Assembly (NCBI RefSeq): GCF_000015665.1
Contig: NC_008817.1
Location: 682,001 to 746,000 of the forward strand
From: Prochlorococcus marinus str. MIT 9515
Lineage (GTDB): Bacteria > Cyanobacteriota > Cyanobacteriia > PCC-6307 > Cyanobiaceae
DNA length: 64,000 bases
Direction of reading: 5' to 3'
A program made the position numbers and the translations under genes. A model generated the notes under the pieces. It did no database searches. It saw nothing but the letters and a program-made list of their open reading frames with translations, and was not told the origin of the DNA. Position 1 is the first letter of the stretch; each line of letters begins with the position of its first letter. Positions 1-64,000 of the stretch are shown here, piece after piece.

Positions 1-391
1 CATGTCTCATGCAGGACCCTCTGGCTTAGGTTCAGATTCAAGCAGTATTTGTGGCAAAGATTGGAAAGAGCCCGCTTGTGATTGGGGGGATAGAGATTTG
101 GCGGTAGCTATTTCAAAAATACAAAAAAAAAGAAAAATAGATCTTGTTATTTTTGGTCATATGCATAATCATCTAAAAAGAAATAAAGGGTTTAGAAAAA
201 TGTTTGAAATTGATAAAAAAGGTACAGCTTATTTGAATTCTGCAATAGTTCCAAGATATAAAAAAAATGAAAAGGGCGAATTAGCTGTTAACTTTTCATG
301 GGTTGAGTTCCGAGGCACTAAACTTACTCATATTTCTCACCGATGGTATTCAGAGTTGGGAGAGATACTTGAAGAAGAAATTCTTTTTTGA
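1..391 (+). CDS. Metallophosphoesterase family protein, C-terminal part (5' end outside window)
   Basis: The frame is open to the left edge, so only the last ~130 residues are visible. They hold the C-terminal half of a calcineurin-like phosphoesterase: SHAGPSGLG at the start and a GHMH metal-binding motif near visible residue 51. This resembles the cyanobacterial and plant metallophosphatase subfamily. The first visible ATG is internal, because the catalytic N-terminal Asp/His motifs must lie upstream. The substrate cannot be told from this fragment. The next gene is convergent, 25 nt away. Confidence 0.8.
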   Translation, partial: MSHAGPSGLGSDSSSICGKDWKEPACDWGDRDLAVAISKIQKKRKIDLVIFGHMHNHLKRNKGFRKMFEIDKKGTAYLNSAIVPRYKKNEKGELAVNFSWVEFRGTKLTHISHRWYSELGEILEEEILF

Positions 392-416
392 AATGGAGAA
401 TTTAGGAAGAAAATCT

Positions 417-1214
417 TTAACCTTTTTTGGGTTTCTCATACCGAGAGAATACAGTTTGAGATAATAGGTATCCTGCGATTGCTGCTGCAGTAAAAGCGAG
501 ACCATTTTTGAATAACGGGATTATTTCGCTTGTCCTTGAAATTATTGGTGCCAAACCAAAAATGCCAAATAGCATTCCCCATAAAGGAGAAAGAAGAGCC
601 AAAAATCCAATTGATATGATTTGCCCCTCTTTTCTTGGAGCAGCAGCAAAACCTGCCACTAATCCTCCTAAGATAGAAGTACACAAAGTCCAAATATATT
701 GTTCTTTTGGTAATCCAGGGACAACTTGGCACCCTCCTCTGTTAAGACAAATTTTTACTGCATTAATTGCATCTAATACAGCTCCATCTTCTCCATGATC
801 TTTTACATAATATTGATTCCCAAACCTTGTTTGAAGTTCTACCCAAAATAATCTTGGCATAAAAGCAAAATATGCATCCCCAACATTAAAATTCAATAAA
901 TTCCCGCCTCTAGGATCTGCAATTACTAATAAACTTGTTTCATCTAGATCCCAATAATCTTTTATTGCAATTCCAGGGATACTTTCAAATTGAGATAAAT
1001 ATTTAATCTTCCAACCACTTTCGATTTCTAAGTTATTAAGATTTTCTTCTAAAGATATTTTCTGATTAGGACTTAATGTTTTGGCTAAATCGATAACAGG
1101 AGTCTTTTCTTCTGGTAAAAGATTTGGATTATTAATAGCTAAAGAAGGCTCATTAAAAATTAAAACTATTAGAGATAGAATTATTCCTAAGAAATAGTTA
1201 ATCTTTGAATGCAT
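417..1214 (-). CDS. psb32: TPM-domain thylakoid protein, Psb32-like
   Basis: 265 aa. An N-terminal signal/anchor (about residues 8-26) is followed by a TPM domain (about 35-160, with VIDLAKTLSPNQ and the conserved VIADPRGG segment) and two to three hydrophobic segments in the last 90 residues. This layout matches the Psb32/YgcG-like TPM proteins of cyanobacteria, which protect or help repair photosystem II on the lumenal side of the thylakoid. The domain call comes from sequence; the PSII role comes from family knowledge. It is divergent from the methyltransferase at 1247, with a 32-nt gap that must carry both promoters. Confidence 0.8.
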   Translation of the reverse strand: MHSKINYFLGIILSLIVLIFNEPSLAINNPNLLPEEKTPVIDLAKTLSPNQKISLEENLNNLEIESGWKIKYLSQFESIPGIAIKDYWDLDETSLLVIADPRGGNLLNFNVGDAYFAFMPRLFWVELQTRFGNQYYVKDHGEDGAVLDAINAVKICLNRGGCQVVPGLPKEQYIWTLCTSILGGLVAGFAAAPRKEGQIISIGFLALLSPLWGMLFGIFGLAPIISRTSEIIPLFKNGLAFTAAAIAGYLLSQTVFSRYEKPKKG

Positions 1215-1246
1215 AAAAAGTTTTTTGTCTTTATGTATTTTCGCCG

Positions 1247-2437
1247 ATGAACAGCTTACCCGCGAATAATCCAGAGTGGTTAATAAAAAAAATAATAAAA
1301 AAGGGAGGAACTATTAGTTTTTATGACTATATGAACTTGGTTTTGAATGATCCAAATAACGGATACTACGGAAGTGGTAAAGCTAATTTAGGATCTAAGG
1401 GGGATTTTGTTACTGCACCATCGATGTCTGATGACTTTGCTTTTTTCTTATCGAAACAAATTTACCAATGGTTGATTCAAGTGAAAAGCAAATCAGTTTC
1501 TTTTGACAATCTATCTGTTCTTGAGTTCGGAGCAGGAGACGGAAGCCTTATGAGTGGACTTCTTCATTATTTATTTATTTATAACAAACAATTTTTTAGC
1601 AATGTTTCTTTTATCATTATTGAACCTAATAAAGGAATGATAAATAAACAGAAAGAGAAATTAGAAAAATATTTAAATTTGGGTTTTAATATTATGTGGA
1701 GAAGCTTAGAAGAGTTAGAAGATAAAAGTTTAAATGGCGTTATCCTAGCTAATGAAGTACTTGACGCTTTGCCAGTAGAAAGATTAATAAATTTAAAGGG
1801 TAAAATTTATCGTCAAGGAGTGTCTTTAGATAAGGAAACGGGACGATTATTTTTTAAAGAAATTAAAATTTCAAAAGAGTTAGAAAAAAGTATAGTTTTT
1901 GCAAAAGAAAATTTAAATATTTATATTCCTCCTAAGGATGCTCCTGAAGGATGGACTACAGAATGGCATACAGATAATAAAAGTTGGTTAAAGGCTGTTT
2001 ATGAAAAAATTAATAATGGAATTCTACTTGTAATTGACTACGCCAAAGAGGCTAAAAGATATTATTCATTGAGTAATAATAATGGAACATTAATTTCTTA
2101 TAAAAACCAAAAAATTATTGAAGATGTTTTTGAGTCTCCAGGAAATTGTGATTTAACTTCTCATATTTGTATTGAAAGTTTAATTTATGATTCTGAAACT
2201 TTAGGCTTTGAAACTATGGGTATAGTCAAACAAGGCGAGGCACTATTGTTACTTGGTTTGGCAGAGAGACTTTTTGAAATTCAGAATGAACTAAAGGATG
2301 ATATCTCGAAGGCTCTTTCAAGAAGAGAAGCGTTATTGAGATTAGTTGACCCAATATGTTTAGGAGATTTTAAATGGTTTGTTTTTAGTAAATTTAAGAA
2401 CAAGAAAATAAAAATAAAATCAAGATGTATTAGCTAA
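1247..2437 (+). CDS. COG1565/DUF185 SAM-dependent methyltransferase (MidA/NDUFAF7 family)
   Basis: 396 aa. The N-terminus has the family hallmark [12 protein letters not shown] and GYYGSGK. A Rossmann SAM-binding motif follows at about residue 90 ([11 protein letters not shown]), then the [13 protein letters not shown] segment near 165-175 typical of this family. Mitochondrial relatives (NDUFAF7) methylate an arginine of a complex I subunit, so a role in NDH-1 maturation is possible here, but that is inference. The 3' end overlaps the convergent aroB by 4 nt. Confidence 0.85.
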
Positions 2438-3525
2438 TCGAAATATTTTAAGAATTGTGACTCTTTTATATCATTAAAAATATCAACTTCTCCAATCCCT
2501 TTAGGTAGAATAAACCTCATTTTTCCATCGCGTACCTTTTTATCACCCATTAGTATTGTAATCACATCATGCTTTTTGATTTTTGGAGTTTGTGTTGGTA
2601 GACCATAACTTTCAATGAGTTTATCTTGTCTTAAAGAATCCTCTTTTAACCATAAATTTTTTTCTGTAGAAATATCTCCTGCAATTTTCATTCCAATTGA
2701 TATTGCTTCGCCGTGTAGATACTCTCCATATCCACATAAATTTTCTATTACATGACCAAATGAATGCCCATAATTTAATATTGCTCGAATTCCATTTTCT
2801 TTCTCGTCTTTGGAGACTATATATGACTTTGTTCTAATTGACTTGTTGATAATTTTTATTAATGATTCGTTGTCGAGATTGAGAATTTTTTCTCTATTTT
2901 TATCAATTTCTAAGTATTCAAATAGTTCTTTATCTTTTATCACTCCATATTTGATAACTTCTGCCATGCCTGCTTTAAATTCTCTTATAGGAAGAGTTTT
3001 TAGAGTTTCCGGATCAATAAAAACTGCTTTGGGTTGATAAAAAGCTCCTATTAGATTTTTACCTTTTGGATGATTAACAGCTGTTTTCCCGCCTACCGAT
3101 GAATCAACCATAGATAATAGTGTTGTCGGAATCTGAATATAATCAATACCTCTTAACCATGTAGCTGCAGCAAAACCAGTTACATCGCCTACAATGCCTC
3201 CCCCTAGTGCAATCAGCAAGGCATTTCTGTCTAACCCAAACTCAAAAGCAGCATCATATATCTCTCTTAAACTTGCCAAATTCTTATAAGATTCTCCTGC
3301 TTTAATATTAAATATTTCAGCACTAAAATTATATTTTTTTAAATCATTAAGAAGTTTACTCCCAAATAAGTTTGAAATTTCTTTATTAGAAACTATTAGT
3401 ATTTTTCTATTATTGTTTATCCCAATTTGGGTTAGCTCTTTCCCAATGCTGTTTATGATTCCTTGTCGTATTGTAACTTCATATGAATTATTACTTAAAG
3501 GAACTATAATTTTGTTCTTATTCAC
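2434..3525 (-). CDS. aroB: 3-dehydroquinate synthase
   Basis: 363 aa, full length for the family. It converts DAHP to 3-dehydroquinate, the second step of the shikimate pathway, using NAD and a divalent metal. Visible hallmarks are the NAD-binding [11 protein letters not shown] at about 108-118, [11 protein letters not shown] at about 141-151, and the metal-ligand region [11 protein letters not shown] near 250-260. The 3' end overlaps the convergent methyltransferase by 4 nt. A 129-nt gap separates it from the divergent purK. Confidence 0.97.
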
Positions 3526-3654
3526 AATACATATCCTGGAAGAGTTTTTTATTAATATTAAAATTTTATTTTTTTATTCTAACCTCATGGTGACTTAAAA
3601 ATTAGATTAAAATAATCTGTTGTTAAGAATTAAAAATCATAATAAGATCATCAT

Positions 3655-4845
3655 ATGACTCAAAAAAGAAATATAAAAAATATTAGTAAAAATTATTCAC
3701 TAGGAATAATTGGAGGAGGTCAATTAGCCTTAATGCTTACTGAAGCGGCAAACAAAAGAGGAATAAAAGTATGCGTTCAAACTAAATCTTCCAATGACCC
3801 AGCAGGCTCAAAAGCAGATTGTGTTATTGAGGCTGATCCTCTTAAGATAAAAGGAAATAAGGATCTAATTAAAAAGTGCGAAAAAATTATTTTTGAAAAT
3901 GAATGGATTAGAATCGAAAAATTAAATTTAATTGAATCTAATAATATTTTTGTACCAAGCCTGCAATCGATTCAACCTTTGGTAGATAGAATTTCTCAAA
4001 AAAAATTAATAGAGAAAATGGGCCTGCCCTCACCAAGATGGATTTCAATAAAGGATTTTAAAATTCTTGAGCATAAAGAAATTGAGGATTGGAATTTTCC
4101 CTTAATGGTTAAATCTCTTAAAGGAGGATATGACGGTAAAGGAAATAAAAAAATTAATAACAAAGAAGATTTGAATTCCTTTTTGGTTGGAGCGGAATCA
4201 GACGATTGGCTAATTGAAGAATGGATTGACTATAAAAAGGAGCTTGCTCTGGTTGGATCAAGAGATTTTGATGGCAAAATAAGGCTATTTCCCATTGTTG
4301 AGACATTTCAAAAAAATAACGTTTGTGATTGGGTTTTGTCTCCAGCTGAAATTAATTATGACTTGAAAACTTTTGTGATTAATATTTTTTCCTCAATAGT
4401 AAATGAACTCAATTATGTTGGAGTAATGGGAATTGAATTCTTTTATGGTGATAAAGGACTATTAATTAATGAAATTGCCCCTAGAACTCATAATTCTGCT
4501 CACTTTTCTATAGAGGCTTGTACTTCAAGCCAGTTCGATCAATATATTTGTATATCTTCAGGTGCCAAGCCCCCAGATATTAATTTGAATTCTCATGGCT
4601 CCTTAATGATAAATTTATTAGGTTTGAAAAAAGATTTCCCTTTGTCAATAGAAAAAAGGATAGAGTTTTTAACACAAATTAAGGGGTCTAACCTTCATTG
4701 GTATGGAAAATCTAAAGAAAGTGTTGGACGGAAAATGGGTCATATAACTTTTTTACTGAATGAGAATAATTATTTGAAAAGGAATGAAAAATCAAGAGAA
4801 ATATTAAATAAGGTAAGAGAGATTTGGCCATCTCCAAATGAATAA
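3655..4845 (+). CDS. purK: 5-(carboxyamino)imidazole ribonucleotide synthase
   Basis: 396 aa ATP-grasp enzyme that carboxylates AIR to N5-CAIR with ATP and bicarbonate in de novo purine synthesis. The N-terminal pre-ATP-grasp fold shows GIIGGGQLALM (about 19-29). The ATP-grasp core carries PLMVKSLKGGYDGKGN (about 146-161) and the metal-binding EIAPRTHNSAH near 280-290. A probable 6S RNA gene follows directly, a synteny known from other cyanobacteria. Confidence 0.96.
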   Translation: MTQKRNIKNISKNYSLGIIGGGQLALMLTEAANKRGIKVCVQTKSSNDPAGSKADCVIEADPLKIKGNKDLIKKCEKIIFENEWIRIEKLNLIESNNIFVPSLQSIQPLVDRISQKKLIEKMGLPSPRWISIKDFKILEHKEIEDWNFPLMVKSLKGGYDGKGNKKINNKEDLNSFLVGAESDDWLIEEWIDYKKELALVGSRDFDGKIRLFPIVETFQKNNVCDWVLSPAEINYDLKTFVINIFSSIVNELNYVGVMGIEFFYGDKGLLINEIAPRTHNSAHFSIEACTSSQFDQYICISSGAKPPDINLNSHGSLMINLLGLKKDFPLSIEKRIEFLTQIKGSNLHWYGKSKESVGRKMGHITFLLNENNYLKRNEKSREILNKVREIWPSPNE

Positions 4846-4865
4846 AAAAATAAGTTAATATTTAA

Positions 4866-5055
4866 GTACTGGATCTTTGGTTAAGTTCTTCTTTATGTGC
4901 TCTGATCTGACTCTTTTTCGACTTGAGGAGACTGTCGTGATGTAGACGTAAACCAATCATGTAATTGGAAACGAAAACCCACTTTGACTCCTCTTCTGGC
5001 TTTCCCAGGTCGACGCTCAGAGGACTGACGGGGATTCGGTGTAAAGGCTTAGGAC
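4866..5055 (+). ncRNA. ssrS: Probable 6S RNA (SsrS/SsaA; Yfr7-type in Prochlorococcus)
   Basis: The region downstream of purK folds as a long interrupted rod. The apical hairpin is CCAAT 4953-4957 with ATTGG 4964-4968. Nested arms are GAGGAG 4925-4930 with CTCCTC 4988-4993, TCGAC 4918-4922 with GTCGA 5009-5013, and CTCTGA 4900-4905 with TCAGAG 5017-5022. A small hairpin (CTGG 4996-4999 with CCAG 5005-5008) sits in the 3' side of the bubble. This is 6S architecture, and 6S RNA next to purK is known in cyanobacteria. A -10-like TAATAT lies at 4856-4861. The strand is not certain: the minus strand shows a 13-nt stretch (5015-5027) resembling the E. coli 6S 5' region. I prefer plus because of the bubble hairpin, wobble pairing and the terminator-like stem downstream. 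Ends are approximate. An 85-codon minus-strand frame across it is spurious. Confidence 0.68.
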
Positions 5056-5083
5056 TGTTGTTGTAACAGCGTTCTGAGCCTTT
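5043..5083 (+). terminator. Terminator-like hairpin after the 6S RNA
   Basis: AAAGGCT 5043-5049 pairs with AGCCTTT 5077-5083, and CTGTT with AACAG pairs inside it. A moderately T-rich stretch (CTCTATTT) follows on the plus strand only. It could end the 6S transcript or compete with its closing stem. Confidence 0.4.
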
Positions 5084-5334
5084 CTCTATTTCCATGATGT
5101 AGAGATGTTTTTCCATCATCTCTAATAGAGGATATAAAAAAATATTTCTAGTAAGTTATCGAATCACTTACTCCATGAGAATTGGAACTATCCTGACATA
5201 TATGCTTTGTTTAGAAGTATGAATGATTTCCACAGCTTTCGAGTTCCGTTCATGGCTTCCCTTGAATTATTTTAAAAAGTCTTAATTATTTACTGAATAT
5301 TTACACATACCTGTCTTGAACCTCAGAGTTGCTT

Positions 5335-5592
5335 ATGTCGTGTAAATTTTATACCAAAACTCTAAAAATTATTGATCAAAGATTAGTTTTGAATTCTCCC
5401 GAATTAATAAGATTATTTATTAAGTGCTCTTTTTCTGATTTGAGATTTTCTAGTGCTGAATTAGTAAATTGTTCTTTCGCTTCAAATCTTGGTGTTCTAG
5501 CTATCTTTTTAGTTGGGAACTTTTTATATGACTTTAATTTCATTTATCTAGTTTGTAGGAATCTGATATTACATGATTCAGAAGCATTTTAA
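5335..5592 (+). CDS. Doubtful small hypothetical protein
   Basis: An ATG at 5335 (or TTG at 5329) opens about 85 codons. The product is leucine/phenylalanine-rich with a hydrophobic C-terminal half (LGVLAIFLVGNFLYDF), so it would be a small membrane protein if made. I recognise no family, there is no clear ribosome binding site, and it lies in a gene-poor interval between the 6S RNA and an inverted repeat. It may be a chance open frame. Confidence 0.25.
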   Translation: MSCKFYTKTLKIIDQRLVLNSPELIRLFIKCSFSDLRFSSAELVNCSFASNLGVLAIFLVGNFLYDFNFIYLVCRNLILHDSEAF

Positions 5593-6152
5593 GGTACATA
5601 CTTTTACAAAATATTAGTTAATTTTTGTAATCCACAGGTTGTTAATATTAACTAACAACCCTGTGGAAAAAACTGTTGAAAAGTAGTCAACAAGAAAAAT
5701 TTTCAAAAGGAATCATTATGATAATTCACTTCCTTTTTTATTTTTTAAACTAATTTTGAAAATAATTATTTTTAATAAATAGAAGTGTTAAAAATAATTT
5801 TATAGAAGAGTGGTCACTTTATTTAATGGATTAAATTTGATGAGAAATAATTATTTTGTAGCCGAAAAATTTATAGGATTCAAAAGATTTGTATGGATTA
5901 ATTTTTCAATTACTTTTGAAATTAAGTGATTATAAAAAATAAAAACTCATAAGATTCAATTATTTGTTTTTGATTATTTTGAAAAAATATTTTTAAAAAT
6001 TTTTGATCTAAAGCTTTTTAAATGATAGGTTAATTAAAATAGTAGCTGTATTACATTAGAGCTAAATTATTGATATCAATACTTTATAAAGCTCTTATTC
6101 TTTTATTAATCATAAAGATTTAAATAGAAAATAAATCTAATTAATAAAAAAT
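5593..6152. other. 560-nt gene-free AT-rich interval
   Basis: No credible reading frame on either strand. Apart from the inverted repeat listed separately it is simple AT-rich sequence rich in A and T runs. It separates the core purK side from the polysaccharide cluster. Confidence 0.6.
5632..5666. repeat. Inverted repeat with DnaA-box-like ends
   Basis: CCACAGG (5632-5638) + TTGTTA (5639-5644) pairs with TAACAA (5653-5658) + CCTGTGG (5660-5666) with one bulged C, giving a 13-bp stem. The centre, 5641-5652, is a perfect 12-bp palindrome GTTAATATTAAC. The right end reads TTTTCCACA on the minus strand (5662-5670), identical to the cyanobacterial DnaA-box form; the left end TAATCCACA (5628-5636) differs by one base from TTATCCACA. 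A second short palindrome, TGTTGA/TCAACA, follows at 5674-5692. No T-tract follows, so it is not an ordinary terminator. Confidence 0.5.
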
Positions 6153-7361
6153 TTATTTAATCCAAGTTTGAGCTCCATTTGGAGAAGTTAACCATCTCCA
6201 TAGATTTAGTGGAAGAGGAAGAGCAGGACTGGACCACTCTAGCGGATTAGTTTTCCACCAATTAGGTGGGACATAAAAAACCTTTGCTGCAGGAGTTAAT
6301 ATATTAAACATAAGAATAAAATTCAAAAAATATATTAATTTTTCATTACTCCATTTACCAATGTCTTTTATTATTAACATAGAAACTGGTATTAGTGGAT
6401 AACAAAAAGATATTGATCTCCCTATATCTGCATTTATAGCAATAACCAAGGATGAAAGAAGTATAGGGATTAATAATGAATAGAAAATAATTATTTTTTT
6501 ATGTCTAACACAAATTGTTAAAGCAACTAAAGGTAAAATCCATAACCATCTAAATCCTAGGAAAATAAGGAAAATAAACTGAGGCCATTTAGATGGATTT
6601 AAAACTATAGGAAGGAAATAATCATTTAAAAGGCTAATAAATAATGAATGTTCTTTTTCTATACCCGGACCTATATAACCATTGATTAATGCGAACTTGA
6701 ATAAAAATAAGATTAATATTCCTATACCAAAAGCAAATATTGATTTGTATAAGTTTAATTTTTGTCCCTCTTTTTGATCCGTAAGATGCCACCATAACAA
6801 AAGAAAAGGTATCGATAGAATAAATCTTTCGTCATTAAAACTTCCTATAAAAGTACAAAAAACAATAAAAAAGTAATTCCTTTTAAGTAAAAGTATCGAT
6901 ATTGGTAAAAAAGTAAGTGAATCAGGATGTCCCCAATGGGTATTTGTCCATTGAGTAACCATTGAGGTTGAGATGGCAAATGTACCAGCAATTGATAAGC
7001 CTTTGCAAAAATATTTTCGTAATGCACAATATAAAAATGAAAGAGTAAAGATTAGAGCTGAATAAGCTATTCCAGGACTTCCTAATAAAGCCAAAAAATC
7101 TCTTCTTTCTCCACACCATCCAAGAAGATTAGCTATTGATGGCTGCAAAATTCTTGTATAAAGTTGATGTCTTTCAACTCCTATCAAGTGACGTGTAAAT
7201 GGATCAATACACTGCAACAATAAATTATCTCTTCTTGTGGTACCAGAATCTTTACCCAAAAAAAGAATAAATCTAGGCGAATAAAGGAAAAAACTAAGTA
7301 ACCAAGATATTAATCCAACAAAAAAACAATGTAAGGAATATTTTATTTTAGTAAAAAACAT
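6153..7361 (-). CDS. Polytopic membrane protein, possible GT-C-type glycosyltransferase
   Basis: 402 aa with about nine to ten hydrophobic segments spread over the whole length and a charged loop after the first segment (about 35-60, GKDSGTTRRDN and DPFTRHL). Acidic residues early in the first loop and many membrane spans are general features of GT-C enzymes, and the gene lies divergently beside a CDP-sugar cluster. Lipid-linked sugar transfer or polysaccharide assembly is therefore plausible, but I recognise no specific family. An NDER motif follows a membrane span near residue 180. Confidence 0.65.
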   Translation of the reverse strand: MFFTKIKYSLHCFFVGLISWLLSFFLYSPRFILFLGKDSGTTRRDNLLLQCIDPFTRHLIGVERHQLYTRILQPSIANLLGWCGERRDFLALLGSPGIAYSALIFTLSFLYCALRKYFCKGLSIAGTFAISTSMVTQWTNTHWGHPDSLTFLPISILLLKRNYFFIVFCTFIGSFNDERFILSIPFLLLWWHLTDQKEGQKLNLYKSIFAFGIGILILFLFKFALINGYIGPGIEKEHSLFISLLNDYFLPIVLNPSKWPQFIFLIFLGFRWLWILPLVALTICVRHKKIIIFYSLLIPILLSSLVIAINADIGRSISFCYPLIPVSMLIIKDIGKWSNEKLIYFLNFILMFNILTPAAKVFYVPPNWWKTNPLEWSSPALPLPLNLWRWLTSPNGAQTWIK

Positions 7362-7477
7362 CTTTTAAAAACTATTTAATTTTAATTTAATAATTGAATT
7401 GAGAAATTTATCAGAAAATTATGATTATTACTAATTTAATGAAAATCAAAAAATAATAAATTTGTGATAGTTTAAAA

Positions 7478-7483
7478 TATAAT
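7478..7483 (+). promoter_or_regulatory. Putative -10 element of the sugar cluster
   Basis: TATAAT lies 28 nt upstream of the ATG at 7512, in the 150-nt gap between two divergent genes. No good -35 is visible, which is common in this genome type. Prediction only; in such AT-rich DNA chance matches are frequent. Confidence 0.35.
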
Positions 7484-7511
7484 TTGCTAGATTAACTAAT
7501 TATTAATCAAA

Positions 7512-8729
7512 ATGGAAGTGGAAAAAATATCATATGCAAAAACTGTTTATGGTAAAGAAGAAATTAATGCTGTTATAAAATGCCTTAATGAGTCCACCCA
7601 AATGGGAAAGTATGCTAGAGAGTTTGAAAAAAATATTGCAAACTTATTCAGTAAAAAATATTGTGCATATCTTAATTCAGGTTCCTCCGGCTTATTTCTA
7701 TGCATTGACGCCTTGGATTTCCCGGAAGGTAGTGAAGTTATAACTCCTGCATTAACATTTTCAACAACTGTGGGTTGTTTGATTAAAAATAATCTGATCC
7801 CTAGTTTTGTTGATGTTGAACCGTTAACATTTTGTATTGATGCAGATAAAATTGAAGATCAAATAACTCAAAAAACAGTCGCCATATTGGCTCCAAATCT
7901 ATTAGGTAATCTATGCGACTGGCCAAAGATAAGAGAAATAGCAAATAAACATAATTTAATAGTTATTGAAGATAGTGCTGATACTATTGGATCAACTATA
8001 GATAATGTAAATACTGGGAGATATACAGACATATCAATAACAAGCTTCTATGGTTCTCATATTATCAATTGTGCAGGTAATGGAGGAGCAATTGCTTTAA
8101 ACGACGAAAGAACTTTTAAGAAAGTTAAGTTGTTGCGCTCATGGGGGCGGAGCTCATCATTATTCGATGAGAGTAACAGTGAATCAATTGAGAATAGATT
8201 TAATATCGATTTAGATGGTATTGAGTATGATTCCAAATTTGTTTTTGAAATGGTAGGTTACAATCTTGAAGGTAGTGAAATAGGAGCTGCTTTTGGATTA
8301 GAACAGTTGAAGAAACTATCTCAAAATATTCAAACAAGAAATAAAAATTTTATTAGGCAACAAGAATTCTTTTCTAAATACCATAACTATTTCTCAACCC
8401 CAAAAGAGTTACCTAATTCAAAAACTGCTTGGTTAGCTTATCCAATCTTAATAAAAGAGAATGCACCATTTTCAAGAAGAGACTTACAAATATATCTAGA
8501 AAAAAATGAAATTCAAACTAGAGTTGTTTTTACTGGAAATGTATTAAGACAACCAATGTGCAAAGGAATTAAAAAAAAGATAGATAAAAGAGGGTATCAT
8601 AATTCAGATAATGTTATGAAAAATGGTGTTTTATTACCTGTTCATCATGGATTATCAGAAAGTATGTTTATAAGATTGCATGAGACAATTGAAGATTTTC
8701 TGAAAATGAATAAATGTTATGCGCTTTAA
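7512..8729 (+). CDS. RfbH/ColD-like PLP-dependent sugar 3-dehydratase (DegT/StrS fold) lacking Fe-S ligands
   Basis: 405 aa, DegT/DnrJ/EryC1/StrS fold. SGSSGLFLCIDAL (about 56-68) and the PLP-contacting EDSAD (153-157) are present. At the position of the PLP lysine (SFxATK in aminotransferases) it reads SFYGSH, giving His183, as in the sugar 3-dehydratases ColD and RfbH/E1. However, the [2Fe-2S] cysteines of RfbH are absent: Ala156 replaces the Cys of EDNCD, and the WGRDCWC segment reads WGRSSSL. It is followed by rfbF and rfbG, so its likely substrate is CDP-4-keto-6-deoxyglucose. Whether it works ColD-style is inference. Confidence 0.85.
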   Translation: MEVEKISYAKTVYGKEEINAVIKCLNESTQMGKYAREFEKNIANLFSKKYCAYLNSGSSGLFLCIDALDFPEGSEVITPALTFSTTVGCLIKNNLIPSFVDVEPLTFCIDADKIEDQITQKTVAILAPNLLGNLCDWPKIREIANKHNLIVIEDSADTIGSTIDNVNTGRYTDISITSFYGSHIINCAGNGGAIALNDERTFKKVKLLRSWGRSSSLFDESNSESIENRFNIDLDGIEYDSKFVFEMVGYNLEGSEIGAAFGLEQLKKLSQNIQTRNKNFIRQQEFFSKYHNYFSTPKELPNSKTAWLAYPILIKENAPFSRRDLQIYLEKNEIQTRVVFTGNVLRQPMCKGIKKKIDKRGYHNSDNVMKNGVLLPVHHGLSESMFIRLHETIEDFLKMNKCYAL

Positions 8730-8789
8730 GAAATATGATTCCATCAGTGAGATATTATATTGGGGCATACCTTATTAACTTAACTTAAA

Positions 8790-9563
8790 TTGAAAGCTAT
8801 AATTCTTGCTGGAGGAATGGGTACTAGGTTAAGTGAAGAGACTCTCATAAAGCCAAAGCCCATGATTGAGATAGGAAGTAGACCTATACTTTGGCACATA
8901 ATGAAGATATACAGTTTTTATGGTATTAATGAATTCATAATATGTTGTGGATATAAGGGCTTTCAAATAAAGCAATACTTTGCCAACTATTGGATTAATG
9001 AAAATGATATTACTTGTCATATTGATCAGAAAAAAATTGAAATTCATGAAACAAAAACTGAATCTTGGAAAGTTACACTTATCGATACAGGTGAATCTAC
9101 TGAAACTGGTGGCCGATTAAAAAGAATTGCAAAATATCTCAATGACGAAGATGTTTGTATGACTTATGGTGATGGTTTATCAGATGTGAATATCTCTGAA
9201 CTTATTAAATTTCACTTTGCTCATAATTTACCGGCTACTATAACCTCTGTTAGACCTCAAGCAAGATTCGGAGCATTAAAAATTGGGGCTGATGGTACTA
9301 CCGTAGAAAAATTCAACGAAAAACCAATTAGTGAAGGTGGGAGAATAAATGGAGGATTTTTTATTTTAAATTCAAGGGTTTTTGATGAAATAGATTCAGA
9401 CGAAACAAAATGGGAGCAAGAGCCTCTTGTTAAATTGGCACAACAAAAGAAACTAAAAGCATTTACTCATAATGGATTTTGGCATCCTATGGATACATTA
9501 AGAGATAAGAATTATCTAAATACATTATGGAATGAAAATAGAGCACCTTGGAAAATATGGTAA
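8790..9563 (+). CDS. rfbF: Glucose-1-phosphate cytidylyltransferase
   Basis: 257 aa, full length. It makes CDP-glucose from CTP and glucose-1-phosphate, the entry step to CDP-3,6-dideoxyhexoses. The N-terminal nucleotidyltransferase signature is AIILAGGMGTRLSEET (about 3-18), followed by KPKPMIEIG. The conserved RINGGFF and FWHPMDTLRDK segments sit near 190 and 233. The start is a TTG at 8790; no ATG lies close by in frame. The 3' end overlaps rfbG by 16 nt, indicating translational coupling. Confidence 0.93.
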   Translation: MKAIILAGGMGTRLSEETLIKPKPMIEIGSRPILWHIMKIYSFYGINEFIICCGYKGFQIKQYFANYWINENDITCHIDQKKIEIHETKTESWKVTLIDTGESTETGGRLKRIAKYLNDEDVCMTYGDGLSDVNISELIKFHFAHNLPATITSVRPQARFGALKIGADGTTVEKFNEKPISEGGRINGGFFILNSRVFDEIDSDETKWEQEPLVKLAQQKKLKAFTHNGFWHPMDTLRDKNYLNTLWNENRAPWKIW

Positions 9564-10639
9564 ATATAAACTTAGATTTTTGGAAGGACAAGAAAGTAAT
9601 CATTACTGGACATACTGGTTTCAAAGGAAGTTGGCTGCTTATTTGGCTTATTACACTTGGTGCTGAAGTTTATGGAATATCTATTTCAGAAGGAGAAGAA
9701 AGTAACTTATTTAATTCTATAAAAAGAAATATATCTAATAAATTTGATCATAAATTAATAGACATTAGAGATTTAGGAAAAGTCTCTAACGCTATCTCTC
9801 AAATCAAGCCAGATATAATAGTTCATATGGCTGCTCAAGCATTAGTACAAGAAAGTTATAAAGATCCGATAACAACTTGGTCTACAAATCTTATGGGTAC
9901 CATCAATTTATTAGAAAGCGTTAGCAAAATTAAGAATCATTGCGCTTTAGTTTGCGTCACAACAGACAAAGTTTACGAAAACAAAAATTGGTGTTATGGA
10001 TATAGAGAGAATGATAACTTAGGTGGTGCAGATCCTTATAGTGCAAGCAAAGCGGCTGCAGAAATAGCTATTAAAAGTTGGAGAAAAAGTTATTGTGGAG
10101 AAAATAATTTCGAAATATCTAACCTTGGAATTGCGACAGCAAGAGCAGGAAATGTTATTGGGGGTGGAGACTATGCTGAAAATAGATTAATTCCTGATTG
10201 TTATAGAGCATATGTCAAAGAAAATATAATTAAAGTGAGAAATCCTAATTCAATTAGACCATGGCAATTTGTACTTGAACCATTGTACGGTTACCTTTTA
10301 TTAGCTGAAAGACTGTATCTAGATCCTAAAAACTATTCATCAGAATATAATTTTGGTCCGAATAATGACAGTAACAAGACTGTCTTAGAAGTTGTTAAGC
10401 ACATATCTTCTTGTTGGAAAGTTAGTTATGCTGTTCAACAGGAAAATGATTTTTTTCAAGAAGCAAATATATTAAATTTAGATGTATCTAAATCAAAACA
10501 AGTTCTGCAATGGGAACCTATATGGGACTTTGAACAGTCCTTAAATAAGACAGTAAATTGGTATAAAAATATAAAGTTAGGAGGAGATCCATATAAAGAA
10601 TGCTTGAATAATATAAATTCTTTTCAAACTGAAAATTAA
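9548..10639 (+). CDS. rfbG: CDP-glucose 4,6-dehydratase
   Basis: 363 aa extended SDR that converts CDP-glucose to CDP-4-keto-6-deoxyglucose. The NAD-binding GHTGFKGSWL is at about 20-29. The catalytic TTDKVY and YSASK (Tyr/Lys) are near 140 and 166-170, and RAGNVIGGGDYAENRL, typical of RfbG, is near 200. It directly follows rfbF with overlap, and its product would feed the dehydratase encoded just upstream. Confidence 0.94.
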   Translation: MENMVNINLDFWKDKKVIITGHTGFKGSWLLIWLITLGAEVYGISISEGEESNLFNSIKRNISNKFDHKLIDIRDLGKVSNAISQIKPDIIVHMAAQALVQESYKDPITTWSTNLMGTINLLESVSKIKNHCALVCVTTDKVYENKNWCYGYRENDNLGGADPYSASKAAAEIAIKSWRKSYCGENNFEISNLGIATARAGNVIGGGDYAENRLIPDCYRAYVKENIIKVRNPNSIRPWQFVLEPLYGYLLLAERLYLDPKNYSSEYNFGPNNDSNKTVLEVVKHISSCWKVSYAVQQENDFFQEANILNLDVSKSKQVLQWEPIWDFEQSLNKTVNWYKNIKLGGDPYKECLNNINSFQTEN

Positions 10640-10698
10640 TTTATTAAAGTCTTTAATTTTTATAAATTAGAATTATAGATAAATTAATAATTTATCCT

Positions 10699-11562
10699 AT
10701 GAAATTATTTATAACTGGTGCGAATGGGACTATTGGCTCTGAATTATGCAAAATTTGTTATTCAAATAAAATTTTCAATAAAATATTTCTTAGAAAAAAT
10801 AGTATATGTAATCATAAACTGTATAAAGAAAAGTTAGTTCTTGATGATATATCTGAGGTTAATTTTGAAGAATTAAGAGGAACTGATGTTTTTGTCCATC
10901 TTGCTTCAGCTGGAGTTGATCAGACTAAAGAAGCTGATCCTAATGAAATTTTTGATTTTAATGTTTTAAAGTCATTAGAATTACTTTTAAAAGCAATAAA
11001 GGCAGGGGTAAAAAAATTCATCATAGTAGGTAGTTTTTTTGAATACGGGAAAACAGCTAATTTAACAAATAAAGATATTTCAGTTACAGATCCATTAATA
11101 CCAACGAGTATTTATGGGGCAAGCAAAGCTGCATTTACTAGTGCCTGTATTGGGCTAGCGTATTCATATGGTGTATCCGTTTATATTCTTAGACCGTTTT
11201 ATGTATATGGCGAAAACGAATCTAAAAACAGACTATATAAAAGCTTATTAAGTAAAATAAAAAGTGGAGAAGATTTTCATTTAACTGAAGGCTCTCAAAT
11301 TAGAGATTTTTCAAGTAGTGAAGAAATGGCAACTTTGATTTTTGAAGAGATATTTAAAATTTACAAAGAAAATGAAAAGAAACTTAAAATAAAAAATCTA
11401 GGTAGCGGAAGATCAATGTCAATTTATGAATTCGCTAAAAAAATTTGGATAGAAAATAAAGCAAAAGGAAAACTAATAAAAGGTTCTTTGCCCTATAGAA
11501 ATAATGAATCAATGCGAAGTGTGCCTAATCTTGAACTAATTTTTGAAGATGATATTAAATAA
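10699..11562 (+). CDS. NAD-dependent epimerase/dehydratase (CDP-sugar reductase or epimerase)
   Basis: 287 aa extended SDR with the nucleotide-binding FITGANGTIGSE at the N-terminus and catalytic YGASK near residue 145. Its position after rfbF-rfbG suggests the terminal reductase or epimerase of the pathway, as RfbJ/RfbS-type synthases do for CDP-abequose or CDP-paratose. The exact sugar cannot be told from sequence. The gap to rfbG is 59 nt on the same strand. Confidence 0.8.
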   Translation: MKLFITGANGTIGSELCKICYSNKIFNKIFLRKNSICNHKLYKEKLVLDDISEVNFEELRGTDVFVHLASAGVDQTKEADPNEIFDFNVLKSLELLLKAIKAGVKKFIIVGSFFEYGKTANLTNKDISVTDPLIPTSIYGASKAAFTSACIGLAYSYGVSVYILRPFYVYGENESKNRLYKSLLSKIKSGEDFHLTEGSQIRDFSSSEEMATLIFEEIFKIYKENEKKLKIKNLGSGRSMSIYEFAKKIWIENKAKGKLIKGSLPYRNNESMRSVPNLELIFEDDIK

Positions 11563-11703
11563 TATTTATTATTTTGAAATAATTAAATTTCATTTTTCTA
11601 AAGTTTTGAAAACAAGATTTTTCAGAATTTACTCTACTAAGTTAGAAATTTAGACAAAATTATAAATTCTAATAAGATAAAAGTATCAAATATAAATTTG
11701 AAT

Positions 11704-12669
11704 ATGGAAAATGCAATTAATATTCAATTCATCATTCCAACCTATAACGAGGAACACAACATAAATTCTTTATTTGATACGTTATCGATAATGAAAAAAG
11801 AAGTAGAAAAACAATATCTCTCAGATAAGTTTAATTGGTCTTTGTTAGTAGCAGATAATGCAAGTAATGATAAAACACTTGAAACTCTGGATTTCAATGG
11901 TAAGAAGTTTGAAAATCTAGAAATTCTTCCATTCTACAAAAACTATGGATTTTCTTTTTCTACTTCATATCTACTGCACAAATCTTCAGGAGATATTTGT
12001 ATCCTCATTCCTGCTGATGGACAAATACCTATTGAAATTGTTATTAGAGGAATAGTTAATTCTATTGATAGCAATACCAATACTTTATTTGTAAGGGCCC
12101 CAGAAACTAAATCAAATTATCTTGGGATAAATATCATTAATAATTTCAAAAAATTGTTTTATTTGATGATAAATAAGTTTAATGAGGAAACTCCAAAAGG
12201 TTTTTTTGGAATGGGAGTTTATTTGGGTAATTCCTTAAAACCTGTTAGAGAACTACCTAAAGGTTTTGTTCCTTTTCAAATCAGAACGGTTTTACCTTCT
12301 TTGTTAGAGGATTACTCCATACTAAAGTTTAGAGAATTAGATAGAAGTCAAGGGAAAAGTGGGTTTAATTTATCAAGCTATGCAAACGAAGCATTATCTA
12401 TATTAATTAGATCTGAATATATAAGCAGATATGCCGTGAAATTTATAATTTTGTCAATTTTCTTCCTTTTGTTTGCAGGTAGCTTAATTGTTTTCCTAAT
12501 AAAGTTATTTATTCCTGGAGCTATTATTCCAGGTTTCACAAGTATAATATTGCTTGTTTTAACATCCTCAATGTTAAACATCATTAGTATTTACTTTATT
12601 GCAATAAGATTAGAAAAAATATTATTAATGCCCTCAAATTATTCACCTAGAATAAAAAAAATAAAATAA
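11704..12669 (+). CDS. Family 2 glycosyltransferase, membrane-anchored
   Basis: About 321 aa. GT-A fold start FIIPTYNEEHNI (about 8-19), the nucleotide-binding VADNASND near 50, and PADGQ in place of the DxD-like aspartates near 100. Two hydrophobic C-terminal helices (about 245-270 and 280-305) resemble polyprenyl-phosphate sugar transferases of the DPM1/ArnC type. ATG 11704 is preferred over the in-frame TTG two codons upstream. It is last in the polysaccharide cluster, 141 nt after the epimerase. Donor and acceptor are unknown. Confidence 0.8.
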   Translation: MENAINIQFIIPTYNEEHNINSLFDTLSIMKKEVEKQYLSDKFNWSLLVADNASNDKTLETLDFNGKKFENLEILPFYKNYGFSFSTSYLLHKSSGDICILIPADGQIPIEIVIRGIVNSIDSNTNTLFVRAPETKSNYLGINIINNFKKLFYLMINKFNEETPKGFFGMGVYLGNSLKPVRELPKGFVPFQIRTVLPSLLEDYSILKFRELDRSQGKSGFNLSSYANEALSILIRSEYISRYAVKFIILSIFFLLFAGSLIVFLIKLFIPGAIIPGFTSIILLVLTSSMLNIISIYFIAIRLEKILLMPSNYSPRIKKIK

Positions 12670-12925
12670 GGGCTTTTAAATTTCTAAATAAGATTAATGA
12701 AATTCATCATTTTTTATTTGCTCTATTGGCAATCTTAGGAATTTTCTTTAATTATCTTTTATCTAACTAAAAGAAATGATTAATAAACAAAGGTTTTAGT
12801 TTTGCCCAAGAAATAAACTAAATCATCCCCATTCCCAAACTAATCGTTTCTATTTCAATAGCGCCATGTTGAAAAAAACTTTACATTAAGCCTGATTATT
12901 GTTTGAATCATCTTAATGATATTTG

Positions 12926-13017
12926 TGGGGGTTGATCTATATAGAAAATTCTGTAATAATTAGAATCCCCATCACCTAGGCTCGGCATACAATGCAAGAG
13001 TCTTTTTTTTTTTTTTT
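12926..13017 (+). ncRNA. Candidate small RNA
   Basis: In a 510-nt gap, a -10-like TAATGAT (about 12914-12920) precedes a ~90-nt segment with two stems. GGGGGTT (about 12926-12932) pairs with AATCCCC (12964-12970), and a terminator hairpin follows ending in 15 T. The absence of a reading frame and the self-contained promoter-stem-terminator layout suggest an independent Yfr-type small RNA. I cannot assign it to a named family. The 5' end is approximate. Confidence 0.55.
12979..13017 (+). terminator. Rho-independent terminator with 15-T tract
   Basis: GGCTC (12979-12983) pairs with GAGTC (12998-13002), with inner stem GCAT/ATGC around an ACA loop. Fifteen consecutive T follow at 13003-13017. 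It is the strongest terminator signature in the accessory region and ends the candidate sRNA. Confidence 0.75.
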
Positions 13018-13179
13018 ATTACTAGGTTTACTACATTAACAAAGAATTATCTTCATTATTAAACTTACTTGAGAAAGTATAAATTCAATACAATAAAAAT
13101 TTAAGGAATGACAATTAACTATATACTCACAGTTAGGATTTTTTTGTAACATAATAAGTTTACATAAAGTAATAATTAG

Positions 13180-13374
13180 ATGAAAAAACTTTTACCTTTC
13201 ATTGCATTTGCCTTTACTACTGCCTTTACTTTGACGAACAGTACACCTGTAATAGCAGCTGGTTGTAACGGTCATTTTAATAAAAGTGACATAAAAGAGT
13301 GCGCTGAAAACGACAACGAATGTCAAACTAAAAAAGCAAAAAAGAATAAGTTAAGTAAAACGGTCAAGTCATAA
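13180..13374 (+). CDS. Small secreted hypothetical protein
   Basis: 64 aa. A clear signal peptide (MKKLLPFIAFAF...; cleavage likely after VIAA near residue 27) leads into a short mature part of about 37 residues with three cysteines (C29, C42, C48) and a lysine-rich tail. It would be exported to the periplasm or lumen. No family recognised. Several tiny genes follow on the same strand. Confidence 0.6.
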   Translation: MKKLLPFIAFAFTTAFTLTNSTPVIAAGCNGHFNKSDIKECAENDNECQTKKAKKNKLSKTVKS

Positions 13375-13376
13375 AA

Positions 13377-13481
13377 ATGACTTCACTTAATTTATTCATA
13401 TACTCTGCTCCAAAAGACTTAACTGATTTCATTTTCTTCTTAGTGATTGGTTATACCGCAGGCTCACTAGGTCTTATTTAA
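13377..13481 (+). CDS. 34-aa putative membrane microprotein
   Basis: ATG 13377, just 2 nt after the preceding stop. A polar N-terminus with SAPKDLTD is followed by one hydrophobic helix (FIFFLVIGYTAGSLGLI). The tight spacing after the secreted protein gene supports translation. No family recognised. Confidence 0.42.
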   Translation: MTSLNLFIYSAPKDLTDFIFFLVIGYTAGSLGLI

Positions 13482-13484
13482 AAA

Positions 13485-13589
13485 ATGATGAGTACTAATT
13501 CTTTCTTTCATATATTTGTAAGCTCAATATTTATCTATATAATGGCTTGTTTATGGCGAGACCTCATTAATCAGAAAGTTAACATCTAA
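13485..13589 (+). CDS. 34-aa putative membrane microprotein
   Basis: ATG 13485 (a second ATG follows at once), 3 nt after the previous stop. One hydrophobic stretch (FFHIFVSSIFIYIMACLW) is followed by a short charged tail RDLINQKVNI. With the two preceding genes it forms a tandem of tiny envelope-directed products; function unknown. Confidence 0.4.
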   Translation: MMSTNSFFHIFVSSIFIYIMACLWRDLINQKVNI

Positions 13590-13710
13590 AAATTAATGTT
13601 TGTTAGTAAAAATAAATTTAAAAGTCAATATAAGACATTCTTTCGGATAAACTCCTAAAAGCTCTTCACAAAGAACTACAGTGAAAAGAAATATAGGATA
13701 AATATCTTAC

Positions 13711-13965
13711 TTGTCAAAAAAAATTAAATCTTCGGATAATTTCCCTTGGGATAATCAAATTGGTAATGATAATTACCAAAAAGAACCTTGGATTCTTAAT
13801 AAAGGTAAAGAGTATGTCACTATCAAAAAAAATTATGATAACAAAGGATTCTTTTATGTTCAAAAAAACGAAGAGAAACTTCTATCACTAAATCCTTTAC
13901 AAATCAAATCAACATATAATCAATTAATTGAGTTTGGTTATAAGCTACGAAAAATAAAAATATAA
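13711..13965 (+). CDS. Hypothetical soluble protein
   Basis: 84 aa from a TTG start. It is polar and lysine-rich, with aromatic motifs NFPWDNQ and EPWIL near the N-terminus and a KSTYNQLIEFGYKLRKIKI end. No membrane segment, no motif I recognise. ATG is absent near the start, so the N-terminus is uncertain. Confidence 0.5.
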   Translation: MSKKIKSSDNFPWDNQIGNDNYQKEPWILNKGKEYVTIKKNYDNKGFFYVQKNEEKLLSLNPLQIKSTYNQLIEFGYKLRKIKI

Positions 13966-13989
13966 TTTTCATACTTCTAAACTTAATCT

Positions 13990-14310
13990 TTAAGTTAAAT
14001 TTTTTGTGAGTTGAAAATAGCCGTTCTTATGCAAAGAATATTTATCAAACCAAAGGTTTAGTAAATTATCAAGCCCGATTCCCGATAGATTTTTTTTATT
14101 CAGAATTTTATAGTCTGATAAGGCTAATAATAAGTAAGGAAAGATCATATCAGAAACTCCTGTTGGAAGTTTGTTTAAGGGGACACAGTGACCTTTTTCC
14201 CAAATTATTTGCATATCTTGAGTAAACAAAGAGCTCCAATTATTAAAATCACAATATAATTTTTCTGGAGGTAAAAGATTAATCTTTAATATCTGCGTCG
14301 GATAATTCAT
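13990..14310 (-). CDS. Hypothetical protein
   Basis: 106 aa, mixed alpha/beta composition with two Cys (C20, C42) and a leucine-rich centre (MIFPYLLLALSDYKIL). No signal peptide or known motif. It converges with the 84-aa gene on the other strand. Composition and length look like a real but lineage-restricted protein. Confidence 0.55.
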   Translation of the reverse strand: MNYPTQILKINLLPPEKLYCDFNNWSSLFTQDMQIIWEKGHCVPLNKLPTGVSDMIFPYLLLALSDYKILNKKNLSGIGLDNLLNLWFDKYSLHKNGYFQLTKNLT

Positions 14311-14437
14311 ATTGGAAGGATGTAGAAATAAAGATTATAAAAACTTCTGAATATTTTACCTATTGTTAGAGAATAAGTATTAAATATTCGTCCTTAGAAT
14401 TGAAGAATTTACATTAAAAATATAACTAAAAGTGAAG

Positions 14438-14452
14438 TACAGTGCAACACTT
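14438..14452 (+). repeat. 15-bp inverted repeat, left copy
   Basis: TACAGTGCAACACTT at 14438-14452 is the exact reverse complement of 14863-14877. Each copy contains an interrupted palindrome, AGTG-3-CACT. It lies 3 nt beyond the stop codon of the RHH-like gene. Confidence 0.7.
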
Positions 14453-14455
14453 TGT

Positions 14456-14836
14456 CTATGATTCACTTGTTTTCATTCTTTCTTGGAATTGAAGAAACAT
14501 GATGAATTTAGAGTAAATTTCATTATCTAGAGTCTGATCCTTCAATTCTTGAGAATTTAAATTATTCTCTTTTAGTAGTTTATTTTTGTACTTATTATCA
14601 AATTCGTTATTAACACGCTCAAACCTGTCTTGATTTATTTTTTTCCAATTATTATTTTTCTCATCAATATAAATAACAGGCGATATATTGAAAAGACCTC
14701 TTTTATATAATGCTTCTTCAACTAAAATATTAATTATTTTTGAATAACTTAGATTATTATCAACACTCAATTTATTGATTATTTCTAATACATCGTTTCT
14801 TGGTATGAAACCTACTCTTCTTTTTTTTGTGGGCAT
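14456..14836 (-). CDS. Ribbon-helix-helix-like (CopG/Arc-type) DNA-binding protein
   Basis: 126 aa from the ATG at 14836; an upstream in-frame start at 14920 would run through the inverted repeat and is less likely. The N-terminus (KKRRVGFIPRNDVLEII, then SYSKIINILVEEAL) has the beta-strand, helix, turn, helix pattern of RHH regulators. The remainder is highly charged, probably coiled. The gene is bracketed by exact 15-bp inverted repeats, one 27 nt before the start and one just after the stop, which suggests autoregulation or a mobile cassette. The RHH call is by pattern only. Confidence 0.6.
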   Translation of the reverse strand: MPTKKRRVGFIPRNDVLEIINKLSVDNNLSYSKIINILVEEALYKRGLFNISPVIYIDEKNNNWKKINQDRFERVNNEFDNKYKNKLLKENNLNSQELKDQTLDNEIYSKFIMFLQFQERMKTSES

Positions 14837-14862
14837 ATTAAAGTTCAGCACTAAACTGTAAT

Positions 14863-14877
14863 AAGTGTTGCACTGTA
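14863..14877 (-). repeat. 15-bp inverted repeat, right copy (possible operator)
   Basis: AAGTGTTGCACTGTA, reverse complement of 14438-14452. It lies upstream of the RHH-like gene start, where an autoregulatory operator would be expected, and it also overlaps the possible start codons of the plus-strand microprotein. Confidence 0.7.
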
Positions 14878-15032
14878 TTCGAAGCAAGTCAATAATTCCA
14901 CTTTTTATTCTACCTTTCACTATTTTATTCGGCCCATTTGGGTATCTTTATTACAAGTCAAAGGATGTACTGTCTTTAGTTGAAGGAGAGCAGTTAGATG
15001 CTCCTAAAAAGCAAATAGAAGGAGATTATTAA
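14868..15032 (+). CDS. Putative small membrane protein
   Basis: 54 aa from TTG 14868 (GTG 14865 also possible). One hydrophobic helix (IIPLFILPFTILFGPFGYLYY) is followed by an acidic/polar tail with SLVEGEQLDAPKKQ. The start region coincides with the right copy of the inverted repeat. The upstream part may therefore have been replaced if the RHH segment was inserted, or the gene may be divergently controlled from the same site. No family assigned. Confidence 0.42.
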   Translation: MHCIRSKSIIPLFILPFTILFGPFGYLYYKSKDVLSLVEGEQLDAPKKQIEGDY

Positions 15033-15079
15033 TGCAAGTACTTGGAAGACTTATTTATCTAATAAAAATAAGTTAATTA

Positions 15080-15259
15080 TTACTTACCAAAACCCATGAA
15101 GTAGGAATGCAAGCTTAGTAATAAAAGTATTGAAGAGCCAAGATACCAAACAAGGAACCAAGTGATGAAATCAATTTCACTTGACTTCTTCTTTTGCAAT
15201 TTATCTAATATTTTTGGTAGATAATTAATATTGTATGTAGAGATTCTTAAAGACTTCAT
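15080..15259 (-). CDS. Putative 59-aa membrane protein
   Basis: 59 aa. The basic N-terminal half (about 1-30, KILDKLQKKKSS) is followed by one or two hydrophobic segments (FITWFLVWYLGSSILLLLSL). The composition suggests a tail-anchored protein with a cytoplasmic N-terminus. No known family. Confidence 0.45.
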   Translation of the reverse strand: MKSLRISTYNINYLPKILDKLQKKKSSEIDFITWFLVWYLGSSILLLLSLHSYFMGFGK

Positions 15260-15470
15260 AATTAATTGTTTATTTTTAATGAAGCAAAAAAAAAATATCT
15301 ACGCAAGTTTTTACTCTATTTCTTAAGAAGAATTCGAAATTTCATATATTAAAGTAAGAATAGAATTAACGATAAACAAAAAATTTTAAACCGTACAACT
15401 TCGTTTCATAACCGAACAAGTAAATACTTTAATCAGTAATTAATATGTAAGGTAGCTAATACATGCAGTT

Positions 15471-15767
15471 ATGACTGTACATCAAGATTACGAAATAAAG
15501 ATCAACATAAATGAGTTGATTGAAAAAAGGATTCCTTGTTGTGATTTATTACATCCAAATCATTGTCTAACAGAACAACAAGTTTCCGAAATAGCTCACG
15601 ACATTCGAATGGACTTAAACCTTCACGACTTATATAAGCAAGTTGACCAGCATATTATGAATTACGTTAATGCAGCTGGTATTGATAATAAAGACCACTG
15701 GGTAGAACCCCATCTTCCTGATTTAGATAGAGATATTAAAGAAGAAGTTGGAATAGAATTTGATTGA
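15471..15767 (+). CDS. Hypothetical acidic soluble protein
   Basis: 98 aa, rich in Asp/Glu/His, with CCDLLHPNHC near residues 23-32 (three Cys, two His within ten residues) and no membrane segment. That cluster could bind a metal, but this is inference. It is a well-formed frame with unremarkable codon use and no neighbour within 200 nt. Confidence 0.6.
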   Translation: MTVHQDYEIKININELIEKRIPCCDLLHPNHCLTEQQVSEIAHDIRMDLNLHDLYKQVDQHIMNYVNAAGIDNKDHWVEPHLPDLDRDIKEEVGIEFD

Positions 15768-16156
15768 CTCCTTTGTTATTGAAAAAACTCTTTTTTCTCT
15801 AATAAATTGAATCAGCTATTTAATAGTAAAATCAACCATAATAAATAATATTTTTAAATGGGTTATAATTTCTTTATATACTCAACAAAACTATTCCCAT
15901 AATTTGATAACAAATTTATTAGAAATAAAACTATCATCAATGTTTAAATCACCAAGATAAGAGAGCTTTTTAACTTATTATTTATAAACTTTTTTTATTA
16001 CTTAAATACTTTCAGTTTTCAAAAAGGAAGTTTTTATAGAATTAATAAGTTTTTCTAAGCTTAATTAAGATAATTAATTTTAATAACCATAATAAGTTAT
16101 GACCAAATTCAACTACAAACTACTACTTATTTCTAATGTAGTAATAAAATTAAAAA
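15768..16156. other. 389-nt interval without recognised features
   Basis: AT-rich sequence on both strands with many stops in all frames. I see no terminator, repeat or RNA-like fold worth naming. Confidence 0.5.
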
Positions 16157-16339
16157 ATGCTTAAATACTTTGCTTTAACACTAAATGAAATAGGAATTGG
16201 AAAATTAGAAATAATTGTGATAGGAATAGTATCTTTATTATTTCCAACATTATTCATAATTGCATCTAGAAATCTTGATGCAAAGGGTGTTTTTGATTGG
16301 ATGATGGAAAAGCCAAATGATTGGATAGGTAGAAAGTAA
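16157..16339 (+). CDS. Small single-span membrane protein
   Basis: 60 aa. The short N-terminus is followed by one hydrophobic helix (LEIIVIGIVSLLFPTLFIIAS) and a conserved-looking C-terminal tail with GVFDWMMEKPNDW. It resembles the many single-helix thylakoid or envelope proteins of picocyanobacteria, but I cannot name it. Confidence 0.6.
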   Translation: MLKYFALTLNEIGIGKLEIIVIGIVSLLFPTLFIIASRNLDAKGVFDWMMEKPNDWIGRK

Positions 16340-16350
16340 AAATATATATA

Positions 16351-16692
16351 TTATTTGAATGTTAATTTTTCTAATTCATATTCTGGGAAGTCAAAAATCT
16401 GACAATTATTCTCGAGGCTTAAAATTATATTTCTATTAAGAAGATCATAATCAATATATTGGTTCAAATTATTATTTGAAAATTCTTTATTAGTCTCACC
16501 AATTGAAAATTTTAAAGCCCCATCATTGGAAATTCCAAATTTAATTGAGTTGCAATATGTCTTTGAAAATTTTTTAGAAATCTTTAAAGTATAGTTTTCA
16601 ATAGACTTTTGGGAAAACTCAATAGTATAAGCGGGGGTATCGAATGTAAATAAAAGGAATATAAGAATGATATTAAAAATATTTCTAAACAT
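16351..16692 (-). CDS. Secreted hypothetical protein
   Basis: 113 aa with a signal peptide (hydrophobic 5-17, likely cleavage after AYT near 23). The mature part has two Cys (in KTYCNSIKFG and ENNCQIFDF) that could form a disulfide in the periplasm or lumen. No family recognised. Convergent with the 60-aa membrane protein, 11 nt apart. Confidence 0.6.
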   Translation of the reverse strand: MFRNIFNIILIFLLFTFDTPAYTIEFSQKSIENYTLKISKKFSKTYCNSIKFGISNDGALKFSIGETNKEFSNNNLNQYIDYDLLNRNIILSLENNCQIFDFPEYELEKLTFK

Positions 16693-17307
16693 TGGAAGAA
16701 AAAATTCTTTCTAATTTACATTAAAGAGAGATAATTAACAATCTTATTTTTAAATATTAAAAATACTATATCTAATTCAAAATAAAAAAGGATTCTATTT
16801 GATTATAAATACCCTTATTGAATAGTTTAAGGCTTTATTGTGTTAGGTATTTTAAACTAAACGATTTTAGGAATAAGAAAAATTTTTTATTAAATAATAT
16901 ACATCCATTTTGATGTACAACAAATTTTAAAAAATAATTTCAAATCAAAATTCAATTTTTTATTCCAACATAAATTGTATTCTCAATCATTTAATCTTGA
17001 ATGATCAAACATAACTAATAATACTTCTAAAAGGAATTTATAAAATCGAGTTAATACTTTTAAGAAACTCTCCTATCTTAAAAAACATTTGAGAATCAAA
17101 TGACTAATTAAAAGGTTAAGAAGTGAATCATAAGATACTTGAAGGAAGCCTAAAAAATACTTTTTTTTCAAGGGTCTTGATGATTTAAAAAAATTTTTTC
17201 AAAGATTGCTACAAATGATAGAGAATTTTTCTTTTATCATAATTTGATTATTTACTTGAGTTATAGTTCCGAAAGATAACTTGCCAATTAAAAAAAGAGA
17301 TTAGTTT
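16693..17307. other. 615-nt gene-free interval upstream of the Rieske operon
   Basis: No credible gene. Two palindromes stand out: CATTTGA-GAA-TCAAATG at 17086-17102 (perfect 7-bp arms) and the longer imperfect one at 17215-17240 listed separately. The rest is AT-rich sequence. Confidence 0.5.
17215..17240. promoter_or_regulatory. Imperfect palindrome upstream of the Rieske operon
   Basis: ATGATA (17215-17220) and TATCAT (17235-17240) are arms that can extend to nine pairs allowing G-T. It lies 67 nt before the Rieske gene start. The arms recall Fur half-sites but the spacing is not that of a Fur box. Operator role is a guess. Confidence 0.25.
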
Positions 17308-18627
17308 ATGGAAAATAAGCAAATTAATTTTTTTAAAGCTAAAGATATTAATACCGTTTTAAAACCTTATAAAAAGGGTACTGTAGTTAATATCGATAAC
17401 TTTGAGGCGAGAGAAAGACAAAAAGAATTAAAGACAGGTTTATATGGATGGTATGCAATTTGCCCTTCAAATGTACTTAAGAAAAATAAGATTCATTATT
17501 TCTCCTTATTTGATGAACCTCTTCTTCTATTTAGAGACAATAAAAATAATGTAAGATGTATCAAAAATATTTGTCCCCATAGGGGGGCCTCTTTTTATGG
17601 TGGATCAATTTCTAATGGAGAATTAACTTGCCCATACCATGGAGCAAGATTCAGTTCTGAAGGTAATTGTCAGAATATTGATAGCATAACTTGTAGACAT
17701 ATTGTTGATAATAATTATGATAATTATGCTAAGAGGATACACTTATCTCAATACAAAACAGTAGAAGAGGATAACTACATTTTTATATATTTTTCCGATA
17801 AGTCTGAGATGGATTTGAATAATATTAAAGAAGAGCCATCAATTAGTAATTATGAATTAATTAGTAACGGATTTTCTATTGAAGACTCAGTATCAGAAGA
17901 GGTTTTAGTTGATTTTAAATGTGATTGGTCAAGAATAATTGAAAATCATTTAGATATTCTTCACATATTTTGGGTACATGGAGATACAATTCCAGATAAA
18001 GAAGTAAATAAAAATGTTTTGGTAAGTTTTAATCAGAAAATAAATATCAATCCAAATTATATTGAAAGCATATATTTCTATAAAAAAAATCCAACAAAAG
18101 AATTTATAAGAATAAAGTATATTCCTCCAGGAAGAATTTTAATTTATAAGGGAGATCCAGCTGTTTCAAGGTATGTTCAAGTGCTTGATCATATCCCCTT
18201 AGGCGAAAATAAAGCAAGAGTAATTGTTAGACATTACAGGAAATTTCTTAAAAACAAATTACTTAATAACCTAATATTGTTTAAAGAAAATCAAAAAAAG
18301 ATTTTTTATAAAATTTTTAATGAAGATTACATGATTCTTAAAACCCAGACTTACAATCATAAGATGGGATTAATAAAAAATGATGAGATAAAACTACTTG
18401 GTGAAGATAGAATGATTAATTATTTCTGGAATTGGTATAAAAAATCGGAAGAAAAGGATACTCCATGGAAATATATAAATAATAAAGAACTTAACGTTTA
18501 TGATGAAATTATATTTAAATATCCTCCCGAAATTAAGAAATTAGAAGTAATTAATAATATCAATATAATAAGAAAAGCATTTATAAGATATGCTGCCCCA
18601 CTTATCTTTTTACTGCTAATAATATAA
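17308..18627 (+). CDS. Rieske non-heme iron oxygenase, pheophorbide a oxygenase-like
   Basis: 439 aa. The Rieske [2Fe-2S] domain (about 45-160) has C89-x-H91 and C108-x2-H111. The mononuclear iron motif N-x2-D-x2-H-x4-H is intact at N213, D216, H219, H224. A hydrophobic C-terminus (APLIFLLLII) probably anchors it in the membrane. This domain order is that of the PaO/Cao/PTC52 group, which oxidises chlorophyll-type or lipophilic rings; the actual substrate is unknown. A 34-aa membrane peptide and an ABC ATPase follow on the same strand, suggesting an operon. Electron donor not evident. Confidence 0.88.
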   Translation: MENKQINFFKAKDINTVLKPYKKGTVVNIDNFEARERQKELKTGLYGWYAICPSNVLKKNKIHYFSLFDEPLLLFRDNKNNVRCIKNICPHRGASFYGGSISNGELTCPYHGARFSSEGNCQNIDSITCRHIVDNNYDNYAKRIHLSQYKTVEEDNYIFIYFSDKSEMDLNNIKEEPSISNYELISNGFSIEDSVSEEVLVDFKCDWSRIIENHLDILHIFWVHGDTIPDKEVNKNVLVSFNQKININPNYIESIYFYKKNPTKEFIRIKYIPPGRILIYKGDPAVSRYVQVLDHIPLGENKARVIVRHYRKFLKNKLLNNLILFKENQKKIFYKIFNEDYMILKTQTYNHKMGLIKNDEIKLLGEDRMINYFWNWYKKSEEKDTPWKYINNKELNVYDEIIFKYPPEIKKLEVINNINIIRKAFIRYAAPLIFLLLII

Positions 18628-18632
18628 CTTTG

Positions 18633-18737
18633 ATGAAAAAAGTTAATAGACCAGCTTGGCTTAACTGGCTTTATCTTATGATATTTCTTTTAAGCTCAAT
18701 ACAGTTATTTATATTTTGGAGTAGCAAATTTAAGTGA
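18633..18737 (+). CDS. 34-aa membrane microprotein in the Rieske operon
   Basis: ATG 18633, 5 nt after the oxygenase stop. The product has a basic N-terminus (MKKVNRPAW), one hydrophobic helix (LYLMIFLLSSIQLFIFW) and a short SSKFK tail. Its stop overlaps the GTG start of the ABC ATPase (GTGA), which argues strongly that it is translated. It could be a membrane partner of the oxygenase or the ATPase. Confidence 0.6.
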   Translation: MKKVNRPAWLNWLYLMIFLLSSIQLFIFWSSKFK

Positions 18738-19540
18738 CTAGTGATTATTGGCTTGAAGCAAAAAATATTAATTGTTTTAAGAATGGATATGAAGTTGTCA
18801 AGGATTTAAATTTAAAACTGAAATATAGTGATAACGTGGTTTTGATTGGACCAAATGGGTCAGGGAAATCATCTTTATTAGAATTAATAAATAGAGATAT
18901 TTATCCAGTTATTAAAAAAAATGTGGTTTTTAAATTATTTAATGAAGAGCTTATCAATATATGGGAACTTAGAAAAAAAGTTAGTATAGTAAATTCTGAT
19001 CTTAAGACAAGAATTAACCCTAAGCTAAAAGTTTTTGATTTAATTATTAGTGGTTTATACGGCAAATACTGCAAAATAACTGATAAATCAAAAAAAGATT
19101 ATTTATTAGTAGAAAACCTGATAAATAAAATGTCCATAATAAATTTATCTCAAAAATATTTTTCTCATTTGTCCGAGGGAGAAAAACAAATTGTACTAAT
19201 AGCTAGAGCATTAGTAAAAAAACCAGATATTTTAATTTTAGATGAGCCAATTGCTAATTTAGATTTGAAATCAAAATTTTATGTGATAGATCAAATTAAT
19301 GAATTAAATAAATTAAAAACAACAATATTTTGCGTAACTCACGATATTTCAATGATTACTGAAATGTATAACAGGATCATAATGTTGAAGGACAGAACGA
19401 TAATTGCAGATGGAACTCAAAGTGAAACTATGATTAATAAAAATATAAATAATTTATTTGATATTAATATTGAACTTAGAAGACATAAAGAAACCTGGCA
19501 TATTTACAGGAAATCTAAACAACGACTATCAAGAAAATAA
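18734..19540 (+). CDS. ABC transporter ATP-binding protein without a cognate permease nearby
   Basis: 268 aa from a GTG that overlaps the preceding stop. Walker A GPNGSGKSS (about 39-47), signature LSEGEKQ (about 144-150), Walker B ILILDEP (about 165-171) and the H-loop VTHD (near 198) are intact. The family resembles lone ModF/iron-siderophore-type ATPases. No permease or binding protein lies nearby. The 3' end overlaps the convergent zinc-ribbon gene by 26 nt. Substrate unknown. Confidence 0.85.
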   Translation: MTSDYWLEAKNINCFKNGYEVVKDLNLKLKYSDNVVLIGPNGSGKSSLLELINRDIYPVIKKNVVFKLFNEELINIWELRKKVSIVNSDLKTRINPKLKVFDLIISGLYGKYCKITDKSKKDYLLVENLINKMSIINLSQKYFSHLSEGEKQIVLIARALVKKPDILILDEPIANLDLKSKFYVIDQINELNKLKTTIFCVTHDISMITEMYNRIIMLKDRTIIADGTQSETMINKNINNLFDINIELRRHKETWHIYRKSKQRLSRK

Positions 19541-19706
19541 TCAAGGCAATTACAAAATAAATAAAATTTTTATTTTTAAGTGGAGAAAAAGATTTATTTC
19601 TAAAAGAAGAGGAACCACATTTAAAACAAACCATTCTGCCCCCTAATGATCTATCAGAAACAAGATCTGAGCTGCCGCAATTTAAACAGATTTTATTAGA
19701 ATTCAT
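19515..19706 (-). CDS. Zinc-ribbon membrane microprotein
   Basis: 63 aa. An N-terminal zinc ribbon (CLNCGSSDLV, then CFKCGSSS: C-x2-C ... C-x2-C within residues 7-31) is followed by a C-terminal membrane helix (FIYFVIALIIFLIVVV). The cytosolic zinc knuckle on a tail anchor is a clear architecture, but function is unknown. It overlaps the 3' end of the ABC ATPase gene in antisense. Confidence 0.72.
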   Translation of the reverse strand: MNSNKICLNCGSSDLVSDRSLGGRMVCFKCGSSSFRNKSFSPLKNKNFIYFVIALIIFLIVVV

Positions 19707-19831
19707 TTCTTGTTTTAAAAAACTCTAGTCATCAATAAAATTATATTCAATAATTAAATGTAAAGAAAAACATCAGAACAAATAATGTAAATAAGAATTT
19801 ATTGCAACAAGTGCAAAAATGACGCATAATT

Positions 19832-19850
19832 GATAATAATTCTCATTATC
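19832..19850 (+). promoter_or_regulatory. Fur box
   Basis: GATAATAATTCTCATTATC matches 17 of 19 positions of the Fur consensus GATAATGATAATCATTATC and is nearly palindromic. It ends 10 nt before the ATG of the Crp/Fnr-type gene. It predicts iron-dependent repression of that gene. Confidence 0.8.
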
Positions 19851-19860
19851 AAAATAAATT

Positions 19861-20448
19861 ATGAATTTCCGCACTTATGGGGAGTTCTCATCTAAGACAG
19901 TAAGAATAATAACTGGTCAGTCAGTTCTTATAGATCCATCATCAAGACCAAAAGGTACCTGTCTTGAAGTCGAGAGTGGAATTGCAAGAGTATATTGCCC
20001 TTGCGAAGAAACAGAGGGTATGACTCTTGCTTTTTTACAGTCAGGAGATCAATTAAGAACCGATTTATTATGTAGTGAAGGGGTTTGTGTAGAAGCTTTA
20101 ACCGACTTATCATTTCATAGTAATGTAAACATTTCTGAAAATATTGGATTTGATGCTGTTAATGAGTGGACTCTTCAACTCCTAAGAATTAGACATTTAG
20201 GCAATGCTGAACAAAGATTACAAGCTCTTTTCTCAATATTAGTAAACCGTTTAGGAAGAAGATGTGGTCAATGGTGTGAATTACCTTTTAGACTTACTCA
20301 TGAAAGGATAGGAGAATTAATAGGGTCAACAAGAGTAACTTCAACCAGATTAATTTCTAAACTACGTTCATCAGAGTTGTTAATAGCACCAATTGGAACT
20401 CAGACAGTAAGTGTAGCCCCTTCTTTTATTGAATCCTCACCTCTATAA
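19861..20448 (+). CDS. Crp/Fnr-family transcription regulator, cysteine-rich
   Basis: 195 aa. An N-terminal beta-roll sensor-like domain (about 10-95) lacks an obvious cAMP-binding signature. The C-terminal winged HTH has LTHERIGELIGSTRVTSTRL near 145-165. Seven Cys occur as CxC (46, 48), Cx4C (71, 76), Cx3C (135, 139) and C34, which is unusual and could bind a metal or Fe-S cluster. A strong Fur box lies just upstream, and ferritin and an iron transporter ATPase lie just downstream, so an iron or redox regulator is likely. It is distinct from NtcA. Confidence 0.85.
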   Translation: MNFRTYGEFSSKTVRIITGQSVLIDPSSRPKGTCLEVESGIARVYCPCEETEGMTLAFLQSGDQLRTDLLCSEGVCVEALTDLSFHSNVNISENIGFDAVNEWTLQLLRIRHLGNAEQRLQALFSILVNRLGRRCGQWCELPFRLTHERIGELIGSTRVTSTRLISKLRSSELLIAPIGTQTVSVAPSFIESSPL

Positions 20449-20454
20449 ATAATT

Positions 20455-20745
20455 ATGTATAGATCAGAATCTATAATCAATAACTTATTTCTAGAAGTTG
20501 ATTCATTAAGTCTAAGGATTACTAATATTAAAAATGCTTACTACAACACCTTTCATGATGGATTGCGAAAGAGATTATTTAATGAGGATAAGAATATTAC
20601 TCAAAGATTAAATGAGATATATTCAATAGCTAAAATGTTAAAACAGAGGACAAGTGAAAATATAAACTTTTCTAGTTTATTGGTAGAAAAATGTCAAAGA
20701 ACTATTGAGCAAAAAAGAACAGAAAAGAATTTATTTTTTCTTTAA
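20455..20745 (+). CDS. Hypothetical helical protein in the Crp operon
   Basis: 96 aa, 6 nt after the regulator stop, so very likely cotranscribed. It is charged and largely helical, without membrane segment or metal motif (a single Cys near residue 82). The 3' end overlaps ferritin on the other strand by 15 nt. No family recognised; being under the same Fur box, it may be iron-responsive. Confidence 0.6.
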   Translation: MYRSESIINNLFLEVDSLSLRITNIKNAYYNTFHDGLRKRLFNEDKNITQRLNEIYSIAKMLKQRTSENINFSSLLVEKCQRTIEQKRTEKNLFFL

Positions 20746-21285
20746 TTCAGTATCAATCAAGAGAATTGCAGAAGGTTGATTCTCCGCAAATTTAACTTTT
20801 CCTAGTATATGAGCAAATTCATCTTCAGATTTTGTTTGGGCTTCAATAATCGGGTCAAGGAAAACATTGCTTCTCGTATCTGAAATTCTCTCTGCAATTG
20901 AATATAGCTGTTGTAATGAAGATGTTAAATCAGCCTCCATATTGAATGAATAAGATATTAAGTCTTCAATTGAATCCCATGTTTGAATTGGTGCAGGTAA
21001 ATCTTTCAAGGTTACGGTTTGGCCACGAGCTATAAAATAATTAGCGAATTTATAGGCATGTTCCATCTCATCCTGAGCTTCACGGAGGAAGTAAGAGGCA
21101 AAGCCATCTAAATCTCTTTCTTGGAACCATAAGTAAATAGAAAAATATTGAACATTTGCATATCTTTCCATCGTTAGATGATCATAGAAGTTGTCCAGCA
21201 ACTCAGCATCCATTTGCTGAGCAACAGCTCTTCCAGAAGGACCCAAATTAATTAATTTGTTTGCTTTTAAATTATTCTCAATCAT
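20731..21285 (-). CDS. ftn: Non-heme ferritin
   Basis: 184 aa four-helix ferritin that oxidises Fe(II) and stores iron as a mineral in a 24-mer. Visible ferroxidase residues include the Glu of the first helix (MERYANVQYF) and the EMEHAYKFANYF pattern (about 68-80), with a further helix EAQTKSEDEFAHI near 150-162. A Fur-like site lies upstream at 21370-21388. It converges with the Fur-box Crp operon, making a compact iron locus. Confidence 0.94.
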   Translation of the reverse strand: MIENNLKANKLINLGPSGRAVAQQMDAELLDNFYDHLTMERYANVQYFSIYLWFQERDLDGFASYFLREAQDEMEHAYKFANYFIARGQTVTLKDLPAPIQTWDSIEDLISYSFNMEADLTSSLQQLYSIAERISDTRSNVFLDPIIEAQTKSEDEFAHILGKVKFAENQPSAILLIDTELKKK

Positions 21286-21369
21286 TTTTATTTATTCATG
21301 TAATTAAATAATACAACATTTTGTATAATTTGGTAATTTAATGGAGATAAAAAATACATAATTCAATAT

Positions 21370-21388
21370 GATAATGAATATCAATAGC
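21370..21388. promoter_or_regulatory. Possible second Fur box
   Basis: GATAATGAATATCAATAGC matches 15 of 19 positions of the Fur consensus, in the gap between ferritin (minus strand) and the plus-strand microprotein. It could serve either gene. Weaker than the site at 19832. Confidence 0.4.
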
Positions 21389-21400
21389 AAAATTAATGAA

Positions 21401-21523
21401 ATGAATTTTGAAAATGATTATCCTAATTTGCTATTTTTCAAAAAATATTATGAAAATAAAAAAAAGAAATGTAAAAAGAAAAAATGCTCAAACTGGAAGG
21501 GAGGCAAGTGTAATTGCCTATAA
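21401..21523 (+). CDS. Cys/Lys-rich microprotein between ferritin and iron transporter
   Basis: 40 aa from ATG 21401, or 51 aa from ATG 21368, which would overlap the Fur-like site. The N-terminal half is aromatic/acidic (NFENDYPNLLFF). The C-terminal half is lysine-rich with four cysteines, C-x4-C-x7-C-x-C, ending KGGKCNCL. Such a pattern could bind metal. Position between ftn and futC and next to a Fur-like site suggests an iron role. It ends 6 nt before the convergent futC stop. Expression is unproven. Confidence 0.5.
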   Translation: MNFENDYPNLLFFKKYYENKKKKCKKKKCSNWKGGKCNCL

Positions 21524-21529
21524 AAATTT

Positions 21530-22588
21530 CTAAATAAAAACTTTATGTGCTCCTGGATATATAAAACAAAAGCTATCTTTAGTAATACTTAAAAAACAAT
21601 TGTCACCAACATTAAAACTATTATCTATATTCGTTTTTACCCTTAAAGTTTCACCTGAAAAAGCTAATTTATAAATAAAATACTCACCCAAGAATTCTTT
21701 TGAAACAATTTTCGCGTCACCATCTTTAGATTTTTGAATATCAATAAATTTTGGAGATATTGACATATATTTGAAATTTTTATTTTTTTTTAAATACGAA
21801 GTTTTTAATGATCCTAAGCAACACGAGTAAGAGTTTTCATTTTTTTTGAGTTTAAGAATATTGTTACCAAGAATGAAACTACTTACAAAAAGTGTTTTTG
21901 GGTTTCTTAATAGTTTTATAGGTGAGTCAACTTGATGTATTTTACCTTCATTCATTACTGCAACCTTATGGCAAATAGACATTGCTTCTTCTGGATCATG
22001 TGTGACCATTAAGCCACTAGCATTACAGTTTCTAAGAATATTTGGAAGCTCACTTCTCAATTTTAATTTTACGTGCATATCAAGACTACAAAATGGTTCA
22101 TCTAATAATATAAAGTTAGCTCCAGGTGCTAGAGCTCTAGCAATAGCGAGCCTCTGTTTTTGTCCTCCTGATAATTCATGTGGATACCTATTAGTAAATT
22201 TATCAAGCCCAACAGTATTTATTAGAAAATTTACTCTAGATTTATTTTTTTTATCTTTTAAACCAAACATTGCATTTTCTAAAACAGTTAAATGTGGGAA
22301 CAGTGCATAATCTTGAAAAACCATTCCAATATTTCTTCTTTCTGGAGTTAATATATTATTTCTAGTTGAAATTTCTTTGTTATTTAAAATAATTCTTCCT
22401 TTATAAGGATATTCAAATCCTGCTATTAACCTTAAAAGAGTAGTTTTCCCACAACCAGAAGGTCCGAGAAGACCTAATAATTCACCACTTTCAATTTTCA
22501 AATTAATTGCATTTAATATCCAATTTGAAATTTTTTGATTAGTATATTTATGATGTAGATCATCAATTATTAACGCCTCTTTTGTCAC
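21530..22588 (-). CDS. futC: Iron(III) ABC transporter ATP-binding protein (FutC/FbpC type)
   Basis: 352 aa. Walker A GPSGCGKTT (about 42-50), Q-loop, LSGGQKQR signature (about 139-146), Walker B FILLDEPF (about 160-167) and a C-terminal TOBE-like regulatory domain (about 240-350). This is the CysA/FbpC/PotA class, and location next to ferritin and Fur sites supports iron(III) as substrate. Permease and periplasmic binding protein are not in the window. Polyamine or sulfate import is a less likely alternative. Confidence 0.8.
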   Translation of the reverse strand: MTKEALIIDDLHHKYTNQKISNWILNAINLKIESGELLGLLGPSGCGKTTLLRLIAGFEYPYKGRIILNNKEISTRNNILTPERRNIGMVFQDYALFPHLTVLENAMFGLKDKKNKSRVNFLINTVGLDKFTNRYPHELSGGQKQRLAIARALAPGANFILLDEPFCSLDMHVKLKLRSELPNILRNCNASGLMVTHDPEEAMSICHKVAVMNEGKIHQVDSPIKLLRNPKTLFVSSFILGNNILKLKKNENSYSCCLGSLKTSYLKKNKNFKYMSISPKFIDIQKSKDGDAKIVSKEFLGEYFIYKLAFSGETLRVKTNIDNSFNVGDNCFLSITKDSFCFIYPGAHKVFI

Positions 22589-22681
22589 AAAAAAATTTTT
22601 TATCTAATTTTTTAAATTAGCAGAAAATATTCTTTCCCTATAGCACCCGTATAATTTTATACAGCCACTAAAATAAAATTA

Positions 22682-23335
22682 ATGAAAAAGAGTGAAAGAG
22701 CAGAAATAATTCTTAAAGAACTAAATAAACTATATCCATCACCACCAATTCCTCTTGATCATACTAATGCATTTACTCTTCTTGTTGCAGTGGTATTAAG
22801 TGCCCAGTCAACAGATAAGAAAGTTAATGAATTAACTAAGAAATTATTCAAAGTCGCAGATACTCCGCAAAAAATGGTAGAACTTGGTGTTTCTAAAATT
22901 TATGAGTACATAAAACAATTAGGTCTATCAAACCAAAAATCTAAAAATATTTACCTTTTATCAAAATTAATAGTCAATAAATTTAATTATCAAGTACCTA
23001 ATTCCTTCGAAGATCTTGAATCACTTCCAGGAGTTGGCCATAAAACTGCTTCAGTTATTATGTCTCAAGTCTTTAATATCCCCTCTTTCCCTGTTGATAC
23101 ACATATACATCGTTTATCTCAAAGATGGGGTCTTACAAAAGGAGATAATGTAAGGCAAACAGAGAAAGACCTTAAAAATTTATTTCCAATCTCAGAGTGG
23201 AATAAATTGCATTTACAAATTATCTTTTACGGAAGAGAATTTTGTACGGCAAGAGGATGTGATGGAACAAAATGCTTAATGTGCAGAACATTATATCCTA
23301 ATAGAAAAAAGAAATTTGTATGTAAAAAGCCTTAA
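22682..23335 (+). CDS. nth: Endonuclease III
   Basis: 217 aa HhH-GPD DNA glycosylase/AP lyase for oxidised pyrimidines. The helix-hairpin-helix is LPGVGHKTASV (about 116-126; Lys of HKT is catalytic) and the catalytic Asp lies in FPVDTHIHRL. The C-terminal cysteines are C188, C193, C198, C201 and C214, so spacing differs from the usual C-x6-C-x2-C-x5-C of the [4Fe-4S] cluster. The HhH-GPD core is intact. Confidence 0.93.
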   Translation: MKKSERAEIILKELNKLYPSPPIPLDHTNAFTLLVAVVLSAQSTDKKVNELTKKLFKVADTPQKMVELGVSKIYEYIKQLGLSNQKSKNIYLLSKLIVNKFNYQVPNSFEDLESLPGVGHKTASVIMSQVFNIPSFPVDTHIHRLSQRWGLTKGDNVRQTEKDLKNLFPISEWNKLHLQIIFYGREFCTARGCDGTKCLMCRTLYPNRKKKFVCKKP

Positions 23336-23370
23336 AATTTTATTATACTAACCATGTTTGTTTTAAAATT

Positions 23371-24030
23371 ATGAGAATAGCAATTACTGGAGCTTCCGGT
23401 AAAACAGGTTACAGAATAGTCGAAGAAGCTCAAAAAAAAGGATTTAAAGTAAAGAAGATAGTTAGAAAAAATTCAAAAGTTATAGACGACTCTAAAAATA
23501 CAGAAACGTTAAGATTTTCATTAAATAATAAAGATGCTTTAGATAAAGCTTTAGAAAATGTAGATGCATTAATAATTGCGACTGGAGCAAGAGCCTCAGT
23601 AGATTTAACTGGTCCTGCGAGGGTTGACGCTCTAGGTGTCTACAGACAATTGCAGAGTTGTAAAAGAGTTGGTCTTAAGAGAGTTGTATTAGTTAGCTCT
23701 TTATGTACTGGTAAATTGTTTCACCCACTAAACTTATTTGGATTAATTCTTATCTGGAAAAAGATAGGTGAGAATTTTCTAAGAAATCCATTTTTTGAAT
23801 GGACAATAATTAGACCTGGTGGATTAAAGGAAAGCGAAATAATAGATTTAGAAAATATCGATTATACAAATGAGGATACTCAATTCAAAGGCTCTATTCC
23901 TAGAAGACTTGTAGCAAAATGTTGTATTGACTCACTAAGTAACAAACAATCTATAAATAAAATAATTGAAGTAACAAGTTCCAGTAAGAATAAAAAAATT
24001 TCTTTTAAAAAAGCTATGCAAACTATCTAA
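23371..24030 (+). CDS. Atypical SDR / NAD(P)-binding protein (NmrA-like)
   Basis: 219 aa single Rossmann fold with ITGASGKTGYRIVEEA at the N-terminus and VLVSSLCTG and IIRPGGL downstream; the YxxxK catalytic pair is absent, as in atypical SDRs of the plastid Tic62/HCF173-related group. Such proteins bind NADPH and often act as redox sensors or assembly factors. Substrate unknown. The start follows nth by 35 nt on the same strand. Confidence 0.82.
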   Translation: MRIAITGASGKTGYRIVEEAQKKGFKVKKIVRKNSKVIDDSKNTETLRFSLNNKDALDKALENVDALIIATGARASVDLTGPARVDALGVYRQLQSCKRVGLKRVVLVSSLCTGKLFHPLNLFGLILIWKKIGENFLRNPFFEWTIIRPGGLKESEIIDLENIDYTNEDTQFKGSIPRRLVAKCCIDSLSNKQSINKIIEVTSSSKNKKISFKKAMQTI

Positions 24031-24054
24031 AAGATGTAAAAATAAACATAAACT

Positions 24055-24243
24055 ATGAAGATAAGCCCAAAGATTGATGCATTGCAATTAATGCTCACTG
24101 ACTTACGAACCAGAAATGAGCCCATAAGGCATAAAGCAGCATTTAAAGGGTGCCAACCTGAGTTTCAAAATCTTGTTTCTAGATTAATAAAACAGTTAGA
24201 AGATGAATTAAATACTGAAAAAGTTATTAATAGAAATAATTAG
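24055..24243 (+). CDS. Small conserved-looking hypothetical protein
   Basis: 62 aa, soluble, basic, with IDALQLMLTDLRTRNEPIRHKAAFKG, which reads like a conserved cyanobacterial helix pair, and an amphipathic LVSRLIKQLEDEL. It follows the SDR by 24 nt on the same strand. No function known to me. Confidence 0.62.
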   Translation: MKISPKIDALQLMLTDLRTRNEPIRHKAAFKGCQPEFQNLVSRLIKQLEDELNTEKVINRNN

Positions 24244-24253
24244 TTTTTAAATT

Positions 24254-24865
24254 TTATTTAAATGAATTTAAGTAATCAAATTGAGCTTGCTTTGAAAGTT
24301 CATCATATCCCCCAAAAAATTTATCATCTAAAAATATCTGGGGAAATGTTTCATGGTTGCTTAAAGAATTAACTTTTTGAAAGTCTTTATCATTTTCAAT
24401 TAGGACCACTTCATGCGGAATAGATAATGAATCGAGTAATCTAAGGCTTCTTTTCGACCATGGACAACTTTTTAGAATATATGCTTTCACTCGAGCTTGT
24501 TTTTTTATTGAGTTTTGATTTGAAATATTAATAGTTTTGTTTTCAAAAGAGACTAATAATATATCAGTTCCTTTTTTAACAATCGAACCCTCCTCTAAAT
24601 GCCCCCCTATAACATTACATCTCTCATCAGCGAAACTTAAATGGAGATGAACAACTCCTTTATTAAAATGTCCATTTAGAGATACTATTTCTAGATTACC
24701 TTCAAATATATTAACTTTTTGATCCCCAGGACACTGAATACAAGCCTTACTAAGATTGCCTACTACGCCGGAGACATACCCATATAGATTATTTAAAAAT
24801 GAAAATTCTTTAATACAAATTATCAAATCAGAATCGGGACCTAGCTTTAAGCTATGAGGTTGCAT
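24254..24865 (-). CDS. PPC/DUF296 domain fused to a monothiol-type glutaredoxin
   Basis: 203 aa. Residues about 5-110 form a PPC (DUF296) domain with VVHLHLSFAD and NVIGGHLEEG, the conserved His and GGHL motifs. Residues about 125-203 form a glutaredoxin domain with the active site CPWS and cis-Pro segment TFPQIF followed by GGYDEL. The second active-site Cys is replaced by Ser, as in monothiol glutaredoxins. A PPC-Grx fusion is unusual; it could link a ligand-sensing domain to Fe-S or glutathione chemistry. It converges with the 62-aa gene. Confidence 0.85.
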   Translation of the reverse strand: MQPHSLKLGPDSDLIICIKEFSFLNNLYGYVSGVVGNLSKACIQCPGDQKVNIFEGNLEIVSLNGHFNKGVVHLHLSFADERCNVIGGHLEEGSIVKKGTDILLVSFENKTINISNQNSIKKQARVKAYILKSCPWSKRSLRLLDSLSIPHEVVLIENDKDFQKVNSLSNHETFPQIFLDDKFFGGYDELSKQAQFDYLNSFK

Positions 24866-24993
24866 TAAGGTAACTATAATGATCTAATAATATAAAATAT
24901 GATGATAGCGGTTTGAAAAAGTTTTCAAATTCTTTAGGATTTTGTTAGAACCTAAAGTTAGACAAAAGTGTAAAAATTATTTTATAAAAAAAA

Positions 24994-25536
24994 TTGTTAA
25001 ACAAAAATAAAATTTTTAAAAGATTTTACTTAAATATTCCAAATATTTTGACAATATCTAGATTATTTCTAGTATTTCCTCTAATCCTATTTTTAGAACT
25101 AACCAAAACCAAATTTGTTTTTGCTTTAATTGTTCTTGGTGGAATAACTGATTATTATGATGGATTTTTTGCAAGAAAATTAAATTTAAAAACTAAGTTT
25201 GGAGCTATTCTTGACCCATTATCAGATAAAATATTTCTGTTAATACCATTAATATGGCTTTGTAAGATTAAGTTAATACCTTTTTGGTCATTATCAATAA
25301 TATTATTTAGAGAATTAATAATATCTGCATTAAGAACAAGGATAAAAGATGGTTTGCCAGCCTCTCAGCTAGGAAAATATAAAACTGTTTCTTTCTTTAT
25401 TTCATTATTATTATTTTTTCTACCATTTGAAATAGATTCATTTTCTAATTTAGGAATAATATTTTATTGGCTAGGGTTTATTTTATCTCTTATAACTTTA
25501 ATAGATTATTTAAGAGCTAAAAAGAACTTTATCTGA
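24994..25536 (+). CDS. pgsA: CDP-diacylglycerol--glycerol-3-phosphate 3-phosphatidyltransferase
   Basis: 180 aa integral membrane enzyme that makes phosphatidylglycerolphosphate, precursor of PG, the only phospholipid of cyanobacterial thylakoids. The CDP-alcohol phosphatidyltransferase signature DG-x2-AR-x8-G-x3-D-x3-D is intact at about 52-76 (DGFFAR ... GAILDPLSD). Four to five hydrophobic helices. The start is a TTG, since the protein has no early Met in frame. The 3' end overlaps the convergent epimerase by 27 nt. Confidence 0.93.
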   Translation: MLNKNKIFKRFYLNIPNILTISRLFLVFPLILFLELTKTKFVFALIVLGGITDYYDGFFARKLNLKTKFGAILDPLSDKIFLLIPLIWLCKIKLIPFWSLSIILFRELIISALRTRIKDGLPASQLGKYKTVSFFISLLLFFLPFEIDSFSNLGIIFYWLGFILSLITLIDYLRAKKNFI

Positions 25537-26430
25537 GTTGTTATCAAATTCCTCGTCTTTTTTAAGATCATAATCATTAATAAAACTGTCTTTCAAACCT
25601 CTCAATAAATCAAATTTTGGTTCCCAATTTAAATCATTTTTTATTTTGGATATATCAGTTTGATAATGATTTAATCTTATCGGGAAATTCTTTCTTGATT
25701 TGGTATCTAATTTTTGAAAATCGAATTTATTTAAAAAAATATCTTTTTTATTTAAACCACAAACCTCTGCACACATATAAATTAAACCCTTGATAGTTAC
25801 TCCTTTATTTCCAGAGCAGTTATATATATTATTTTTTGATTTTTCAAAATCTAAACACCTAATCATTACATCACTTAGATCGGAAACATGTCCTAACTGA
25901 GTAATCAAGGAACCATCAGCAGGAATCGGGATTGTTTTAAGATGAAAAAGTCTTTCAAAGAACCAATTTTCAATTTTATTATAATTTCCAGGACCATAAA
26001 TATAAGTAGGTCTAAAACTTGTAAAAGGTATCTTTTGCTTAACTAACCAATTTTCAGTTTCGAATTTCCCTTTGTGTCTACTATTAGGGTCTAGGGGAGC
26101 ATTCTCGGATAAAGGTAATTCATAATTATCTTTATAGACTCCAGCAGAACTAACATAGATATATCTATGGAAAGAATCGGCTAAAATCTCCATAAGAAGT
26201 TTAGTTTGTTCTAATTCACGACCAGATATATCGTAAATCACATCATATTTTTTATTTTTTAGTTTAAGTAAACTTTCAATGTTATTTCTATCACCTTTTA
26301 TTAAATTTGTATTCTCAGGATTAGATTTATTGCCCCTTGTAAAGATATCAATATCATACTTATGATTGAGCAACTTACCTACCAAAGACTTTCCAACAAA
26401 TCTTGTTCCACCCATTACAAGAATTTTCAT
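25510..26430 (-). CDS. NAD-dependent epimerase-like protein (CSP41/RNA-binding type)
   Basis: 306 aa atypical extended SDR with LVMGGTRFVGKSL at the N-terminus, VSSAGVYKDN near 118, FRPTYIYGPGNY near 160 and GHVSDLSDVM near 200. The sequence resembles cyanobacterial homologues of the chloroplast CSP41 proteins, which bind and cleave RNA; the YxxxK pair is not conserved. The function here may be RNA metabolism rather than sugar epimerisation. It overlaps the pgsA 3' end. Confidence 0.8.
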   Translation of the reverse strand: MKILVMGGTRFVGKSLVGKLLNHKYDIDIFTRGNKSNPENTNLIKGDRNNIESLLKLKNKKYDVIYDISGRELEQTKLLMEILADSFHRYIYVSSAGVYKDNYELPLSENAPLDPNSRHKGKFETENWLVKQKIPFTSFRPTYIYGPGNYNKIENWFFERLFHLKTIPIPADGSLITQLGHVSDLSDVMIRCLDFEKSKNNIYNCSGNKGVTIKGLIYMCAEVCGLNKKDIFLNKFDFQKLDTKSRKNFPIRLNHYQTDISKIKNDLNWEPKFDLLRGLKDSFINDYDLKKDEEFDNNSDKVLFSS

Positions 26431-26522
26431 ATTTCAAAAGTATTAAACAAAAGTAGTAATCTTAATTAGAACTACATAATGAATAGTACTACTAAGAAGT
26501 AATTAATGAAAAGGATGAATCA

Positions 26523-27290
26523 ATGAAATTAATTCCAGCAATAGATTTGATGAATGGTAAATGTGTAAGACTTTTTAAAGGTGACTTTAACAAGAGAAAA
26601 GACTTCTCTAGAAAACCTTATGAGCAAGCTAAATATTGGGAAGAACAGGGTGCAAAATGTATTCATATCGTTGATTTGGATGCCGCTAAAAGCGGATATC
26701 CATCAAATGATCAATCAATTAAAAAAATTGCCAAAGAAGTCAATATTCCTATCCAAATTGGAGGGGGTATAAGATCTTTAGAAAGGATTGAACAATTATT
26801 TTCATACGGTGTAGATAAGGTAATAATGGGTACCTCAGCTATTGAAAATAAAGAACTAGTTAAAAATCTATCAACCAAATTTCCAAGAAGAATAATTATT
26901 GGAATTGATGCAAAAGATGGGAAAGTAAGCACTAGAGGATGGATAGAACAATCAGATGTATTAGCCACAGATTTAGTAAAGGAATTTTCCAAGTTTGAAA
27001 TTGCCAGTTTTATTGTCACCGACATCAATACTGATGGAACCTTAGAAGGGACAAATGAAGTTTTTATAAAAAAGATTCTTGAAATTACTGATATTCCTGT
27101 TATCGCTTCAGGAGGAGTAGGTGCAATTTCTGATTTATTGTCATTAACCAAATTTGAACATTTAGGACTATGTGGAGTAATAGTAGGAAAAGCACTTTAT
27201 GAAAATAAATTTAAGATCAGTGAAGCTAATAACATATTATCTCCTGAAAGATTACAAGATATTCCAATTAATAAGGACTATTTCGCTTGA
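26523..27290 (+). CDS. hisA: ProFAR isomerase (HisA)
   Basis: 255 aa TIM barrel that carries out the Amadori rearrangement of ProFAR to PRFAR in histidine synthesis. Catalytic Asp8 sits in IPAIDLMNGKCVRL, and the second Asp is in IIGIDAKDGKVSTRGW (about 123-138). Phosphate-binding loops GGGIRS and ASGGVG are present. Full family length. Confidence 0.96.
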   Translation: MKLIPAIDLMNGKCVRLFKGDFNKRKDFSRKPYEQAKYWEEQGAKCIHIVDLDAAKSGYPSNDQSIKKIAKEVNIPIQIGGGIRSLERIEQLFSYGVDKVIMGTSAIENKELVKNLSTKFPRRIIIGIDAKDGKVSTRGWIEQSDVLATDLVKEFSKFEIASFIVTDINTDGTLEGTNEVFIKKILEITDIPVIASGGVGAISDLLSLTKFEHLGLCGVIVGKALYENKFKISEANNILSPERLQDIPINKDYFA

Positions 27291-27369
27291 AAATACAAGA
27301 ATTATTTATGTGGCACTGGTTTTTACAAGATTTGTTAGTTAATTTTGAATGAGAGGTAAACTTTGAGCA

Positions 27370-28992
27370 TTGGAATTAATTAAGAAGAAATCACTCCTAA
27401 TTATTGCTCCAAGCTTAATTGCAGAATCATTATCATTAAAATTAACTTCATTAGATAATAATTTAAATATCTCATTAAATGGTAATACTAAAGGGTTAAA
27501 TCCAGATTTAATAATATGGAATATCCTTAATTACCAATCAGAAGAACTCATAAGATTGGAACTATTAAGATTAAAAGAAAGATTTGATGAATCAAAAATT
27601 CTTGTAATTTTTTCTGGTGAGCTCATAAATAAAGCAAAAGTAGCACCAACTTTAAATAGTGAAGGTTTACTTTTAAACCCTAGTGTAGATAAGGTTCTTG
27701 AATCGATAAATATCATTATAGAAGGGGGTAGAGTTTTTGATCTTTGTAATAATCCCTCAGTCAAAAACAACAAAGTAAAAGAACTTACTTTTAATCAAAA
27801 ACTATTATCTTCAGGTCTTAAACAGATTGATACAGAGATTAATTATATTTTTAAATATGTAAATTCTGACTCAACCCCCGAATTTTATAAGTTTATTTTA
27901 AAAGGAAGATTAAGAGAGCTTATTACAGCTAAATCTTTTCTTATATTTTTGTGGGGTAATTCATTAGAACTTTATTCAGAAGCTATTTACACTGAGAACA
28001 AAATTAACTTTGAAAATAAAGATAATAATACTATTTTTATAAAAAATAAAAATTCAATTGAAATTTGGGATTTAATTCTTAAACGACTTAGTAAGAGATA
28101 TAACACAACTAATTTTGATGTTGACTTTAATAATTCATCTATCATTTTGTCAGGAATGAAAAAAGAATTTATTTCACGTTTAATATGTAAAATGCTTGAT
28201 GAACTTGATAATTTAATAAAAAACATAAAGGAAAACTATAAAGAAAAAGACTACAAAGAGGATTTCAATTCTCTTATTGAAGAACTAAGGCTTAATACTA
28301 TTTCAAACATAACTGAAAGTTATTTTAGAGTTAAAAAAGATGGTGAATCCATCTCACTAAATGAATATATTCATAAAGAAGTAACCTGTAACGAAATAGA
28401 TAGAGAATCTCATGATTCAATAATGTTTATCGATCCAATAATAAAAAATGAGCCAATAGATTATGACGGCAAATTTTTACCTTTATATGAAACAGAATCA
28501 TTTATTGTTCTTGAAAATATAATATCTAATTGGATAATAAGAAATTGCAATTTACTAGCTTCTGAAGTATTTAATATTTGTTCAAGTTGGCCAGAATTAA
28601 GAACGATCCTCATAAATCCCCAATTGCAATCTACAAGATCCTTTGAAAGATTTAGAAATAATATTAATAACTACAATAGGTGGCATGAAAATATCTATAT
28701 GCCTATTTATTTATATGAAAGTAAACGTGAATATATTGATATAATTGATTCTAAATTCACTAGATATTATAAAAATGAGAATAGAGAAAAAGAATTAGAA
28801 AATTTAGAGTGGTTTCAAAAACAAGTTACTTTATTAGTTGAAATTAGAGATGCAATAGCTCCACAGCTTGAAATTGCTGTAAAATATATTGGTAACCTTT
28901 TAGTGAGTTTCTTAACAAAAGTAGTTGGCAAAGCTATTGGATTGGTTGGGAAAGGCATCTTACAAGGTTTAGGTAGATCTAGTACAAAATAA
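27370..28992 (+). CDS. DUF3685 cyanobacterial protein
   Basis: 540 aa from a TTG. The N-terminal ~120 residues look like a degenerate receiver domain (LLIIAPSLIAESLSLKL, then ILVIFSGELI and EGLLLNPSVDKVLESI). The large charged central and C-terminal part matches my memory of the cyanobacteria- and plastid-specific DUF3685. The C-terminus is glycine/valine-rich and may contact membrane. Function unknown. It heads a run of genes with very short gaps (14 nt to the next). Confidence 0.78.
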   Translation: MELIKKKSLLIIAPSLIAESLSLKLTSLDNNLNISLNGNTKGLNPDLIIWNILNYQSEELIRLELLRLKERFDESKILVIFSGELINKAKVAPTLNSEGLLLNPSVDKVLESINIIIEGGRVFDLCNNPSVKNNKVKELTFNQKLLSSGLKQIDTEINYIFKYVNSDSTPEFYKFILKGRLRELITAKSFLIFLWGNSLELYSEAIYTENKINFENKDNNTIFIKNKNSIEIWDLILKRLSKRYNTTNFDVDFNNSSIILSGMKKEFISRLICKMLDELDNLIKNIKENYKEKDYKEDFNSLIEELRLNTISNITESYFRVKKDGESISLNEYIHKEVTCNEIDRESHDSIMFIDPIIKNEPIDYDGKFLPLYETESFIVLENIISNWIIRNCNLLASEVFNICSSWPELRTILINPQLQSTRSFERFRNNINNYNRWHENIYMPIYLYESKREYIDIIDSKFTRYYKNENREKELENLEWFQKQVTLLVEIRDAIAPQLEIAVKYIGNLLVSFLTKVVGKAIGLVGKGILQGLGRSSTK

Positions 28993-29006
28993 AATTCCAA
29001 ACTTTA

Positions 29007-29540
29007 ATGAAGCTATTTCAATCAATACTTATTTTATTAATCTTTTTAACTTCTTATCCAGTTAATGCTAGTAGAGATAGTGATAGTTATGACGGAAATA
29101 TTTTTCCAATATATGCAGGAAATGGTGCAGTAGTACCTCCTCAAACAACTATTGAAGAATCTTTAAAAAACGAAAGGGTTTCTGTTTTGTTTTTTTATCT
29201 TGATGATAGCTCTGATAGTAAAGCTATGGCACCAGTTATTTCTGGTTTAGATCTAATATGGAGAAATAATATTGACTTGATAGCTATTACCACAGATGAA
29301 TTACAAAGCGATAACTCAGAAACAGACTTATATCAACCCAAGCACTATTGGAATGGTTTAATCCCTCAGACTATAATTTTGGATAGCAATGGACAAGTTA
29401 GATTTGACATGAATGGCATGGTTAATATTGATGATCTGAATAAAGTTATTGGTGAATTAAAAGGAATAGATATAAGCGATTCTTCATTCTCAGTTGAAAG
29501 CTTTAACGAATATAACAGTATAATTTCAGAGAAAAAATGA
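29007..29540 (+). CDS. Lumenal thioredoxin-like protein (photosystem I accumulation factor-like)
   Basis: 177 aa. The signal peptide (1-21, cleavage near VNAS) leads into a thioredoxin-fold domain with VSVLFFYLDDSSDSKAMAPV in the active-site position, which lacks any Cys, and IPQTIILDSNGQV with the cis-Pro. This is the pattern of the cyanobacterial thylakoid protein annotated as a PSI accumulation factor (from memory). With no catalytic cysteines a chaperone-like role is more likely than oxidoreductase activity. Confidence 0.75.
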   Translation: MKLFQSILILLIFLTSYPVNASRDSDSYDGNIFPIYAGNGAVVPPQTTIEESLKNERVSVLFFYLDDSSDSKAMAPVISGLDLIWRNNIDLIAITTDELQSDNSETDLYQPKHYWNGLIPQTIILDSNGQVRFDMNGMVNIDDLNKVIGELKGIDISDSSFSVESFNEYNSIISEKK

Positions 29541-29570
29541 TCCCTAATTAGTTTTTTAAATAAGAATCAC

Positions 29571-30737
29571 ATGTTTATACTAAATATATTTTTCATATTT
29601 TTATTGATATTAATTATTTCTGATTTATTTATTAAATACTTCCCAAAAACAAATTTAGTTTTACTCCCTGTAGATTTTAAAGTAAGAAAAAAGGAAAATA
29701 ACAGTGAGGTGATTATTGATTTAAAAATAGTCAATAAAAGTAAATCTAAAGAAACTATGGTTTCTAACCTTAATATAGATTTAGATTTTTTTAAAAGTAA
29801 AAATAATCAATATCTTAAAGAGTTGGATTATGAACAAAGTATTTATATTTATTCTGGATCCTCAAAAAAAAATATAAATAATTATTGGCCAACAACAATT
29901 ATACAAACAAACTCAAAACTGTTTATACAAGTAATTATAAAATTCAAAGATAGTGATTTGAGAAACAAAATTAAATATATATGGTTAAAAGTGTTTTGGG
30001 ATAATTACGGTCATTTTGGAATAACTAAAAAGCAAGATGGTTTATTAGTTAACTTGAATCAACATAATCAAAACAAAAAAGAGCTAATTCATATTCCTCT
30101 GAAACAAAATTTCAAAGCTATAGCTGTTAAAACTGATTTGCTTGGATCATTTGATAATCCAATAGAAACTGTTATGAAATACTGTAAAAACGTCGTAAGA
30201 AAAAATGATATTTTAACCATAGGTGAGACACCGTTGGCAATAATGCAAGGTAGGTATATATCTCCTCAAAATTTAGAATATAGTACATTTTCAAAAATAT
30301 TATGTTATTTTTTCCACCCAACAAGTAGTTTGGCAACGGCTTGTGGAATGCAATTACTAATCGATAAAATAGGAGTGACTCGGATAACTCTTTCCTTGCT
30401 TTTGGGAGTGCTTTTTAAGTGTATTGGAGTAAAAGGAATATTTTATAAATTAACAGGTTTTGAATCCTCACTAATAGATGACATTAGTGGGACAGTTGTT
30501 CCTTATGACAAAAGCATAGTTATGGGTCCAATTAAGACTAAATTATTTTGTGATAAGTTATCAAAACAGCTTGGTGTAGAAGTGGCAGTAGTTGATGTTA
30601 ATGATCTTGGTGGTGTGAAAATATTAGCATGTTCAAATAATTCATTGAATAATATACTCAATGAAATCTTAAAGGTTAATCCAGCAGGCAATTCTGATGA
30701 AAAAACACCTATAGTGTTAATAAGGAAAAATCAATAA
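29571..30737 (+). CDS. CofE/F420:gamma-glutamyl ligase-like membrane protein
   Basis: 388 aa. One N-terminal membrane helix (1-20), a beta-rich middle domain (about 25-160), then a C-terminal region (about 175-380) resembling the F420-0:gamma-glutamyl ligase fold, with AVKTDLLG, IGETPLAIMQGRY and GPIKTK segments. Cyanobacteria of this type are not known to make F420, so the reaction is probably amide-bond formation on another acceptor, or unknown. It stops immediately before the next start. Confidence 0.72.
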   Translation: MFILNIFFIFLLILIISDLFIKYFPKTNLVLLPVDFKVRKKENNSEVIIDLKIVNKSKSKETMVSNLNIDLDFFKSKNNQYLKELDYEQSIYIYSGSSKKNINNYWPTTIIQTNSKLFIQVIIKFKDSDLRNKIKYIWLKVFWDNYGHFGITKKQDGLLVNLNQHNQNKKELIHIPLKQNFKAIAVKTDLLGSFDNPIETVMKYCKNVVRKNDILTIGETPLAIMQGRYISPQNLEYSTFSKILCYFFHPTSSLATACGMQLLIDKIGVTRITLSLLLGVLFKCIGVKGIFYKLTGFESSLIDDISGTVVPYDKSIVMGPIKTKLFCDKLSKQLGVEVAVVDVNDLGGVKILACSNNSLNNILNEILKVNPAGNSDEKTPIVLIRKNQ

Positions 30738-31793
30738 ATGAAACAAGATACAAATCATGTTTTAAATTACAATGATGATAAAAAGGCAACCTTTGAGGAA
30801 CTTCATATTCGTCATTTAAATTTATTATTAGATTTAAGAAGTAAAAAGCTAAATAATTGGTTTTTAAAAATGGCGATTATAAACACTTTTGATGACTTAA
30901 AGATTTTTTTAAATCACTTAAAAAAAAATAAACATAAATGCATTATTGCGATTAAAGAAAAAAAAATTATAGGTTATTTAAATATATTTCCCCTAAACGA
31001 TAAAGGAACTTGTTTAAAAATATCAAACCCTAATCTAATAAAGATTAATTCCTCTATAAATGAAAAAGATTTGATAGTGGGATTGATTAAGAAAGCAATC
31101 TCAATTACAGATATGAAAACTTCAAGCTGGGTTATTAATTCTGATTTAGAAAATAATCACCTTATTTCAAGCGCGCGAGAATTAGGTTTTCAACCACTAG
31201 ATAAGGTTAAACTTTGGAGTAAAAATAAAATTAATAAATCTATTAATAATGCAAATAAAAATTCTTATTCAATTGATGAATTTCAAAAAATTAATAAATT
31301 AAATTTTATAAATGTACTTAACTTTATTCGTTCAAATCAATCGCCTTTAACAAGAGCAATTTTGGATCTTAGTCAAAAAGACATCTCGAATAGAAATGAT
31401 TTAAATAGTGGTGCTGTAATTTATAGTGATTCGGTATTATGTACAATCTTAAAAGATATAAATTTTCAAGATAGTAGAATTTATACTTTAACCATTGGCA
31501 GATGTTGGGATAATAGATTAAATCCTATTTTAAAAGACATCTTAAATAATTTTTTTGAAAAATCTCCTCAGTCGATAATTAAAACTCATGAAGAGAATAC
31601 TGAATTAAATTCTTATCTAGAAAATTCTGGTTTTACAGATAAATTCCAAGAAATTATCCTTGTTAGAAATACTATTATTAGGAATGAATATAAACAGACT
31701 AATAAAATAAACCAATCATTAGAATCAATTTTTGGAAAATTAAATCCGCAAGGCAATGCTTACCCATCTCCATTTCCTTTGAAGTCCAAGTGA
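30738..31793 (+). CDS. GNAT-like acetyltransferase-fold protein
   Basis: 351 aa. The N-terminal half (about 50-160) has the beta-alpha pattern of GNAT proteins ([16 protein letters not shown], then a stretch on ARELGFQPL), and a second GNAT-like half ends with [21 protein letters not shown]. No acetyl-CoA P-loop of the R/QxxGxG/A type is obvious, so the fold call is tentative. It starts directly at the preceding stop and overlaps ruvX by 4 nt, so it is in the same transcript. Confidence 0.65.
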
Positions 31794-32245
31794 AATATTC
31801 TAAGCCTAAATCTAAATCAATATTAAGTTTAGATATAGGGACAAAAAGAATAGGATTAGCCTATTGTGATTCACTATTTATTACGGTAAATATTCTTCCT
31901 GCATTAAGGAGAGAAAAAAACAAGAATGAGTTCAAAACTATTAAAAGCCACATTAAAAAACTTAATTTAACTGGTTTTATTGTTGGCTTACCACTTGATG
32001 ATAAAGGGAGAATGACATCTCAAGCTTTTGATTGCAAAACTTATGGGGAATATCTTTTTAATGAGTTAAAACTCCCATTCTCCTTTGTTAACGAACATAG
32101 TTCAACTTGGGAATCAGAAAACAGATTCGGGGTCAAGAAAGATAAATCAGGGCTTATCGATAGCTTATCTGCCAAAGTAATTCTTGAACAATGGATTCAG
32201 GAAGGTCCTGAGTTAAAAGAATTAATGGGTAATAAACAAATATAA
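31790..32245 (+). CDS. ruvX: Putative pre-16S rRNA nuclease / Holliday junction resolvase YqgF
   Basis: 151 aa RNase H-fold nuclease. The catalytic Asp is in [14 protein letters not shown] (about 13-26), GLPLD follows near 63, the Glu is in [10 protein letters not shown] (canonical DER replaced by NEH), and the final Asp is in [11 protein letters not shown]. It is essential for 5' maturation of 16S rRNA in other bacteria. The GTG start overlaps the previous stop (GTGA), showing translational coupling. Confidence 0.9.
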
Positions 32246-32278
32246 TATTAGTATAAATCTATATAAGTTAAATCAAAA

Positions 32279-32815
32279 ATGAACGATCATAAATCCCAAG
32301 ATAATTACGAGGCTCAGACTCTTATTTTAAATGACTCAAATGGAAATGAATTATTTTGTTATCTCGAACAAATTGTAAAAGTTGAAGAAAAAGAATATGC
32401 ATTATTAACACCAGTTGATACTCCAGTAAGTCTTTTTAAAATAAATGATAAAGAGGAACCAGAATTAATTGAAAAAATTGAGAAAAATGAACAGGTTTTA
32501 AAGAATGCTGATGCCGTACTTCAAGAACATGATCTGAAACTTATAAGGTCCGCTGTAACATTAACTGTATCAGGGGAACTCGAAGAGCCTATTTATGATG
32601 AGTTAGAAGAAGATGAACTTGATGATGAAAGTGAGACATATGAATTACTTGTAAGTTTTAATTTGTTAGAGCAAGAATACGGATTATATATCCCTTTAGA
32701 TCCTTTTTTTATTGTTGGAAAAATTATAGGGAAAGGGGCCTCACTAATTGAGGACGATGAGTTTGATAAAGTCCAGCCTTTAATCGAGTCTGAGTTGGAA
32801 AAGAGTAGTTTGTAA
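32279..32815 (+). CDS. DUF3727/DUF1292 protein
   Basis: 178 aa, very acidic. The N-terminal half (about 8-60) is DUF1292-like (LNDSNGNELFCYLEQIVKVEEKEY in outline), and the C-terminal half (about 110-175) matches DUF3727 of cyanobacteria and plastids. No catalytic motif; function unknown. It lies 33 nt after ruvX and 4 nt before the YqeG gene. Confidence 0.82.
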   Translation: MNDHKSQDNYEAQTLILNDSNGNELFCYLEQIVKVEEKEYALLTPVDTPVSLFKINDKEEPELIEKIEKNEQVLKNADAVLQEHDLKLIRSAVTLTVSGELEEPIYDELEEDELDDESETYELLVSFNLLEQEYGLYIPLDPFFIVGKIIGKGASLIEDDEFDKVQPLIESELEKSSL

Positions 32816-32819
32816 AATA

Positions 32820-33314
32820 ATGAATTCTTTTGTAAAAGCCGATTGGGATTCTAAACTACCCATATATGAGATATCTCATTTAAAACTACAAAAAGAAGGA
32901 ATTAAAAGCTTATTAATTGATGTTGATGGTACATTATTAAGCCGACAATCAAATGTAATTCCAATAAATGTTAAAAATTGGATCAAGGAATCAAAAAAGT
33001 TATTCTCTATGTATTTAATAAGTAATAACCCTTCTGATAAACGTATTAGAAAGATAGCCAAGGAATTAGATCTCAGATATAAATCAAACGCACTAAAACC
33101 AAGAAAAAAAATTACTTTAGATGTAATTTCAGAAATCAAAGAGGATTCGCGAAACATCGCTATAATCGGAGATCGAATCTTTACGGATATAATCGTAGGA
33201 AATAGATGTAATATCCAGACGATCTTAGTAAAAAGATTAAGCAGAGAGGGTTTGCCGATAAAAATAAATTTAACATTAATACTAGAAAAATTGATTTCTA
33301 CTTTTTTAAAATGA
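32820..33314 (+). CDS. YqeG-family HAD phosphatase
   Basis: 164 aa HAD-IIIA phosphatase. The nucleophile motif is DVDGTLL (about 38-44), the second motif is LISNN (about 67-71), and the acidic motif is [14 protein letters not shown] near 118-131. The substrate is probably a phosphorylated lipid such as phosphatidylglycerolphosphate, as proposed for YqeG relatives; not proven. The stop overlaps the proB start (ATGA). Confidence 0.88.
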
Positions 33315-34393
33315 AAACGTGGGTCGTTAAAGTTGGTACTAGTATTCTCAGAGGGACAAATGAGAAATCTACAGAACAAGTAATAGAAAGTTTATGTAAA
33401 TCTTTAACAAGTTTTATTTTGAGGGGTAATAAAGTGGTTCTAGTAACCAGTGGAGCAGTTGGATTAGGATGTAATAAATTAAATTTGAATAGAAGGCCAA
33501 AGGAACTTAGTTCTCTACAAGCTGTAGCTGCTGTAGGACAAGTAAATTTAATGACTTTGTATGATAAAACAATGAAAAAGCTAGGTCATAATATAGCACA
33601 AATACTCATAACAAAAACTGATTTCAATTCGCGTGAGTCTTTCAATAATGCATCCAAAACATTTAAAAAATTAATTGATCTTAATGTCATCCCGATAGTT
33701 AATGAAAATGATTCTATTGCTAATGAAGAGCTAAAATATGGAGATAATGATACTCTCTCTGCATTAGTTGCTTTAGCAATTAATGCAAATAAGCTTATTT
33801 TATTAACTGATATAGAAAATTTATATTCTAAAGATCCCAGAAATAATAAGGATGCTCATCCAATAAGAGAAGTTAATACTAATGAATTAAAAATTATTAG
33901 AGATAAAAATAATAAAATTTATAATAATGAATGGGGGACAGGAGGCATTACTACAAAACTTATTGCTGCTGAAATTGCTACAAAAGGAGGAATAGAAGTT
34001 CAATTGGCCGATGGCAGAAATGAAAATAATTTAATAGATATTTTTAATGATAAAAAAATAGGTACAATATTTCATCCTTTAGATAAACCTGTTGGTAATA
34101 AAAAAAATTGGTTATCTCATGCGATTAAAACTGTTGGAGAAATTACTTTAGATGAAGGTGCATGTTTAGCTATTGTAAAAAAAGGAGCGTCTCTTTTAGT
34201 CGTTGGAGTTAAAGAAGTAGAGGGAGATTTTACGGTTAATCAAGCTGTTAGAATTGTAAATACAGATAAGAAAGAAGTCGCAAAAGGTATAACATCAATG
34301 AGTAGTGATTCTCTAAAAAGAATTTTAAATAAAAAAGAAACCATTAATTCATCAATGATAGTGGTACATAGAGATGTTCTTGCTCTTTCTTAA
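33311..34393 (+). CDS. proB: Glutamate 5-kinase
   Basis: 360 aa, full length. It phosphorylates glutamate as the first step of proline synthesis. The amino-acid kinase domain shows KVGTSILRG at the N-terminus, VTSGAVGLG near 43 and NENDSI with [10 protein letters not shown] near 135-155. A C-terminal PUA domain (about 275-350) is present. It overlaps the YqeG gene by 4 nt. Confidence 0.96.
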
Positions 34394-34408
34394 AAAATAA
34401 ATTAAAAA

Positions 34409-35443
34409 ATGTTATTAAGTAAATTGGTTGATCTTATAAAAAGTGGAAATTCAAACTTTATTAAAGCAAATATATTTGAAAATATAGATATACAAAATGC
34501 TGCTTCTTTAGATGTCGCATCAAAAAACCAAATATCCTTTTTAGAAGAAAACAATATATTAAAAGAGAATTTAGGTAGAACTGCCGTTTCAGCAATTATC
34601 ACATTTAACAATAGTGAAATATTAGGTTTACTTGAATCAAAAAATATTTCAAATATAGTTGTAGAAAATCCCAGAATCGCATTTGCAGAAGTATTAAATT
34701 ACCTTTATGAACAAATCAATTTCAACCCAGGTATTGATGATTCGGTTGTCATGAAAGAATCTTCAAAACTAGGAGAAAATTGTTATCTAGGACCAAATGT
34801 TTACATTGGCGAAAATACAGTAATTGGTAATAATAATAAGATTTTCCCCGGCACAACTATTTTAGGAAATGTCCGATTAGGAGATAACAATATAATTCAT
34901 CCGAATTGTGTGATTTACGAAAATACAAGAATTGAAAATAATTGCGTTATAAATTCGAATACTGTTATTGGTTCTGAAGGATTTGGTTTTATTCCGCAAG
35001 ATGGCAAATGGATTAAAATGCCTCAAAAAGGTTCAGTAATAATAAAGAGCTTTGTAGAAATCGGGACAAACTGTTGTGTTGATAGGCCATCTGTCGGAAA
35101 TACATTGATTGATGAAGGGACTAAAATAGATAACTTAGTTCAAATAGGTCATGGAGTTAAAATAGGGAAAAATTGTGCTTTAGCAGCTCAAGTTGGCATA
35201 GCAGGAGGTGCGGTTATTGGGGATGGAGTTATACTTGCCGGACAAGTAGGGGTTAATAATAGAGTTAAAGTTGGTAATAATGTAATAGCAAGCTCAAAAT
35301 GCGGGATACATTGTGATATTGAAGATGGAGAAGTTGTAAGTGGTTTCCCAGCCATGAAAAATAAATCATGGTTAAGAAGTTCAAGTATTTTTAAAAAATT
35401 GCCTGAATTAGCAAAAAAGCTTCGACAACTAGACAAGAAATAA
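34409..35443 (+). CDS. lpxD: UDP-3-O-acyl-glucosamine N-acyltransferase
   Basis: 344 aa. The N-terminal uridine-binding domain (about 1-95) is followed by a left-handed beta-helix of hexapeptide repeats (about 100-300, for example IGENTVIGNNNKI) and a C-terminal helical tail. The catalytic His lies in the IGHGVKIG stretch near 250. It adds the second acyl chain in lipid A synthesis. It lies 15 nt after proB. Confidence 0.95.
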   Translation: MLLSKLVDLIKSGNSNFIKANIFENIDIQNAASLDVASKNQISFLEENNILKENLGRTAVSAIITFNNSEILGLLESKNISNIVVENPRIAFAEVLNYLYEQINFNPGIDDSVVMKESSKLGENCYLGPNVYIGENTVIGNNNKIFPGTTILGNVRLGDNNIIHPNCVIYENTRIENNCVINSNTVIGSEGFGFIPQDGKWIKMPQKGSVIIKSFVEIGTNCCVDRPSVGNTLIDEGTKIDNLVQIGHGVKIGKNCALAAQVGIAGGAVIGDGVILAGQVGVNNRVKVGNNVIASSKCGIHCDIEDGEVVSGFPAMKNKSWLRSSSIFKKLPELAKKLRQLDKK

Positions 35444-35471
35444 ATTATTCTCTTAATAAACCAACAATAAA

Positions 35472-36545
35472 ATGAAGAAATATAAAGTTGTTTTACTTTC
35501 TGGAGATGGTATAGGACCTGAAATATCAGAAATTTCTTCAGAAATATTAAAAAAACTATCTCATAAATATTCTTTTGATATTGAGATTAAAGAAGAATAT
35601 TTTGGTGGAATAGCTTACGAAAAGTATAAAGATCCAGCTCCGAAAGCGACATTAGATCAGTGCAAATCAAGTGATGCAGTTCTTTTAGCTTGTGTGGGAG
35701 ATTTGAAATATGATTCTTTACCAAGAGAATTACGACCAGAAAGTGGTTTACTTAAATTAAGATCTGCGCTGAATTTATTCGCTAATATAAGACCGGTAAA
35801 AATAAGAAAATCACTTTTAGATGCCAGCTCTTTAAAAAAAGAAATCATTGAAGATGTAGATTTAGTCGTAGTAAGAGAATTAATAAGTGGAATATATTTT
35901 GGACAGCCCAGGGGACAAATTACTAACACTAAAGTTAAAAAAGCTTTTAATACAATGGTTTATGACACAAAAGAAATAGAAAGAATTACAGAAGTTGCAA
36001 TTAAAATAGCAAATCAAAGAAGTAAAAAAATATGTTCGGTAGATAAATCAAATGTACTAGAAGTAAGTCAATTGTGGAGAGATACAGTTTTAGATGTAGC
36101 TTCAAAAAATAAAGATTTAAGTTTAAGTAATATGTATGTAGATAATGCAGCTATGCAACTTGTAAAAGACCCAAGCCAATTTGACGTTATTTTAACTAGC
36201 AATTTGTTCGGCGATATTTTAAGTGACTTAGCCGCAATGATAACTGGTTCTATTGGAATGCTTCCATCAGCATCTTTAAGCAATTCAGGGCCAGGAGTAT
36301 TTGAACCCGTTCATGGGTCTGCTCCAGACATAGCTGGTAAAAACTTAGCTAATCCCATTGCTATGGCTTTATCAACCTCAATGATGCTAAAAATTGGTTT
36401 GAATGAGGAAAAAGCTGCAGATGATATTGAAATAGCTATTGATAATGTTTTATCAAAAGGATATAGAACATCAGATTTAGACAATGGTGATTGCAACGTT
36501 CTATCTTGTAGTGAAATTGGAGAAAAAATCATTCAAGAAATTTGA
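35472..36545 (+). CDS. leuB: 3-isopropylmalate dehydrogenase
   Basis: 357 aa. NAD-dependent oxidative decarboxylase of leucine synthesis. Hallmarks are LLSGDGIGPEI (about 8-18), RPESGLLKLRSALNLFANIRP in the substrate region near 87-107, VRELISGIYFGQPRG near 135-150, and metal-site NLFGDILSDLAAM near 245-257 with HGSAPDIAGK. It ends the plus-strand run that starts at DUF3685. Confidence 0.97.
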   Translation: MKKYKVVLLSGDGIGPEISEISSEILKKLSHKYSFDIEIKEEYFGGIAYEKYKDPAPKATLDQCKSSDAVLLACVGDLKYDSLPRELRPESGLLKLRSALNLFANIRPVKIRKSLLDASSLKKEIIEDVDLVVVRELISGIYFGQPRGQITNTKVKKAFNTMVYDTKEIERITEVAIKIANQRSKKICSVDKSNVLEVSQLWRDTVLDVASKNKDLSLSNMYVDNAAMQLVKDPSQFDVILTSNLFGDILSDLAAMITGSIGMLPSASLSNSGPGVFEPVHGSAPDIAGKNLANPIAMALSTSMMLKIGLNEEKAADDIEIAIDNVLSKGYRTSDLDNGDCNVLSCSEIGEKIIQEI

Positions 36546-36635
36546 ATAAAAAATTAATAAATTAAAAATTATCTTTAACTAGATCAAAAAGTTGGCATAT
36601 GACCTGTCAGAATCATTAAATATTGTTTTAATTAA

Positions 36636-37535
36636 ATGTCTAAACGTCATCCAGTAGTTGCTGTAACAGGATCATCAGGAGCAGGAACAAGTACAGTAAA
36701 AAGAGCATTTGAGCACATTTTTGCAAGAGAAGATATTATTCCAGCTGTAGTCGAAGGTGATAGTTATCACAGGTTTGAAAGAATGCCTATGAAAAAAGCT
36801 ATGGCTGAAGCCCTTTCAAAAGGAGAAAATTTTTCTCACTTTGGTCCGGAAGCAAATCTTTTCGACAAGTTGGAGGAACTTTTTAAAGTTTATGGGGAAA
36901 CTGGTGGAGGGAAAAAAAGATATTATCTTCACAGTACTGAAGAAGCTCAGGAACATAATGAAAGGCTAGGTACATCATTAGAACCAGGACAATTTACTCC
37001 GTGGGAAGATATTCCGAACGGAACAGATGTTCTCTTCTACGAGGGTTTACATGGTGGTGTTGAGGGGGAAGGCTACAATGTTTCTTCCTTTGCTGACTTG
37101 CTTGTGGGTGTTGTACCCATAACCAACCTAGAGTGGATACAGAAAATTCATAGAGACAATGCTGAGAGAGGTTATTCAGCTGAAACTATAGTTGATACTA
37201 TTTTGAGAAGAATGCCAGACTATATAAATCATATTTGTCCACAATTTAGTAAAACTGATATAAATTTCCAAAGAATACCTACTATTGATACCTCGAATCC
37301 TTTTATATGTAGAAATATTCCAACACCTGATGAAAGTTTTGTAATAATCCACTTTAGAAAAGGAGCAAGAGAAAAATGGGGAATTGATTTTCAATACCTT
37401 CTAGGAATGATTCATGATTCATTCATGTCAAGTCCAACAAGTATTGTTGTTAATGGAGGGAAAATGGGTTTTGCAATGGAATTGATACTTACTCCAATAA
37501 TTCATAAGATGATTGAAGAAAAGAAGCATGCTTAG
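36636..37535 (+). CDS. prk: Phosphoribulokinase, class I (proteobacterial type)
   Basis: 299 aa. It phosphorylates ribulose-5-phosphate to RuBP, the Calvin cycle step before RuBisCO. The sequence is the short octameric class I form (compare the Rhodobacter enzyme), not the ~330-aa class II form of beta-cyanobacteria and plants. The P-loop reads GSSGAGTST with no Lys, as in class I. VEGDSYHRF (about 39-47), YEGLHGG (near 133) and LEWIQKIHRDNAERGYS follow. The class II redox cysteines are absent. Confidence 0.95.
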   Translation: MSKRHPVVAVTGSSGAGTSTVKRAFEHIFAREDIIPAVVEGDSYHRFERMPMKKAMAEALSKGENFSHFGPEANLFDKLEELFKVYGETGGGKKRYYLHSTEEAQEHNERLGTSLEPGQFTPWEDIPNGTDVLFYEGLHGGVEGEGYNVSSFADLLVGVVPITNLEWIQKIHRDNAERGYSAETIVDTILRRMPDYINHICPQFSKTDINFQRIPTIDTSNPFICRNIPTPDESFVIIHFRKGAREKWGIDFQYLLGMIHDSFMSSPTSIVVNGGKMGFAMELILTPIIHKMIEEKKHA

Positions 37536-37716
37536 ATATTTTTTATTTCTATTCCAAAAGTCTTGGGTTAATTAAGAAAAGTTATAAGACTTTAATTGTT
37601 TAATTAATGATTTCATTAATTTTGTGAAACAAAGATATTGAATATTTTCAAATTTTTATATAACTTCCTTGATAAAAGGGCCTTTTTTAGACTTTAATAG
37701 AAAAAAAGAGAATATT

Positions 37717-38595
37717 GTGTCTTTAATCGACTGGTTTGCTGCAAGGAGAAAGGATCAATTTGTTGGGAAGGTTTCTCAAGATACTGAGGAAAGTGATGGC
37801 CTATGGGTTAAATGTTCGGAATGTGGGCAAGTTGCTTATAGAAAAGATTTAATATCAAATTTTAATGTATGCAGTAATTGTAGCCATCACAATAGAATTA
37901 ATAGCGATGAAAGAATTAATATAATCGCTGACAAAGATTCATTTAAAGAGTTTGATGATTCATTAAGTCCTACTGACCCATTGAAGTTTAAAGATAGGAG
38001 ATCTTATTCAGACAGGATAAAAGAAAGTCAAGAGGGGACTGGTCTCAAAGATGGAGTAATAACAGGTATATGTTCCATTAATTCAATGCCTCTGGCTTTA
38101 GCTGTAATGGATTTTAGATTTATGGGAGGGTCGATGGGGTCTGTTGTAGGAGAAAAAATTACTAGAATTATCGAAAAAGCAACAATAGAAAACTACCCAA
38201 TAGTTATTGTTTGTGCTTCTGGTGGAGCAAGAATGCAGGAAGGAATGTTAAGCCTTATGCAAATGGCAAAAATATCTGGAGCACTAAAAAAACATAGGGC
38301 TAAAAATCTACTTTATATGCCTTTATTAACGCATCCTACAACTGGAGGTGTTACGGCAAGCTTTGCAATGTTGGGTGATCTAATATTGGCAGAACCAAAA
38401 GCTCTTATTGGATTTGCTGGGAGAAGAGTAATTGAACAAACTTTAAGAGAAAAATTACCTGATAATTTTCAAACAGCAGAATATCTTTTGGAACATGGAT
38501 TCGTTGATGTGATAGTAAATAGGAAAGAACTTAAAAGTACTCTGACAAGTATTTTAAAAATTCATGGAGTAAAAGATCTTATGGGAGCAAATTAA
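37717..38595 (+). CDS. accD: Acetyl-CoA carboxylase carboxyltransferase subunit beta
   Basis: 292 aa from the GTG at 37717, which gives the standard AccD start [17 protein letters not shown]; an in-frame TTG at 37669 would add 16 atypical residues. The zinc finger C-x2-C-x15-C-x2-C (CSECG ... CSNC, about 33-55) is intact, followed by the crotonase-fold core with [10 protein letters not shown] near 170. It transfers CO2 from biotin to acetyl-CoA, with AccA, for fatty acid synthesis. Confidence 0.95.
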
Positions 38596-38599
38596 TAAG

Positions 38600-38989
38600 A
38601 TGAAAATCGTTTCTAATTTAATTGGTCTATTTTTTATTTTTTTAATGTTTTTTTTTAATAATTCTAAATTGGCGTTCGGAAGTGGGAATGTAGATTGGAT
38701 CCTTTTAAAAGAAAATAATGATGGAAAAGAATGGCTAGATATGGGTAGCATTAAGAAATTTGATAATAATGAAATAAGTGTTTTAACTAAGTTTTTTAAA
38801 AATCCAAAAGATTCAAGCGATAAAGGTCAATTATCTCTTTACGTTATGAGAATTAACTGTGATGACAATAGATTTAAAGATACTTCTATTAATGGAATCC
38901 CACAGCTCAGTTCAAAGTGGCAAACATCAAATAATGATGAACTTATTGATGTTGTCATCGAAAAAAGCTGTTCTGAGATCATAAATTAA
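38600..38989 (+). CDS. Secreted hypothetical protein
   Basis: 129 aa. The signal peptide (hydrophobic 7-20, likely cleavage after LAFG near 27) leads into a mature domain of about 100 residues with VDWILLKENNDGKEWLDMGS near its start and two Cys (INCDDN, KSCSEI) likely disulfide-bonded. This looks like a lineage-conserved lumenal or periplasmic protein. It starts 4 nt after accD and its stop overlaps the next start. Confidence 0.7.
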   Translation: MKIVSNLIGLFFIFLMFFFNNSKLAFGSGNVDWILLKENNDGKEWLDMGSIKKFDNNEISVLTKFFKNPKDSSDKGQLSLYVMRINCDDNRFKDTSINGIPQLSSKWQTSNNDELIDVVIEKSCSEIIN

Positions 38990-40092
38990 TGAATTTTAGT
39001 AATGCTACTGACAAATTAAGAGTCGCAATTGCTGGTTTGGGATTTGGAAAAAAAATTCATTTGGAAGCATTAAAAGAATCAGATTATTTAATTCCAACTG
39101 CAATTTTTCACTACAAGAAAGAAAAAGGACCATCTTTAGAGAAGGAAACTGGGTTAAATTTTTATCATGATTGGGGAGAATTAGTTAAATCCAAAGATAT
39201 AGACGGAATCATAATTGCTACATCTCCCGAATCAAGATTTGAATTGGCAAAGGAAGCTCTTGAGAATAATAAACATCTTTTATTAGAGAAACCTGTAGCC
39301 TTAACCTCCGAGGAAATTAAAGAACTTCAAAGAATATCATTAGTTAATAATTTGAGTGTTTGTGTAGATTTTGAATATAGAGCAGTACCACTTTTCCTAC
39401 AAACCAAGAAAATGATAGATGAGAATATTTTAGGAAAAATATATTTAATTAAGCTTGATTGGTTGATGGGTAGCCGGTCAGATCCCAATAGGGCTTGGAA
39501 TTGGTATTCATTAAAAGAAAAAGGTGGTGGGGTTGTTGGAGCTTTAGGTACTCATGCATTTGATATGTTGAACTGGTTTTTTGGAGAATCGATTGTAGTA
39601 TCCGGGAAATTATCAACATCAATCAAGAAAAGATCCTTACCTAATTCCTCTAAGTTTTTGAAAGTAACAAGTGAGGATATTTGCATAGCTAACCTTGAAA
39701 TAAAAACTTTCGATGACATCATAGTTCCATGTCAGGTTTCTTTATCCTCGATTTCAAAGTGTGGAAGAGGATTTAGTTTGGAAGTATATGGAAGTGAAGG
39801 CTCACTTTTCCTTAAGAGTGAGAATCAAAAAGATTATGTTCATGGTTTTAATTTAAAGATTTCAAATCGAGAAGATAAGACATACAATTTATCCGCTGAT
39901 CCACGCTATGATTTTGAAAAAACCTGGACTGATGGAAGAATTGCACCTGTCCAGAGAATTCAAAGTTTATGGGCTCATAGTATCAAGAATCAAACTCCAG
40001 TAATCCCAGGACTGTCTGAGGGACTTAATAGTCAAAGAGTTTGTGAAGCTATAAGAAAATCTGCAGAGAGCGGTTTAAATGTAAGAATTTAG
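38989..40092 (+). CDS. Gfo/Idh/MocA family oxidoreductase
   Basis: 367 aa. N-terminal Rossmann domain (RVAIAGLGFGKKIHLEAL, about 11-28), the EKPVAL motif near 99-104 with the catalytic-type Lys, and a C-terminal beta-sheet domain. A sugar or inositol dehydrogenase-like activity is expected from the family, substrate unknown. The start shares one base with the preceding stop (TAATG). Confidence 0.87.
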   Translation: MNFSNATDKLRVAIAGLGFGKKIHLEALKESDYLIPTAIFHYKKEKGPSLEKETGLNFYHDWGELVKSKDIDGIIIATSPESRFELAKEALENNKHLLLEKPVALTSEEIKELQRISLVNNLSVCVDFEYRAVPLFLQTKKMIDENILGKIYLIKLDWLMGSRSDPNRAWNWYSLKEKGGGVVGALGTHAFDMLNWFFGESIVVSGKLSTSIKKRSLPNSSKFLKVTSEDICIANLEIKTFDDIIVPCQVSLSSISKCGRGFSLEVYGSEGSLFLKSENQKDYVHGFNLKISNREDKTYNLSADPRYDFEKTWTDGRIAPVQRIQSLWAHSIKNQTPVIPGLSEGLNSQRVCEAIRKSAESGLNVRI

Positions 40093-40196
40093 TTTTTAAC
40101 ATTAGTAAGTAACAATTATTACTCGAATAGGTATTGAATTGATTTTATTTTTTCTTCATATTCTGGAAAAATCAACTGAACCTAAATTTTTAAAGA

Positions 40197-41264
40197 ATGG
40201 CATTAAATTACTACAAAAATGAGCTTAAAGAAAATGCTCAACTTTTAGCTTCCAAAGGTAAAGGGATATTAGCTGTAGATGAATCAACTAAGACAGTAGG
40301 TAAAAGATTGGCTGGTATAGGGGTAGAAAATACAGAAGAAAATAGAAAGGCATACAGAGGAATGCTTTTCACCACTGAAGGTCTTGGCAAGTACATAAGT
40401 GGTGCAATTTTATTTGAGGAGACACTTTTCCAGAACCATCAAGATGGTGAATCAATGGTTAAAAAGCTAAATGACTTGGGAATAATTCCAGGTATAAAGG
40501 TTGATAAAGGTTTAAACCCTCTTCCAGGAGGAGGAGATGTAGAAACTTTTTGTTCTGGTTTAGATGGATTAGTAGAAAGAGCGGCGAAATACTACGAACA
40601 AGGCGCAAGATTTGCAAAATGGAGAGCAGTTCTACAAATAACTGAAGATGGTTGTCCTTCAAAATTATCGATACAAGAAAATGCATGGGGATTAGCCAGA
40701 TATGCTAGGTCAGTCCAGGAATCAGGATTAGTTCCAATAATTGAACCAGAAATTTTAATGGATGGTAATCACACTATTGAGAAAACTGCTGAAGTTCAAG
40801 AAGAAGTTATTAAGCAGGTATATATTGCTTGTCAGGCAAATGGAGTTTTCCTTGAGGGAACACTCTTAAAACCTTCGATGACTGTTAATGGAGCTGAGTG
40901 CCCGACAAAAGCTGATCCTATGAAAGTTGCTGAAATGACAATAAGAACAATGGAAAGATGCGTACCGGCATCAGTTCCTGGAATTGTATTCTTGTCCGGA
41001 GGGTTAAGTGAGGAAGCTGCTTCAGTTTATTTAAACAACATGAATACTCTTTATAGAAAAGCTTTATGGAATGTTTCGTTCTCTTATGGACGTGCTTTAC
41101 AGCATTCTTGCTTAAAAGCATGGAAAGGTAGCGAAATAGAGGCTGGGCAAAAGGCTTTAATTGCAAGAGCTCAGGCAAACTCTGAAGCCTCAACGGGTTC
41201 ATATGTTGCAGGATCTCAGCCATCATCTGATGAGCAATTGTTTGTAGCAGGCTACACATATTAA
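40197..41264 (+). CDS. fda: Fructose-bisphosphate aldolase, class I
   Basis: 355 aa. The N-terminus KGKGILAVDESTKTVGKRL and WRAVLQI are class I hallmarks; the Schiff-base Lys lies in VFLEGTLLKPSM (about 217-228). It cleaves or condenses FBP and possibly SBP in glycolysis and the Calvin cycle. A metal-dependent class II aldolase follows on the same strand 147 nt later, so both chemistries are encoded in tandem. Confidence 0.95.
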   Translation: MALNYYKNELKENAQLLASKGKGILAVDESTKTVGKRLAGIGVENTEENRKAYRGMLFTTEGLGKYISGAILFEETLFQNHQDGESMVKKLNDLGIIPGIKVDKGLNPLPGGGDVETFCSGLDGLVERAAKYYEQGARFAKWRAVLQITEDGCPSKLSIQENAWGLARYARSVQESGLVPIIEPEILMDGNHTIEKTAEVQEEVIKQVYIACQANGVFLEGTLLKPSMTVNGAECPTKADPMKVAEMTIRTMERCVPASVPGIVFLSGGLSEEAASVYLNNMNTLYRKALWNVSFSYGRALQHSCLKAWKGSEIEAGQKALIARAQANSEASTGSYVAGSQPSSDEQLFVAGYTY

Positions 41265-41411
41265 AAAGCAGAAAATATACACTTAGACATCTAAATAGTT
41301 TCATTAATATTGCACTTAATTTAATTATTAACGTGACATTTGATACCTTCGTATATTAAACTCTCGGAACATATTGCTTATTTATTTTAAGCATTTAATT
41401 AAATTTTAATT

Positions 41412-42485
41412 ATGGCCCTTGTTCCACTGAGATTACTTTTAGATCACGCTGCCGAGAATGGTTACGGTATACCAGCTTTTAACGTTAACAATCTTGAACA
41501 AGTTCAAGCGATTATGGAGGCTGCTTATGAAACTGATAGTCCTGTCATTCTTCAAGCCTCAAGAGGAGCGAGAAATTATGCTGGAGAAATTTTCCTTCGT
41601 CACCTAATCCTTGCCGCAACCGAAACTTATCCTAATATTCCAGTCGTAATGCATCAGGATCATGGAAATGAGCCATCAACTTGTTATTCAGCTGCAATAA
41701 ATGGTTTCACATCAGTAATGATGGATGGTTCTCTTGAGGCAGATGCAAAAACACCTGCAAGTTACGAGTATAATGTGGCAGTAACAAAAAAAGTAGTCGA
41801 CTTTGCTCACTCTGTTGGAGTGAGTGTTGAGGGAGAACTAGGATGTTTAGGTTCATTAGAAACTGGAAAAGGCGAAGCTGAAGATGGACATGGATTTGAA
41901 GGTGAGCTTTCAACAGATATGCTTTTAACTGATCCGGAAGAAGCCGCAGATTTTGTAACTAAAACGAATGTTGATGCTTTAGCTATCGCTATAGGAACAA
42001 GTCATGGAGCATATAAATTCACAAGAAAGCCAACAGGAGAGGTTCTTGCAATAAGTAGGATTTCTGAAATCCATAACGCTATTCCAAATACTCATCTTGT
42101 AATGCATGGATCTAGTTCAGTACCACAGGAATGGTTAGATATCATAAATAAATACGGGGGAGAGATTCCGCAAACATATGGCGTGCCTGTTGAAGAAATT
42201 CAAGAAGGTATCAGAAATGGAGTAAGGAAAGTTAATATCGATACTGATAATAGACTTGCCTTTACAGCAGCAGTTAGAGAAGCGGCTTTTTCAGACACAG
42301 CAAACTTCGATCCAAGACATTTCAATAAACCTGCCAGAAATTATATGAAGCAAGTTTGTCTTGATAGATACAGACAATTCTGGTGTGAAGGTCAAGCAGG
42401 TAGGATCAAGCAAAGCAGTACAAATTATTATGCTGATCTTTATGCAAAAGGTAACTTAGGTTCAAAGGTAAAAGCAAAAGTTTAG
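41412..42485 (+). CDS. fbaA: Fructose-bisphosphate aldolase, class II
   Basis: 357 aa metal-dependent aldolase of the cyanobacterial Calvin cycle type. AFNVNNLEQ near the N-terminus, the zinc ligands in HQDHGNE (about 81-87), [19 protein letters not shown] in the active loop (about 140-158) and GTSHGAYKF with HGSSS near 196-235. A clear terminator follows. Confidence 0.96.
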
Positions 42486-42506
42486 TTCAATAAGTTATTC
42501 CCAAAT

Positions 42507-42541
42507 AAAAAAGACCTTCAATATATGAAGGTCTTTTTTTT
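42507..42541. terminator. Bidirectional rho-independent terminator
   Basis: AAAAAGACCTTCA pairs with TGAAGGTCTTTTT around an ATATA loop, with A-runs on one side and T-runs on the other, so it can stop both fbaA (plus) and purQ (minus). It is one of the clearest terminators in the window. Confidence 0.85.
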
Positions 42542-42547
42542 TATTAA

Positions 42548-43210
42548 TTAAATCATTAATGACTTCAAAGTATATAGTCCATCTGTTCCACCAATAACTT
42601 CATCACATGCTCTTTCAGGATGAGGCATTAATCCTAAAACATTTCCTTTTTCATTAGTTATGCCTGCAATATCAAAAGTTGAACCGTTTGGATTATTTTT
42701 GTATCTTAGTGCAATTAAATCATTATCAATAAGTTTTTTTAGTGTATTTTGATCGCAATGATAACGTCCTTCTCCATGAGCTATTGGTAATTTAATTTTT
42801 TGTGTTTCATCTGAATTTTTAAACCAACCGCCTTTTGAAGTAATCACATTCAAATCAGCATCATCACAAATAAAATTGAGATTTTTATTAGCAACAAGAG
42901 CTCCGGGAAGAAAACCTGACTCAGTCAAAATCTGAAAACCATTACATATACCTAATACTCGTCTACCACTTTTAACAAAATCATTTAAAGAATTTATTAA
43001 TGGGGAAAATCTTGCAATTGCTCCGCACCTTAAATAATCACCATAACTAAATCCTCCTGGCAAAACGATTGCATCAATTTCATTTAAATCAGATGATTCA
43101 TGCCATAAGAATTTTGTTTTAATGTCTAAACAAGCTTCTAAAGCCCATGCAACATCACGATCACAATTAGATCCAGGGAAGACAACAATTCCAACAGTAA
43201 AACAAGCCAT
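42548..43210 (-). CDS. purQ: FGAM synthase subunit PurQ (glutaminase)
   Basis: 220 aa class I glutamine amidotransferase. [11 protein letters not shown] at the N-terminus, [16 protein letters not shown] near 49-64, nucleophile Cys in GICNGFQIL near 86-94, and C-terminal PHPERACDE. It supplies ammonia to PurL in purine synthesis; purL is not in the window. It follows purS with no gap. Confidence 0.96.
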
Positions 43211-43465
43211 TTATAATTTTTTTATTGAGTATTCAAAGTCTTCAATTACTGTATTAGCAAATAATCGATCGCATAATATATCAATTTTTTCTTTAATATC
43301 ACCCTCTTTATTCCCTTCGATTTTTACTTCAATCATTTTTCCTATTCTTAAGGATTTAATTCCTTCAACTCCAAGTTTACTTGAGGCAGACTTTATTGCC
43401 TCTCCTGCAGGATCAAGAACAGAAGGTCTTAACCTTATGAAAACTTTAACTTCAAATTGATCCAA
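43211..43465 (-). CDS. purS: FGAM synthase subunit PurS
   Basis: 84 aa, standard PurS: KVFIRLRPSVLDPAGEA then LRIGKMIEVKIEG. It bridges PurQ and PurL. The stop is directly adjacent to the purQ start, a usual arrangement. Confidence 0.94.
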   Translation of the reverse strand: MDQFEVKVFIRLRPSVLDPAGEAIKSASSKLGVEGIKSLRIGKMIEVKIEGNKEGDIKEKIDILCDRLFANTVIEDFEYSIKKL

Positions 43466-43566
43466 TTAAAAATTCATTTCTTATAAAAGAATAGTTTAAA
43501 TATCAATAAAAAAGTACTTTAAATTAATAAACAAATATTTTTATCCTTAAATACCAAATTAACTAA

Positions 43567-43734
43567 TTAAATGTTTATAAAACCTTTTCCGTAACATTCT
43601 AAGCAAGTTCTTCTTACGTTTTCTGAAGTTTTAAAATTTCCTGAGCCAGCACATTTGGAGCAAATTACTTTAAAAGAAGAAATTGAAGTTTCATTTATTA
43701 TGTTAGCTTTGTAAGTTATTTTTGAATCTTCCAT
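43567..43734 (-). CDS. DnaJ-like zinc-finger microprotein
   Basis: 55 aa from the Met at 43734; the upstream in-frame start at 43761 is less likely. It consists mostly of one DnaJ-type double zinc finger: CSKCAGSGNF and CLECYGKGF, that is two C-x2-C-x-G-x-G units. No J-domain. Such proteins in cyanobacteria and plastids (for example BSD2-like) can act as thiol chaperones. It lies just downstream of the CobW GTPase on the same strand. Confidence 0.75.
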   Translation of the reverse strand: MEDSKITYKANIINETSISSFKVICSKCAGSGNFKTSENVRRTCLECYGKGFINI

Positions 43735-43793
43735 TTTCAGTTTTGAAATAAGGGAAATCATTCTGGTAAGTAACTATAAAGTCAAATCCTTAT

Positions 43794-44846
43794 TTATGGG
43801 CCATTTAAAATCTTAAATTTCTCTTTAATTTTTTTTATGAGTTTTTTAATTGATACATCATCAAAAGAAATTATAACCAAGTCAAGTCCACCACTATCTA
43901 TTGGTCTCCAACAATTTAAAGGTGCCTCCTCATACCAAGTGTTAATTTTCTTTCCAACAATTTGTATTTGTAAAGGTAATGATTTCTTTGGGATCCATAA
44001 ACGTCCTTTAATTCGAAGAATATTACTATCACTTAAAACGTTTACCATCTCTTTTTCAAATTCCTTTTTATCAAGAAAATAATTTAATTTTATTGAATCA
44101 GAGACGAGTTCAATATGATTATGATCATGTTCCTCTGTAATAAATTTTTTATAATTATCCTTTTTTAATTCAAAATCAAATATGTATTTTAAATCAACTA
44201 TTCCATTAATAGATTTCAGAATAGGAACAGTTGAATTAAACTTATTTTTGATTATATTTTTTATAGATTTAAATTCTTGTTCATTTAAAACATCACCTCT
44301 CGAAATTAAAACGAGATCAGAAACTTCTAACTGTTCTTCAAAAAGTTCGTCAATCGATGATTTATGGTCAATTTTATTAAGAGAATCGTATTGATTAGTT
44401 ATTTCACTTAAGTCATTTATTGGAGAGCCCTTAAGCATTGATTCTCCATTAACTATTCCTATAACTTGATCAAGATATATTGAGGTCCTTATCTCAGGCC
44501 AATTAAGTGCTTGTAACAAAGGTAAGGGTAAGGCTAGTCCACTTGTCTCAATAATTATTGCATCAATATCAGGATTAAAATTTAGAAGTGATTTAATCGA
44601 GGGAATAAAATCATCTTGAACAGTGCAACATAGACACCCATTATTTAATTCAATAATGCAATCTGTATCTGAATCATCGCAGCCATTACAACTTTTAACC
44701 AAATCACCATCAATTCCAACATCTCCAAATTCATTAATTATTAAACCAAATTTTTTATTACTATTTTTTAATAAATACCTTAAAAAGGTTGTTTTCCCTG
44801 AACCAAGAAATCCAGAGATTACAATTACAGGTGTTCTTTTATTCAT
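43794..44846 (-). CDS. CobW/COG0523 metallochaperone GTPase
   Basis: 350 aa G3E GTPase. Walker A GFLGSGKTTF (about 12-21), switch NEFGDVGIDGDLV (about 39-51), the metal-binding GCLCC (about 70-74) and ETSGLALPLPLL near 100-112. The C-terminal domain has a histidine cluster EEHDHNH. A metal chaperone for zinc or cobalt; which one is not shown. It precedes the zinc-finger microprotein on the same strand. Confidence 0.9.
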   Translation of the reverse strand: MNKRTPVIVISGFLGSGKTTFLRYLLKNSNKKFGLIINEFGDVGIDGDLVKSCNGCDDSDTDCIIELNNGCLCCTVQDDFIPSIKSLLNFNPDIDAIIIETSGLALPLPLLQALNWPEIRTSIYLDQVIGIVNGESMLKGSPINDLSEITNQYDSLNKIDHKSSIDELFEEQLEVSDLVLISRGDVLNEQEFKSIKNIIKNKFNSTVPILKSINGIVDLKYIFDFELKKDNYKKFITEEHDHNHIELVSDSIKLNYFLDKKEFEKEMVNVLSDSNILRIKGRLWIPKKSLPLQIQIVGKKINTWYEEAPLNCWRPIDSGGLDLVIISFDDVSIKKLIKKIKEKFKILNGP

Positions 44847-44855
44847 AAATTAGTT

Positions 44856-45368
44856 TTAACAACCAAGACTATATTCAGTACTTTCTCCTGTTGAACTATT
44901 TGTGCCATTAGCTATTGCACATAATTCCTTTTGTTGAATCCGACTAAGAACTGCATTAGTAAAATCTGCGCCATCAATTTTTGCACCTTCAAAATTACTT
45001 TCCATTAACAAAGCATTTGTAAAATTAACATCTGAAAGATCTGCATCTGTAAAATCTGTTGCATATGCTAAAGCATCAGTTAGATTAGCCCCATTTAGGG
45101 TTGCATTTTGCAATTTACTATTATTGAAAACAGCCCCTTCTAAATTACTTTGACTGAAATCAAATCCATTTAAATTAAATTTTACAAATTCATTACCACT
45201 AAGATCTTGACCATGCATATCTTGTTCTAGATCAAGGTCTTGCTGATTTCTTATTTCGGGTGGTCGTTTAGCCCAAGCAGAGTTTACAAAATTAAAAAAT
45301 AATATACCAATAAAAAATATAGTTAATAAAGCATTCTTAAGAGAGGGAAGACTAATTGATTTAATCAT
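44856..45368 (-). CDS. Lumenal pentapeptide-repeat protein
   Basis: 170 aa. The signal peptide (hydrophobic 10-32, cleavage near AWAK) leads into pentapeptide repeats (about 65-150: ANLTDA, TDFTDADLSDVNF, ANLLMES-like units of A/D-x-L/F-x-x). The C-terminal tail carries two Cys that may bond. Related to lumenal PPR proteins of thylakoids, function not known. 9 nt upstream of the CobW gene. Confidence 0.85.
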   Translation of the reverse strand: MIKSISLPSLKNALLTIFFIGILFFNFVNSAWAKRPPEIRNQQDLDLEQDMHGQDLSGNEFVKFNLNGFDFSQSNLEGAVFNNSKLQNATLNGANLTDALAYATDFTDADLSDVNFTNALLMESNFEGAKIDGADFTNAVLSRIQQKELCAIANGTNSSTGESTEYSLGC

Positions 45369-45430
45369 AATAAAAATGTATTTTAGATCTAGGGTTTTAA
45401 AGTTTGTTTATTCATCTTAAAGGAAAATAT

Positions 45431-46048
45431 ATGGCAATGTCACTAAAGGTTATTGTTCCACCTCATCCATTAATAAAACATTGGCTTTCTATTTTAAGAG
45501 AGGAAAATACTCCAAATATTTTATATTCAACTGGTTATGAACAACTGGGAAAATGGCTAACTTATGAGGCATTAAGAGATTGGCTTCCATACAAAAAAGA
45601 GACGATAAATACGAATAATGGGAAGGCAGAAGGATTTTTTATAAATAATGATTATCCAATAAAAGTAATAGCGCAGATGCCAGAGGGACTTTCTCTTTGG
45701 TATGGAGCAAAAGAAGTGATCCCAAATACAACTCTATATTTAGGTGAATTACCTACGAAAATTGATGACAATGTTGGAGTTATTCTTTATTCAGAGCAAA
45801 TAAAGATGAAATCAAATCCAATTGAAACTCTTATTAACTTAAAAAGATTAGGAGTTGAATCAAATAGGATCTTATTAATAACATCCATTTGTAGCAATAA
45901 AGGTCTAAATGAAATTGCAAAGATATTTCCTCAACAAATGATATATACATCTTGTATTGATGAAGAAGAAGATAAATCAAATTTATTAAAACCCGGTATT
46001 GGAGAGCCTTTATTGCGTTTGAGTACTATATTTTCTGTTAAGAACTAA
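45431..46048 (+). CDS. Uracil phosphoribosyltransferase-like protein, degenerate
   Basis: 205 aa from ATG 45431 (preceded by AGGA). It begins like Upp (VIVPPHPLIKHWLSILRE, about 7-24) with TYEALRDWLP following. The segment where Upp carries the PRPP-binding DPMLATGG motif reads GVILYSEQIKMKSNP instead, with no acidic pair or ATG. The Upp activity is therefore doubtful. A cyanobacterial paralogue with another role is an alternative. Confidence 0.82.
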   Translation: MAMSLKVIVPPHPLIKHWLSILREENTPNILYSTGYEQLGKWLTYEALRDWLPYKKETINTNNGKAEGFFINNDYPIKVIAQMPEGLSLWYGAKEVIPNTTLYLGELPTKIDDNVGVILYSEQIKMKSNPIETLINLKRLGVESNRILLITSICSNKGLNEIAKIFPQQMIYTSCIDEEEDKSNLLKPGIGEPLLRLSTIFSVKN

Positions 46049-46077
46049 GATATAATATATGTAGAAATAAATTACCA

Positions 46078-46368
46078 ATGTCTGAATACAGAGATTCGTC
46101 TTCAAATAATTTTTTATCATTGATTAGTGGTGCTTTTATTGGTGCTGCTGGTTTGGCATGGTGGTTAATATCTGAAGCTGATAAAAGAAAGGAAGAAAAG
46201 AAGCAAAAAGCAATGATGTATTCATCTAGAATTCAAGATGGTTCAGAGGCTCTTGACACTAACGAAAACTTAAATGAAGTTGAAGGTGAGAAGTTAGAAC
46301 AAAAAGTTGAACAACTAAATTCTGCAATTGCTGATGTAAGGAGACAACTTGAGGAGTTAGGACAATAA
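46078..46368 (+). CDS. Membrane-anchored coiled-coil protein
   Basis: 96 aa. One N-terminal hydrophobic segment (LSLISGAFIGAAGLAWWLI, about 13-31) followed by a charged linker and a heptad-patterned helix (EKLEQKVEQLNSAIADVRRQLEEL). This is a common cyanobacterial small-protein type with unknown function. It lies 29 nt after the Upp-like gene. Confidence 0.72.
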   Translation: MSEYRDSSSNNFLSLISGAFIGAAGLAWWLISEADKRKEEKKQKAMMYSSRIQDGSEALDTNENLNEVEGEKLEQKVEQLNSAIADVRRQLEELGQ

Positions 46369-46391
46369 AATAAAACAGGTTCTCAAATCAT

Positions 46392-48071
46392 ATGAATAAA
46401 TTAAGATCTTCTGCAATAACTCAAGGTGTTCAAAGATCTCCTAACAGATCAATGTTAAGAGCAGTTGGATTTAGTGATGATGATTTCACTAAACCAATCA
46501 TTGGAGTCGCTAATGGATATAGCACCATTACACCCTGCAATATGGGCCTTAACAAGTTAGCTCTTAAGGCAGAAGATTCAATAAGGAAATCAGGAGGAAT
46601 GCCTCAAATGTTCGGAACTATCACCGTAAGCGATGGGATCTCCATGGGAACAGAAGGAATGAAATATTCTTTAGTTTCAAGGGAAGTAATAGCCGATTCA
46701 ATAGAAACTGCCTGTAATGCGCAAAGTATGGATGGTGTTTTAGCTATTGGTGGTTGTGATAAAAATATGCCGGGTGCAATGATAGCAATTGCAAGAATGA
46801 ATATCCCTTCCATATTTATTTATGGAGGAACAATAAAACCTGGAAAGTTAAACGGTGAAGACTTAACGGTTGTCAGTGCATTTGAAGCTGTTGGGCAATT
46901 AACCTCGGGTAAAATAAATGAGAAGAGATTAAATGAAGTTGAGAAAAATTGTATTCCAGGAGCAGGAAGTTGTGGAGGAATGTTCACAGCTAATACTATG
47001 TCAGCAGTTATAGAAGTCTTAGGTTTAAGTCTTCCTCATAGTTCAACAATGGCAGCCGAAGATTATGAGAAGGTGGTAAGTGCTGAAAAAAGCGCTGAAA
47101 TACTTGTAGATGCAATAAAAAAAGATATAAGGCCACTAGATCTTATGACTAAAGAATCTTTTGAAAATGCAATATCTGTAATTATGGCTATTGGAGGTTC
47201 GACAAATGCAGTGCTTCACATATTAGCGATAGCGAATACTGCAGGTATAGAGATCAATATTGATGATTTTGAAAGAATAAGACAAAAAGTTCCTGTGATT
47301 TGTGATTTGAAACCTAGCGGCAGATATGTCACAGTAGATCTTCATAATGCAGGAGGCATTCCACAAGTAATGAAAATACTTTTAAATGCAGGATTAATAA
47401 ATGGTGATTGCAAAAATATCGAAGGTAAAACAATATCTGAATATTTACTTAATATTCCAGATAATCCTCCTGAAAATCAAAATGTTATTAGAAACATAAA
47501 TAATCCTCTTTATAAAAAAGGTCATTTAGCAATATTAAAAGGTAATTTAGCTTCGGAAGGTTGTGTAGCAAAAATCAGCGGAGTAAAGAATCCAGTTTTA
47601 AAGGGTCCCGCTCGAATTTTTGAAAGTGAGGAAGATTGTCTTAAATCAATTTTGAATAATGATATTAAAGCTGGTAATGTTGTCGTTATAAGAAATGAAG
47701 GTCCTGTGGGAGGACCGGGAATGAGAGAAATGTTAGCTCCAACATCTGCAATTGTTGGGCAAGGGCTGGGAGAAAAAGTAGCTTTAATAACTGATGGTAG
47801 ATTTAGTGGAGGTACCTATGGCCTTGTTGTTGGACATATCGCACCAGAGGCAGCAGTAGGAGGGAATATAGCTTTAATAAGAGAGGGAGATTTAATCACT
47901 GTTGATGCTGTAAACCAATTAATTGAAGTTGAACTATCTGATGGGGAATTAGAAAAAAGACGAATTAACTGGATAAAGCCTATTCCGAAATATAAGAAAG
48001 GTGTACTTTCAAAATATTCAAGAATTGTAAGTACTTCAAGCTTAGGTGCAGTTACAGATCTGGAAAAATAA
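46392..48071 (+). CDS. ilvD: Dihydroxy-acid dehydratase
   Basis: 559 aa. It dehydrates dihydroxy-acids in valine, isoleucine and leucine synthesis and needs an Fe-S cluster. Cluster ligands are visible as GGCDKNMPG (about 117-125) and [15 protein letters not shown] (about 191-205); a third Cys lies near the N-terminus ([11 protein letters not shown], about 47-57). The C-terminal [15 protein letters not shown] block is conserved. Convergent with the gene at 48092. Confidence 0.97.
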
Positions 48072-48091
48072 TATCCAAAAAATAAATTTTT

Positions 48092-48478
48092 TTAAGTAAT
48101 AAAATTTTTTATTCTAGTAGCAAGATTCTCCAATTTTGAACTATATTTTGGAGGTAAACATTTCTTCCCACTATTACTGTTCATCCATATTGTTTTTATA
48201 CCACTCCACAAAATAGGTTCATCGGGATAGTTAAGCTTCGAAATAACTAAAACTAATTCCCTATTTGATCTAAAAAGTTCTAACTCAAGATCATAGATTT
48301 CTAATCTTTTACCCTCATTATCTCTACATAGAATATTTACAGTTAAATCAATATCCTCATTATTTATTTCATATTCTCCATTAATCTTTACAACTGAGTG
48401 CAAAAAAGGTTTATTTGTTAAATCAGCAGATTTAGCAATTAATCTATTCAATTCATCTTGCAAATTTTCAAATAACAC
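48092..48478 (-). CDS. Conserved-looking hypothetical protein
   Basis: 128 aa, soluble, beta-rich, with LDLELELFRSNRELVLVISKLNYP in the middle (outline) and a KKCLPPKYSSKLENLATRI tail. No motif recognised. Its start overlaps the end of the CIA30 gene, so they are cotranscribed. Confidence 0.62.
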   Translation of the reverse strand: MLFENLQDELNRLIAKSADLTNKPFLHSVVKINGEYEINNEDIDLTVNILCRDNEGKRLEIYDLELELFRSNRELVLVISKLNYPDEPILWSGIKTIWMNSNSGKKCLPPKYSSKLENLATRIKNFIT

Positions 48479-49016
48479 TGATTGATTTAATTAAAATTTT
48501 TATTGGACCAGACTTAAATTCATTATTTGGAAGACCATCATCTCCAAATTTTGAATGAAGAAGCTGTAATCTTTTGATTTTTGATGGTTTAAATTTGAAT
48601 GGAAAACTTACCTTATTAGCTCTAATTGATGGCTTAAGAGAATTAAAAGGAATTTGAATATCGGTTGTCCCAAATTTTTTAGTGGGAAATGATTTTATCC
48701 ATCTGAGACCACCAGGAATAAATTCAGTAAGTCCTAGGAGGTCATCTTCACATGCAACTGCAAATTTAAAAGTTCTTCCTTGACCATCTATTTTTAATTC
48801 AAAAGATTCATACTCCTTTATATCTAGTGTAGGTTTGTATATCGAAGATCTGCAGCTAACAAAACCACCAGCTTTCTCTATGATGTTTCCCTTTAAAAGC
48901 AATCCAGACTTTATATTTTCACAATAAGCTGAGCTTGATCCGCCCATTACCGTATCATTTAGGGTTTTCCATCCTTCAAATTTTTGTTTTTGGAATAATA
49001 CTTTTTTCTTACTCAT
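48468..49016 (-). CDS. CIA30-family protein
   Basis: 182 aa. The CIA30/NDUFAF1-type beta-sandwich is recognisable from WKTLNDTVMGGSSSAYC near the N-terminus, GGFVSCRS, and LRLQLLHSKFGD-like segments near the end. In mitochondria the relative assembles complex I; in cyanobacteria an NDH-1 or photosynthetic assembly role is possible but not shown. Confidence 0.86.
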   Translation of the reverse strand: MSKKKVLFQKQKFEGWKTLNDTVMGGSSSAYCENIKSGLLLKGNIIEKAGGFVSCRSSIYKPTLDIKEYESFELKIDGQGRTFKFAVACEDDLLGLTEFIPGGLRWIKSFPTKKFGTTDIQIPFNSLKPSIRANKVSFPFKFKPSKIKRLQLLHSKFGDDGLPNNEFKSGPIKILIKSISVI

Positions 49017-49051
49017 TAATTTATTAACTAAAGTTTCTATAAAGACTTTAA

Positions 49052-49786
49052 CTAAGTTAATAATTCTTTTGAAGATTCTTCATCACAAAATATTGATATC
49101 TGGTTACTTGATTTAATTAATTTAGAAGGAGTCCTTTCTTGAGATTCGTTTTTATCCAGTAACCTCTTAAGGGCTAATTGTTTAGAAGCTCCACTAACCA
49201 AAAAAATTATTGTTGAAGAAGCTGATAGTAATTTAGGAGTTAGAGAAATTCTTTTAAGACCTTTCCCATCATTAAAAATAACTAAATCATCAGTATTATT
49301 ATTTTGATAAGGAAATAAGGAAGCAGTATGGCCATCATCTCCAAGACCTAATAAAGTTAAATCAAAAAATTGAGGATTACCATTACACTTTTCATATAGT
49401 TTAGAGATTAACAATTTTTTAGAGATATTGTCATCAACTTTTTTTTCGCTAAAGATCTCATAGAAAAAAGCCTTAGAACCAAAATTTGCTAACAATGAAT
49501 TTTTTAACATAAAAGAGTTACTTAACTCGGAATTTGGATCAACACACCTCTCATCACCTAAAAAAATATCAACTTTATCCCATTCAATATCCCTTTTTGA
49601 TAGAAGTTGATAAATGGACTTCGGAGTTGAACCCCCACTTACACAAAATTGAAATCTTTCCTTAGTCTTTATTGTTTGGATAATTTGATTTTCTATAAAT
49701 TTAGAAACTTTAGATGAAAGTTCTAATTTATCTTTATATATGTTTAAATCGTATCCATCAACAGATTTCTTAATCATTTCATCCAT
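49052..49786 (-). CDS. pgl: 6-phosphogluconolactonase
   Basis: 244 aa. It hydrolyses 6-phosphogluconolactone in the oxidative pentose phosphate pathway. The signatures are FCVSGGSTPKSIYQLL (about 46-61), DIFLGDERCV (about 73-82) and LLGLGDDGHTASLFP near 145-159. It overlaps gnd by 13 nt, placing two successive enzymes together. Confidence 0.95.
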   Translation of the reverse strand: MDEMIKKSVDGYDLNIYKDKLELSSKVSKFIENQIIQTIKTKERFQFCVSGGSTPKSIYQLLSKRDIEWDKVDIFLGDERCVDPNSELSNSFMLKNSLLANFGSKAFFYEIFSEKKVDDNISKKLLISKLYEKCNGNPQFFDLTLLGLGDDGHTASLFPYQNNNTDDLVIFNDGKGLKRISLTPKLLSASSTIIFLVSGASKQLALKRLLDKNESQERTPSKLIKSSNQISIFCDEESSKELLT

Positions 49787-51192
49787 TCAGTATGAAAACT
49801 CCCCTCTTTATCAATTCTCTCGTAAGTATGAGAGCCAAAACAATCTCTCATAGCCTGCACCAGGTTTTGTGGAAGTCTGTTTGTTCTGTAACTATTTAAA
49901 TAATCAAGGGTACTTGATAAACAGGGCACAGGGATGCCAGCTTTTGTTGAGGAAGAAACAACATTAGCTAAATTATCTATCCTCGAAGAAATTTCCATAT
50001 TGAACCAATCATCAAATATTAAATTTTTTAAGTTAGGCTCCTTTTGGTATGCATCCTGAATTTTTCTTAATAATTTTGATCTTATAATGCACCCACCTTT
50101 CCATATTTGAGCAATTGACGGCATATTCAAATCATATTTATATACGGATGATGCTTCACTTAATATGTCCATGCCTTGAGCGTAACTAGCGATAGTAGCA
50201 AGAACCACGGCATCAAACAAAGGTTTCATTCCATTAGAAATATCTCCTAAATCAAAATCATTAAAAGCTTTTATTGGGAGTGTTTTCTCAATTTCACTAC
50301 GTTGGTCTTTCAGTGAACTCATAACCCTTGCATTTAAAGAGGCATAAATAGTTGGAACTGACACACCAAGTTCTAACGCACTAACCACCGTCCATAAGCC
50401 AGTACCTTTTTGGCCAGCTTTATCCAATATTTTCTCAACAACATCTTCACCAGTTATTTCATCTTTAGTGTTTAAACAGATCTCTGTTATTTCGACAAGA
50501 TACGAGGCTAACTCATCTGTATTATTCCAAATACCAAAGACTTCTGACATTTGTGAACCATTCATATTTTTAACTCTCTTCATAAGGTCATAGGCTTCTG
50601 CAAGTATTTGCTCAATACCATATTCAATACCGTTATGAACAGTTTTGACGAAATGGCCTGAACCACCAGGGCCAACATAAGCAACACAAGGACCGTCTTC
50701 TACTTTCGCAGCCATTTTAGTCAATAAGCTTTCTATTGCGTCGTAAGAAGCCTTAGTACCTCCTGGCATCATACTGGGACCTTCTAGAGCACCTTTAGCC
50801 CCTCCGGAGACACCCATCCCAATATATCCAAAACTTTTACTTTCAAGAGTCTTAACTCTTCTTTCCGTATCTTTAAATTGAGAATTGCCTCCATCTATTA
50901 ATAAATCTCCTTCTTCAAGATATTCAGAAATATTGTCAATCACAGCATCTGTGGGAGAACCAGCTTTTACCATCATTAAAATTCTTCTTGGTCTCTCGAG
51001 CTTATTAACAAATTCTTGAAGTGTTTTAGCTCCTTCTATATTTTTTCCTAAACCTCTTCCCTTTAGAAACTCTTCGGTTTTTGAATAAGTTCTATTAAAA
51101 ACCACACTAGAAAATCCATTCCTTTCTGCATTTAGAACTAAATTCTCCCCCATGACTCCAAGACCGATTAAACCAAAATGTGCCTTGGACAT
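49774..51192 (-). CDS. gnd: 6-phosphogluconate dehydrogenase, decarboxylating
   Basis: 472 aa from the ATG at 51192 (an in-frame TTG at 51210 would add six residues and lies in the upstream terminator). NADP site FGLIGLGVMGENLVLN; catalytic GPGGSGHFVKTVHNGIEYG near 180-198; C-terminal tail completing the active site. It makes ribulose-5-phosphate and NADPH, mainly at night. The start follows the glgC terminator directly, so no Shine-Dalgarno is visible. Confidence 0.97.
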   Translation of the reverse strand: MSKAHFGLIGLGVMGENLVLNAERNGFSSVVFNRTYSKTEEFLKGRGLGKNIEGAKTLQEFVNKLERPRRILMMVKAGSPTDAVIDNISEYLEEGDLLIDGGNSQFKDTERRVKTLESKSFGYIGMGVSGGAKGALEGPSMMPGGTKASYDAIESLLTKMAAKVEDGPCVAYVGPGGSGHFVKTVHNGIEYGIEQILAEAYDLMKRVKNMNGSQMSEVFGIWNNTDELASYLVEITEICLNTKDEITGEDVVEKILDKAGQKGTGLWTVVSALELGVSVPTIYASLNARVMSSLKDQRSEIEKTLPIKAFNDFDLGDISNGMKPLFDAVVLATIASYAQGMDILSEASSVYKYDLNMPSIAQIWKGGCIIRSKLLRKIQDAYQKEPNLKNLIFDDWFNMEISSRIDNLANVVSSSTKAGIPVPCLSSTLDYLNSYRTNRLPQNLVQAMRDCFGSHTYERIDKEGSFHTEWMK

Positions 51193-51224
51193 AAAAAATA
51201 AAAAACGCAATATTTATATATTGC
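51192..51224 (-). terminator. Terminator of glgC abutting the gnd start
   Basis: On the minus strand GCAATAT (51224-51218) pairs with ATATTGC (51213-51207), followed by a T-rich tract read as TTTTTTATTTTTTA that runs straight into the gnd ATG. This is a rho-independent terminator by shape, although the stem is AT-rich. Partial read-through would control gnd. Confidence 0.6.
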
Positions 51225-51290
51225 ATGTAACTAAGAGAAATTGCTTAAAAAAGATTCCTTTTGTCAGCGAAAAATGATCGAAATATAAAA

Positions 51291-52586
51291 TTAAATAATT
51301 GTTCCATTGGCAATAGTTGCATTTTTAACTACAACAACAATTCCATTTCGTATATAAAATCCCAACTCAGGTTTGTCTGCTTCTTCTACTCTATCCTTGT
51401 TCACTATGACTACATTGTCTCCTATTCTTGCATTCTTATCAAGGATTGCTCTTTTTATAGTTGAGCCTACACCTACACCAAGAGGTGTACCACCACCTTT
51501 TCTTAATTCAACCCTTTCTTCTTGCGATTCAAAGAAATCAGCCCCCATTACTAAGGCATCTTCAATGACAGAATCGCTTTCAATTCTACTTCTAACGCCT
51601 AAAACACAATGCAAGATACTACATGATTTTAAAATAGTTCCCTCACAAACTATTGAATCAGTAATTTGAGCATCTACAAGTTTTGATGGAGGAAGATATC
51701 TTGGCCTTGTATAAATTGGAAATTTTTCATCATAAAAACTAAATGGAGGTTTAGGTTGACGTGTTAATGCTAAATTCGATTCGAAAAATGCTCCAATAGT
51801 ACCGATATCTTCCCAGTAATCATCAAAGACATAACTTTTTAAATTATCTCCTCTTCCTAAAGCTTCAGGGATAATATCTTTACCAAAATCAGTATAATTA
51901 GGAAATTTATTTAAAAGATCAAAAAGAGTCTTTCTACTAAAAACATATATACCCATCGAGGCAAGATAGGGTTTCTCTAATGCTGATTCCTTCGTTAATC
52001 CAAACTTAGAAGTATCAACAGCCATTGACTTTAATTTTTCACCAGTTGGCTTTTCGCTAAATTCTTTAATATTACCCAAATCGTCTGTTCTCATCAGACC
52101 AAAGCCTTCAGCCTGAGCTTCATCAACTGGTAAGGCTGCCACTGTTAAATCGGCACCATTATCTCTATGATGCTGAACAAATAAACTATAGTCCATCCTG
52201 TAAAGCTGATCTCCTGACAATATTAAATATTCATCAACATCCCATTCCTGAAATAACCATTGATATTTTCTTACTGCATCAGCAGTCCCTTCAAACCATT
52301 TAGGGCTGTCAGGAGTCTGCTGAGCAGCAAGAACCTCCACAAATCCTTGACCAAAAGGTGCACTTAAATTGTAAGTTCTTCCAATATGTCTGTTAAGAGA
52401 TGCACTATTGAACTGAGTCAATACATACATTTTATTAATACCAGAATTAATACAATTACTAATTGGAATATCAATCAACCGGTATTTCCCCGCTAAAGGG
52501 ACTGCAGGTTTAGCCCTCATTTTTGTTAAGGGATAAAGCCTAGAACCTTTTCCTCCTCCGAGGATGATTGCCAATACTCGCTTCAT
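51291..52586 (-). CDS. glgC: Glucose-1-phosphate adenylyltransferase
   Basis: 431 aa. It makes ADP-glucose, the committed step of glycogen synthesis. [23 protein letters not shown] at the N-terminus (outline), SGDQLYRMD near 145-153, and a C-terminal left-handed helix for allosteric control. Full length for cyanobacterial enzymes regulated by 3-phosphoglycerate. Confidence 0.97.
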
Positions 52587-52719
52587 TCAATTTATTGGAG
52601 GTATACTCAACTATTAAAATTAACTGATTATGTGCAAATATAAAAATGAAAAATGCCACTTTACAAAGGTATTTAGATAAATCTAATGAAAAACTTAATA
52701 TAAAGTCAGAAATTTTTAA

Positions 52720-54027
52720 TTATTTTTGCTCATCATCCATTAAAGAAAACAATTTTTCTACGATTTTTAATGATGCTTGTCTTTCTTCTCTCGACTGAGG
52801 ACTTCTCAATTTTGTAACTGGTGTGTGAAGAATTTTATTAATTATTCCTTTAGTTAAAGCCTCCACAACTTTTCTTTCTCGAGCAGAAAAATCCGGCCCC
52901 ATTCTACTTAGTGCTTTTTGTAACTCTTCTTTTCTTATAAGTTCCAAATCAGACCTTAATTTATTTATTACTGGAACTGCTTCTAAACTTGCCCACCACT
53001 CCAAAAAAATGATTCTTTCCTCTTTCACTAAAGACTCAGCCTCTTTTGCTATTTTTTGCCTGAATTCTTGATTTCTAGAAACAACTTCTTCTAAGTCATC
53101 GACATCAAATGCTTCTATTAAATCGTGTTGTTTTACATCATTAGAAATATTTCTTGGTACACCTATATCAATAAATTTAAGTTTATTATTTAAACTTATA
53201 TTTTTAATTCTTTCTAAATCAATAAATGGTTTTTCAGAAGCGGTACTTGTGAAGACTAGTGAAGATAATGTTATGCTTTTATCCAATTCATCTAAACCCT
53301 TACAAATAATTTCAATATCTGGGAAATCACCTGAAAGATTGATAGCTCTATCAATATTTCTATTTAAAAGGGTGAGCTTATTACATCCTTTAGATTTCAA
53401 ATGCGTAATTAACAGTCTACTCATCCTTCCAGCTCCAACGACAAGAACTTTTTCTCCTTTCAAACTAACAAGCCCATCAATGCCGTTATCTTGACCAATT
53501 TTTAATTGGGCTAGTTCCACAGCCGCTGAACTTATCGATACAGCACCAGTTCCTAAGTTCGTTTCAGCTCTTACTTTTTTTCCTGCGCTAACTGATTGAC
53601 TTAATAATCTATTAAGAATTGGGCCAGTAGATTGATTCTCCTGACCTAATCTCATCATTTTTTTTACTTGTGAGAGAATTTGCCCTTCTCCCAGAACAAG
53701 GCTATCTAATCCAGCTGATACTTTCATTAAATGCAAAACAGCCTCTTCTTGCCTAAAGTCAAATAAATGAGGAGTTAGAACTTCACAATTAACTTGAGAA
53801 TAATCTGATAAAAATTCCTTAATTGATGAAATACCTATATTTTTATCTTTTACAAGACCGTATATCTCTAACCTGTTGCAAGTACTTAAAATGGAAACTT
53901 CTAAAATGTCAGAATAGGCCCTAAGACTTTTTAGTGATTCAGAAATAGCTTGATCCGGAATACTTAACTTTTCTCGCACTTCAACAGGTGCCGTGCGATG
54001 ACTTAGTCCGACGACAACAATTTGCAT
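52720..54027 (-). CDS. hemA: Glutamyl-tRNA reductase
   Basis: 435 aa. First committed enzyme of tetrapyrrole synthesis: it reduces glutamyl-tRNA to glutamate-1-semialdehyde. VVGLSHRTAPVEVREKL at the N-terminus, catalytic Cys in LSTCNRLEIYG (about 48-58), NADPH site VLVVGAGRMSRLL near 194-206 and the C-terminal dimerisation helix. It lies just downstream of glpX (17 nt). Confidence 0.97.
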   Translation of the reverse strand: MQIVVVGLSHRTAPVEVREKLSIPDQAISESLKSLRAYSDILEVSILSTCNRLEIYGLVKDKNIGISSIKEFLSDYSQVNCEVLTPHLFDFRQEEAVLHLMKVSAGLDSLVLGEGQILSQVKKMMRLGQENQSTGPILNRLLSQSVSAGKKVRAETNLGTGAVSISSAAVELAQLKIGQDNGIDGLVSLKGEKVLVVGAGRMSRLLITHLKSKGCNKLTLLNRNIDRAINLSGDFPDIEIICKGLDELDKSITLSSLVFTSTASEKPFIDLERIKNISLNNKLKFIDIGVPRNISNDVKQHDLIEAFDVDDLEEVVSRNQEFRQKIAKEAESLVKEERIIFLEWWASLEAVPVINKLRSDLELIRKEELQKALSRMGPDFSARERKVVEALTKGIINKILHTPVTKLRSPQSREERQASLKIVEKLFSLMDDEQK

Positions 54028-54044
54028 AAAATTAAATAAAAAGA

Positions 54045-55046
54045 TTAAAGATTGATGCTTTTAGCGCCATCTTTCATATGAATAGTATTTGTAAATCGAC
54101 ATGTACTATCTAAAGTACTTATTACTAAGCTACTAGTTCTAGTACAGTCCTTTTCAAATTTGACTCCGTCGAATAACAAGCCATCAGTAATTCCACTACC
54201 CGCAAAAATAACATTTTCTCCTGATGCCAGTTCATTGGCCTCATAGATTTTGTCAATATCAGTAATTCCCATTTCATTTAAACGTTTTATATTTCCTTCT
54301 TTTGTATAGTCTGCCCACTCAGAAGTTTGTGCAATCGAGGGATCATATACTAATTGTCCTTGAAAATGCCCCCCTAAAGCTCTCATGGCAGCGGCTGATA
54401 TTACGCCTTCAGGAGCTGCTCCAATTCCCATTAGACAATGGGTACCTGTGCCTGCAAATCCACATGCAATTGCAGCTTGAACATCTCCATCAGAAATTGG
54501 TTGAATTTTTGCACCGCATTCTCGAATTTCCTTTATCAACCCTTTATGTCGAGCTCTATCCATAACAACTACTGTAAGTTCATCAATTGCTAAATCCAAG
54601 CAATTACTTAAAATTTTTAAGTTTTCAGTTGCTGAATTCCTAATATCTACTTTTCCTTTGGCTGCTGGAGGTGCTGCCAGTTTATTCATGTAAAAATCAG
54701 GTGCATTAAAAAGCCCACCAGTGTCAGAGGCCGCTAATACTGCCATAGATCCTCTTTGGTTGTTAGCACAAAGATTAGTACCCTCACAAGGGTCTACAGC
54801 AAAGTCAACACCAGGCCCATTGCCACTGCCTACCTCTTCACCTATGTATAACATTGGTGCTTCGTCACGTTCTCCTTCACCTATAACAATTTTCCCCTTC
54901 ATCTCAATTTTGCCCATTCGCAATCTCATTGCTTCAACAGCAGCAGCATCGGCTTCATCTTTCTGGCCGAGACCTGTAAGTTTCGCTGATGCGATTGCGG
55001 CTTGCTCGACTACTTCGAGAATTTCTTGAATTAAAGTTTGATTCAC
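54045..55046 (-). CDS. glpX: Fructose-1,6-/sedoheptulose-1,7-bisphosphatase (class II)
   Basis: 333 aa. The bifunctional F/SBPase of cyanobacteria: it removes the 1-phosphate of both sugars in the Calvin cycle. Metal site [10 protein letters not shown] (about 82-91), [18 protein letters not shown] near 57-74, and catalytic-core [21 protein letters not shown]-like stretch near 190-210 (here [15 protein letters not shown]). Upstream of hemA on the same strand, divergent from rpe. Confidence 0.97.
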
Positions 55047-55232
55047 AATTAAATTTAAAAAGATTTCTTAAGAGATTTAAATATGTTCTCATAAAAAATG
55101 ACTTTTTTATAAGAATTATTTTGCTAATTAGCTTTTTTTAACTCTTTGCAGCTGTTACTTTATCAGGCCATGACTTTAAATTAGGAATAAGCAACCAAAT
55201 ATAGTATCTTTATTAAATATTTTAAAAATTAA

Positions 55233-55988
55233 ATGACCGAATCTAATTCTAAAAACTCATATAGTGTTAATCGACCAATTCAAATAATTCCTTCTGTCTT
55301 ACCTGCAGATTGGGCAAATATGGGGGGATGTGTAAAAGATCTTGAGGAAGCAGGGGTTGATCGTATTCAATTTGATGTAATGGATGGTAATTTTGTTCCA
55401 AATCTTACATTTGGTCCTGAAATGATTGCTGCATGTAGGAAATATTGCAAGGTTCCTTTTGAGACTCAATTGATGGTAAGCCAATATAACTGTGAGACAA
55501 TGCTCGAGTCATACGTTAATTCAACAAAAGGACCAAATGGAGAGCCAGGAGTTGTAATCGCTCATGCTGAATCAAACGTTCACCTTCACAGGATTCTTGG
55601 AAGGATAAGAGATCTTGGTGGATCGCCATCGGTTGCATTAAATCCTCATACACCATTTGAAATGATTGAAAATATAATGGATATGGTGGATCACGTCTTA
55701 GTAATGACAGTTAACCCAGGATTTGGAGGTCAAGCATACATACCAACTATGCTAAGTAAAATAAGAAAAATTAGAGAATTTGTAATTGAAAAGAATTTGA
55801 ATATAGACATCGAAGTTGATGGTGGAATAAAAGCAAATTGGACCATTTCGCAATGTGCAGCGGCTGGGGCTAATTGTTTTATCGCAGGGAGTGGAATGTT
55901 TGCTTATCCCACATTGAAAGAGGGTTGCGATGAATTAAGGTCAGTTGCCCAAGATGCTCAAAATGGAAAGATAATTTCAGAGCCCTAA
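55233..55988 (+). CDS. rpe: Ribulose-phosphate 3-epimerase
   Basis: 251 aa TIM barrel interconverting ribulose- and xylulose-5-phosphate. Signatures: IIPSVLPADWANMG near the N-terminus, QFDVMDGNFVPNLTFG (about 46-61) and MTVNPGFGGQ near 158-167 with VDGGIK. Divergent from glpX across a 186-nt gap; convergent with ccsA. Confidence 0.96.
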   Translation: MTESNSKNSYSVNRPIQIIPSVLPADWANMGGCVKDLEEAGVDRIQFDVMDGNFVPNLTFGPEMIAACRKYCKVPFETQLMVSQYNCETMLESYVNSTKGPNGEPGVVIAHAESNVHLHRILGRIRDLGGSPSVALNPHTPFEMIENIMDMVDHVLVMTVNPGFGGQAYIPTMLSKIRKIREFVIEKNLNIDIEVDGGIKANWTISQCAAAGANCFIAGSGMFAYPTLKEGCDELRSVAQDAQNGKIISEP

Positions 55989-56004
55989 GAATGAACATTT
56001 GAAA

Positions 56005-56943
56005 TTAATTTAATATTCCAAATATCCAGCCATAACTATGCAAACCTATACCTAAAAAATTAACTCCGAGATAACATATTAGTACAACAAAAAAGCCTGA
56101 AGTTGCGAATAAGGCAGGTCTTCTACCTTGCCAGCCTCTACTAATTCTCATGTGTAAATAGGCAGCATAGAATAACCAAGATATGAAGGCCCATGTCTCT
56201 TTAGGATCCCAACTCCACCAAGTGCCCCAAGCTTCATTAGCCCAAATGGCTCCGGTTATTAAACCAAGAGTAAGAAGAACGAATCCGACTAATATTGATC
56301 TATAACTAAGAGTATCTAATTCCTCCGTATGAGTGAAATTTATAGGCTCATTGAAATTATTGCCAGAGTACTCATTAGACATCCTAAAACCTCCTATACC
56401 TGTAGAACTGCTTCTAAGTTGAAGAGGTTGTCTGTTATTAATAAAAAGTACGGAAGCTGAAAGTAAAGAGCCAATTATGAGCGCGGCATAACTTAGCATT
56501 ACTACGCTTACATGCATAATTAACCAGCTTGATCTCAATGCTGGAACAAGATTAGAAGATAGTTTTAAATCATCAGGCAAAACAAAGCATGCAAAAGCTA
56601 TAGTTAAAAGCTCAATAGGTATTGCTATTACTGGTATTATGGGATTTGGGTATTCTTTCTCTACTAATAATTGACCTAGAGATATGCCCCAAACTAAAAA
56701 ATAAAGAGATTCATATAAATTACTTATTGGGAAATGTCCAGATAAAATCCATCTGAAGATAAGCTGTAAAGCTATGAAAAGATTAATTAAAATTGTAAAA
56801 AATCTCACAAAAGATGAGGATTTTTTATTAAATAAAGCTAATAAAGAAATTGGCAGATTAATTAATAAAAAATAAAATATTAAAATGCCTAAGGTAGATA
56901 CTGGGTCGTAAATCAAATTTTTGATAAAACCATCAAATATCAT
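56005..56943 (-). CDS. ccsA: c-type cytochrome biogenesis protein CcsA
   Basis: 312 aa with about eight membrane helices. The heme-handling WWD domain is clear: WGTWWSWDPKETWAFISWL near 238-256, with conserved His on flanking loops (MHVSVVMLSYAAL near 142). System II cytochrome c maturation needs CcsA with CcsB/Ccs1 to deliver heme to the lumen for cytochrome f and c6. Confidence 0.95.
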   Translation of the reverse strand: MIFDGFIKNLIYDPVSTLGILIFYFLLINLPISLLALFNKKSSSFVRFFTILINLFIALQLIFRWILSGHFPISNLYESLYFLVWGISLGQLLVEKEYPNPIIPVIAIPIELLTIAFACFVLPDDLKLSSNLVPALRSSWLIMHVSVVMLSYAALIIGSLLSASVLFINNRQPLQLRSSSTGIGGFRMSNEYSGNNFNEPINFTHTEELDTLSYRSILVGFVLLTLGLITGAIWANEAWGTWWSWDPKETWAFISWLFYAAYLHMRISRGWQGRRPALFATSGFFVVLICYLGVNFLGIGLHSYGWIFGILN

Positions 56944-57054
56944 CAGTAGAATAAAAAACTGTATTAGTTAACTTAACTATAAAGTAATTTAAAAAATATT
57001 TATTTTTTGTTTATTTAGAATATTTTAATTTAAATTAATTTGTAAATTAATAGC

Positions 57055-57783
57055 TCAAAGCTGAAAATTATCTCCAAGATAAAACTTTTTCACTATTTGA
57101 TTATTTGCAAGTTCATTAGATGATCCATGGGCTAGGATCTTCCCTTCACTCAAAACATATGATTTGTTTGTGATTAAAAGAGTTTCTCTAACATTATGGT
57201 CAGTGATAAGAATTCCCATTCCATTTTTACTTAGTTTAATAATAAGTTTCTTTAAATCATTTACAGCCAAGGGGTCGATCCCTGCGAAAGGTTCGTCTAA
57301 AAGTAAATATTTAGGTCCTTTTCTTCCAACTGATAGAGCTCTTGCTATCTCACACCTTCTTCTTTCCCCTCCAGATAGTTGATAACCATAATTATCAACA
57401 ACTTTATTTAGATTAAATTCATTAATTATTTTTTCTCTCTTATTTCTAACTATTGCGCTACTGGAAAAAGAATGTTGTAAGGCCAAGTCTATATTTTCTT
57501 TAACTGTAAGATCTCTAAAGATACTTGCCTCTTGGGTAAGATACCCTAAACCAAGTCTTGCTCTACTGGGCAAAGGTAAATTTTTAATGGACTTATCATT
57601 CATTGAAATATCTCCTTTATCAGGTTTTAAATTACCAACTGCAAGATTAAAAGTAGAGGTTTTGCCGGCACCATTAGGACCCATTAAACCTACAATCTCA
57701 CCAGGGGATACAGTTATTGACACATCATTAACTATTGATTTGCCTCCAATGGTCAGAAATACGTTTTTTATTTCAAAATTCAT
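57055..57783 (-). CDS. lptB: LPS export ABC transporter ATP-binding protein
   Basis: 242 aa. Walker A GLMGPNGAGKTS (about 32-43), signature LSGGERRR (about 137-144), Walker B YLLLDEPFAGIDP (about 158-170). This is the standard LptB form that powers lipopolysaccharide transport by LptFGC. The start overlaps the upstream DUF309 gene by 11 nt. Confidence 0.93.
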   Translation of the reverse strand: MNFEIKNVFLTIGGKSIVNDVSITVSPGEIVGLMGPNGAGKTSTFNLAVGNLKPDKGDISMNDKSIKNLPLPSRARLGLGYLTQEASIFRDLTVKENIDLALQHSFSSSAIVRNKREKIINEFNLNKVVDNYGYQLSGGERRRCEIARALSVGRKGPKYLLLDEPFAGIDPLAVNDLKKLIIKLSKNGMGILITDHNVRETLLITNKSYVLSEGKILAHGSSNELANNQIVKKFYLGDNFQL

Positions 57784-58159
57784 TTTTCACTCGTCTCACT
57801 AAGTAAGGTTTATCATTTTCATTTAAGTCTTCTTTATATTGAAGCTTTCTTAGTAAATCCTCTAGACATTTGCAAAAAGATTCAAGGTCTATTCCTAAAT
57901 TAATGTAAGTTCTATTTTTTATCCTACCCAAACCTTCCCCCATTAATATAGTTGCACCATTCAAATTTCCTTTACTTAAGTGAAATTGAGAAACGGAAAC
58001 TTGGATTATTCCTTGTACAATTTGTCTTTCATCACCATCAAGAGTATTCCATATATCTTCAAAAGCATCATGAGCCTCATACCATTTTTGATCATTAAAG
58101 AGATTTAAAGCATTAAGAAAGTTCTCCTCAAAACTTTTTTTTATTTCTTCATCTCCCAT
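57773..58159 (-). CDS. DUF309 family protein
   Basis: 128 aa, helical. The DUF309 hallmark HDAFEDIW (about 30-37) is followed by ERQIVQGIIQVSVSQFHLSKGNLNGA in outline. Its biochemical role is unknown. It sits between typA and lptB, overlapping the latter. Confidence 0.88.
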   Translation of the reverse strand: MGDEEIKKSFEENFLNALNLFNDQKWYEAHDAFEDIWNTLDGDERQIVQGIIQVSVSQFHLSKGNLNGATILMGEGLGRIKNRTYINLGIDLESFCKCLEDLLRKLQYKEDLNENDKPYLVRRVKNEF

Positions 58160-58165
58160 AAGAAA

Positions 58166-59968
58166 CTATTTTTTTAAGGCCTTTTTCTTATTTAATTTTC
58201 TCATTCTTATTGAATCAGGCGTTACTTCTAACATTTCATCGGGACCTATATATTCAAGCGCTCTCTCAAGTGTAATATCTACAGGAGATTGTAAAGTATC
58301 CAATTCTTCTGCTCCTGCAGATCTCATGTTTGTCAGTTGCTTTGTTTTGCAAATATTTAACTCTAAATCTTGTGATCTATTATTCTCGCCAATAATCATA
58401 CCTTTATAAACCTTTGCTCCCGGTTTAATAAAATAAACACCTCTATCTTCTGCATTTTTTAAAGCATAGAATGTAGCAACACCCTCTTCAAAGGAAATAA
58501 GTACACCATTTCTTCTTGTCTCAAAATCTCCAGCTTTAGGTTTATATTCATAGAATGAGTGGCTCATAATTCCTTCCCCTCTAGTTATTCTCACAAATTC
58601 CCCACGAAAGCCTATAAGACCTCTTGATGGCACAAGAAATTCTAGTTGTGTTCTTCCATCTGAACTTGTCTGCATGTTTTTCATCTCAGCCTTTCTTGAA
58701 CCAAGTTTTTCAATGCAAGAACCAACTGCGGCTTCTGGAACATCTAAAACTAATGTTTCTATAGGTTCGCATTGAACATTATCAATCTCTCTAAAAATAA
58801 CTTGCGGTTGCGATATTTGGAATTCAAAGCCCTCTCTTCTCATTGTTTCTATCAAAATCCCTAAATGCAGTTCGCCTCTCCCAGAGACAGAAAATCTATC
58901 TGGTGAATCTGTTTCTTCAACTCTTAGGGCTACATTAGTTAATAATTCTCTTTCTAATCTATTTTTTAATTGTCTGCTTGTAACAAATTTCCCTTCTTTG
59001 CCAGCAAATGGAGAATCATTTACGACAAATGTCATATTTAGTGTAGGCTCATCAACTTTAATCAAAGGAAGTGGATGAGGAGAATCAGGACAAGCTATGG
59101 TCTCTCCAATATTTACATCATCGAAACCAGAAACTGCAACAATATCTCCGGCAAAAGCTTCATTAATATCAATTCTTTGCAATCCCTCAAATCCTAAAAG
59201 TTTGCTTACTTTTCCTTTGATAGTTTTTCCACTTTCTTTTATAAGGCTTGCTTGTTGACCATTTTTTATAGTTCCATTATGAATCTTTCCAATTACAATT
59301 CTTCCTAAGAAATCAGAGTAATCCAAAGTTGTAATTTGAAGCTGCAATGGCTTATTTAAATCACCTACAGGTGGAGGAACATGCCTAAGAATAGCTTCAA
59401 AAAGGGGCATCATATTATCATTATTTGACTCCATTTCTTCTTTTGCAAAACCTGATAATCCACTACCGAATAAATAAGGAAAATCGCATTGATCATCATC
59501 TGCACCTAATTCAAGGAATAAATCAAGAACTTTATCAACTGCTATTTCTGGAACTACTCTAGGTCTATCAATTTTATTTACGAAGACTATAGGTCTTAGA
59601 CCTTTTTCTAAAGCTTTTTTTAATACAAACCTTGTTTGGGGCATAGGCCCTTCATTAGCATCAACGATTAATAAACAACCATCAACCATTCCCAAAACCC
59701 TTTCAACTTCACCTCCAAAGTCAGCATGTCCCGGGGTGTCAATAATATTAATTCGGGTGTTTTTATAATTAACAGCTGTATTTTTTGAAAGGATTGTAAT
59801 ACCTCTTTCTCTCTCCAAATCATTCGAGTCCATTACGCAAGTAGGAACTACTTCGTTATCTCTAAAAATTCCTGATTGAGATAATAATGCATCGACAAGG
59901 GTTGTTTTCCCATGATCTACATGAGCTATAATTGCGACATTTCTTATATCTTTAATTGAAGTTGACAT
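58166..59968 (-). CDS. typA: Translational GTPase TypA/BipA
   Basis: 600 aa. GTP-binding motifs AHVDHGKTTLVDALLSQSG (about 15-33), DTPGHADFGGEVERVL (about 76-91) and NKIDRP (about 130-135) are intact; EF-G-like domains II, III and V and the TypA-specific C-terminal domain follow. It binds the ribosome and helps under stress or in 50S assembly. Confidence 0.96.
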   Translation of the reverse strand: MSTSIKDIRNVAIIAHVDHGKTTLVDALLSQSGIFRDNEVVPTCVMDSNDLERERGITILSKNTAVNYKNTRINIIDTPGHADFGGEVERVLGMVDGCLLIVDANEGPMPQTRFVLKKALEKGLRPIVFVNKIDRPRVVPEIAVDKVLDLFLELGADDDQCDFPYLFGSGLSGFAKEEMESNNDNMMPLFEAILRHVPPPVGDLNKPLQLQITTLDYSDFLGRIVIGKIHNGTIKNGQQASLIKESGKTIKGKVSKLLGFEGLQRIDINEAFAGDIVAVSGFDDVNIGETIACPDSPHPLPLIKVDEPTLNMTFVVNDSPFAGKEGKFVTSRQLKNRLERELLTNVALRVEETDSPDRFSVSGRGELHLGILIETMRREGFEFQISQPQVIFREIDNVQCEPIETLVLDVPEAAVGSCIEKLGSRKAEMKNMQTSSDGRTQLEFLVPSRGLIGFRGEFVRITRGEGIMSHSFYEYKPKAGDFETRRNGVLISFEEGVATFYALKNAEDRGVYFIKPGAKVYKGMIIGENNRSQDLELNICKTKQLTNMRSAGAEELDTLQSPVDITLERALEYIGPDEMLEVTPDSIRMRKLNKKKALKK

Positions 59969-60082
59969 CTAAAAACTTACAAACCAAAAGTTGATTATAT
60001 TAAGGCTAACTCAAAGAATGCTTATTCTGAAGAATTTATCTGTAAGACTTTGAAAATCATATATAAAAATTGTTATTAGTTT

Positions 60083-60814
60083 TTAATTAAGTTGTTTTTT
60101 TAAATTCCTATTTGATGCTTCAAAAACTTTAAGTGCTTCGATCGACCCTTCATATCGCCAGTGCCAAGGCTCATAATCAACATTTTTATTATTTTTATTG
60201 AATGATAATTTGAAGTGATACTTAGCTGCGTTGTTTTTAAGCCATCTGAAAGCATTCGTATTTTCAAATTCAACTTCAAAGTCTGTTTCTCTTTTATCGG
60301 CATCTCCAATATCAATAGCGAATCCTGTACTATGCTCAGAATATCCTGGTGGTGCTGAAACCCTAGCCCTTTCTGCAGCAATCTGATTTCTCATGGATTT
60401 TAAAGAATAAAAAATATCTTTCTGTAGATTTATTGATCTATATCCACTAAGAAAGACCAAATATATACCATCTTTCATAGCATCATTTTTCATTTTAAGA
60501 AGTGATTCACTCATGTCGATATGAACTTCAATATTTGGTTCAATGACAACCAATTTTTCTTTCGAAATTTCCTTATATGGGAGATGGCCTAAGATACTAT
60601 CATCAAAATTATTAGTATTTTTAGTATTGATATTTATTAATCGACTTTGATTTAAATTTTTGTTCAATCTCAACCCAGCGATAGAAAAAAGTAATAATAA
60701 GACTGGAATTACTAAAAATATATATATTTTATATTTTGGATTTACTTCATTTGTATATTTTCTCTCAGCGACTGGGATATCAAATGACTCTTTTAATTCT
60801 TCTTTACGGTCCAA
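60083..60814 (-). CDS. M15-family D-alanyl-D-alanine carboxypeptidase (VanY type)
   Basis: 243 aa. One N-terminal membrane anchor (IYIFLVIPVLLLLFSIAGL, about 29-47) is followed by the zinc peptidase domain: LSGYRS near 122, the SEHSTGFAIDIGD zinc-binding motif near 159-171 (SxHxxGxAxD) and EPWHWRYEG near the C-terminus. It trims peptidoglycan stem peptides in the periplasm. Confidence 0.92.
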   Translation of the reverse strand: MDRKEELKESFDIPVAERKYTNEVNPKYKIYIFLVIPVLLLLFSIAGLRLNKNLNQSRLININTKNTNNFDDSILGHLPYKEISKEKLVVIEPNIEVHIDMSESLLKMKNDAMKDGIYLVFLSGYRSINLQKDIFYSLKSMRNQIAAERARVSAPPGYSEHSTGFAIDIGDADKRETDFEVEFENTNAFRWLKNNAAKYHFKLSFNKNNKNVDYEPWHWRYEGSIEALKVFEASNRNLKKQLN

Positions 60815-60924
60815 GATTAAAAGTTTATTAGAAAAACATATTTCGATATTAACTATTAATTTACGAAATGTACTTTTATAAAGAATTTGATGTAGCTTTT
60901 TAATAGGATACTTTTTTTTTTGAT

Positions 60925-62262
60925 ATGTTGAGAGTTGCTGTTATCGGTGGAGGTCCAAGTGGTTCATGTGCTGCTGAAATACTTGCAAAATCTGGGATAA
61001 AAACATGGATTTTTGAGAGGAAGTTAGATAATGCCAAACCTTGTGGAGGCGCTATTCCTCTTTGTATGGTAGAAGAATTTGATTTGCCAGAATCAATTAT
61101 TGATAGAAAAGTTAGAAATATGAAAATGATCTCCCCATCCAATAGAGAAGTAGATATTATTTTGGATGATATTTACCCAGGAAGTAAAAAAGAGTATATA
61201 GGGATGTTAAGGCGCGAAGTTATGGATTCATTCATGAGAAATCGCGCTGCAGATCTGGGAGCAACCTTAGTCAATGGCCTGGTATCCAAAATAGAAACCG
61301 GTACGAACAAGCAAGGGCCATACACACTTCATTACAATGAAATTCTTAATGATCAATCCGAAGTAAAAGGAAAACAGCTAGAGGTTGATTTAATTGTTGG
61401 TGCCGATGGTGCAACGAGTAGAGTTGCAAAGGCTATGGATGCTGGCGATTATAACTATGCGGTAGCAATCCAAGAAAGGATAAAACTTCCCAAGGAAGAG
61501 ATGAAATATTACGAAGATAGAGCAGAAATGTATGTAGGAACTGATGTATCACCAGATTTTTATGGTTGGGTATTTCCAAAATACGACCACGTTGCAGCTG
61601 GAACCGGAACAATGAAACAGAATGGAGGTTTAATAAAAAGCCTTCAAATTGGTGTAAGAGAAAGAGCAAAGAAAAGACTAGTTAATGGTGAAGTCATAAA
61701 AGTTGAAGCTCATCCTATTCCCGAACATCCAAGACCAAGAAGAGTTGTAGGAAGAATGGCTTTAGTTGGAGATGCTGCTGGTTACGTAACCAAAAGTTCA
61801 GGAGAAGGGATATATTTTGCGGCAAAAAGTGGAAGGATGTGTGCTGAGCAAATTGTCGAATCAAGTCAAAATGGAAAAATCATCCCTACTGAAAAAGATT
61901 TAAAAATATACTTAAAAAAGTGGGATAAGAAATATGGAACAACTTATACAGTTTTAGATATCCTCCAACGAATTTTTTACACAAGTGATGGAGCTAGGGA
62001 AGCATTTGTAGAGATGTGTGGTGACATGGATGTACAGAGACTTACATTTGATAGTTACCTCTACAAGACGGTAGTAGCAATGAAACCACTTCAACAATTA
62101 AAACTTACTCTTTTAACTCTAGGATCTGTTTTAAGAGGTAAGGCATTAGCGCCAAGCACATACAAGCCAGTCCCAAGTGCTGTAAGAGATGACAAGGAAG
62201 TTGATAAGATGTTGGCGGTTAGCTCAATTAAAGGTGGGATTAAAAAAAATAAAAGTCAATAA
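60925..62262 (+). CDS. chlP: Geranylgeranyl reductase
   Basis: 445 aa. FAD-dependent reductase that converts the geranylgeranyl chain to phytyl for chlorophyll and tocopherol. Dinucleotide motif VIGGGPSGSCAAEILAKSG (about 5-23), the KPCGGAIP segment near 38-45, and GDAAGYVTKSSGEGIYFA near 288-305. Full family length. Confidence 0.97.
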   Translation: MLRVAVIGGGPSGSCAAEILAKSGIKTWIFERKLDNAKPCGGAIPLCMVEEFDLPESIIDRKVRNMKMISPSNREVDIILDDIYPGSKKEYIGMLRREVMDSFMRNRAADLGATLVNGLVSKIETGTNKQGPYTLHYNEILNDQSEVKGKQLEVDLIVGADGATSRVAKAMDAGDYNYAVAIQERIKLPKEEMKYYEDRAEMYVGTDVSPDFYGWVFPKYDHVAAGTGTMKQNGGLIKSLQIGVRERAKKRLVNGEVIKVEAHPIPEHPRPRRVVGRMALVGDAAGYVTKSSGEGIYFAAKSGRMCAEQIVESSQNGKIIPTEKDLKIYLKKWDKKYGTTYTVLDILQRIFYTSDGAREAFVEMCGDMDVQRLTFDSYLYKTVVAMKPLQQLKLTLLTLGSVLRGKALAPSTYKPVPSAVRDDKEVDKMLAVSSIKGGIKKNKSQ

Positions 62263-62279
62263 CAATTGTTTTTGAATTA

Positions 62280-64000
62280 TTAATTTAGTTTAGTAAAATC
62301 AGCAATTTTTAAAGAGTAATTTCTGATCAAACCTAGTAAATTTAATCGATTATTTTTGATTTCTGGATCTTCTGACATAATCAAAACCCCCTTATCATTA
62401 TCAAACAGTTCATTAAGGTTATTGGTATTATTTTCAAATAAATTAAAAAGCTCAAAATAATCCCAATTAGTTGATGAAATAAATACTTCTATTTCTTTGA
62501 TGAATTGAAATACTTTGGTTTCACATTCTTTTTCAAATAAATTTGGATTAACATAATCCTTGCTTGCAAAAATTGATCTTTTTAAATTACCACTTTCAGC
62601 TAATTTACAAACTCTAGAGATGACTTTTTGAATCTCAGAAAAATTTGCTTTCTCTTTAAGCTGTTTAATAGTATTAATCCTTTTTTTTAAATCCAAAATA
62701 TTCACTATTCTTGTTTCAACTGATGAATCAGTAAAACAAGTAGCTTTAATTACATCTTTACTGATTGATAGTTCATCAAGATGGCTAGCAATTCTTTGAT
62801 TAGAAAATTCAATTAAGTCAGTTAAAACTTTTTCTTTCTCAAATTTTAAATTAGGTAATGAAATTTCCCAATATTCAATAAGTTCCCTAAATATATTTTC
62901 AATAGCTATATCAAGTTCAAATTGCCAAATAATTAAAATAACCCCATTTAAATTTCTTCTAAGTGCATAAGGGTCAGAGGAACCACTTGGTCTTTTTCCC
63001 GAAATAAATATACTTATTAAAGTTTCTATTTTGTCAGAGATAGAAACAATAGCTCCGTATTTTGTAGAAGGTAAATCATCTTTATAAAAACGTGGCAAAT
63101 AATGTTCAGCTACAGCAATACAAATTTCTTTGCTAAAACCTTCATTTCGTAAGTATTTACCTCCCATTATCCCTTGCAATTCGGGAAATTCATAAACAAT
63201 TTCACTACACAAATCGTTTTTACAGTACTTTGCAGCTTCTATAATTTTATTACTATCTAAAGATTGATCATTTAAATAATTTAAAATCTTCTCTGAGGTG
63301 GCCTGAATTCTTTTTACTCTCTGAAAAACATTACCCATACCTTTCAAATAAGAAACAGATTTTAGTTTTTCATTACGGACATTAGAAGCAACTTTTTTGT
63401 CACTTTCTACAAAAAACCTTGCATCAGAGAATCTTGCCCTAAGTACTTTTTCATTCCCCTTTGCAATAGTATTGTTAGATTCTTTAAGACCATTAGATAG
63501 GACAAAGAATTTTGTACTTATAATTTCTTCAGAACTCAAACCTAATTTGGAAAATTTTTTATTCTTTTTTAGAAGAGGAATGTATCTTTGATGATTTTTC
63601 ATTACTGTTGAAAGAACTTCAACAGGCAAATTAAGAAATTGCTTATCAAAATTACAAGTTATTAAATTAGGTGATTCAACTAAATCAGTTAGTTCGTTGA
63701 GCAAACTCTCAGAGAGACTAGGGTCTAATTTTAACAATTGAGATTCCTGGTTTATTAGATTATCAATTTTTTCTTTTCTTTCTTCTCTGTTAACAAAAAC
63801 TCCACTTTCAGCCATTAATCCAAAATAATTATATGAAGATTGGATTTCAATAACTTTATTTATTAACCTGTGACCGTTTGATTTGTTACCTATTTTGATC
63901 CTAGGATCACATTCATCGAAAGCAAAATCAAGAATTTCATCATCATAAAGTGAGACAATCCAGCGGATAGGTCTTGAAAATTTAAAGCTACCGTACCCCC
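62280..64000 (-). CDS. glyS: Glycyl-tRNA synthetase beta subunit, C-terminal part (5' end outside window)
   Basis: The frame is open to the right edge; a Met at 63815 is internal, since upstream codons read FKFSRPIRWIVSLYDDEIL, a conserved GlyS stretch. About 570 of some 700 residues are visible. MKNHQRYIPL, SDPYALRR (with GKRPSGSSDP before it) and a C-terminal anticodon-binding DALR-like region (final ~120) identify the beta subunit, which recognises tRNA-Gly. The alpha subunit gene is not in the window. Confidence 0.94.
   Translation of the reverse strand, partial: GYGSFKFSRPIRWIVSLYDDEILDFAFDECDPRIKIGNKSNGHRLINKVIEIQSSYNYFGLMAESGVFVNREERKEKIDNLINQESQLLKLDPSLSESLLNELTDLVESPNLITCNFDKQFLNLPVEVLSTVMKNHQRYIPLLKKNKKFSKLGLSSEEIISTKFFVLSNGLKESNNTIAKGNEKVLRARFSDARFFVESDKKVASNVRNEKLKSVSYLKGMGNVFQRVKRIQATSEKILNYLNDQSLDSNKIIEAAKYCKNDLCSEIVYEFPELQGIMGGKYLRNEGFSKEICIAVAEHYLPRFYKDDLPSTKYGAIVSISDKIETLISIFISGKRPSGSSDPYALRRNLNGVILIIWQFELDIAIENIFRELIEYWEISLPNLKFEKEKVLTDLIEFSNQRIASHLDELSISKDVIKATCFTDSSVETRIVNILDLKKRINTIKQLKEKANFSEIQKVISRVCKLAESGNLKRSIFASKDYVNPNLFEKECETKVFQFIKEIEVFISSTNWDYFELFNLFENNTNNLNELFDNDKGVLIMSEDPEIKNNRLNLLGLIRNYSLKIADFTKLN

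Follow-up and report, generated by a model that had tools for sequence, protein, structure and literature searches.

The window analysed here is a stretch of 64,000 nucleotides from the genome of Prochlorococcus marinus str. MIT 9515. It contains a small gene on the reverse strand, named P1, that encodes a ribbon-helix-helix-like (RHH-like) regulator. P1 is bracketed by two copies of a short sequence in opposite orientations (Table 1). The preliminary description of this DNA had reported an exact 15-bp inverted repeat just outside both ends of the gene, and we find the same: TACAGTGCAACACTT behind the gene is the exact reverse complement of the stretch in front of it, 26 bp lie between the promoter-side copy and the ATG, and 3 bp between the stop codon and the other copy. 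This is the sole exact inverted 15-mer pair in the 64-kb window whose starts lie no more than 500 bp apart, and none of 40 dinucleotide shuffles of the window gave an exact inverted 15-mer pair with at least five G+C.

Table 1. Features of the P1 locus, in positions of the window.
Feature	Position	Strand	Remarks
Conserved downstream gene	13990..14310	-	106 aa (NLLPPEKLYCDF...); 145 bp past the stop of the RHH-like gene, same strand
Conserved ~34-bp block behind the P1 stop	14419..14452	-	From an alignment of 30 loci; column counts from 74 of 85 distinct P1 genes
Candidate 3' operator	14438..14452	+	Starts 3 bp past the stop codon; core AGTGCAACACT (14441-14451) in the opposite orientation to site 1
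RHH-like regulator gene P1	14456..14836	-	126 aa; ATG 14836, TAG 14456; protein MPTKKRRVGFIPR...
P1 protein parts	14456..14836	-	RHH-like domain at the N terminus, middle of low confidence, conserved helix at the C terminus
Candidate promoter operator, site 2	14842..14852	-	AGTGCTGAACT; one core mismatch; 22 bp from site 1
Candidate promoter operator, site 1	14863..14877	-	TACAGTGCAACACTT; core AGTGCAACACT at 14864-14874
Divergent small membrane-protein ORF	14865..15032	+	Homologous part from ~14895; relatives compared by eye
TTGACTT element upstream of site 1	14886..14892	-	From alignments; possibly the -35 element of the RHH promoter

Comparison across Prochlorococcus shows that the conserved unit is an 11-bp core, AGTGYNRCACT, and not all 15 bp; the exact 15-bp match in the window is thus partly luck. 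The complete genome (1,704,176 bp, one contig) was searched for the 15-mer as well, and its only two exact copies are those at P1. Occurrence of the repeats at many unrelated positions, a possibility raised in the preliminary description, was not found: besides the two exact copies the genome has three with two mismatches. One of these ends 32 bp upstream of a paralogous RHH-like gene (P2) and the other two lie inside open reading frames of 463 and 102 aa. Within the genus, 166 of 200 genomes contain the 15-mer with at most one mismatch, mostly in one or two copies; among genomes of at least 90% completeness and no more than 5% contamination, all 66 contain it. Where the surroundings of a copy were inspected, it stood in front of P1 or P2 or, in some species, behind P1. 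Whole genomes contain four to nine exact cores (seven genomes), zero to five of them away from P1 and P2, and this remainder is about the level of a reversed control pattern (zero to four per genome in the same seven). At least 120 viral-contig stretches in a very large viral collection contain the 15-mer; they are taken as chance matches in a collection of that size. A tblastn search of a phage collection matched no relatives of the P1 protein.

On weak matches, we take P1 as likely to encode an RHH protein. The window protein matched none of the curated RHH models, and NCBIfam gave no match; the RHH_5 matches of P2 and of a third paralogue, P3 (E 0.15 and 0.033), are both below cut-off. A profile of P1 orthologues searched against solved proteins found Arc (1b28) as its best match, weakly (E 0.79); a second profile (A4) matched no RHH chain. 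Foldseek returned 39 matches to the P1 model, mostly Arc, CopG, AmrZ, PutA, NikR, MatP and antitoxins, which we take to be RHH proteins, all with E of 0.9 or higher. An RHH domain is expected to open with a short strand that leads into two helices over ~45 residues. The AlphaFold2 monomer (mean pLDDT 68.9, pTM 0.34) has high-pLDDT helices at residues 13-27 and 31-45. Residues 1-12 are extended without a strand in this monomer, and the strand pairs only in a dimer. A C-terminal helix spans residues 105-124 and contains residues that are invariant in 29 aligned sequences; it could let dimers pair up.

Three RHH-like paralogues are present in each of six genomes checked, including that of the window. 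P2 lies at G000:836,211 in the window's genome (G000), ~140 kb from P1, and P3 is at G000:C1:769164-769526 (L102, L390). Over the matched part P1 is 38% identical to P2 and 46% identical to P3. A fourth match in the window's genome (E 0.42) has an internal stop. A further RHH-like paralogue stands in tandem behind P2 in one genome (L296:1832-2212, genome G024), with degenerate operator-like sequences before the gene and ~20 bp past its stop (AGTGTTACATT). In a sample of 121 genomes from across the family, 10 had a relative at E 1e-4 or better, and five of these 10 fall outside the genus. When 145 genomes of the class were searched with a single sequence, six matched, all in the window's family; a P1/P2/P3 profile recovered those six and seven more, weakly (E 5e-4 to 7e-3). 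A scan of named genomes kept 80 of 154 relative-encoding loci, 79 from Prochlorococcus and one from Synechococcaceae. Upstream of P3 a core with one mismatch is present in six of six loci, and behind P3 the 3' site is present in none of the six. The P3 leader TTGACAGAAGTGTTACAAT, with its 1-mismatch core, is conserved. The five relatives outside the genus (L138-L142) lack the 3' site by eye, and in L138 an exact core precedes the gene. In four of these five, one neighbouring gene is similar to a neighbour of P3. Because the P3 neighbourhood thus resembles that of the single RHH-like gene in other genera, the comparison suggests that P3 is the ancestral copy.

These data bear on the proposal, made in the preliminary description, that the repeats are the terminal repeats of a regulatory cassette of ~440 bp. 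A mobile cassette would be in keeping with the exact inverted repeats at the two ends, with the paralogues in all six genomes and with the further tandem copy in G024. The surroundings of P1 are fixed, however, which argues against mobility: on each side the neighbour is the same in all 12 loci viewed on both sides, the downstream neighbour is kept in 30 of 30, and no further exact 15-mer exists in the genome. It is the core and not the full repeat that is conserved, the protein has no relative in the phage collection searched, and the promoter end has a second, tandem site that a terminal repeat does not need. We regard a mobile cassette as extremely improbable.

The promoter side of P1 and P2 is covered by a pair of candidate operators. 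Two locus sets were used. The P1 set combines the best 30 of one search with the 80 loci kept by the named-genome scan, made distinct (85 genes), and the P2 set combines the best 30 of another search, six loci from the six-genome check and 18 diverged loci picked by hand; the counts for the 85 P1 genes and the diverged P2 loci omit L321 and L308, in which the gene was not parsed. Of the 84 distinct P1 genes with 5' sequence, 83 have an exact core no more than 80 bp upstream. Site 1 of P2 matches the core exactly in 35 of 36 loci and in 17 of 18 diverged loci, and the remaining two have one mismatch together with an exact second site. All 54 P2 loci therefore have at least one exact 5' site. 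In the set of 30 P1 and 36 P2 loci the 5' count accepts either site; site 1 of L124 has one mismatch. The first base of the core is 37-49 bp before the start codon in the loci listed. Site 2, with zero to two mismatches, lies exactly 22 bp nearer the start in every locus counted, namely 29 P1 loci that have 5' sequence, 36 P2 loci and 18 diverged P2 loci. Its sequence is AGTGCTGAACT in many P1 loci and AGTGTSACACT in many P2 loci, and it is often degenerate. The TTGACTT element is kept farther upstream in both P1 and P2; in the window it also falls in the leader of a divergent gene. The -10 box may be TATAGT, or AACACT at 17 bp from TTGACT.

That divergent gene is a feature of both paralogues. 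P1 and P2 each have an ORF of ~50 aa with a hydrophobic start, which begins 65-79 bp upstream if an ATG or GTG is taken as its start; this places the promoter-side sites between two divergent genes. Divergent ORFs of 35-90 aa are found in 46 of 48 P1, 31 of 31 P2 and one of six P3 loci; 48 of the 50 P1 loci and 31 of the 32 P2 loci submitted were counted, and taking the first match gave L009 and L027 a wrong frame. Gathered by length and position, the partners of 40-60 aa comprise 72 distinct sequences for P1 and 45 for P2, and hhalign did not show the two families to be homologous (probability 2.8). The corresponding ORF in the window has no ATG where its relatives start and ends before their conserved C-terminal ..DLEDLFI; to the eye, the window's genome seems to have a degraded version.

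Behind the stop codon, P1 has a conserved block of ~34 bp that is related in all 30 aligned orthologues. Within it GTG/GT half-sites recur at steps of ~10 bp, and near-invariant columns occur also outside a GTGTTG-like motif (74 of 85 genes); the invariance of GTGTTG itself is partly by construction, as those 74 rows were picked by a GTGTTG-like motif inside the block. Among the 85 distinct P1 genes, a core within 40 bp of the stop is exact in 22, has at most one mismatch in 65 and at most two in 84, and 20 genes have the block without a site at one mismatch or fewer. A site with one mismatch is expected by chance in the 3' interval at 0.007 per P1 locus (11 such sites were found elsewhere). 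In P2 the 3' core is exact in 33 of 36 loci and within one mismatch in 35 of 36, as it is in 18 of 18 diverged loci, or 53 of 54 together; it follows the stop almost immediately, at -2 to +6 bp (52 genes), and no 1-mismatch sites were found elsewhere in P2 loci. The exception in the 36-locus set is P2 of the window's own genome (L090), whose 3' site CGTGTCACACC has two mismatches. The coding regions and the rest of the flanks contained no exact core in 30 P1 and 36 P2 loci, and none occurs within the 85 distinct P1 genes. Among 19 diverse P2 representatives, 18 have GTGTNACAC within 25 bp of the stop, with variable flanking bases. The representative profiles were anchored on GCAACACT at the 5' side and on GTGTNACAC or GTGTTG-like motifs at the 3' side, and they missed the 3' site of L296 (one mismatch). 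Locus comparison thus shows one layout of candidate operators common to P1 and P2, namely a pair of sites at the promoter and one site behind the stop.

The orientation of the 3' copy admits a promoter reading, in which it would drive or control an antisense RNA into the RHH-like gene, the promoter-like TATAGT of the 5' copy serving as an inverted -10 box. The P1 3' copy is indeed inverted, several species keep CAGTGCAACACTT, and the -10-like hexamer in the window is TACAGT. The TA..T part is not kept, however: other P1 copies read AACAGT or CACAGT, and the bases beside the P2 palindrome are variable. An antisense promoter is for these reasons quite unlikely. A pairing of the inverted repeats in the mRNA, which would join its 5' and 3' untranslated ends, would account for the exact complementarity of the repeats, seen in the window and at many P2 loci. 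The centre of P2 5' site 2 may be any of G, C, T and A, but that of the 3' site is always C or T, so pairing of the centres is not kept. The P1 3' block by itself has no conserved RNA fold (14 sequences), and 5' site 1, which probably overlaps the promoter, may be missing from the transcript. Pairing within the mRNA is, in our view, very improbable.

The 3' copy could also be the operator of the next gene, P1 then repressing itself and, separately, the gene of 101-124 aa downstream. That gene, recognised by an NLLPP motif, is present on the same strand in 30 of 30 P1 loci and begins 128-150 bp past the stop in the six P1 loci measured; its 106-aa product in the window had no match in Pfam or NCBIfam. 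On the other side of P1, a gene of 98 aa is the same in all 12 loci inspected for it. P2, however, keeps its 3' site while the gene that follows it differs, is distant or lies on the opposite strand: a convergent tRNA (in the window's genome), a gene of 128-129 aa ~400 bp off, or opposite-strand genes. No common sequence is conserved beside the P2 3' site in 18 representatives. Because P2 keeps the site whatever gene follows, the site belongs to the RHH-like gene, and we consider a separate operator for the downstream gene unlikely. We infer from these comparisons that the 3' site is real, that it belongs to P1 and P2, and that it predates the split of the sampled species.

As to the tRNA itself, its convergent gene (L090:1890-1963) closely abuts the weak P2 3' site in the window's genome, and tRNA-like sequence was seen by eye behind P2 in L290, L291, L292 and L294 as well. 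A search of five loci against Rfam gave nothing above threshold except the tRNA adjoining P2.

The reading that we favour, with some reserve, is that P1 is an RHH-like autorepressor with an operator at its promoter and an auxiliary operator at its own 3' end, the latter acting by looping or as a roadblock. RHH dimers would bind the AGTGYNRCACT sites, as the conserved palindromes around the gene suggest, and dimers on the promoter pair would shut off both divergent promoters. The 3' operator would be an auxiliary site for the same protein that strengthens autorepression; what conservation best supports for it is a use by this protein family in controlling its own gene. P1 and P2 have in common the operator core and a strand, KR-V/I-GF-I/L-P, that probably faces the DNA, and to judge from this shared sequence they are likely to regulate each other; the protein that binds the sites could be P2, P3 or another factor.

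Two routes are available to the auxiliary site. By looping, the 3' and promoter operators would be bridged through the conserved C-terminal helix, closing a loop of ~400 bp, similar to the distance between lac O1 and O2. As a roadblock, the bound 3' operator would stop RNA polymerase at the end of the gene. Site 1 and the 3' site are 405-460 bp apart in P1 and 411-417 bp apart in P2, a distance that, together with the C-terminal helix, fits looping; the helical phase between the 5' and 3' sites is not constant, and for that reason a phase-critical loop is not favoured. Roadblocking fits the position of the 3' operator, since a polymerase halted by a protein there would, at the distances usual for roadblocks, come to rest before the stop codon was transcribed. 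The spacing from the codons of the C-terminal helix to the operator (SD 0.84 in 82 P1 genes and 0.68 in 52 P2 genes) is tighter than that from the stop codon to the operator (SD 1.78 and 1.66); this comparison omits L033, L358, L378, L297 and L298. The stop-to-operator spacing is therefore not specially selected, contrary to a strict roadblock at the stop codon. Some auxiliary role in autoregulation seems to us somewhat probable, and we divide that expectation roughly evenly between looping and roadblock. The two-site autoregulatory loop of the preliminary description is well supported as an architecture, with the core kept at both ends of two paralogous RHH-like genes; looping itself gains no support from the helical phase, which is not constant over the varying distances.

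A more elaborate form of the roadblock is a gate at the stop codon, in which abundant repressor would halt polymerase before the stop and tmRNA would clear the stop-less transcripts. tmRNA is present in the window's genome, and we put this idea forward tentatively, as doubtful. If it were true, the gene would control itself at its start and again at its very end, in a layout kept through duplication across Prochlorococcus.

Prochlorococcus has a streamlined genome with few known regulators. Here a paired module for autoregulation, present throughout the genus sample, places a candidate operator behind the regulator's own stop, a layout that is unusual and easy to test. Either dedicated looping or roadblocking at the end of the gene would thereby prove to be a normal means of autoregulation, and AGTGYNRCACT would be a candidate operator for regulators without names and for the divergent membrane miniproteins. 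In the parts of the literature that were available to us, we found no report of such a two-ended module under Prochlorococcus RHH proteins, RHH looping, operators behind stop codons, or LacI-type autoregulation with tmRNA, nor, among the matches listed, under roadblock autoregulation. The parts are of known kinds; what is new is the two-ended layout kept in two paralogues.

Repressors of the Arc, CopG and MetJ type are RHH proteins that bind short palindromic or tandem operators. P1 is like them in its RHH-like domain and in its short palindromic or tandem candidate operators, and it differs in that it falls below curated RHH cut-offs, has an extra C-terminal helix and has candidate operators at both ends of its gene. 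In cyanobacteria, the parts of the published account that we draw on describe TrcR (all0854) of Anabaena sp. PCC 7120 as a proven RHH autorepressor whose operator covers its own -10 box (protected from -53 to -28), with a small gene across the promoter region, asr0855, that is up 9-fold in a trcR mutant (PMC10272220). From the gene names we infer that asr0855 is divergent from all0854. P1 and TrcR, as far as that account goes, are alike in being cyanobacterial RHH-like proteins with an operator, a candidate one for P1, just upstream of the start codon at a similar distance, and the position of asr0855 across the operator region resembles the miniprotein-RHH pairs of P1 and P2. With TrcR as a cyanobacterial precedent, autorepression at the promoter would be the straightforward part of the proposal. 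The operator of TrcR, given as ATACTACACTTGTATTAC, differs from the P1/P2 core, and the sections consulted mention no operator behind the TrcR gene, whereas P1 and P2 have a candidate one (PMC10272220). A sequence link to the TrcR lineage was looked for through the searches of 145 genomes of the class, in which the matches outside the clear relatives were the seven weak ones. TrcR is credited with many targets, whereas a P1/P2 regulon was sought only as exact cores in seven genomes. Self-limitation through a site other than a regulator's own promoter has a proven case in LacI at O3, for which the excerpted source describes blocked transcription of the repressor's own gene and a truncated, SsrA-tagged product, and lac loops, like the loop considered for P1, join separated operators (PMC3711431). 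LacI, on the same partial source, is a tetramer and not an RHH protein, and O3 belongs to the lac control region. Unlike O3, the 3' site of P1 and P2 appears to be dedicated to the regulator gene, the promoter of which is also covered by candidate operators.
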